Source of the DNA: a virus
Virus record (IMG/VR): IMGVR_UViG_3300031578_000230
Span: 1 to 30,841 of that record
DNA length: 30,841 bases
Strand: one strand, 5' to 3'
A program made the translations under genes and the position numbers. Below are positions 1-30,841 of the stretch, piece after piece (positions within the stretch are counted from its first letter, which is position 1; each line of letters opens with the position of its first letter). The notes beneath the pieces were generated by a model. The model searched no databases, had not been told where the DNA came from, and was given only the letters and a program-made list of their open reading frames with translations.

Positions 1-498
1 AAATGTTGTTGATAATCCTAAATATAAATATTCATCCGTATCAGATAATATAGTAAACTCTTGTCCTTCTTCAATAGGTGCGTCAGCAGTATAATCGGTA
101 TAAGGTGTTCCACTAGCACCAGTATATAAATAGACACAATCAAAAGCTGTAGAGCTTTCTGAATCAGCTTCTCCATAAAAAGTTAATACTTTATCATCAA
201 AATATAGAGCATTTAAAGGGTCATAATCATAATCTTCTGGAGTTAGTTTCCAAATAGCAAACCCTATTTCTGATTTTAAATGAGTCCAATCATCAAACGT
301 AGTGAGGGTGTGTCCCAATAATACATTTCTTTTCCATTTTCTACTTAAAAAGGAATCTTCGTGTATTTGGTCTATTTCGTTTACGTCAAACTCACCTTGT
401 GCAGTCTTACCGTTCAATTCAACTATCATTTGGTTTAATAGTTCAATTTTCTCGTTATCGGGTAAATTGCTGTTTAATATTGTTATGATATCAGACAT
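1..498 (-). CDS. Partial tail-fibre-region protein, unknown function (C-terminus beyond window)
   Basis: The minus strand is open from an ATG at 498 to the left edge, giving 166 codons with no stop. The start is supported by an AAAGGA ribosome-binding site about six bases upstream, and it sits 14 bases after the preceding gene. The N-terminal ~40 residues look helical and charged. The rest is rich in Asp, Tyr and Thr and reads like a beta-structured virion domain. I recognise no family. Its place as the last visible gene after hub and fibre genes suggests a tail tip or receptor-binding component, which is inference from synteny only. Confidence 0.75.
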   Translation of the reverse strand, partial: MSDIITILNSNLPDNEKIELLNQMIVELNGKTAQGEFDVNEIDQIHEDSFLSRKWKRNVLLGHTLTTFDDWTHLKSEIGFAIWKLTPEDYDYDPLNALYFDDKVLTFYGEADSESSTAFDCVYLYTGASGTPYTDYTADAPIEEGQEFTILSDTDEYLYLGLSTTF

Positions 499-512
499 TT
501 ATTTCCTTTAAT

Positions 513-1028
513 TTATATAATTACTGCATAAGCTTTAGGTTTAATCCACGCTTGCATTTCATAAATATATGCGTAGGCATCAGTTTCTTGTCCCGCATCA
601 CTACCAGAACAATTAGTATTAGCCGAAGCATTAGCAATCATTTGAACTTTATCAGTATAAATCCTACCAAAATCATCGCTTGTTAAAGTAATATGGGCAG
701 CAGATGTACCAGAACCAGCTGCTCCTGTAAAAGTTGTCCAAGCAGACGTATCGTAATTCCAATATTGATATGCCCAATTATTAGTACTATTACCTCCGTA
801 TACACAAGCTGCTCTATGAGAAATAGTAGAAACTCTGAAATCTATTTGTTTAATAATTCTTTTAACAGTAAAAGTGTGGCGTGAAACCATATTTATATTA
901 CTTGGACCTTTATGGCTAGGTACACCACGATACATAGCCGTGTTCCAGTCGCCATCCCAAGAAAATGCTCCATTAGAACCATCTTCGTAATAATGTATAG
1001 TAGACGCTCTCTGAATATAATCTAACAT
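513..1028 (-). CDS. Small tail-tip/fibre accessory protein, unknown
   Basis: A 171-residue protein with no signal peptide or membrane segment. It is rich in aromatic residues, Ser, Thr and Asn, and alternates polar and aromatic residues as in beta-sandwich virion or carbohydrate-binding domains. The segment around residues 75-150 (tyrosine/tryptophan-rich, followed by a Gly/Ser-Ala stretch) is the most compact-looking part. Its ATG overlaps the stop of the long fibre gene in a TAATG arrangement, so translation is probably coupled. That coupling suggests a fibre cap, chaperone or receptor-binding partner of the long fibre. No family was recognised. Confidence 0.75.
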   Translation of the reverse strand: MLDYIQRASTIHYYEDGSNGAFSWDGDWNTAMYRGVPSHKGPSNINMVSRHTFTVKRIIKQIDFRVSTISHRAACVYGGNSTNNWAYQYWNYDTSAWTTFTGAAGSGTSAAHITLTSDDFGRIYTDKVQMIANASANTNCSGSDAGQETDAYAYIYEMQAWIKPKAYAVII

Positions 1029-3523
1029 TAGTTTAAGTCCACCTCTAATTGAACTAGTAAGTTAGTACCTGCAATAACTGCACCCACAGCTTCTATATTT
1101 AAAGTTAGTTCGTCATCTTGGCTTAAAGATACGCTTCCAGAAGGAAAAGTAGTTTGAACTCCAGAAGTGTTACCTGAATCAATATCTAAAGTTGAACCAA
1201 ATGCCCACAAATCAACACCGTTTATCGCTATATTAATTTCAAGATTACTACCTGTTGGTGCGTCTTTAACTGTAGCTTGAGCTTTAGTAATAATACAACC
1301 ACTTGGCCAAGGTACTATAAATTTTCCTGCTATTTCATCTAAAACCTCTAATTCATCATCTTGATACCAAACAAAAACTCTCTTTGCCTGTCCTGTAGAT
1401 AATTTATCTACGCTTACCGTACCATCCCGAAGTAAGCTTCCTTGTATAGCGCCATCATTTATTTCAATACCGCTTGTTCCAGAAGGAAATAACTTCCAAC
1501 CAGACGTATCGGCAACATAATCTGTAGATGTAATATAACTAGTGCTTCCCATAGTTATATAAATATCACCGTCACCACCAGTATTATCGGCTGTAAATTT
1601 CCAACCAGTACTTGCACTAAAATCTTCTGATTCAATATAGCTTTGTGCTATTCCTGATTGTCCTCCTAAAGTCATCTGTAAACTGCCATCGCCTAGAAAA
1701 TACCAACCCCAAGTAGCTCCACTATAAGGGTAATTAGAAGAACGCCAACCAGAATTACTATCCATTTCTATATCTACAGGGTCTCCTGATTCGCCTATAA
1801 TACCACCAGATAAAAAGGATACTGATAATCTGCCTATAGTTACGTCAGAAGCATCTAATAGTCCTCTAATCCACATTGTGGCTTCTGATTTGTCCCAGAA
1901 AAAGCCCTGGCCTGCATAATAATCTCCCATATAAATATCACCAACATCACCACCACCTTGTCCTGGTGCGCCAGAAACATCGTCCATAAATATTTGGAAT
2001 AAGAGATTTTCCGAATCATCGTAAGCAAAGAAAGTAGAAGTATCCATATGAATACGAGAACCTGAAATAGCAGTGAATATACTAGTTGCTAATAAATCGC
2101 CTTTAAGAAAAACATTATCTGAATATAAACCATATCCACTTAATGTTCCAAGTTCTGGGTCAGTTATACCTGCTAAATTACCTAATCTAACTTTAACTTC
2201 TATATCGTCCCAATCTGGCCCCGTCCTAGAAATTATATCTAAAAAGGGAGAATAGTCAGAAGTAGCGTCTAAAATTAAATATCCTTCTCCTGGTTCTCCT
2301 GTTGAAACTACAGTTGTACCTTTGTTCCAAGCATTTACCCCAGTTCCCTTTAAATCTCTTTCTATAGTATAAATAGGTGCACTAACGTCACTTAATATTC
2401 TAAGATATTCTTCCGTTCCACCGTCTTTCATTAAAACAATATCATTCGTAGAAAAAACAATACCTTCAGTAGTCATACTAGAATCTAAGACAGCTAAATC
2501 TTCTACTAAAACTGAAGCGGTAGCTACTATAAGCTGTCCGCCTACGGCAGATACCGATGTTTTCTCAAATACTGTAGCCTTTAAAACTCCACGAATACGA
2601 GCATCTTCAAATTCAGCATACCCATCATCTGTAATACGAAATCCACTAAAATTACTAAAGAAGTTCTGACTTTGAATAGTGTTCTTAGTAATAAGTATAT
2701 TACCTACTCGTGCGCTATCTGTTGCAAACTTAGCTACCTGAATGCCATCAGTATCATAAAAGAATGTACCATATCTATTAAATTCAGCCATTCTATTATC
2801 ATTTTCGTCATAAATTTTAACAGCTTTACTATTTAACTCTATAGTTCCTTGCGTATTAGTAATCTTTAAATCTTCGGATAAACGAATATTTCCGATTAAA
2901 TTATCAGCTAATATATCGCCTATATTATTGCGTAGAACTTGTCGAGTATCTTCTTCAAACTGACCTTTACCGTTACCAAATAACTTAATTTCTTTAAAGT
3001 TTACTATCCAAGCGTCCCACGGATAGTTTTCTAGGTCTTTGTCATCCCTAATATAAACAGTTGTTCCTGGTTTTGGAACCACTATTTTAGCTATTGTTAA
3101 TTTACCATATATAGGAGTTTTACTAATATTTAAGCCATCAGTTCCAAAATTAATATAATAAACTGCTTCGCCATCAGCTAAAGGAACAACTAATAGAGTA
3201 TCTTTAATTAGCGTAAAAATTCTACCACCGACAGTACCTTCCCCTGCTTCTATCATAACTTGGTTAGTGATAGGAGTTGTAGCAGTAACCGTTAAACCTG
3301 TTTTAATTTGAGGGGGGATGGTGTGAAGCATTAAATCCATTATTAGATTAATGATATTAGAAACATCTATAATGGCTTGAGCTGTGGTGGTATCTACGCC
3401 AGAAATAACTTGGCTTCTGTCTAAAGCGCTTGAACCTATCAACTTACCCGTAGGATAAGAAGCACTTTTTAATATCTCTTTATAGACCAGGGTGTAAAGG
3501 TCTTGATATGTCATTGACGCCAT
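1028..3523 (-). CDS. Long tail fibre / central fibre protein
   Basis: An 831-residue virion protein. Residues ~60-200 form a beta-rich domain leading into the motif DTRQVLRNNIGD. Residues ~215-330 carry short repeated beta segments (EFNRYGTFFYDTDG, FRITDDGYAEFEDARIRG) followed by KATVFEKTSVSAVGGQLIV, a pattern I associate with central tail fibre/tip proteins of long-tailed phages. Residues ~560-715 hold repeated Gly/Ser/Trp segments such as STGWKFTADN and TSGWKLFPSG, suggesting trimeric beta-prism repeats. Residues ~730-831 look like a C-terminal jelly-roll tip. Start: GGGAG lies nine bases upstream, and the ATG overlaps the SpeE-like stop (TAATG). Likely role is host recognition; the receptor is unknown. 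Confidence 0.8.
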   Translation of the reverse strand: MASMTYQDLYTLVYKEILKSASYPTGKLIGSSALDRSQVISGVDTTTAQAIIDVSNIINLIMDLMLHTIPPQIKTGLTVTATTPITNQVMIEAGEGTVGGRIFTLIKDTLLVVPLADGEAVYYINFGTDGLNISKTPIYGKLTIAKIVVPKPGTTVYIRDDKDLENYPWDAWIVNFKEIKLFGNGKGQFEEDTRQVLRNNIGDILADNLIGNIRLSEDLKITNTQGTIELNSKAVKIYDENDNRMAEFNRYGTFFYDTDGIQVAKFATDSARVGNILITKNTIQSQNFFSNFSGFRITDDGYAEFEDARIRGVLKATVFEKTSVSAVGGQLIVATASVLVEDLAVLDSSMTTEGIVFSTNDIVLMKDGGTEEYLRILSDVSAPIYTIERDLKGTGVNAWNKGTTVVSTGEPGEGYLILDATSDYSPFLDIISRTGPDWDDIEVKVRLGNLAGITDPELGTLSGYGLYSDNVFLKGDLLATSIFTAISGSRIHMDTSTFFAYDDSENLLFQIFMDDVSGAPGQGGGDVGDIYMGDYYAGQGFFWDKSEATMWIRGLLDASDVTIGRLSVSFLSGGIIGESGDPVDIEMDSNSGWRSSNYPYSGATWGWYFLGDGSLQMTLGGQSGIAQSYIESEDFSASTGWKFTADNTGGDGDIYITMGSTSYITSTDYVADTSGWKLFPSGTSGIEINDGAIQGSLLRDGTVSVDKLSTGQAKRVFVWYQDDELEVLDEIAGKFIVPWPSGCIITKAQATVKDAPTGSNLEINIAINGVDLWAFGSTLDIDSGNTSGVQTTFPSGSVSLSQDDELTLNIEAVGAVIAGTNLLVQLEVDLN

Positions 3524-4224
3524 TATTGTTTTCTCCCTAATACTATTTGCCCACCATCAAGATTAGGCATTTTATAATCAATTGTTGCGCTATTACCTAA
3601 AACATCTTTAACTAGAAGGGCTATAGATTCTGCTATACGAGGATTACATTGTATAGATAAAATGCCATTTTCTCCTAATAAATAAGCTACATCTGCTAAA
3701 AAATCTTTATGATATAACTTCTTTAATTCCCAATTAGTGGGGTCTGGAAAATCAAGTATAATAACGTCAAATATTTTAGACGCATTTCTTGGAACCCAGT
3801 ATAAAGCGTTCTCTATATAAATACTACATTTGGAAAGACTATTTTTATTTAATTCTAATAAACGGGGATAAGTCTTAAAAACCTCTATCATTTTTTTATC
3901 TAACTCAACTAAAGTAATCTCTATATCTGGTTTATGTTCGAAAATAGTTCTAGCAGCTAATCCATCGCCTCCACCTAATATTAGACAGGTTTTAGCTTTA
4001 GTGTTTATAGCAAAAGCAGGTAATGCTAAATTATTATGGTAGTTCTGTTCATCTTCACCTTCTATAAACTGAACAAAACGATTTAAAGTAAGTATTATTT
4101 GTTTCTTATCATCTTCGTAGAACTTCATTAATTGGAGTCCCGTTTCTATTTCATCCCATAATGGAACCCAATCTACTACTTCTTGACCTTCTTTTATCTC
4201 TAATGGTTTTATTTCTAGCACCAT
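3523..4224 (-). CDS. speE: Spermidine synthase-like aminopropyltransferase
   Basis: A 233-residue Rossmann-fold protein of the polyamine synthase family, which transfers an aminopropyl group from decarboxylated S-adenosylmethionine to a diamine. Visible motifs in order are NRFVQF (48-53), DEQNYHNNLALP (58-69, matching the family DE..YHE.L.HP), LGGGDG (83-88), VELD (106-109) and the catalytic-type DFPDP (158-162), then LY near 170 and IQCNP (191-195). The usual GDA before the last strand reads ENA (138-140). Length is slightly short for the family because the N-terminal strands are reduced. It overlaps the SpeD-like gene by 10 bases. The motif set looks catalytically competent; the true acceptor amine is not predictable. 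Confidence 0.88.
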   Translation of the reverse strand: MVLEIKPLEIKEGQEVVDWVPLWDEIETGLQLMKFYEDDKKQIILTLNRFVQFIEGEDEQNYHNNLALPAFAINTKAKTCLILGGGDGLAARTIFEHKPDIEITLVELDKKMIEVFKTYPRLLELNKNSLSKCSIYIENALYWVPRNASKIFDVIILDFPDPTNWELKKLYHKDFLADVAYLLGENGILSIQCNPRIAESIALLVKDVLGNSATIDYKMPNLDGGQIVLGRKQ

Positions 4225-4592
4225 AACCCCTTTACTTTAGTTTCAATCGAACAATCGCAATTAACGTCCATATAGACCGTTGTTTCTAAATTAAAATAAT
4301 CTATAATAAGGTCAGAGACCGTAGTTGTATTAAACTGTTTACAAGAAGAAGCTATTAATCTAACATAATTATGTTCTGGCCAGTACCCTAAATATATACA
4401 GGATTCCTTTAAACCGCATAAAATATCAAATCCTGGGGGAAGTATATTAATGTGTCTATGTGTCTCTGTGACCTTTAAGACTTTAACCACTTTAGTTAAG
4501 AATTTTTCTGCCTCTTCAATAGTCATTAGAGTGGCAGGAGTAAATTCATAAACTACTTCAGTAAGATGTTGTCCTTGTTTATACTTCTTCAT
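4215..4592 (-). CDS. S-adenosylmethionine decarboxylase-like (SpeD-fold) protein, atypical active site
   Basis: A 125-residue protein matching class 1 pyruvoyl AdoMet decarboxylases in length and layout. It has GQHL near the N-terminus (7-10), the self-cleavage region KESCIYLGYWPE (62-73) aligned to the family ESHLTIHTYPE, and a cysteine at 84. That cysteine is 20 residues after Ser64, the spacing I recall between the pyruvoyl serine and the catalytic cysteine. Glu63-Ser64 is kept. The processing histidine is Gly69 here and the auxiliary serine is Asp56, so it is not a standard enzyme. It overlaps the pentapeptide gene by 14 bases with only a weak ribosome-binding site, suggesting coupled translation. 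It may be AdoMet-specific, another amino-acid decarboxylase, or inactive. Confidence 0.75.
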   Translation of the reverse strand: MKKYKQGQHLTEVVYEFTPATLMTIEEAEKFLTKVVKVLKVTETHRHINILPPGFDILCGLKESCIYLGYWPEHNYVRLIASSCKQFNTTTVSDLIIDYFNLETTVYMDVNCDCSIETKVKGLWC

Positions 4593-5064
4593 TTAAAGTT
4601 ACCGTTAAGTTCCATCCTTTAGCTAGGTCACGAAAAAAGTTTTGGTCCATTTTACATCCGAGGCCATAATCGGTACCCAATCTCATAGCACACTCACAAA
4701 ATTTAGCTTGTCTAAAATCGGTATATTGGTATTCAACATCAGTTAAAATAGCTCCAGAAAAATCGGCTTCTCTAAAGTCGCACTTTCTAGCAAACATCGT
4801 ACCCTGAACTTCTGTATCACACCATTGGCTTCGTCTTGCTCTAGAGCCTGATATATTATTTACTTTTCCACGTTCACCTATTATACATTTATTTAACCTA
4901 ACACCGTTCATATCGTCGTTAGTTCGAATAAATCTTTTAATTCTAGCTCCTGACAAGTCTTCGTGTTTAATACTATAATCTTCAATTAAATCTGATATAT
5001 CTAATCCATTCTTGATATATGTTCTTATCTTCTGTCTCTGTTGTTCTGTCATTGGTTTCTTCAT
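4579..5064 (-). CDS. Pentapeptide-repeat protein
   Basis: I chose the ATG at 5064 (161 residues) rather than an upstream in-frame start at 5103, because AAGGAG lies seven bases before it and immediately follows the hub stop codon. After a basic helical N-terminus (about 1-35) the protein carries degenerate A(D/N)LXX-type repeats. These include EDLSGARI, DMNGVRLNK, KCDFREADFSGAIL and YTDFRQAKFCECAM, which would build a right-handed beta-helix over roughly residues 35-125. Many repeats are imperfect and Cys/Arg-rich. Family members include DNA mimics that act on gyrase and many proteins of unknown role. It is the first gene of the cassette with the SpeD/SpeE-like genes, so a virion or cargo role is also possible. 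Confidence 0.85.
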   Translation of the reverse strand: MKKPMTEQQRQKIRTYIKNGLDISDLIEDYSIKHEDLSGARIKRFIRTNDDMNGVRLNKCIIGERGKVNNISGSRARRSQWCDTEVQGTMFARKCDFREADFSGAILTDVEYQYTDFRQAKFCECAMRLGTDYGLGCKMDQNFFRDLAKGWNLTVTLNEEV

Positions 5065-5080
5065 ATTTTTACTCCTTACT

Positions 5081-8000
5081 TTAACTAGCAGGATATCTTG
5101 CAAGGACTAAACTAGTTACTCCTTGCGCTCTTTCTCTTACTGATTCTATAAAGTATTTTACATTTACCTTATTATTATAAGGGTCATTTACATTTACAGT
5201 TTGACCAATCTGTAGGTGAGGTGAATACATTACGTTCACTTTAGCTTTAGTATGGTCTTTATAAAATTCTAATAAAAACGCTTTAGACAAAGCATCTGTT
5301 TCAGCTTGACTATATAAGTTTCTATCGTTAATCTGATTTTGTTTACTTACTCTGTCTCCCAATTTAGGAAGTAATTCATCTTCATCATAAACCGTAGTAT
5401 CTGCCGCTAAACTTTGAGTTACTAACGTTCCTGCGGCTTCACTTGTTCCTGTAGATATTTCACAACCAGTTAAAACATTACCACTTTCTATACCCGTATA
5501 AGTAAAAGATACATCTTTACCGAAATACGCTGTTTCTTCTTCCGCTGATTCTGGTTCACTGAAACCATGAGTGTTAGTTAAATATACTTCTGTATCTCCA
5601 AAAGCTACAGGAGCAGCTAAAGTTGTTGTTGCTATTAAAGTCGCTTCACCTTTTAAAACTATATTATTATAAACTGAGATTTCTGTTACAGCTACAACGT
5701 ATCTCCCTTTTCCATAATTAACTCTTGCTACGTCGTATAAGTTAAATTTTAAGTATCTAGCCTGTAATCCTATACCTAAATCTGCTTCTTCAAACGTAAT
5801 AGCTTTACCGCCACTTACTCTAAATTGTTCTGTTTTATCGCTAATAGGAAAAAAGTCTGTTCCGTTTATAGAAGATTGCATTGAAACTGTAAAATCTACA
5901 TCAAATTTACGATATTCGTCAGGTTTATAAAACCCTCCTACTAAATCTATGGCTTGAACGTCATAAACTGCTCCCATATCTATAGTGGCTAAATGAAATC
6001 CACTAATAGGAGAACCAAAGAACTGAAGTTGTAGCTGAGTATCTCTTCTGCCATCTACTACGGCTCTAATATCTCTAACACCTACCGCTATAGACCAATA
6101 CTCAAAAGTAGCTCTTACAACCAGTTCGTCTGGGTTAGGAACTAAAGATTTATCTACTTTAAATACTACGTCTTCATAATCTATCTCTACTTTACTAGAA
6201 TCATAAAAAACATCATAACCAGCTGTAGAAATAGTTTCTGCTATTGCATTCTGCTCCATACCAGGGAGTGTCCAAACGCCCGTGCCATAATCCATATTAG
6301 GGTCATTAGGTTCTATAGTATATTGAAGCGTACCTTGTAAATCATAAAGATGGATAGGTTGAGTGGGCTCTATAGAACTATGAGGAAAGAAGACCGTATA
6401 ATAGTAATAAGTATATGTACTTGTTTCTTTACTTTTTCCTCCACCTTCTGTAACCGTTTTAACTGTTTGTCTAATCTTAACTGGTACAGAATCAATTCTA
6501 TGTACTTTATTATCAACTGGTATTCCATTTAACCAAATTAAAGGAGTAACGGTATCAGCTATAATTTTACCATATTCATTAGATATAGGGGTAGCATAGA
6601 TTCTCATTCCAGTAGTTGGCTGAGAAGCAAAATCCTTAATAATATACTTATCTTTAATATAATTTATAACGTCTACTGTTGGGTCTGTACCATCAAATTG
6701 AGCAGCTTCTGTTAAATAAGTTTGAGCAGCTTCTGATAATATTCCAGACTTTTCATCGCCTATATACATCAGTTCTTCTTTAGAAGCTATACCTGTATAA
6801 GCATCTAAGTTATCTACGTCATAATCTACGTCGTCACCAAACATTACGTTATTAGGATTCTCATTTTTAGTCCAGATAATAGACCGAGTGAATAAATCTT
6901 CATCTTCAAGATAGTCCATATCTGTTATAAGATTTAAGTCATAATCAGCTCTAGATTTTTGAGTTAAATAAGAAGCCCATATTTTATCGTCGCCTATCGT
7001 TCTAATAATATAATTAGGGGCCAGGTACTTTCTTAAAAAATTAATAGCTTCAAATCTATTATCAAGTTCTCTTTCTCTAAAAACTTTACGATTAATTTCT
7101 ATACCCGTAGCCTGTAATGTCTTAAAAGTGTAATCTGTATGACAGAGTATAGTGTCGTTTAAAAAATCTGCCACTGGTTCGCTTAAAATAATTCTACCAT
7201 ATCTTTGGTCTAAATAAACCACCTCACCCGTATAGCCACTAGGAAGTGTAAAATCAGAAGTATCTAAAGTAGATGTTAAATTATTATATCTTAATGCCCA
7301 TAAAGTACCAGGTGCATAAGTATCGGTGTACTTAACATAACTACCAGAGGCTTTAGCTTTAAGAGCATATGAACCACTTGTTGGAATACCCCCTAAAATA
7401 TAACCTCCACCACTAGCAGCAGTAATATCGTTATAAGTGGTTATGTCTCCATTAATACTTATCTGAATATTATCTCCGCCAGATTCAGGCACAGGAAATC
7501 CTGTTATATCGCTTACATAAAGTTCGGTATTTTCAACATCCGTAATACGAGTAATGGTAACTCCAGCTCTAAAATTTCGTTCTATTGGCGTAACTACAAC
7601 TCCTGTTAAAGTATTACCACTTCCTGTTCCTTGATAAGTTATAGTATAATCGCCTATTTTAGCTGTACCTTCTATTCCAGACCCAGATACAAATTCAAAA
7701 TCAGAAATATCTGTTAAATACATAATAGTAGGGTCGTAATCTTCTTCATTAGCTTGATAAGGTTCTGCTAAAGTGGTAGTATATTCGTCGGTAGGAGAGT
7801 AGTCTTGTGTTAATTGAGTTTCTATATCAGCCTCAAAATCTACTAAGTTAGTAACTAATATATCATCAACAGCACCTTCTACATTTTGAAAGGTATCTGT
7901 TAAGTGATTATCTATTATAGCCTGCGCACTACTTTCTCCAAATAAATAGTTTCCATAGCCATCTACTGCAGTAAGAATACTTTCTATTACATCTTCTATA

Positions 8001-8677
8001 AATAAACCCCTAGTATAATGAAAATAAGTAGCCATAACTTTATAGTTATCTCTAACATTAAGAGGCGCACCTAATTTCATCTGACCAACGTCATAATATA
8101 TTTGAAAGCCGTCAAATTGGTCGTCTGTAAAATCTTCGTGGTTTTTATCTTGAAACTTAATTAAAGGTAACGGATTATCGGCTATAGCATTATTAGCAAA
8201 ATTAAATAATTGAGCTAAAGCGTCATTAGGAGCAGGTAAATAAACTGGCTCCATTTCTTCATTTCTAACTTCTTCTTTATCTCCTTCTACAGCTAAATCT
8301 AAGTTCCAATTTTTAAGAACAGATATATAATCAAGACATTGAAGCGTTATATTTCTGTCGTCGCCTCTTTTGCTAACGCCTCTTTGACTAATAACGCCAT
8401 AAAACTTCTTAAATTCAAAACTATCGCCTTGAAAATATTCAATTAACTCAACAACATCGCCAACATATAATGCGTTTGTTTCACCTTCATTAAAGAAACC
8501 GTCGTTATTAATTAGAGTAAAAGATGCGGCAGCTGAACCATAGTTCTTATCAAAAGATAAGCTCCAATTCTTAACATAAGACGTGTAGTTGGTTCCATTT
8601 ATTTTAAAAATAAATCTAACACTTAATGCTTTAGCAGTTATTTGGTCTTGCGCTGTTTGTGAAAGTTCTCTTGCCAT
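5081..8677 (-). CDS. Tail hub / tip protein with discoidin (F5/8C-like) domain
   Basis: 1198 residues. The N-terminus (1-125) is a beta-barrel-type tail hub domain, with NYTSYVKNWSLSFDKN and NITLQCLDYISVLKN typical of phage tail proteins preceding fibres. Residues ~870-1004 form a discoidin/F5-8C-like domain (VVDGRRDT, TIDMGAVYDVQAIDLV, ARYLKFNLYD, VTEISVYN), a fold that often binds carbohydrate. Three related beta modules (about 315-378, 380-448, 1015-1088) share the pattern strand-SGF-IG-YTG-SGN-LTG. The C-terminus (1125-1198) has QIGQTVNVND and ends like hub proteins. AGGAG lies five bases upstream of the start. It follows the small tail protein, as expected for the hub or Tal-type protein. 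No lytic enzyme domain was recognised. Confidence 0.8.
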   Translation of the reverse strand: MARELSQTAQDQITAKALSVRFIFKINGTNYTSYVKNWSLSFDKNYGSAAASFTLINNDGFFNEGETNALYVGDVVELIEYFQGDSFEFKKFYGVISQRGVSKRGDDRNITLQCLDYISVLKNWNLDLAVEGDKEEVRNEEMEPVYLPAPNDALAQLFNFANNAIADNPLPLIKFQDKNHEDFTDDQFDGFQIYYDVGQMKLGAPLNVRDNYKVMATYFHYTRGLFIEDVIESILTAVDGYGNYLFGESSAQAIIDNHLTDTFQNVEGAVDDILVTNLVDFEADIETQLTQDYSPTDEYTTTLAEPYQANEEDYDPTIMYLTDISDFEFVSGSGIEGTAKIGDYTITYQGTGSGNTLTGVVVTPIERNFRAGVTITRITDVENTELYVSDITGFPVPESGGDNIQISINGDITTYNDITAASGGGYILGGIPTSGSYALKAKASGSYVKYTDTYAPGTLWALRYNNLTSTLDTSDFTLPSGYTGEVVYLDQRYGRIILSEPVADFLNDTILCHTDYTFKTLQATGIEINRKVFRERELDNRFEAINFLRKYLAPNYIIRTIGDDKIWASYLTQKSRADYDLNLITDMDYLEDEDLFTRSIIWTKNENPNNVMFGDDVDYDVDNLDAYTGIASKEELMYIGDEKSGILSEAAQTYLTEAAQFDGTDPTVDVINYIKDKYIIKDFASQPTTGMRIYATPISNEYGKIIADTVTPLIWLNGIPVDNKVHRIDSVPVKIRQTVKTVTEGGGKSKETSTYTYYYYTVFFPHSSIEPTQPIHLYDLQGTLQYTIEPNDPNMDYGTGVWTLPGMEQNAIAETISTAGYDVFYDSSKVEIDYEDVVFKVDKSLVPNPDELVVRATFEYWSIAVGVRDIRAVVDGRRDTQLQLQFFGSPISGFHLATIDMGAVYDVQAIDLVGGFYKPDEYRKFDVDFTVSMQSSINGTDFFPISDKTEQFRVSGGKAITFEEADLGIGLQARYLKFNLYDVARVNYGKGRYVVAVTEISVYNNIVLKGEATLIATTTLAAPVAFGDTEVYLTNTHGFSEPESAEEETAYFGKDVSFTYTGIESGNVLTGCEISTGTSEAAGTLVTQSLAADTTVYDEDELLPKLGDRVSKQNQINDRNLYSQAETDALSKAFLLEFYKDHTKAKVNVMYSPHLQIGQTVNVNDPYNNKVNVKYFIESVRERAQGVTSLVLARYPAS

Positions 8678-8692
8678 TTTTCTCCTACTATA

Positions 8693-9082
8693 TTAAGTGT
8701 TTAATCCAGGCATAATTTCAAAGTCTGCCGAAACATCATATTTATCTTCTTCGCCTACTAACCACACAGCCTCAGAATTAACAAATCTACCATAGTATAT
8801 AGTATTATTGTGGTCTGTTATTCTTAAATCATATAAATTTTGAACATATACGTCTATTTGGTCTTTATAGGTTTTTGGTAAATAACCCCAACTTAATTTT
8901 AAAGCTTCTGCATTATATTTAACTTCAGGTACGATATAACCATAAGAACCATCTGCTAACCGAGTTTTAGTTTGATTAGACTGCATTTTAATTGCTAAAT
9001 GTGCGTTAGGTCTATATATAGTACCTTCATATGTCCAAACTCCTACTATTTTACGATATATTATCCACGTTCCTCTAGCCAT
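8693..9082 (-). CDS. Small tail protein (distal-tail-like position)
   Basis: A 129-residue, Tyr/Trp-rich beta protein with no membrane segment. Repeated short strands (GTWIIYRKIVG, WTYEGTIYRP, TIYYGRFV) and a YKDQIDVYVQNLYDL helix resemble small tail-completion or Dit-like proteins between tape measure and hub. The start is supported by GGGGGG nine bases upstream of ATG. It is 15 bases from the hub gene. Position suggests a ring between tail tube and hub, but no motif fixes this. Confidence 0.6.
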   Translation of the reverse strand: MARGTWIIYRKIVGVWTYEGTIYRPNAHLAIKMQSNQTKTRLADGSYGYIVPEVKYNAEALKLSWGYLPKTYKDQIDVYVQNLYDLRITDHNNTIYYGRFVNSEAVWLVGEEDKYDVSADFEIMPGLNT

Positions 9083-9125
9083 TATTATCCCCCCAAAACC
9101 TTCTGATAACTTTATTATTTATCAT

Positions 9126-12100
9126 TTAAAAACCTTGTGTTCCTCTTTGAGCGTCTATAGCGAACCTTTCAGTTTCGCTTCTTTCACTAAAGTAGTAGCT
9201 CTCTTTCATTATATATGTTAATTCTTGTTTAAGTTCAACAAGATTTCTATTTACCCATTCTAAAGAATTATTAGTAATATCTATTCTAGAAGCTATTTGA
9301 GTTGTCTGTTCTCTAACTTCTTCATTTCTAAATGCTGGTTTCTCTGGTTGATTCATAGCACCTAATATCATACCACCTGCAGCTAAACCTAATCCTATCC
9401 AACCTACCACTGGTATTGCTGCTAGACCAACTGCTCCTGCTGTTGCTCCTACTCCCATTGCGCCAAGACCCATACCAAGTGCACCTAATCCTGACATTAC
9501 GCCTGCAGCCATAGCCATACCGCCACCACCTGCTCCTCCTGCTGCTTGATAGGTGCTAAATCCTGTCATTGCACTTTGTATTCCTACTCCTGCCATTTGA
9601 CCGTATGTCATAGAATCTTTGGAAGGTGTGCCAACTTGATTGAATTGACCTCGTCCACTGACCCCTCCTCCATAGCCCATTCTTCCTCCTGTCATCTGTG
9701 AAGCTATGCCTGGATTCCAAATATCACCATAAATATCAGTCATATTCATATCAGTTGTGCTATCGCCATAAGGGGTAAACGGTCTAGTACCTGCTGGTTG
9801 GTAGACTGCTCCAGTTTTTTGTTTAAAAATAGAAGTGTTTGCCATCTTACCAAGAAAACTAGTTGGCCCAGTAAGATTTTTTATTAAACCACCAAATATA
9901 CCGCCAGTGGTACTAGATGACCCACCAGTCACGCCTGCAGCACCTGTGCCCATCCCTACTTGATGCGCATTTATAATTATTTTAGCTCCAGCTGTTATTC
10001 CGTCTAGATGGGCTTGAGCTATAGGGCTTTTTAAAGTGTCGCCAAAAGCAGTCATTATACCGCCAAAAACGCCATCTAAACCTGTAAGATTAGTGGCTAC
10101 GTCAGCAAATATATCTGAAAATTGGTCTTGCCACGCAGTTTTTAAAGCACCACCAAACTTTGTTGCAGCAGTAGAAAAATCAAAGTCTCCTGTTTCAAAT
10201 ATATCTTTAAAAGTATCTTTAAATGCATCTTTAACGTAAGCTCCTTGTTCCTTCAACGCCTTATTTTGGTCTAGAGTAAGTTTTAAACCTTTTTCTTGAA
10301 GCTTAACCACATCTTCTCTTATACCTGCATTTGTTTTAACAAGACGATGAAGTTTCTCTGAATTCTCTACCATAAAATCAGATATGTCTAATTCTTCTTT
10401 GCTAATATCTAATTGCTCTTTTTTCAACTCTACAAATTGGTTATATTCAGCTTGAAACTTTTTCATTTCAATAGCTTCTGCAGAAATACCAAATAAACCT
10501 AAAGTATCTGCTCTATTATCGGCAATAACTCTTTTAATATCAGCATCAAACTTTCTTAGTATAGCTCCAGCGTCTGTACCTTCAGGTACATCTTCTATGT
10601 CAGGCATACCAGGTTTTTGCAACATTACAGACTTTTGTCTTGCTATATATGCAGCAGAACCTGGCGTTAAAGCAGATGCGCCAGTAACATCTAAACTATC
10701 TTTAAGATTCTTTCTATACTCTTCATTACCTATTTTAATGCCTAATGTATTTATTAGTTTTTCCATCGCTGCTTGCGCAGAAATTATACCAGCGGTGTAT
10801 TCTTGGTCAGTTTTAGTCTTAACTATCCATTCCTTATAAAGATTTTGCATAGTCTCTTCATAATTTGTCAAACCATAAGATGCTTGACTATTTTTAATTT
10901 TTTCGTCTGCAATAGCTTTTCTCTGTTTATTTATTTGTTCATAAGGGTCACGTTCTTGTGCTAATTTCATACGTTGCTCAAAACCCTGTATAGCACTTTG
11001 AAAAACAACAGTTCTTCGAGCGTCCATGTCCTTTATTTCTCTTTCAGTGTTTACTTCTTGGGGTTGTGCCGAAGCTGTACCCAAAGCACGAGCTATGGCC
11101 ATTATAGGAGCGAATACAGTATCTAAGCTGCCTTTTTGAGTTTTTTCTCCAGTTGAAGAGACTAATCTATCAAGCCTACTACGATTATTTGCTTTCAAAG
11201 TCAAGTCAACTACACCATCAGTTATAGACTTACCTGAACTCATCATTTGTTTAAGAGCTTGAAGGCCAGTAATTTCTCCCTTTAAATATTGAATAATAGT
11301 AATCAAAGGAGTCATAAGAATTTTAAAAATATCAGCTAAGTCGGTAAAAGCACTTTTTAGTGGTGCAAATCCTTCTTGAAGTGCAGTAACTAATTGGTAC
11401 CATAGACTACCAACAAATGAACCTATCCATTCAGAAAATCTAACAAAAAGTTTCATCAAAGTACCAATACCGTGTTCTATTTTTCCTACTGCTTCATTAA
11501 GCTGCGCAGTTTCTCTAGCATCAGGAGCAACTTGGTTCATAATACCTTGAAATATTTTTAATGCGCCATAAGCTAATAATGCAACTTTACTTACATTCTT
11601 TAATGTGCCACCTAAGTTCATCATAGCAGAATTCATATATCCTGCTTCTCTAATTGCGGCACCTCTAAACTGAGAAGCTGAAGCTTGACCAGTTTTTAGA
11701 ATTTGTTGTTCGTGGCGATTTAATGTCCCGCCCATTTGTGATAATTTATTAAGTCTTGTAGGAGCTACCTCCGCCATTTGTGCTGCCCTATTTTCAAGTC
11801 TAGGATTTAAGCCAATAGATGGAGTGATACCTCTACCTAAAATTAAAGCTCCTACTCCAACACCAGCTGCAGGAACTGATTTTTGAAGCCTTTCACCTAA
11901 AGTAGATTCGCCTGATAACTTTTTATAAGTTTCATGTGCTCTAAACCGTTCTAATTGGTCAAATATATTCTTTAAAAAGCTCATCCATGGTTTTTCAACT
12001 TCATTTAAAACACCCATCCAAATACCAGTAAAAGAATCTCTTATCTTTTTAGCTTGTGCAGGTATATTATCTTCAGCAATTCGTCGCATTACTTCAGCAA

Positions 12101-13073
12101 AATCTAGTGATTTAGTCTTCGTTTCATCTAAAACTCGTTTAAAGGCTTCATAATTATTAAGTAGTAAACCTACTGCTCTACCACCTCTAATACCAAAAGT
12201 ACTCATAACCGTAGAAAGTTGTTCTAAAGAAAGTTTATCACTTTGAATAGCACCATAAAGGCCATCCATAACCTCTATAAAATTAAGAGGTTTAGAAGTG
12301 TCTACGGCTATACCTAATACTCCTAATCTATCAGATTTTCTGGCTAATTGGATAAAGGCATTAACTAAAGAAGTACCTGATTTAGACCCCTTTAACATAC
12401 CTGTATTAAGAACACCGATAGTAGCTACTAAGTCTTCAAAACTTATATCAACAAGAGTTCCTACTGAAGCAACGTATCCCATAGCTGTAGATAACTCTGC
12501 TAATTCTACCTGTTGAGTAGAATAAGTATAAGCAATAATGTCAGCAACTTTTTTAAATTTTTCACCTTCAGTCGTAGCATCTTTTAAACTTTTACCAAAA
12601 ACATTAACGGCACCAGCTACTAATTTAGCTGTTTGTTCTAAATTACCACCTGTACCTACAGCTAAATTTATAACATGATTAAAACCCTCTAACTGTTGGG
12701 TAGCGGTTAAACCTGCAGAACCAAGAGCATATACAACAGAAGCAGTATCTTTAAAACTAACTTTCGACTTAGACGCAGAATCAACAATAGCTTGCTCAAG
12801 AATTTTAAATCCTTCTGCTGTAGTTCGAGTAACAGTGCCAACTCTAGACATTTCTGTCTGAAATGTTAACCATTCTGAGGTCGCTGCAGAAATAGCACGA
12901 GGTAAAGCAAATATAGCTGCACGCATAGCGACCCACAGAGGTATAACTGCTGCTGCACGTAATGCTAATTTAGTCATAGATGCTGTGGCTGCATTGGTCT
13001 GAGCGGTTAATGCGCCCATCCCAACAGTTTGCCCTACTATTTGCCAAATTACTGTTTTAGTTTCTGTTGCCAT
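9126..13073 (-). CDS. Tape measure protein (TP901 family)
   Basis: 1315 residues. Residues ~75-330 show the TP901-type tape-measure core (WLTFQTEMSRVGTVTR, VYALGSAGLTATQQLEGF, AELSTAMGYVASVG, GTSLVNAFIQLARKSDRLG). Alanine-rich hydrophobic stretches lie at ~35-65 and ~475-500. The middle (about 690-960) is helical and charged, and residues ~1165-1240 form a Gly/Ala/Met-rich hydrophobic zone likely to cross the host membrane during DNA entry. At about 0.15 nm per residue, the known relation for tape measures, the tail would be near 200 nm. AGGAG precedes the ATG. It is the largest gene in the window, between chaperone-like and tail-tip genes. No muramidase or peptidase motif was recognised. Confidence 0.93.
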   Translation of the reverse strand: MATETKTVIWQIVGQTVGMGALTAQTNAATASMTKLALRAAAVIPLWVAMRAAIFALPRAISAATSEWLTFQTEMSRVGTVTRTTAEGFKILEQAIVDSASKSKVSFKDTASVVYALGSAGLTATQQLEGFNHVINLAVGTGGNLEQTAKLVAGAVNVFGKSLKDATTEGEKFKKVADIIAYTYSTQQVELAELSTAMGYVASVGTLVDISFEDLVATIGVLNTGMLKGSKSGTSLVNAFIQLARKSDRLGVLGIAVDTSKPLNFIEVMDGLYGAIQSDKLSLEQLSTVMSTFGIRGGRAVGLLLNNYEAFKRVLDETKTKSLDFAEVMRRIAEDNIPAQAKKIRDSFTGIWMGVLNEVEKPWMSFLKNIFDQLERFRAHETYKKLSGESTLGERLQKSVPAAGVGVGALILGRGITPSIGLNPRLENRAAQMAEVAPTRLNKLSQMGGTLNRHEQQILKTGQASASQFRGAAIREAGYMNSAMMNLGGTLKNVSKVALLAYGALKIFQGIMNQVAPDARETAQLNEAVGKIEHGIGTLMKLFVRFSEWIGSFVGSLWYQLVTALQEGFAPLKSAFTDLADIFKILMTPLITIIQYLKGEITGLQALKQMMSSGKSITDGVVDLTLKANNRSRLDRLVSSTGEKTQKGSLDTVFAPIMAIARALGTASAQPQEVNTEREIKDMDARRTVVFQSAIQGFEQRMKLAQERDPYEQINKQRKAIADEKIKNSQASYGLTNYEETMQNLYKEWIVKTKTDQEYTAGIISAQAAMEKLINTLGIKIGNEEYRKNLKDSLDVTGASALTPGSAAYIARQKSVMLQKPGMPDIEDVPEGTDAGAILRKFDADIKRVIADNRADTLGLFGISAEAIEMKKFQAEYNQFVELKKEQLDISKEELDISDFMVENSEKLHRLVKTNAGIREDVVKLQEKGLKLTLDQNKALKEQGAYVKDAFKDTFKDIFETGDFDFSTAATKFGGALKTAWQDQFSDIFADVATNLTGLDGVFGGIMTAFGDTLKSPIAQAHLDGITAGAKIIINAHQVGMGTGAAGVTGGSSSTTGGIFGGLIKNLTGPTSFLGKMANTSIFKQKTGAVYQPAGTRPFTPYGDSTTDMNMTDIYGDIWNPGIASQMTGGRMGYGGGVSGRGQFNQVGTPSKDSMTYGQMAGVGIQSAMTGFSTYQAAGGAGGGGMAMAAGVMSGLGALGMGLGAMGVGATAGAVGLAAIPVVGWIGLGLAAGGMILGAMNQPEKPAFRNEEVREQTTQIASRIDITNNSLEWVNRNLVELKQELTYIMKESYYFSERSETERFAIDAQRGTQGF

Positions 13074-13082
13074 AATTTACTC

Positions 13083-13484
13083 CTATTTCCTTATTGGAGG
13101 TCTACTAAAGACGACGTGAGTATTACTAATATTAGTATCTTTGTTCTTAGATTGCTTCCGTCTATCTTGTTCTTGTGGTGTTGTTATTTTCTTGCTTTTA
13201 TTTTTCTTAACTTTATTTTTATATGTTTGATAAGCGTCTTCATATATTTCATTATCTAATACTATATCGCTAACCTCATCCATATAAATATCTATATTTA
13301 AAGAATTATAAAATGTGCAGTATTGTAAAAAAGCTACTTGCATATCTGTATATGCAGATACGTTCTTAAACAAATTAACACATCCTTCTTTACTTTGGGC
13401 GTAAAGAGTTTGCCATTTATTTGTTTTAGCTGTTTTTCTCAAAATGCTATATATTAATGTCATACCAACAAGATTACTAGCCAT
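13083..13484 (-). CDS. Probable tail assembly chaperone, second ORF
   Basis: A 133-residue protein. Residues 1-90 are helical and aromatic (TLIYSILRKTAKTNKW, MQVAFLQYCTFYNSLNID) and are followed by a Lys-rich, probably disordered tail from about 90. Its position directly before the tape measure matches the second chaperone ORF of long-tailed phages, normally made by frameshifting. Here it has its own ATG with GACGAGG five bases upstream. It lies in the same reading frame as the upstream 254-residue ORF, separated by a TAA and four codons, so no frameshift is needed. Identification rests on synteny. Confidence 0.6.
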   Translation of the reverse strand: MASNLVGMTLIYSILRKTAKTNKWQTLYAQSKEGCVNLFKNVSAYTDMQVAFLQYCTFYNSLNIDIYMDEVSDIVLDNEIYEDAYQTYKNKVKKNKSKKITTPQEQDRRKQSKNKDTNISNTHVVFSRPPIRK

Positions 13485-13496
13485 AATAACCTCGTC

Positions 13497-14261
13497 TTAT
13501 GTTGACATAGAATTAGAGGCTAAGTCTTCAGTTATTAATACTGTTGCATTTTTAGTGACTTGAGTTAATAGTTCATCTGGAGTTGTATTTAAAAATTCTG
13601 TCTGAGTTGACCAGATTCTCTGCCACTTATCTCCTATCTTTATTTCAGCTACTGCCCAAATTAAATAACTATAAACTTCCATCATAACTCTATTTTCTAA
13701 ACTAAATTCTAATAGTTGTTGCTTTTCTAGTGATAAGCCTTGAATAGAATGCATTAAAATAATAACTTCTTCTTTATATTTATCTAATTCTACTTTAGGT
13801 TTATTTTCTTTTATAGCTTTACCTAAATCAAATAATAATTTCTGTTGTTGGTTTGAAAGTTCCATTATTTGTTTATCCATATCATCTATATTAATACCAC
13901 GGTCTTTATATAGTTTTTTAAGGTCTTTTTCAAGTAGACAATCTTTATCTCTTAAAAGGTCCACATATATTTTCATTCTATATTTATTAGCATCTTGTTT
14001 TTCTTGAAAATTAGCTTTACGAACTCTATAATTTTTACCGTTAACTTCAAAAGGTATCTCGTTATTTTGGATAGCAGCTTCTGTTAATAGCATTGCTTCG
14101 TTATCATTAAACATTGCTCGAACTTTCTTAACGGTAGCTAAATTAATTTGCTTTTCAGTTTCCGCATCTATTATTTTCTCTTCAACAACAACCTTTGCTT
14201 CTTCAACAGCTACATCTATAACAGCATCTGTCTTTGTCTCTTTTTTCTTTTCTGTAGTCAT
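13497..14261 (-). CDS. Probable tail assembly chaperone, first ORF
   Basis: A 254-residue, highly charged soluble protein. Residues 1-45 are acidic/lysine-rich and probably disordered. IPFEVNGKNYRVRKANFQEK (about 69-88) is a short beta motif seen in phage tail chaperone-like proteins, and residues ~95-190 are long helices. Lying just upstream of the tape measure and its partner ORF, it is the expected place for the protein that coats the tape measure during tail assembly. AAGGAG lies eight bases before the ATG. It is the first gene after an intrinsic terminator, so its level may depend on read-through. Confidence 0.6.
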   Translation of the reverse strand: MTTEKKKETKTDAVIDVAVEEAKVVVEEKIIDAETEKQINLATVKKVRAMFNDNEAMLLTEAAIQNNEIPFEVNGKNYRVRKANFQEKQDANKYRMKIYVDLLRDKDCLLEKDLKKLYKDRGINIDDMDKQIMELSNQQQKLLFDLGKAIKENKPKVELDKYKEEVIILMHSIQGLSLEKQQLLEFSLENRVMMEVYSYLIWAVAEIKIGDKWQRIWSTQTEFLNTTPDELLTQVTKNATVLITEDLASNSMST

Positions 14262-14299
14262 ATCTAACTCCTTATTTTTTAACCATACTAATGTGAAAA

Positions 14300-14330
14300 A
14301 ACCACTTGCTAATATTTATTAGCAGTGGTT
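14300..14330 (-). terminator. Intrinsic terminator inside the late operon
   Basis: On the minus strand AACCACT-GCTAAT, an AAAT loop, ATTAGC-A-AGTGGTT forms a 13-bp stem with one bulged A. It runs directly into a six-T tract (T's complementary to 14296-14301). The upstream gene's TAA is in the first arm. This is a textbook rho-independent terminator facing the direction of the late genes, and would reduce transcription of the chaperone and tape measure genes relative to the tail tube. Confidence 0.8.
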
Positions 14331-14567
14331 ATCTTCTGTCTCTACTCGAAATTCTACTGTGCGTGTACTTAATACCCCATTAGAATGTGCTTCTAATAGA
14401 GCCTTTAAAGTACGGTATTCTTCGTATATTAATTCTTTGACTTCTTTCTTTAGTGTTTCTTTGTCATCGAATATATCTATTCTTTTTAAAACCTTACCAA
14501 CAGTTGTTCTAGAACACATGTCTGTAATATCACTTAAAAACTTTGCAGTTAATTGTACTCCGTCCAT
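14319..14567 (-). CDS. Small helical protein between tail tube and chaperone genes, unknown
   Basis: 82 residues, mostly helical (LTAKFLSDITDMCSRTTVGK, then a long charged helix about 32-62) with a short beta end (TRTVEFRVET). No family was recognised. GGTG lies five bases before the ATG, with a further AGGT upstream. The TAA stop lies inside the left arm of a terminator hairpin, so this gene ends the transcriptional segment that starts at or before the tail tube gene. Position hints at a tail assembly factor, which is inference only. Confidence 0.7.
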   Translation of the reverse strand: MDGVQLTAKFLSDITDMCSRTTVGKVLKRIDIFDDKETLKKEVKELIYEEYRTLKALLEAHSNGVLSTRTVEFRVETEDNHC

Positions 14568-14654
14568 ATCGTCACCTACCTTTTTTCTACTAGTTTAAAA
14601 CTTACAAAATATCATCTTATTAGCACTAATTCAAGCTTGATTTAAGCTTATGCA

Positions 14655-14725
14655 ACTGTGTCAGATGGATGAATCCCATCCTGGGGTTAATACCCCTATC
14701 TGTTCATCATCGCATCTGACACAGT
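14655..14725 (-). other. Long hairpin just downstream of the tail tube gene
   Basis: A perfect 13-bp inverted repeat (ACTGTGTCAGATG at 14655-14667, its complement at 14713-14725) continues after a four-base bulge into a 6-bp stem (14668-14673 with 14703-14708). It encloses a further 5-bp GGGGT/ACCCC hairpin at 14683-14696. It begins ten bases after the tail tube stop. There is no T-tract on the minus strand, so it looks more like an mRNA 3' stabiliser or processing site than a terminator. On the plus strand it is followed by a T-rich CTTTATTCTTT. Confidence 0.75.
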
Positions 14726-14734
14726 CTTTATTCT

Positions 14735-15964
14735 TTACGCATCAAGAGTTACTTCAGAAGAAGTGATTAAAACATAATCGCCTTCTAGTGTCGTATTTCT
14801 AGTAGCATAGTCATCTATCGTGTCGCCATCATCTATAGAAGTTGGTGACAAGTTATTTAGCCTATACCCCATCTTGAACGTTGTTTTCGTATTATCAGTA
14901 TATACCTTGATTTTAAGTACCATATCATCTTGGTATTCTCTAACATTTAACTTACCATAACTTAATCCTGCAACACCACGAAGAACTTCATCAACAGTCC
15001 AGCTTTCTACTATCTGTCCTAAACTAGCAGTAGTAACAATATCTCTAGCTCCAAAAGCAACAACGTCTGTAGTACCGATTTCTTTGATATCAAGTCTATC
15101 AAAGTTACAATCAAAACTAACTGACTGAAGTTTAGATACGGTGGTAGAGGTTTCTAAGTATATAGTACATTCATCTGCCTTAATAGCACATAAATCACCA
15201 GTATTAGGTGTAAAAGGCACTTCTCCAGATACATAATCACCACAAGTATATACCCAAGTGAAAACGTCTCCTAACACACAAGTAGCTACTGCAAGTTCAT
15301 AAGTGGCGCTGTCATATGTATAGTCTACGCCTTCGTCTAATTCTACGTTAGTAGAATCGCTTGCACGATACCTATAACATCTTAGAAAATAAGTGCCAGA
15401 AGCATCGGGGTCATCTACAGGTATGGTGTAAGTATCATAAGCACCTGCGCCTATAGTAATAGACACTGAAGTTCCAACTGCCGTATAGCTTAAATATACA
15501 ATATATTTATTATCGTTCTGAAAAATTATTTCGTCTTCATTAGTTAACGTGAATGTTCTTTCTATTAAATCATCAGGTGAACCGATATTTAACGCAAAAG
15601 TTGAAACACGACAACCAGGATACCATAAAGTACCTCTGAAAACGTCAATATCATCTGTTAAATAAACAGAAATGTCAGAAAGAGCAACCTTATAATCGTC
15701 TGATATAATAGCAGTGTCTACTAATGTTGTATTAGCTAACTGCTGCCACATATCCATTTCGCCATATTCTAACTGACGAACAGTGATAGTATTAGTAGGT
15801 ATACCTTTCTTCCAACAAACTAAGTCGGAGTTACCCAACTCTTTTACCTTTACACGATTAAGGGTTATTGAAGCCCTTAAATCTTGTGCCCTATCAATCT
15901 GACCCGCTGGTGAATTGTTATACACGGGGTTGATTCTCGGTTGAAATTTTGAACTATGAAACAT
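14735..15964 (-). CDS. Major tail (tube) protein
   Basis: 409 residues. The N-terminal RAQDLRASITLNRVKVKELGN and ITVRQLEYGEMDMWQQLAN, together with the C-terminal half (SVSFDCNFDRLDIKEIGTTD, VESWTVDEVLRG, MVLKIKVY), fit tail tube subunits of long-tailed phages. Residues ~145-270 look like an inserted beta-sandwich domain (YLSYTAVGTSVSITIGAGAY to VFTWVYTCGDY), probably displayed on the tail surface, which explains the large size for a tube protein. The start context AGGAGAATATTATG is identical to that of the major capsid gene. A strong hairpin follows the stop. The gene lies between head-tail completion genes and the chaperones. Confidence 0.8.
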   Translation of the reverse strand: MFHSSKFQPRINPVYNNSPAGQIDRAQDLRASITLNRVKVKELGNSDLVCWKKGIPTNTITVRQLEYGEMDMWQQLANTTLVDTAIISDDYKVALSDISVYLTDDIDVFRGTLWYPGCRVSTFALNIGSPDDLIERTFTLTNEDEIIFQNDNKYIVYLSYTAVGTSVSITIGAGAYDTYTIPVDDPDASGTYFLRCYRYRASDSTNVELDEGVDYTYDSATYELAVATCVLGDVFTWVYTCGDYVSGEVPFTPNTGDLCAIKADECTIYLETSTTVSKLQSVSFDCNFDRLDIKEIGTTDVVAFGARDIVTTASLGQIVESWTVDEVLRGVAGLSYGKLNVREYQDDMVLKIKVYTDNTKTTFKMGYRLNNLSPTSIDDGDTIDDYATRNTTLEGDYVLITSSEVTLDA

Positions 15965-16061
15965 AATATTCTCCTTTTATTAAAATTTTTATAGTCTTCA
16001 CTCGGTCTGTTTTTGGTAAATTATCCACTCCTTGGAATAATAGCAGACGTTGTCTCCTTAA
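15965..16061 (-). other. Short spacer before the tail tube gene; no gene seen
   Basis: 97 bases between the gp10-like gene and the tail tube gene, AT-rich, with the tail tube ribosome-binding site AAAAGGAG at its downstream end. Two further AAGGAG-like sequences lie inside it without usable start codons. I see no convincing -35/-10 pair. Confidence 0.5.
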
Positions 16062-16616
16062 CTATTTCGTACTTGGCATAACTTTTCTTGTAAACTTACC
16101 ACTTCTCATTTCGGTAATTATTCTTTGGTAGGCGTAGAAAATATAATGAAATCCTTTAATTGGTTTTCTGGGCATCATTAAAAAACCTTGTCCATCTGCT
16201 TCAAACGTGCCTTTACCAGTTCCGCCTCTTTTAGTATAATCAGAACGCTCTCCATCACTCCAAAAACCATAAACATATTTTGGTGAAACAAAACCGCCAT
16301 AATTAATCATAGCCCAATAATCTGGTAAGCCAGCAGTTGTCATAACAACTTGATAACTAGAAGTACCGTATTTCTTAAAATGCATACTTTCTTCTAAAGC
16401 TACAGCTAACTCTCCTGTTGCCCCTTCTCTTTTAGTCATACGACGTACTCTTTCAGCCATTAATTTACCTGCTCTAAGCCCTAATTTTTCAATTTCAATA
16501 GGTAAAAGCATTTTTACTTCTTGTATTTGTTTTTTAAGTCGAGCCATTTCCGCACGAATATACGGCATAGCTGGGGCACCTGATTTTGTTAATAATTTTG
16601 CTGATTTTATAACCAT
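16062..16616 (-). CDS. HK97 gp10-like neck / tail completion protein
   Basis: A 184-residue basic protein. A long N-terminal helix (RAEMARLKKQIQEVKMLLPI and on to RVRRMTKREG) is followed by a beta region and a C-terminal segment FLMMPRKPIKGFHYIFYAYQ. This resembles the 'aRPFl.pA' ending of gp10/minor tail completion proteins. It is encoded between the tail-terminator-like protein and the tail tube, where such proteins sit. A weak CAGGAT is the only ribosome-binding signal and the gene starts one base after the previous stop, so translation is probably coupled. Confidence 0.65.
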   Translation of the reverse strand: MVIKSAKLLTKSGAPAMPYIRAEMARLKKQIQEVKMLLPIEIEKLGLRAGKLMAERVRRMTKREGATGELAVALEESMHFKKYGTSSYQVVMTTAGLPDYWAMINYGGFVSPKYVYGFWSDGERSDYTKRGGTGKGTFEADGQGFLMMPRKPIKGFHYIFYAYQRIITEMRSGKFTRKVMPSTK

Positions 16617-16617
16617 A

Positions 16618-17088
16618 TTAACATCCTGTTGTTACTGATAGGATAATACTTTGTCTATATTTATCCCTTATATCGCCCATCTTACCTAAATCTACTTTAG
16701 TATTATCATAAACTGCATCAATTCGACACCTTCCTGCCTCGGTATAAACTAAAGTACGGTTACTACCACTAGACTGACTAACCTCATAATAAGTCCAGCC
16801 TGGATTAATAATATTCATTAACCAGTCACTTAAATCAATTCTCATTGCATCAGATGTAGCAAATATATCTATAGTAAATATATAATTCTTTCTAAAGGCA
16901 GTATTACCTAATTCTTCACGAGTATAATCAGTATCGGTTAAAGCGACACAAACAACAGGATTCTCAACTTTTTCTAACTGAGCCCAAGTTTTAATTAGAT
17001 TAACTCCTGGCCAATCTGTTGCTAAATTATCTTGAAGAAATTTAAGCGTACTTAATTCGGTATTACGAGTGATAGTATAATAAGCCAT
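16618..17088 (-). CDS. Probable tail terminator / tail completion protein
   Basis: 156 residues, alpha/beta. It opens with a helix (ELSTLKFLQDNL), then strands VVCVALTDTDYT and KNYIFTIDIFA, then a helix LSDWLMNII, and ends with a strand IILSVTTGC. That order matches small tail terminator proteins which cap the tube and join it to the head. It overlaps the upstream gene by one base and has GAGGAACG before the ATG. Assignment is by fold pattern and position, so it could be exchanged with its neighbour's role. Confidence 0.6.
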   Translation of the reverse strand: MAYYTITRNTELSTLKFLQDNLATDWPGVNLIKTWAQLEKVENPVVCVALTDTDYTREELGNTAFRKNYIFTIDIFATSDAMRIDLSDWLMNIINPGWTYYEVSQSSGSNRTLVYTEAGRCRIDAVYDNTKVDLGKMGDIRDKYRQSIILSVTTGC

Positions 17089-17510
17089 TAATCGTTCCTC
17101 ACCAGGACAAGCCTGACCATTTTAAATGCTCTCTTAGCAACTACTGTACCTCTTGGATTACTAGGAGTACCATCAGCATTTCCTTCTCTCATTACTCTAA
17201 AATCATTATCTTCTATAGTTATCTTATTAGCTAGTTTAAACCAATTATAATATTTATCATCTACTATAATTTCTAAAGCTCCCATATTACTTAAACCATA
17301 TTGTTTATATATAAGTTGTTCTGGAGTAATTCTATGTATATAACCTCTTATAGTCTTAGGATTTAAGTTACTAGGCGTAGTATTTTGTTCAAAATCATCA
17401 TACCCCTCTTCTGCTACTTCCATAGCAAAATAAAGAGTGATTTTCTCAGCCGTATAATCCTTTAGCATAAGGTGTTCGAATTGTGGTATATGTTTAAATT
17501 TATTTATCAT
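17088..17510 (-). CDS. Probable head closure / head-tail joining protein
   Basis: 140 residues, beta-rich with an N-terminal helix-poor segment. IRGYIHRITPEQLIYKQYGL and ALEIIVDDKYYNWFKLANKI followed by a basic C-terminal strand (KRAFKMVRLVLVRND) resemble small barrel head-closure proteins, where a ring extends the portal-connector channel. It lies between holin-like genes and the tail terminator and overlaps both neighbours by one base. No diagnostic motif is visible. Confidence 0.55.
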   Translation of the reverse strand: MINKFKHIPQFEHLMLKDYTAEKITLYFAMEVAEEGYDDFEQNTTPSNLNPKTIRGYIHRITPEQLIYKQYGLSNMGALEIIVDDKYYNWFKLANKITIEDNDFRVMREGNADGTPSNPRGTVVAKRAFKMVRLVLVRND

Positions 17511-17728
17511 TATTTCCCTATTCTACTATCGGCTTTAACTCTACCGTATATGCCTAATGCAGCTAACATACTATATACCCAAACAGGTATAAGTGGTAAA
17601 GCAATATGTAAATATTGTCCCATTGCGGGTACTAAAAGATTATCCCAAAGGTTGACAAAAACTATTATTATACCTGCTAATACGGCTTTAGATTTATACC
17701 AAGGTTTTGAGGCAGTTTGTAACATCAT
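17510..17728 (-). CDS. Holin-like small membrane protein
   Basis: 72 residues with two predicted membrane segments (about 15-33 and 40-60), a short basic N-terminus with the KPWYKSK motif common in phage holin-like proteins, and a basic C-terminus. It would sit in the host inner membrane and could form lysis pores. AAGGAGGAG precedes two tandem ATG codons, a layout seen with dual-start holins although the second start differs by only one residue. It follows the coiled-coil membrane protein gene by nine bases. No endolysin is present in the window. Confidence 0.65.
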   Translation of the reverse strand: MMLQTASKPWYKSKAVLAGIIIVFVNLWDNLLVPAMGQYLHIALPLIPVWVYSMLAALGIYGRVKADSRIGK

Positions 17729-17737
17729 AACTCCTCC

Positions 17738-18019
17738 TTATTGAAAAAACTTTAAAACAACCCCCGCTACTATAACTATAACTCCAATGCTACTAAATAA
17801 ATATTTACAAAATACTATGTCAAAATGCATTTTATCGAGTTTGGTTTTAAGTAAACCATTTTTAAGTTCGTCTATCGTAGCTTTGTTCGTTTCAGTTATA
17901 GCCTTTTGTTCAGTTACTATATCTTTAAGGGAAGTAGCTATCTTCTCTAGATTAACAACAGTTTTGCTCTGTACGTCTATCATTATAGCTATTTCTTCTT
18001 TAGTGATTTCTGATGACAT
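17738..18019 (-). CDS. XhlA-like coiled-coil membrane protein (holin partner)
   Basis: 93 residues. Residues ~15-60 form an amphipathic coiled coil (VVNLEKIATSLKDIVTEQ and following) and residues ~70-91 a single C-terminal membrane anchor (SSIGVIVIVAGVVL). This is the layout of haemolysin XhlA-type proteins that work with small holins in lysis. AAGGGG precedes the start. Together with the following two-segment membrane protein it makes a plausible lysis pair, although a virion-anchored role cannot be excluded. Confidence 0.65.
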   Translation of the reverse strand: MSSEITKEEIAIMIDVQSKTVVNLEKIATSLKDIVTEQKAITETNKATIDELKNGLLKTKLDKMHFDIVFCKYLFSSIGVIVIVAGVVLKFFQ

Positions 18020-18020
18020 A

Positions 18021-18440
18021 TTATACCCCTTTATTTGAATAAGCAGGTTCTGCAGGTAAACAAATTGCCAAAAGTTCGGAATTAGATTCTAAAGAAATAG
18101 TAGAATGCATTACTGACGCTGGAATTTTGGCACATTCTTTTTCTTTTAAAATTCTATAACCATTATGAGGTAAAGTTATTCCAAAAGTCCCTTTTAAGCA
18201 AATTAAATACTCTACAATACCTTCGTGACAATGTATAGGATATTCTGCACTTTCGTTTGGACAAGAAGCTATAGTGACGGAACATTCTTCTGATTCAAAT
18301 ACGGTGTTTGTAGTGATAGAATTTTCTATTTCTAAACGTCTACGTCCATTTACTTTAACTAAAACTTGACCTAAAGTAATTAACTCGCTGATAGTTTGGT
18401 GTTTTTCTTGTAATTGATTTAAAGTTGTTTTAATTTCCAT
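18021..18440 (-). CDS. Cupin-domain protein
   Basis: Start chosen at 18440 (139 residues): GGAG lies five bases before this ATG, whereas the longer form at 18467 has no clear site. Residues ~45-130 form a single cupin barrel. Motif 1 shows His70, His72, Glu77 and Gly84 in the HxH(x4)E(x6)G spacing, and motif 2 has Pro107 and His112. That predicts a metal-bound small-molecule or sugar site; the substrate is unknown. The gene overlaps the Ig-like protein gene by 11 bases inside the head-tail joining block. It may be virion-associated or metabolic cargo. Confidence 0.75.
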   Translation of the reverse strand: MEIKTTLNQLQEKHQTISELITLGQVLVKVNGRRRLEIENSITTNTVFESEECSVTIASCPNESAEYPIHCHEGIVEYLICLKGTFGITLPHNGYRILKEKECAKIPASVMHSTISLESNSELLAICLPAEPAYSNKGV

Positions 18441-18771
18441 AAATCTCCATAAGGTTACGCATTTCAAACGTTGTCATATCAACATAAGTTCTTTCATTAA
18501 CAGTTACGGAAATAAAAGCAGTATATACACCTGGCTCGTCAGTAACTCCACCTTGTGTACTTTGCCATAAATAACTATAAACGCTAGGAGTAACTTCAGT
18601 CATAGCTACATTATCAACTTTTACTCTATCCCACGCATCTTGAATTAGAATCGTAATGGTATCTGCGGACTCTAATTCATTTAATAATACTGTTTCAATT
18701 TCAACAGTCGTACCTAAAACATATTCTTTAGGACTAATAGTGCTTTTAGTTTTAACAAATTGTATGCCCAT
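18430..18771 (-). CDS. Small Ig-like beta-sandwich protein
   Basis: Start chosen at 18771 (113 residues), one base after the connector stop and preceded by GAGGGGG; a longer in-frame start at 18798 would overlap the connector. The sequence alternates strands and turns (VLGTTVEIETVLLNE, ITILIQDAWDRVKVD, SVYSYLWQST, GVYTAFISVTVNER), a pattern typical of Ig-like or invasin-like domains on phage head and tail proteins. Likely a decoration or adaptor protein of the head-tail region. No specific family was recognised. Confidence 0.65.
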   Translation of the reverse strand: MGIQFVKTKSTISPKEYVLGTTVEIETVLLNELESADTITILIQDAWDRVKVDNVAMTEVTPSVYSYLWQSTQGGVTDEPGVYTAFISVTVNERTYVDMTTFEMRNLMEIYGN

Positions 18772-18772
18772 A

Positions 18773-19366
18773 TTAATATGCCCCCTCAACTGGTTCATCT
18801 GAACCTAATATAGTGAATAATCCTGCAGGACTTTTCTTAAATATAGCTATAATCTTACTTATCATATCTGCTGTAGACATAGGATTTTTAATATTTACCG
18901 AAAAATCAGGAGTTCTAATACTCTGATTTTGAGGGTCAATTATAACCGCTGCTACCATAGCAATTAAATTTTGTTCAGCAAAACTAGGAGAGGGATATAT
19001 ATTATCGTCGTCTTTAATTTGCCAATCCGCATATTGATTAACACTAATATAACCCATAGCATGTTTAATATATCCAATTAATTCTGTATCTGAATAATTA
19101 CTATAATAAGTATAATTGAGTTCTATTATATCATCCACTAATAAAGAACTAGTTATCGTAACTTTTTGTAAAGTTGAATCGTAAGTATAAGTAACTCCAC
19201 TAGAAACATCGTTTACTGCTACTGATGTTACTGACTGAGTATTAGATTCTGATAAAGAAAACACGCTACTAATATTATATTGAGCAATATCTAAGCCAGT
19301 TCTTATTTCGTCGTTTAAGATGGCTCGTAAAAATGCTATTATTTGAGTTTTTATTGGGTCGGCCAT
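18773..19366 (-). CDS. Head-tail connector (gp6-like adaptor) protein
   Basis: 197 residues. It begins with a helix (IKTQIIAFLRAILNDEIR), has a beta insertion (about 45-85), then helices (ELIGYIKHAMGYISVNQYAD, AEQNLIAMVAAVIIDPQ) and a C-terminal helix. This matches DNA-packaging adaptor proteins that dock under the portal and is the first joining protein after the capsid gene. The translation start is weakly marked by GGAAT-type bases. The assignment fits both helix order and synteny. Confidence 0.65.
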   Translation of the reverse strand: MADPIKTQIIAFLRAILNDEIRTGLDIAQYNISSVFSLSESNTQSVTSVAVNDVSSGVTYTYDSTLQKVTITSSLLVDDIIELNYTYYSNYSDTELIGYIKHAMGYISVNQYADWQIKDDDNIYPSPSFAEQNLIAMVAAVIIDPQNQSIRTPDFSVNIKNPMSTADMISKIIAIFKKSPAGLFTILGSDEPVEGAY

Positions 19367-19386
19367 AGTTTAATTATTCCTTTTAT

Positions 19387-19512
19387 TTAATATCCGCTGT
19401 GTCCTAACGGCTTCCAAAATTCTAAAAAACATTTTAAACATCTCCAAGTCTCTTGACTATTTTCCGTACCCTTAAATTCAGTATTTAAAGAAGAACAATA
19501 TGGACATGTCAT
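19387..19512 (-). CDS. 41-residue zinc-ribbon miniprotein
   Basis: A small ORF with an excellent ribosome-binding site (AAGGAAGGT, six bases before ATG) between the capsid and connector genes. Cysteines at 3, 6, 25 and 28 in CPYC and CLKC knuckles form a plausible Zn-binding ribbon, followed by an aromatic tail (FLEFWKP). Single-ribbon miniproteins are common in phages; function is unknown. Its ribosome-binding site lies just downstream of the capsid 3' hairpin. Confidence 0.75.
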   Translation of the reverse strand: MTCPYCSSLNTEFKGTENSQETWRCLKCFLEFWKPLGHSGY

Positions 19513-19530
19513 TTAATTACCTTCCTTTGG

Positions 19531-19556
19531 TAGTGGGGCGGTTGCCCACCCCACTA
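19531..19556 (-). other. Strong GNRA-capped hairpin after the major capsid gene
   Basis: On the minus strand an 11-bp stem (TAGTGGGGTGG with its complement, one T-G wobble) closes a GCAA tetraloop. It lies 12 bases after the capsid stop codon. It has no T-tract on the minus strand, whereas the plus strand reads into ATTTTTAT. It may stabilise the capsid mRNA 3' end, or terminate antisense transcription. Confidence 0.75.
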
Positions 19557-19568
19557 TTTTTATCCTAA

Positions 19569-20528
19569 TTACGCTCTTGTAAACATCGCTGTCGCATAAG
19601 GGTTAACACAAGCCGCAGTAATCTGCTCATATCCTGTTATAGATACAGCTAGATACCTTGACCCACCCACAACGCTAACAGGGTTCGGGCTAGTGAAAAC
19701 TAACCTTTCGGGGGCATCCCCGCCTGTTCCGTCTGTATCAAACATAACTCCACCAAGCTGTTTAACTGAATCAAGTTTCTTTCTTACGAATAAGAAAGGT
19801 TTACCTAATTCTGTATCTGTAGAAATCAAGTATGCTTTAGTAGCAGCCATGATATCTGTAGTAACCAGCCCACCAGAATTGTCTGCGTCAACATCAAATT
19901 GAGCAGCGCTTCCTGCAAGTGAAATTCTAACCTTATCAACACTTAAATCATCAAAAGCTGCCTTCATTGAAGTATACTTGTTGTCATTCCAATCCCACAG
20001 CTTAATATCTTTATCACACTGCGCACCAACTAACAGTACATTCTTATCGCCATAATCCTGCGTCTGTTCTATCATGTCTATCATATGAGGATAACTAAAG
20101 CGAGTAAAACCAGAACCAAGAGTATTGGTATGGCTAACGCCTGTAGCTGCCGCATCAACTAACTGCACCATCTTATAAATTTCATAAGCGTTCATAGCAC
20201 GATTTATAGTCGCATTCTTTCTAGCAAAAATGCTTTCTTTCCTGTTCATATAATCCGTGATTTTGATGTAGTATTCAGGTGTAGCTACGTCAGTGTAGTT
20301 TAAAAGTACTGGTGTATCGGGAGATACATACTCCTGAGTTACAGCACCGTTTGATGTTATCAAGTATATCTTATCTGTGTCAACTAATGCATCGAAATAA
20401 TAGGTATAGTCCTCAGGGTCTGCCGTATCCGTCATACATATCTTTTCGATAATTGTTGGATAAGGTTTCCTTGGGTCTTTTGGTTCACCTATAATCTTCG
20501 CAAGTTCTAATCCATCTATTGGGTTCAT
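19569..20528 (-). CDS. Major capsid protein
   Basis: 319 residues, no long delta domain, matching HK97-fold capsid subunits that rely on a separate scaffold. Features include an N-terminal arm, a spine-helix-like segment RAMNAYEIYKMVQLVDAAATG (about 110-130), a P-domain-like region and a C-terminal strand VVGGSRYLAVSITGYEQ. It follows the protease-scaffold gene and precedes the connector. The start context AGGAGAATATTATG matches that of the tail tube gene exactly, consistent with high expression. A strong hairpin follows the stop. Confidence 0.85.
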   Translation of the reverse strand: MNPIDGLELAKIIGEPKDPRKPYPTIIEKICMTDTADPEDYTYYFDALVDTDKIYLITSNGAVTQEYVSPDTPVLLNYTDVATPEYYIKITDYMNRKESIFARKNATINRAMNAYEIYKMVQLVDAAATGVSHTNTLGSGFTRFSYPHMIDMIEQTQDYGDKNVLLVGAQCDKDIKLWDWNDNKYTSMKAAFDDLSVDKVRISLAGSAAQFDVDADNSGGLVTTDIMAATKAYLISTDTELGKPFLFVRKKLDSVKQLGGVMFDTDGTGGDAPERLVFTSPNPVSVVGGSRYLAVSITGYEQITAACVNPYATAMFTRA

Positions 20529-20572
20529 AATATTCTCCTATCTTTTTTTGTTTCTTTAAATTTAATCTTTAA

Positions 20573-22387
20573 TTAAGCCTGGTCTTTTCCATAAGCTTTT
20601 TCTCTAACTCTTTTACCCGTTGCAACTGCTTCATCTACTGTACCTTTATCTGCACTACCTTTCGTGAGGTCGACTTTCTCGGCTTCAGTCTTAGGTGCTT
20701 TTGATGCAGCTTCTTTTAACTCAGCGTTTTCTTTCCTTAAAAGAGCAAGTTCGTACTTAACATCGTCCAGTATGTCGGCATCTTCCATACCCTCTGCGGT
20801 GTCACCAAGTGTCCCTTTTCTTTCAGTCAATTTAGCTTCTGTTATTTCAGCATCTCTACGGTCTAATTCAGCTTGCACTTCATTAGCCTTTGTAGTGATA
20901 GTTTCTAGCTCTGCTTTTAAAGTGGCTATTTCTGTTTCTTTCGCAACTGCGGCACTAGCAGCTTCCGTCTTTGCAGCTTCCTGCGCATCCGTAAGTTCCT
21001 GAACCTTTGCAGTAAGAACGTCCATTTCTTTCAGAACGTCGGCGAATAAAGTAGCCTGCTCTTCAACAGTACTCTGTTCGTATTTCTTTAATATATCTTT
21101 CATATCTAGCTCCTTCGCTTTATTTAATATTCTTTCCATTGTTTTGTCATAAGATACACCCAACTGTTTGAACGTGTCCTTGACGTTATCTTGTTCTAGA
21201 CGTGCTAAGGCAATTCGTACATGAGTTGAATCATTTAGAGGAAACATACGTACCTTACGTCGTTTCCCACTAGTTTCACATTTAATTTTCTTAATTACTG
21301 CAAAATCATTATCATGCAGTTTTGTTCTTTCATCTACACTTAAATAAGCCATTTCAGGTAAATTAGTATCTGCGTAATCCATTGCGGTTTGCACAAATGC
21401 TTCTAATTCATCGAAGCTTCCATCGAATTTATTAAATTTATCTAAAAAGGTTTCTGTAGATGCTGTTCTAGACATCATATCATCTTCATCTTCATCTTCA
21501 TCGTCGCACGGCTTACCTTTCTTTATGACCACAGACTTTGGTGTTAAGTCTACACTTACCACAGTCCCACTTGGCCTATAAGTTATGATAGCTGTACTGT
21601 TGTCAAAATCTATAGAGCTTACTTCTCTCCAATTTTCCATTTCGTCTTCCCCGTCAGGATAAGGAACTTCAGATAACGCTCTAAGTATCATATCAAATTC
21701 GTATTCACAATATTTAGCCTTTTCTAAAGCACTCTTAGTTTCCTCTGAAACTTTTATATTTTTTTGAGCTTTAGTTAACTCTTTTTTATCGTGAATATAT
21801 TCTTCTGGTTCAGTCATAACTTTAGCAAATTCTAAAACTCTACTATTCTTTGCTAATTCTAAGACCCCAGCTCCTGGGAATGCAGGTTCAGAAGCTATAA
21901 GTAATGCACCACCAGCAAATTCAATGTCTACTAAATCGTAGTCACCATCTGTTCTTATTACGTGGTCGCCCCATGCTTCGAAACTTATTCCTAATTTACC
22001 TTGAGCCATACAATCTTTAATTATATCATAATCTTCAGGAAAATTACCTTTAAAGAATATACCGTAGCATATTAATTCGTCGCCCTCTAATTCAGCGTCT
22101 AAAAAATATCCTACAACTCTTTTTCTTAGGTGGTCAAAATCAACCGCCTTTCCTCTTAGTGTACCTAATGCTTTTTCAACTTCGGCTGTAGGTAAAGAAC
22201 AACCATTTAGGTTAGTTCTATCTACAAAAGCATAAGTACCCCTGAATATAGCTAAGTCATTGGCGGGTAATTTTACGCCGAACTTTGATGCTAATTCTTG
22301 AAGTTTTTCTCCGTCGCTACCCTGCTCTAAAAAAGAGTATCTGGTATTGTGCGACATATCTTTAAGTAATACTTCAAATTTCTTCAT
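20573..22387 (-). CDS. Fused prohead protease and scaffold
   Basis: 604 residues. Residues ~45-175 resemble a prohead maturation protease (FRGTYAFVDRTN, AVDFDHLRKRVVGYF, GKLGISFEAWG), with His86 and Ser135 as likely catalytic residues. Residues 294-303 form an acidic run. Residues ~345-400 carry a conserved module (MAYLSVDERTKLHDNDFAVI then RMFPLNDSTHVRIALARLEQ) seen in other phage head proteins. Residues ~450-560 are coiled coil, typical of scaffold, and the C-terminus is basic. So one polypeptide appears to supply both protease and scaffold and would be degraded on maturation. It overlaps the portal gene by one base (ATGA). Confidence 0.75.
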   Translation of the reverse strand: MKKFEVLLKDMSHNTRYSFLEQGSDGEKLQELASKFGVKLPANDLAIFRGTYAFVDRTNLNGCSLPTAEVEKALGTLRGKAVDFDHLRKRVVGYFLDAELEGDELICYGIFFKGNFPEDYDIIKDCMAQGKLGISFEAWGDHVIRTDGDYDLVDIEFAGGALLIASEPAFPGAGVLELAKNSRVLEFAKVMTEPEEYIHDKKELTKAQKNIKVSEETKSALEKAKYCEYEFDMILRALSEVPYPDGEDEMENWREVSSIDFDNSTAIITYRPSGTVVSVDLTPKSVVIKKGKPCDDEDEDEDDMMSRTASTETFLDKFNKFDGSFDELEAFVQTAMDYADTNLPEMAYLSVDERTKLHDNDFAVIKKIKCETSGKRRKVRMFPLNDSTHVRIALARLEQDNVKDTFKQLGVSYDKTMERILNKAKELDMKDILKKYEQSTVEEQATLFADVLKEMDVLTAKVQELTDAQEAAKTEAASAAVAKETEIATLKAELETITTKANEVQAELDRRDAEITEAKLTERKGTLGDTAEGMEDADILDDVKYELALLRKENAELKEAASKAPKTEAEKVDLTKGSADKGTVDEAVATGKRVREKAYGKDQA

Positions 22388-24174
22388 TATTTCTCCTTCA
22401 TTTCGTCTTCATCTTTGTCTGAAAGTATGAATAACTCTTTATTAGTCAACTTGTTTACTAAACTAGCGCCTTCAATAATAGCAGTATTTAAAGAAGCGTT
22501 AGATTTCTTTTTAACCCACTTACCGTCTTTATTTTTACTAGCTATTTTTTGAATAACGGTCCAAGCAGCTTTTCTAGCATAATCTTCTCCATTAGGATAA
22601 GCCTTATTAAAGACTTCCATCCAAACTTTTTGTAGAGTGCTAGACATTACGTTAGTTACGGTTTTAGGTAAATCTTTTACCATATCGTAAGGAGCTTGTA
22701 CATAAACTTTACCTGATATACTTTCGTCTGCAATAGTAGCAAAGTTCTTTGCTTCTGGTCCAGTTCTATCTGGTAGTTTATCTTCGTCTTCAATATTAGT
22801 CGGTTTCTGGTCAGGGTCTTCTTCAGGACTTCTAGTTTGCTCCTGATTCTGAATAACAGGCGGAAATAATAATATATCGTCTCCATCAGCTGTTTCCTGA
22901 ATTCTACGGTCACGTTCTTGACCATAACTTGTTTCACCTACAATTTCTACAAAAGTTTTCTTAGACATAACGCCTCTATCATATAAAGAGCGTAACATAG
23001 TCTTATAATCATCACTCATAAAAGCTTTAACTGGAGTGGTTCTAACAGCAATAGAATTCTTGCTACCAAAATACTTAGGATGAGTCTTCTGATTTTCTAT
23101 TACTATAGCTAAGAGTACGTCTCTGATAAGCGCTTTAAAATCATTAACTCCTGAATTTAATTCACCTATAAAGGGTTTAGGATTAAGTGTACCTTCTCTT
23201 CTGCTAGTTTCTGCTCCTGCGACTATATCTATCATACCTATACCACCTAATATACGCTTTTCTATAGGAGCATATAAAGTTGGTTTTAATATTCTTTCGT
23301 ACTCAGGTATCAAATGTTCAATATCGGTATCAAAGTTAGTTATATAGGAAGGAACTCCTGGAGTATTGGTTCTGTTATTTATTAATAAACCGAACTTTTC
23401 TTTAACTGCATTTAAATCCTCGTCACTATAAATAAACTCTGACCTATTCTCTTTTGCTAATGCCTCAGTACCTTTTTTAACAACCATTAGATACTCTAAA
23501 GCCTTCGCTACTACAATTTCACCTTTAGCAACTAAATTTTTTAAAAAGATTGCATTTTTATACAACCCTCTTTGTATAATAAAAGGAGTTGGATAATTTA
23601 TGCCCCAAGCCGTATAAGGCTTTTGAACAAAAATCTTTTCACTTCTACTTGTAGGTAAAGCAAGATTCTTTTTCTTATCTTTAATATCTATTATTATAGA
23701 ATATTTTTCATCACCTAAAGTAACCGTTGCTTGGTTACTTTTAACTTCAATATCTTCACCATCTACAAACCACATTTTTACAGGTAAGCGGATGCCGTCC
23801 ACATCCTGCCACGCAGTTCTTAGTAATAGTAAAGATGAACCTTTCCATCTTTCTCTGTAATATTCTTTAGCTAAAGCCTCAATACCTATCGGTATTTTTC
23901 CTAACAAATCGGTGTTAATGCTCTGTAACCAATTATTTAATAACTCGCTTAAAGCTACATTATTAGTTTCTACGGAAAAGTCTACATCAGATGCAGATGA
24001 TATTCCAAAATCTAATAATGAGGCAATAAGACCGCTTTCATCGTTTCGCATCAACTGTTTAACACTTAGTACTTGCGTCCTGTAGTCGGTTGGCACTGTA
24101 ACGACACTACCTTGCATTAGAGCAATCATGTCGAGGAGCCAGGACATCGAGGGACTGAATCTGGGAATTGTCAT
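22387..24174 (-). CDS. Portal protein with C-terminal ChaB-like domain
   Basis: 595 residues. Position after terminase, size and the central segments (DVDFSVETNNVALSELLNNW, ALAKEYYRERWKGSSLLLLR, GVMSKKTFVEIVGETSYG) fit a portal: a dodecameric ring at the capsid vertex through which DNA passes. Residues ~440-480 are a charged Pro/Asp/Glu linker. Residues ~489-558 match the ChaB fold (APYDMVKDLPKTVTNV, then KVWMEVFNKAYPNG and KAAWTVIQKIASKNKDGKW), an unusual extension. AAAGGAC precedes the ATG. The last residues are acidic and overlap the protease-scaffold start by one base. Confidence 0.82.
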   Translation of the reverse strand: MTIPRFSPSMSWLLDMIALMQGSVVTVPTDYRTQVLSVKQLMRNDESGLIASLLDFGISSASDVDFSVETNNVALSELLNNWLQSINTDLLGKIPIGIEALAKEYYRERWKGSSLLLLRTAWQDVDGIRLPVKMWFVDGEDIEVKSNQATVTLGDEKYSIIIDIKDKKKNLALPTSRSEKIFVQKPYTAWGINYPTPFIIQRGLYKNAIFLKNLVAKGEIVVAKALEYLMVVKKGTEALAKENRSEFIYSDEDLNAVKEKFGLLINNRTNTPGVPSYITNFDTDIEHLIPEYERILKPTLYAPIEKRILGGIGMIDIVAGAETSRREGTLNPKPFIGELNSGVNDFKALIRDVLLAIVIENQKTHPKYFGSKNSIAVRTTPVKAFMSDDYKTMLRSLYDRGVMSKKTFVEIVGETSYGQERDRRIQETADGDDILLFPPVIQNQEQTRSPEEDPDQKPTNIEDEDKLPDRTGPEAKNFATIADESISGKVYVQAPYDMVKDLPKTVTNVMSSTLQKVWMEVFNKAYPNGEDYARKAAWTVIQKIASKNKDGKWVKKKSNASLNTAIIEGASLVNKLTNKELFILSDKDEDEMKEK

Positions 24175-24195
24175 ATTTGAGTCCTTTTACGTTTA

Positions 24196-25788
24196 TTAAC
24201 AACCTGTTTTACTGAACGCCTTTCTTGGAATGATAGTATCATTAAAGCTAATTGTCCATTGTGCAAGCGACCACACCCTAAAAGCATCAAACAAGTGATT
24301 ATTGGGAGCAACGCATTCATACACGGTACGATTAGAGAGCGTTAGTGAAATTACCGAATTAATCTGAGTATCGAACTTAAAATCCTGGGGTATCATCATC
24401 TTCTCGTCATATAATAACGCCTTTAGATGTTTTACTGAATATTCAGACATGAATTCTTCATCGAGTTCAGGCTTACCATTTATCATGATAACTCTGCCGT
24501 CTTCATCTTTTTTGTATCCTACTGCGATTTTTTTAGAACCATCGTAGTAAAATAGCTTCTCTCTACCAAAATCTTCTTCAAGTCGTCTGAATATTGCTCT
24601 ACCAGTTCCGTCACCACAATCTAAGCCTAGAAAGTCTATTCTTAGGAGCATGATAAGATATTTAAATATTCGGTACTGCTGTTTATCCGTCAGATTGTAT
24701 AAAGTAATATTGTAAGTATAATTATACTTTTCTGCGATTTTAAAAGTGACTACAATCTCAGTAGGCGCTGTCTCACCTATGTCAGCTCCCGTGATACATA
24801 TTTCAGCATTGGCAGGTCTTTCTACCACTAAAATATTTTTGTAACTCTTAAAATTCTTTTTATTTATTTCAAAATTCTTTATTTTTTTAGTTTCGTTGTA
24901 ATTTAAGCGAACTCTCTGCATATCAAAAACTGATATACCATCTTCACATACTTCGCCTTTAACGAATGTTCGGAAAGCTACAGTTTTAGTACCTCCGTAG
25001 CGTCTTTCCATTTTTAATTTTTCTTGTTCATCCCACATTGGTGAAATATATTGAGGAAAATTACATACCCATTGTTTATTATGCGGGTCATCATATATTT
25101 TTCCTGCAGGAGAATGTCTAGTAAAATCAGTCATTCCAGAAAATCTTTGAATACTTCCTAGCTCTGAAACGGCATCAACTATTTTTTCAGCTACATCATG
25201 AGTAGTTTTACTCATTTCGTCTATCCATAGCTTTTTAGTGTGATGTCCGAAGAAGTTAGAACCAGCGGTTTTAGAGGTAATGTTCATATTAACACTTTGT
25301 AACTCAAAACCATTTTTAGCGGTTATAACGTAATTCGGACTTCTTTTAGTTTTTATATCAAATAATTGGAAGAAAGGATGATTTTCCGCAGCGGGTATCA
25401 CTCTTTCTAATATTTGTAAGATATGAAGTGCATCATAACTAGAATATAAAGTGTGCCAGTTATCTAAATGAATCATAGATTCTAACATATCTATAATTAA
25501 TGAAATTAAACTTTTACCAAAACGTCTAGCTCCAAAGTTATAAAGAGTTCCTGCACCTTCTAATCTTTTAAAATTTTCTTTCTTAGTTAATTTAGGGTCA
25601 TTATCATCAATTAAATATTCAAAGCTCATCATAGGAATCTGTCCTAATCTGATATTACCAAATGCTTTCTCGTCATATAATTGAAGGTTATCAAAATCAT
25701 GAAATAAAGTTTCTGCCGTAGCTATCGGGTCGGCTAATAACTCCATAAATTCAATTTCTTCTGTTGTTATCTGTTCAAGTAAAGCCAT
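24196..25788 (-). CDS. terL: Large terminase subunit (ATPase/nuclease)
   Basis: 530 residues. It is the DNA-packaging motor. The ATPase half shows a Walker A variant FGARRFGKS (85-93), Walker B LWIDE (187-191) and a coupling motif SGMTD (217-221). The nuclease half has acidic clusters expected for an RNase H-like site: TGADIG (Asp336), LGLDCGDG (Asp390, Asp393) and HLFDAFR (Asp501). Full length for the family. AAAGGA precedes the start. It is followed by portal and capsid genes in the usual order, and preceded by a long non-coding structured stretch. Confidence 0.93.
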   Translation of the reverse strand: MALLEQITTEEIEFMELLADPIATAETLFHDFDNLQLYDEKAFGNIRLGQIPMMSFEYLIDDNDPKLTKKENFKRLEGAGTLYNFGARRFGKSLISLIIDMLESMIHLDNWHTLYSSYDALHILQILERVIPAAENHPFFQLFDIKTKRSPNYVITAKNGFELQSVNMNITSKTAGSNFFGHHTKKLWIDEMSKTTHDVAEKIVDAVSELGSIQRFSGMTDFTRHSPAGKIYDDPHNKQWVCNFPQYISPMWDEQEKLKMERRYGGTKTVAFRTFVKGEVCEDGISVFDMQRVRLNYNETKKIKNFEINKKNFKSYKNILVVERPANAEICITGADIGETAPTEIVVTFKIAEKYNYTYNITLYNLTDKQQYRIFKYLIMLLRIDFLGLDCGDGTGRAIFRRLEEDFGREKLFYYDGSKKIAVGYKKDEDGRVIMINGKPELDEEFMSEYSVKHLKALLYDEKMMIPQDFKFDTQINSVISLTLSNRTVYECVAPNNHLFDAFRVWSLAQWTISFNDTIIPRKAFSKTGC

Positions 25789-26173
25789 ACATTCCTTTGG
25801 TAAAAGTTATTGGTTAGGTGGGACTGTTTGCGTTACCCACAACTACTATACCCTTGCAATCAAATTTACCTATTTTTAATAGTAATATTTGAGGTAATAT
25901 AGTAGTATACTTATCAGCAAGTGCTATTGTTTAACTCGCCTTTTGCGCCGTCTTTTGGCTTCTCTACAGCGTCGCCCTCGATTAGCCTATACCCGACGAT
26001 AAGTTACCTTAACTCTAAGGTCAGTTTGTTCGGTCACAAACCATAACTTTTTTTGGAGAGGAGGAAAATAGTTGATACCTTCCTCCTCTGGTTTATATTA
26101 ACGTCAACGGGGTTGCCATCGACGGAAAGCACGCCCCAATTTAATCATTAGGGATTACCAACATTTTTTATGC
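25789..26173 (-). ncRNA. Candidate structured RNA upstream of terL
   Basis: 385 bases with no convincing ORF, filled by consecutive non-overlapping inverted repeats. From the terminase-distal end they are GGGG..CCCC with TGC/GCA (26109-26137), a perfect 10-bp stem (26057-26066 with 26080-26089), GTTTGT/ACAAAC (26024-26041), CCTTA/TAAGG (26008-26021), GATAAGT/ACTTATC closing a ~95-base domain (25998-26004 with 25909-25915), a 9-bp stem (25842-25850 with 25898-25906) and GTGGG/CCCAC (25818-25840). The central part is more GC-rich than neighbouring genes. It may be a regulatory or virion RNA, a terL leader, or a packaging-site DNA. No known RNA family was recognised. Confidence 0.45.
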
Positions 26174-26326
26174 CTATTGGCTAGTTGGGTTTTCAGTTTC
26201 ATGCTCTTCTGAAAAAAGCTGTTCTAATTCCTTTTCTTGTTTCTCTGAGTCTAAAAATTCTTTTTCTGTAATTTCCGTTCTATTCTTTCTTAGTTTATCT
26301 CTTTTCGTTTTAATAAATTCATTCAT
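26174..26326 (-). CDS. 50-residue charged helical protein, unknown
   Basis: A small ORF with AAAGGAG eight bases before the ATG. The product is a single predicted helix, basic in the first third (TKRDKLRKNR) and acidic afterwards (EKELEQLFSEEHE). No membrane segment or cysteines. It is the last gene before the gene-free structured stretch and terL. Function unknown; a small DNA/protein-binding or packaging accessory role is only a guess. Confidence 0.65.
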   Translation of the reverse strand: MNEFIKTKRDKLRKNRTEITEKEFLDSEKQEKELEQLFSEEHETENPTSQ

Positions 26327-26407
26327 ACTTTTGTCTCCTTTCTTACTTTACAATAAGCTCCACCAGAATATTGTACGATACCTCCGCACCTCACCGAAGT
26401 TTTTTAT

Positions 26408-26545
26408 TTAACCTAGTTGGAATACTGTCTTAATAACGGTTACAGTACCTTCGCCTATAACACCAGCGACTGTTCCTATACCATTAGCTATGGCTAATAC
26501 TCCGCCACCAACAAATTCCCAACCATTCTGAATTGCTACCCACAT
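26408..26545 (-). CDS. 45-residue hydrophobic glycine-rich peptide
   Basis: A small ORF with AAGGAG eight bases upstream of ATG. The peptide is hydrophobic with regularly spaced glycines (FVGGGVLAIANGIGTVAG, then IGEG) and almost no charge, resembling small membrane-active or GxxxG-associating peptides. It could be a minor membrane peptide, a holin-like or superinfection protein, or a virion peptide injected with DNA. No family was recognised. It lies between the coiled-coil gene at 26624 and the charged 50-residue gene. Confidence 0.65.
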   Translation of the reverse strand: MWVAIQNGWEFVGGGVLAIANGIGTVAGVIGEGTVTVIKTVFQLG

Positions 26546-26623
26546 AAGTTTTTCTCCTTCGTATTGGTTAATATTGACTTTCTATTGCTTCCTTAATAAA
26601 TAAGGACTATCCCGTAAAGCGGT

Positions 26624-27229
26624 TTATCTTAAATTTATTATTTTTTTATTTAATTTATAAGTACCTATCACATTATCTTTGACTATTGAATTATTTAACG
26701 TAAATACTGCTAACGTCTTTGGTACTGAACTAGTATAATTACAATTTATACTATTTATATCAGCAGTTATTTGTTTAGCTACATCGCTTGTACTAAAATT
26801 CATAATATTACTATTATTAGTATAAGTATAGCCACTACCGCTATCACAATAGACCGTATTACTATCAACAGGATATGTTGTTGTATTCCATTCTATATAA
26901 TACGGTTGATACCACGGCGACTGTATTTCTCTTATAACTTCTTTCTCTTTTATAATTATAATAGAAACTTTTTTAGCTAAAGGGTCTTTATCCTGACGTT
27001 CTTTAATTCTCTCTAGCTTTCCTGCTTTCAAATCATCAATATCTAATTTGAGGATTTTTAGCTTTTCTTCTATATCGCCTTTTTTCTCTTTTAACTTTTC
27101 AATCTCTAGTAAAGTTTTCTTTACTATTTCTTTAACTTCTCCCACTTGTTTATCGTGGTCTTTTTGCTTCTGTTCTTCGATTTCTTTTTGGGCTAAATCG
27201 AACGCCTGCTTTACGTCTTTTTCGTTCAT
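26624..27229 (-). CDS. Coiled-coil protein with C-terminal beta domain, unknown
   Basis: 201 residues. Residues ~1-90 form a long, highly charged coiled coil (AQKEIEEQKQKDHDKQ, LEIEKLKEKKGDIEEKLK). A short hydrophobic strand VSIIIIKEKEV follows (about 89-99), then an aromatic SPWYQPYYIEW motif and a Ser/Thr/Asn-rich C-terminal domain. No family was recognised; the stalk-plus-head layout suggests an oligomeric virion or surface protein. The ribosome-binding site AAAAGGAG is partly inside a hairpin (27233-27259), so translation may be regulated. Confidence 0.75.
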   Translation of the reverse strand: MNEKDVKQAFDLAQKEIEEQKQKDHDKQVGEVKEIVKKTLLEIEKLKEKKGDIEEKLKILKLDIDDLKAGKLERIKERQDKDPLAKKVSIIIIKEKEVIREIQSPWYQPYYIEWNTTTYPVDSNTVYCDSGSGYTYTNNSNIMNFSTSDVAKQITADINSINCNYTSSVPKTLAVFTLNNSIVKDNVIGTYKLNKKIINLR

Positions 27230-27232
27230 TTT

Positions 27233-27259
27233 GCTATCTCCTTTTGCTTACGAGATAGC
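27233..27259 (-). promoter_or_regulatory. Hairpin overlapping a ribosome-binding site
   Basis: GCTATCTC and GAGATAGC form a perfect 8-bp stem with an 11-base loop, three bases before the start codon at 27229. The AAGGAG ribosome-binding site (27238-27243) is half in the loop and half in the stem, so folding would hinder initiation. The hairpin occupies the 37-base spacer after the 86-residue protein gene. Confidence 0.6.
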
Positions 27260-27266
27260 CCTTATC

Positions 27267-27527
27267 TTAATTTAACCAGATGTAAGCAACAACAGCAGTT
27301 GCTACTGTACAACTTAGTCCTGTAAATGATTTTCCTGATAATACTGGTGCTGGTGAATTAGTATTTAAGGCTAATACTACATTTCCCGCTCCATCTGTAA
27401 GTGTTAATGCCCACGTAGCGTTAGTAGGCGCAATTGTTATACCAGATATTTTAACTGTTTTATCTGCTGCAAATACTGCTCCTGTAGTATTAACTGTTGC
27501 AACCTGTCCTGTTACTGAATTAGCCAT
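27267..27527 (-). CDS. Small beta protein, possible capsid decoration or head fibre subunit
   Basis: 86 residues, small, Ala/Thr/Val/Asn-rich and nearly free of charge, with alternating strands (KTVKISGITIAPTNATWALT, GNVVLALNTNSPAPVLSG, CTVATAVVAYIWLN). It resembles compact, abundant virion surface proteins. AGGAG lies eight bases before ATG. It is separated from the main head genes by the terminase region. No recognised family; the decoration role is inference from composition. Confidence 0.7.
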   Translation of the reverse strand: MANSVTGQVATVNTTGAVFAADKTVKISGITIAPTNATWALTLTDGAGNVVLALNTNSPAPVLSGKSFTGLSCTVATAVVAYIWLN

Positions 27528-27536
27528 TATATACTC

Positions 27537-27761
27537 CTATTTCTTTTTTAACTTAATATTCCCTTTTACGGTAAATATTTGATATTCCTGTAAGTCTTCA
27601 TTCCAAGTGTCGTCATCAATCATACCATCTTTATCGCTTTTATAATGAGCATAAACTCCTTTTTCATCGTCAGCCCATTGAACTAAAGAAAGCCTTTTAT
27701 TGGTATCCAGATTAACAACTTCCCAATTCATAGCATCAACATCATCTTTATGTATATACAT
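27537..27761 (-). CDS. 74-residue acidic protein, unknown
   Basis: 74 residues, alternating strands and acidic loops (MNWEVVNLDTNKRLSLVQWA, KGVYAHYKSDKDGMIDDD, EYQIFTVKGNIKLKKK), likely a small beta-sheet protein. AGGAG lies seven bases upstream of the ATG. It sits eight bases after the HNH gene. No family was recognised. Confidence 0.7.
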   Translation of the reverse strand: MYIHKDDVDAMNWEVVNLDTNKRLSLVQWADDEKGVYAHYKSDKDGMIDDDTWNEDLQEYQIFTVKGNIKLKKK

Positions 27762-27769
27762 ATGAACTC

Positions 27770-28156
27770 CTATTTATTCTTTTTTCCACTTTTGCCCGTT
27801 CCATAACTAGCATCTTCGTCTACGTGACAATCGTGACATAATATCTTTACTAATTTTACATCCCATAATTTCATACACATTCTTGCTTGGGCTAGTGAAG
27901 TTATTTTATACTCAGCCACGATTTCGTCAAATGCGATTAAATGGTGCATGTCCAATTGCTTTATAACGTTATTTTGAGATGATAATTCTCCTATAGCTCC
28001 ATGACAATTCTCGCATTTATTTCCTGCTCTCATAAGAGCAAATGCTCTCTGTTGGCGATATAGGTCAGTATTCTGTATCTGCCTTTTAAACCTTATTGGT
28101 TTACGGAACATATCTTTGTTCCTCATCGGAACTGGTCCACCCATTCCTTTAGGCAT
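27770..28156 (-). CDS. HNH endonuclease
   Basis: 128 residues. The HNH/zinc core runs from CENC (48-51) through LDMHHL (68-73) to CHDCH (107-111): two CxxC pairs bind structural zinc and His71/His72 with His111 contribute the catalytic site. The middle asparagine of the motif is not obvious (KLWDVKLVK). Basic N- and C-termini would bind DNA. HNH proteins beside terminase genes are known to assist genome packaging. The ATG overlaps the end of the upstream gene by eight bases and has GAGGAAG before it. Confidence 0.85.
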   Translation of the reverse strand: MPKGMGGPVPMRNKDMFRKPIRFKRQIQNTDLYRQQRAFALMRAGNKCENCHGAIGELSSQNNVIKQLDMHHLIAFDEIVAEYKITSLAQARMCMKLWDVKLVKILCHDCHVDEDASYGTGKSGKKNK

Positions 28157-29330
28157 TATCTTCCTCTATGTCTTCTTCGCTTTCTTCTTCAATGCTGGTT
28201 CCAACTTCGGTTTCTTCTTCTCTTTCTGCGGACGATTCCTGGTTTTTGCCATCTTCACTTTCTCCTGCTTTGATTTCTCCAGACTCTGGCTCATCTTCAG
28301 CGTCTTTGGCTTGTTGTTCTTTTAGTTTAAGTTCTAACTCTCTTAGATATTTACCTTCGTACTTTCGTATTTCTTTTCTATATTCTGGGTCTGTCATCCA
28401 AAGTGTTTCGATAAGCCAGTCAATATAGTCTGGAGATGAATTTAATACTTCAGCTATTTCTTCTTTAGTTAGTCGTTTCTGTAAATATAACTGCATTAGC
28501 TTTTTATTCGCTAAGAATCTATCTTTAAAGAACGGATGCTTCTGAGGAATCCATTTATCCATTCTTATCTTCAACATAACCATATCACCGCAACTAGGAC
28601 ATACTAGTGAACGTGAGCCCTGATTATCGTCCATCCAAACTTTAAACTTCTCTTTCACGCTTTGTAGTGTCCTAAAGCCGTCACTCTCTTTCTGCTCTTT
28701 TTCTTTACCTATCAAACCCAATCTCTCTTTGTTATTAGCTATTTCCTTGAGATTTTTATGAATACTGTCTACTAGGTTTAGAGGAATCGCAGTAGCTCCC
28801 TGAGCAGTTAATTCGTTCATGACTGATTGAAGTCTATATTGAAGCACTTCTAGATATATTACTGATTTCAGATTGTTTTTATCGCTTATTGTCTTTGGAG
28901 TGAATTCAGTTAAATATGTCTTAGCTAGGTCTTTAGCTAGTGCTCTTTCTTTGGGTTCATCAAATAGCTTTTCAACGCCTAGTTCTTTTAATACTAACCT
29001 TTTAATGACTTCGGCTCTCAGTGTCTTTTCATCACGCTTACCTGATTTAGCTAAGTTCTTAAATTTCTTAGTTTCATTTTTAATCAGGATTTCTTTCTTC
29101 TGAGTCTTTAGTTCTTCATCAGTAAAATTGAGCTTGATTTTCCCAGATTTTGTTTTTTCTATTCCGTCAATATCATTTGGTGTTGATAAATTAAATACTC
29201 GGCTGGGTTCAATTTTTCCTGATTCTATATCTTTCATTTCTTGAACGCTTTTCTCTAATTCTTCAAACTTTTCTTTATCCATACAAATCCTTACGGTGTT
29301 TAGAGTTCTGTCCATATTCTTAGTCTTCAC
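28149..29330 (-). CDS. Helix-turn-helix protein with acidic tail, candidate small terminase
   Basis: 393 residues. Residues 1-230 are mostly charged helices. A single CPSC pair (244-247) is followed by RMDKWIPQKHPFFKDRF, then a helix-turn-helix LTKEEIAEVLNSSPDYIDWL (287-306). Residues ~340-393 are a strongly acidic tail. First gene of the leftward block, next to HNH, so a DNA-recognising small terminase or late regulator fits. The 29330 start is GTG; an ATG at 29315 is an alternative. Neither has a good ribosome-binding site, and a TATAAT just upstream suggests a very short leader. Function is inferred. Confidence 0.65.
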   Translation of the reverse strand: MKTKNMDRTLNTVRICMDKEKFEELEKSVQEMKDIESGKIEPSRVFNLSTPNDIDGIEKTKSGKIKLNFTDEELKTQKKEILIKNETKKFKNLAKSGKRDEKTLRAEVIKRLVLKELGVEKLFDEPKERALAKDLAKTYLTEFTPKTISDKNNLKSVIYLEVLQYRLQSVMNELTAQGATAIPLNLVDSIHKNLKEIANNKERLGLIGKEKEQKESDGFRTLQSVKEKFKVWMDDNQGSRSLVCPSCGDMVMLKIRMDKWIPQKHPFFKDRFLANKKLMQLYLQKRLTKEEIAEVLNSSPDYIDWLIETLWMTDPEYRKEIRKYEGKYLRELELKLKEQQAKDAEDEPESGEIKAGESEDGKNQESSAEREEETEVGTSIEEESEEDIEEDNA

Positions 29331-29335
29331 TATAC

Positions 29336-29341
29336 ATTATA
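29336..29341 (-). promoter_or_regulatory. Possible -10 element for the leftward block
   Basis: Minus-strand TATAAT lies immediately upstream of the GTG at 29330. A TTGATA is found 21 bases further upstream, which is too far for a normal -35. If used, the transcript would start near the GTG and favour the ATG at 29315. Phage-modified polymerase or an activator may be involved. Confidence 0.3.
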
Positions 29342-29462
29342 TGAATACCCTCTGTTATTAAATATCAAAACTCAGAATCAAGCTTGAATTGATAGATGCA
29401 AGGAAGCTGTTTTGAGCAAGCTTAAAGTTAATGATACTAGTAGAAAGCTATAGAAAGTAGGA

Positions 29463-29501
29463 GTGTATATAGGTGTATATAGGTTTAGATAGGTGTCATA
29501 G
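29463..29501 (+). repeat. 10-bp tandem repeats (iteron-like)
   Basis: Two identical copies of GTGTATATAG are followed by GTTTAGATAG and a shortened GTGTCATAG. The 10-base period puts all copies on the same face of the helix, which is typical for binding sites of an initiator or repressor. Confidence 0.7.
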
Positions 29502-29582
29502 ATATATGAGATTTATGATGTCTGTAAACAGTATCAGCTCCCTGTTGTGCTGTGAAAAAAAGTATAAATAGAGAAATCGGTT

Positions 29583-29605
29583 TGATTAAAGGATTTACGG
29601 AAATG
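29583..29605 (+). repeat. Direct repeat copy 1 (TGATTAAAGG..TTACGGA)
   Basis: TGATTAAAGGATTTACGGAA matches the copy at 29686 with two differences in its first 19 bases. An ATG for a 13-codon peptide follows copy 1 but has no counterpart in copy 2. Confidence 0.55.
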
Positions 29606-29685
29606 ATACGCTACGGGGGGTCTGATAGCGTGACAAAAGCTTAGCAAAATGGGTCAGTAAATAAAGTAAAGTATTAAAGTCGTTA

Positions 29686-29708
29686 TGATTAAAGGGCTTA
29701 CGGAGAAA
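29686..29708 (+). repeat. Direct repeat copy 2 (TGATTAAAGG..TTACGGA)
   Basis: TGATTAAAGGGCTTACGGAG is the second copy of the motif at 29583, exactly 103 bases downstream and in the same orientation. No gene follows it. Confidence 0.55.
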
Positions 29709-29853
29709 ATAAGAGAAAAAGAGGGTAGTACGGGCAAATAATCGTATTTATCGTAAGATAGGAGTCCGACGGCAAAAAGCGGAGGCTATGTCGTGAAATG
29801 TATAGTCGGGGGAATAATTAAAATTAATTTATTTTCCAATTCCGAACCCCCCC

Positions 29854-29893
29854 GTGGTACTGGTAGGGGTACTGGTATGGGTACTGGTACCAG
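29854..29893 (+). repeat. Three 12-bp tandem repeats ending in a palindrome
   Basis: Three copies of NNGGTACTGGTA (29854, 29866, 29878) vary only in the first two bases. The last runs into CTGGTACCAG, a perfect 10-bp palindrome at 29884-29893. A 30-base A/T-only tract begins about 12 bases later. This layout resembles iterons beside a DNA-unwinding element. Confidence 0.75.
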
Positions 29894-29981
29894 AAATGTC
29901 AGGCAATAATTATTTATTTTTTATTTTAAAAAAGTGGAAAGTTAAGAAGAAAATAGGCAGTTTATAAGTAGTAAAATAAAG

Positions 29982-30009
29982 TTGACATACACGAAATAAA
30001 TGATATAAT
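29982..30009 (+). promoter_or_regulatory. Consensus extended -10 promoter for the rightward operon
   Basis: TTGACA (29982-29987), a 16-base spacer and TGATATAAT with a perfect TATAAT (30004-30009) plus an extended TG. Transcription would begin near 30016, leaving a ~178-base leader before the first gene. This is the strongest promoter in the window and needs no phage factor, as expected for an early operon. Confidence 0.85.
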
Positions 30010-30015
30010 TAATAG

Positions 30016-30193
30016 GTAACAAGTAACACAGTTCTTTATAAAAAAAGTTTGAAGTAAGACACGCAAGTAAAAGGCACAGCGACTAGGTTTCAAAACCCAA
30101 AGCTAAAGACTTTAAAAGCAAGTCAGAAAAAAACAGTTTAAATAAAAGGTAAAGCGCCTGGTATCTGTCATACACCAAAAGGGAGTGATAGAT
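30016..30193 (+). promoter_or_regulatory. Structured leader with two related hairpin units
   Basis: The leader contains two degenerate copies of the same layout. Unit A (30065-30097) has AGTAAAAGGCACAGCGACT followed by GGTTT/AACC. Unit B (30140-30177) has AATAAAAGGTAAAGCGCCT followed by GTAT/ATAC. No start codon lies between promoter and the gene at 30194. Tandem stem-loops directly after an early promoter recall antitermination or regulator-binding sites; this is inference. Confidence 0.4.
30146..30173 (+). repeat. Left arm of inverted repeat around the gene at 30194
   Basis: AAGGTAAAGCGCCTG and the following 13 bases match, in inverted orientation, 30533-30560. The first 15 bases are perfect and 25 of 28 overall are identical. 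Confidence 0.8.
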
Positions 30194-30514
30194 ATGGAAA
30201 GTAAAAAGGTTATTCCAGAAGGTTATAATTTTAAGGGTGGCTTGAAAGTTTCGGGTAAACCGAGCTGGATAGACAAACTTAAAATCAAATCAGGTGTTGT
30301 TTTTAAAATGCCTGTCAAACCGACACAAGATTATGTTAATACATTGTCTTGTGTTACTTCGGTAGCCGTTAAAGGTTTATCGAAAAGGAAAATGACTTGG
30401 GAAGTTCCCCAGTTAAAAAAACCATTGTACTTCGAACAGGTCGGAGTAAGGAAATTGACTGACGGTCAAAGCCTTCCGTTATTTATTCTAACGGAAGAAA
30501 AGCCGAAAGCATAA
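30194..30514 (+). CDS. First rightward (early) gene, unknown function
   Basis: 106 residues from the ATG at 30194, preceded by GGGAG eight bases upstream; a GTG nine bases earlier is less likely because it overlaps this site. The protein is basic with beta-type segments (YNFKGGLKVSGKPSW, KSGVVFKMPVKP, LPLFILTEEKP) and no cysteine pair or membrane segment. No family was recognised. It is the first gene after the strong promoter, so probably an early host-takeover or regulatory protein. It is bracketed by the inverted repeat 30146/30560. Confidence 0.75.
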   Translation: MESKKVIPEGYNFKGGLKVSGKPSWIDKLKIKSGVVFKMPVKPTQDYVNTLSCVTSVAVKGLSKRKMTWEVPQLKKPLYFEQVGVRKLTDGQSLPLFILTEEKPKA

Positions 30515-30526
30515 TTCTAACTTAAC

Positions 30527-30545
30527 ATAACCGTATGACGGTTAT
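30527..30545 (+). other. Hairpin after the first early gene
   Basis: ATAACCG, a TATGA loop and CGGTTAT form a perfect 7-bp hairpin 12 bases after the stop codon. It partly overlaps the right arm of the inverted repeat, so it competes with long-range pairing to the leader. No T-tract follows, so it is not a standard terminator. Confidence 0.6.
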
Positions 30546-30560
30546 CAGGCGCTTTACCTT
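30533..30560 (-). repeat. Right arm of inverted repeat around the gene at 30194
   Basis: Reads CAGGCGCTTTACCTT on the plus strand at its outer end, the exact complement of 30146-30160; three mismatches occur in the inner 13 bases. It ends eight bases before the ribosome-binding site of the next gene. Confidence 0.8.
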
Positions 30561-30581
30561 AAAAAAAAAGGAGAAAATAAA

Positions 30582-30749
30582 ATGGGTCTAACTTGGAAAG
30601 AGTACGACGAGTTACAGAAGTACGGAAGTAAGACATTTAATTTTACTTGCCCGACTTGTAACTTACCTATGAAGTTTAAAGACGAAGAAATTATTTGTGT
30701 AAGTTGTCAGGCACAACCCGAAGGAGAAAAAGATTATGTATCTATTTGA
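30582..30749 (+). CDS. 55-residue zinc-ribbon protein
   Basis: AAGGAG lies eight bases before the ATG. After a short helix (TWKEYDELQKYG) two knuckles, CPTC (23-26) and CVSC (39-42), form a four-cysteine zinc ribbon separated by a 12-residue hairpin. Such single-ribbon proteins in early operons often bind nucleic acid or RNA polymerase; the target here is unknown. Its last bases overlap the next gene. Confidence 0.75.
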   Translation: MGLTWKEYDELQKYGSKTFNFTCPTCNLPMKFKDEEIICVSCQAQPEGEKDYVSI

Positions 30750-30841
30750 AAAACCTTGTGAGAAAACGCCAGACGAGTTTATGCTAAAGTATGCAACAAA
30801 ACAAATAAGGAAAGCGACGAGGACAAAAGATTATATAGCAG
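30736..30841 (+). CDS. Partial early gene, runs off the right edge
   Basis: An ATG at 30736 with AAGGAG ten bases upstream opens a frame that stays open to the window end (35 codons). The visible part is basic and helical (EKPCEKTPDEFMLKYATK, then IRKATRTKDY). It overlaps the zinc-ribbon gene by 14 bases, as in a compact operon. Function cannot be judged from the fragment. Confidence 0.65.
   Translation, partial: MYLFEKPCEKTPDEFMLKYATKQIRKATRTKDYIA

Follow-up and report, generated by a model that had tools for sequence, protein, structure and literature searches.

Aminopropyltransferases fused to an N-terminal seven-helix membrane domain (7TM; PRK03612, found in SPFH/PspA-DUF4178-DUF350 operons) are widespread in bacteria and have been reported to be uninvolved in spermidine or spermine synthesis (PMC12803844). 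A small soluble version carried by a phage would be convenient for a hunt for their natural substrate. A SpeD gene lies near the 7TM-fused enzyme in 47 of 80 bacterial loci, counted within the stretch of DNA examined around each. In animal spermine synthase, an AdoMetDC-like N-terminal domain has lost its activity and is essential through dimer formation (PMC12803844). Trypanosomatid AdoMetDC heterodimerises with an inactive paralogue, the prozyme, that activates it (PMC10820115). Finally, adjacent SpeD and SpeE genes occur in phages, including an uncultured Caudovirales phage in which both enzymes have been demonstrated to be active (PMC9992855), the Microcystis phage MaAM05, whose genes are annotated SpeD, SpeD, SpeE and SpeB, and three viral contigs compared here (L028, L048 and L055).

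The window, a stretch of 30,841 nucleotides of viral DNA, carries such an adjacent pair among its tail genes. A putative tail or baseplate hub gene (5081-8677, 1198 aa, with a weak match to E217 gp41, E 0.04) is followed on the minus strand by a pentapeptide-repeat gene (4579-5064, 161 aa from an ATG with a GGAG site), a SpeD-like gene (4215-4592, 125 aa), a SpeE-like gene (3523-4224, 233 aa) and a tail-tip fibre gene (1028-3523, 831 aa; PF09327, 9.6e-7); a tape measure gene lies at 9126-13073. The hub stop at 5081 precedes the pentapeptide ATG by 16 nt, the pentapeptide and SpeD-like genes overlap by 14 nt, the SpeD-like and SpeE-like genes by 10 nt, and the SpeE stop shares one base with the tail-tip ATG. 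The sequence-only reading had described three overlapping, co-directional genes between two virion genes, and in position, layout and flanks this description is accurate. Chance open reading frames were considered for the cassette and rejected: all three frames are intact and overlapping, with Pfam matches, and the SpeD-like and SpeE-like products have predicted folds, which is far beyond chance. Promoter-like matches in the window were at chance level (28, against 27.6 expected from shuffling), as were terminators, and an Rfam scan of the window gave no match. Judged only by its position among virion genes, the cassette is probably expressed late.

The SpeE-like protein matches Pfam Spermine_synth (PF01564) at 2.5e-20 (73.2 bits, cut-off 22.9), and its AlphaFold model (pLDDT 92) superposes on Pyrobaculum SpeE (7xif) with a TM score of 0.84, upholding the fold proposed from sequence. 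The protein carries the motif DFPDPTN, and its residues Tyr62, His63, Asp87, Asp158 and Asp161 align to Tyr102, His103, Asp127, Asp196 and Asp199 of Plasmodium falciparum SpdS, which touch dcAdoMet and putrescine (PMC4356361). The aminopropyl-transfer active site is therefore probably competent, and we consider it likely that the protein is catalytically active as an aminopropyltransferase. Solved SpeEs continue beyond the core into a C-terminal region that the phage protein lacks; in human SPDS this region contributes to dimer formation (PMC12812037).

A canonical spermidine synthase was considered and rejected. A tree placed it inside the clade of 7TM-fused aminopropyltransferases (support 99/98), an AU test rejected the window pair being joined to the canonical SpeE clade (p 0.0019), and in our alignment the motif D[FLY]PDP, which it carries, is present in all tabulated 7TM-fused enzymes and absent from every canonical enzyme tabulated. 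Among NCBIfam models it scored best against PRK03612 (144 bits), ahead of PRK00811 (104 bits) and TIGR00417 (80.4 bits), and fell below the canonical cut-offs of 260 and 249.55 bits, respectively. The curated PRK03612 cut-off of 472 bits was also missed, in large part because the membrane half is absent: the match begins at position 262 of the 522 in the profile, and the phage protein lacks both the seven-helix domain and the C-terminal region of its bacterial counterparts, while retaining their aminopropyl-transfer residues. Whether its acceptor is something other than putrescine seems to us an evenly balanced question. Of the other phage pairs, those of MaAM05, L028, L048 and L055 differ from that of the window. 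The SpeE proteins of MaAM05 and L028 score best against canonical models, and the L028, L048 and L055 proteins are of another type, without the DxPDP motif and adjacent to SpeDs that retain His68 (Thermotoga maritima numbering here and below); the window shows the opposite on both counts.

The SpeD-like protein matches Pfam AdoMet_dc (PF02675) at 2.8e-8, past the curated cut-off, and scores 26.9 bits against TIGR03330, under the cut-off of 75.65. As the sequence-only reading had anticipated, structure prediction placed it in the AdoMetDC fold, of class 1b, with an AlphaFold model (pLDDT 84) that matches T. maritima AdoMetDC (1vr7_B) at Z 13.3 and rmsd 2.3 over 109 residues. Glu62, Ser63, Glu72 and Cys83 are retained, and the Glu62-Ser63 processing site is aligned. 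Yet Gly stands in place of His68 and Asp in place of the Ser or Thr at position 55. His68 is present in 59 of the 62 SpeDs that we compared, including every bacterial one, and the remaining three also lack Ser or Thr at 55. His68 is required for processing and takes part in catalysis, and Cys83 takes part in both (PMC10407285); the His243 mutant of human AdoMetDC halts at the ester stage (PMC3975893). With both positions lost, the known mechanism therefore predicts that the phage SpeD makes no dcAdoMet, and it is very probably inactive as an AdoMet decarboxylase. Loss of His68 also argues against activity as a SpeDC pyruvoyl ornithine decarboxylase, for which Gln, Thr, Phe and Tyr are given as diagnostic (PMC10407285, Fig. 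8). Annotation of phage SpeDs as decarboxylases calls for caution unless His68 has been checked. The protein shares only about 11-25% identity with the other SpeDs in the alignment; in the SpeD tree its branch is very long and joins other long branches, and we therefore claim no origin for it.

These substitutions bear directly on the pathway suggested by the sequence-only reading, in which SpeD and SpeE act one after the other late in infection; as considered here, its product would be spermidine or a related polyamine, serving either to neutralise DNA or in translation. An active pair is known from a phage (PMC9992855), the MaAM05 annotations include both genes, and polyamines can occur in phage virions (PMC7226272). 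Nevertheless, a SpeD with Gly at 68 and Asp at 55, a SpeE in a clade reported as not serving bacterial spermidine or spermine synthesis (PMC12803844), and a sister phage record without a SpeD gene all speak against such a pathway, and we regard it as improbable. A further suggestion, that the SpeD-like protein binds or cleaves AdoMet in counter-defence, independently of SpeE and comparable to phage SAM lyase, draws on a match of its model to that enzyme (6zm9, Z 8.3) and on the retained Glu72. The match to class 1b AdoMetDC is far better (Z 13.3), and the overlap with the SpeE gene suggests a related role for the two proteins, making this suggestion very unlikely.

The only sister phage that we found (L036) encodes hub, pentapeptide, SpeE and tail-tip proteins in the order of the window, with a hub protein 47% identical to that of the window and a SpeE that is just as short, but no SpeD gene was found in its 40-kb record. 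Either SpeD is not obligatory, or the record is incomplete and a SpeD may lie elsewhere in that genome. SpeE is not an unlinked, decayed remnant, since it is conserved in place in the sister phage. A second SpeD may also lie in the genome of the window phage beyond the 30.8-kb record. Scanning IMG/VR with the single SpeD and SpeE sequences gave no relatives, and neither did a tblastn search of SpeD against phages and plasmids, searches of terminase, hub and pentapeptide proteins against phages, or a search of IMG/VR with a DNA pattern for the Gly68 motif; alignment searches with the hub and pentapeptide proteins gave nothing beyond the sister contig.

Comparable pairs are nonetheless found in unrelated phages. 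In a podovirus-like lineage, SpeE lies among virion genes and is overlapped by a SpeD without His68, and in two podovirus-like contigs this SpeD beside SpeE has a dN/dS of about 0.07-0.1, indicating purifying selection in that lineage, which is not the lineage of the window. Among phages with the window's type of SpeE, the SpeDs that overlap SpeE lack His68 (window, L016 and L042), and those elsewhere in the contig retain it (L031, L032, L143 and L037), a pattern that amounts to about five independent cases. This suggests a recurring, selected arrangement other than a simple spermidine pathway. It also bears on the idea that SpeD is a decaying passenger from a once-working SpeD-SpeE module in which only SpeE still matters. 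The sister phage slot without SpeD, the weak ribosome-binding site of the SpeD-like gene and the loss of two processing positions would fit such decay, but the frame is intact (a random open frame of 125 codons has a probability of about 9e-5 at the window's base composition), the fold is predicted at pLDDT 84, and a SpeD with the same losses is under strong purifying selection in the other lineage. Decay is, on balance, rather unlikely.

We suggest that the phage SpeD does not decarboxylate AdoMet and, most likely, binds SpeE as a non-catalytic partner, much as the inactive AdoMetDC domain of animal spermine synthase keeps that enzyme together as an active dimer. A minimal soluble aminopropyltransferase of the 7TM clade would be translated along with the hub and tail-tip proteins and would receive its dcAdoMet from the host AdoMet decarboxylase. 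While particles assemble, it would pass the aminopropyl group on to an amine acceptor. As a whole, this explanation is plausible, though we hold it with less than even confidence; the SpeD-SpeE partnership taken by itself is likewise a tentative proposal. Both systems associate a dead AdoMetDC fold with an aminopropyltransferase, but the animal enzyme is one chain, whereas the phage has two genes overlapping by 10 nt and an enzyme of the 7TM clade, and a physical partnership is only proposed. The phage SpeD model matches the animal AdoMetDC-like domain at Z 10.1, no better than it matches other AdoMetDC folds. The missing C-terminal region of the phage SpeE favours such a partner, and the equally short SpeE of the sister phage, in a record without SpeD, weighs against one. 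The bacterial loci with 7TM-fused enzymes differ in turn, as the compared bacterial SpeDs all have His68. A dead SpeD accompanying SpeE in two lineages of phages would be a counterpart to the animal domain. A broader and speculative proposal, which we think unlikely to hold in full, is that the tail operons of unrelated phages encode a split aminopropyltransferase, one of whose subunits is a pseudo-AdoMetDC, and that instead of producing spermidine this enzyme adds aminopropyl groups to a virion component or another acceptor as particles assemble.

The inactive protein could instead act on the host. Like a prozyme, it would bind the host's class 1b SpeD, raise or block its activity and so determine how much dcAdoMet reaches the phage SpeE, leaving SpeE itself untouched. 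Besides the trypanosomatid precedent (PMC10820115), Lentisphaerota have degenerate SpeD domains fused to active ones (PMC10407285), the phage protein retains the AdoMetDC fold together with Ser63 and Cys83, and a SpeD without His68 is under selection in another lineage. The prozyme, however, is eukaryotic and partners AdoMetDC rather than an aminopropyltransferase, and because the phage SpeD is so divergent from the aligned SpeDs, a dimer interface in common with the SpeD of the host is not obvious. We consider such regulation unlikely, if worth keeping in view.

The pentapeptide-repeat protein (PF00805, 1.2e-5; 25.2 bits, cut-off 20.2) had been read as part of a single cassette with SpeD and SpeE. 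We rejected the trio as a fixed unit: the synteny search found pentapeptide and SpeE genes without SpeD in the sister phage slot, and a pentapeptide match in just one of 17 SpeE-bearing viral records checked, that of the sister phage. The window and sister pentapeptide proteins have in common the C-terminal motif KFCE..RLGT.YG.G..FF.DL..GWN.

In the direction of transcription, on the minus strand that carries all long genes of the window, an IMG/VR virus record of 30,841 bases, the tape measure (9126-13073) and a 129-aa protein are followed by the hub-like (5081-8677), pentapeptide (4579-5064), SpeD-like (4215-4592), SpeE-like (3523-4224) and tail-tip fibre (1028-3523) genes. The three overlapping genes reported between virion genes by the sequence-only reading were thus confirmed, with overlaps of 14 nt (pentapeptide/SpeD) and 10 nt (SpeD/SpeE) and one base in common between SpeE and the tail-tip gene. 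Since these junctions are tight and promoter-like and terminator-like matches in the window do not exceed shuffled expectation, joint expression with the tail genes is likely; gene position suggests that it is late. Elsewhere in the window, a small protein of the head/tail gene region (18021-18467) is cupin-like by eye (HCHEG...E motif) without a Pfam match, and one encoded at 22387-24174, downstream of the putative terminase and portal-like by position, has a C-terminal ChaB domain (PF06150, 5.3e-7).

Both predicted enzyme folds held up. The SpeE-like protein matches PF01564 (2.5e-20), and its predicted structure (pLDDT 92) has Pyrobaculum SpeE as its top fold match (TM 0.84). By alignment, Tyr62, His63, Asp87, Asp158 and Asp161 are counterparts of P. 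falciparum SpdS Tyr102, His103, Asp127, Asp196 and Asp199, which touch the aminopropyl group and putrescine (PMC4356361), and Asn139, as in the sister phage L036, replaces adenine-side Asp178. The chain stops at the end of the catalytic core and lacks the C-terminal region, which contributes to the dimer surface of human SPDS (PMC12812037).

This SpeE belongs with the aminopropyltransferases that bacteria fuse to a seven-helix membrane domain (7TM clade). Of the NCBIfam models, PRK03612 scores highest (144 bits), with the canonical models reaching 104 and 80 bits; for the SpeEs of Microcystis phage MaAM05 and locus L028 the order is reversed. Every tabulated 7TM member has a D[FLY]PDP motif, as do the window, L037, L038, L013-L018 and L040, with DFPDA in L036, and canonical enzymes have Dx[ST]DPxG at that site. 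A branch with 99/98 support places 7TM members, the window and viral proteins of this motif type on one side, and a tree constrained to join the window pair to the canonical enzymes was rejected (AU p 0.0019). In 77 of the 80 bacterial loci fetched, the ORF containing SpeE was 450 aa or longer, in a scan whose patterns derived from mostly 7TM sequences; an independent plasmid tblastn likewise ranked such long-ORF proteins at the top. The passage of PMC12803844 that cites Li et al. 2019 states that bacterial homologues of fungal membrane-aminopropyltransferase fusions were found by experiment to have no part in spermidine or spermine biosynthesis; from its description, we read these as the PRK03612 family. 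PMC11237479 describes 7TM-aminopropyltransferase operons and proposes that other substrates are aminopropylated.

The SpeD-like protein has its predicted fold (PF02675, 2.8e-8; pLDDT 84; VIA match to T. maritima AdoMetDC with Z 13.3), but the proposed AdoMet decarboxylase activity fares badly. Glu62-Ser63 is present in 62/62 aligned homologues and His68 in 59; the exceptions are Gly in the window and Asp in the L016/L042 pair. T. maritima S63, H68 and C83 are essential for processing and participate in catalysis (PMC10407285), and a human H243A mutant completed chain cleavage only with hydroxylamine (PMC3975893). Judged from these residues, the SpeD-like protein is probably unable to generate the pyruvoyl cofactor by the known route. 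The same three proteins lack Ser/Thr at position 55 (Asp in the window, Leu in L016 and L042); human Ser229 is required, but this position by itself is weak evidence because T. maritima S55A is still activated (PMC3975893). In L088, L100, L115 and L133, Bacteroidota SpeDs near 7TM-SpeE genes, Ser replaces catalytic Cys83.

The expected synteny was found in part. The 40,458-base L036 record has the window's order of tape measure, 129-aa protein, hub (47% identity), pentapeptide (40%), SpeE (42%) and tail-tip (42%), with a short gap between pentapeptide and SpeE, and no SpeD match anywhere along it, which weighs against SpeD as an obligatory SpeE partner. Hub and pentapeptide scans for further relatives returned this contig alone.

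A different, podovirus-like lineage (L013-L019, L040, L042) also carries a 7TM-clade SpeE amid virion genes, one product of which weakly matches T7 gp14 (E 0.027). A His68-bearing SpeD lies at another site of the contig in L014/L015, L040 and L037. In L016 and L042, the His68-less SpeD overlaps the SpeE stop, and comparing the two contigs gives a dN/dS of about 0.1 for the full gene (0.07 excluding the overlap with the next gene); this SpeD is therefore under selection. L016 4856-5260 and relatives encode a conserved acetyltransferase-like protein (by eye; without a Pfam match) two genes upstream of SpeE.

We suggest that a soluble aminopropyltransferase would be produced along with tail proteins, using decarboxylated AdoMet supplied by the host. 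For a dead SpeD, the closest precedent is animal spermine synthase, whose AdoMetDC-like domain is inactive yet essential via dimer formation (PMC12803844); the model matches that domain (Z 10.1, 98 residues), as any AdoMetDC fold would, and this says nothing on function. The main rivals are a prozyme-like effect on host SpeD, for which a prozyme precedent exists (PMC10820115), and that the window SpeD-like gene is simply decaying.

SpeD is the most frequent polyamine gene in phages, one phage with a functional SpeD-SpeE pair has been characterised (PMC9992855), and ocean phage SpeE is on record (PMC11360552). Neither a soluble SpeE of the 7TM clade within a virion operon nor a His68-less SpeD next to one was described in the literature searched. 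In MaAM05 (L008, 3781-6559), consecutive genes annotated SpeD, SpeD, SpeE and SpeB form a near-complete polyamine module; the second SpeD is distinct (ESHITFHSF..SCKHFD) and may have another specificity. SpeD-SpeE pairs in L028, L048 and L055 adjoin a gene that by eye resembles a ureohydrolase-like family (ISIDIDYAYSP...), and that of L048 lies a few kb from a gene that, also by eye, looks like a tail sheath gene. Viral contigs L022, L023 and L024 (5806-7047) encode a one-gene, 413-aa SpeE-SpeD fusion with ESHFTCHSWPE, so His68 is present.
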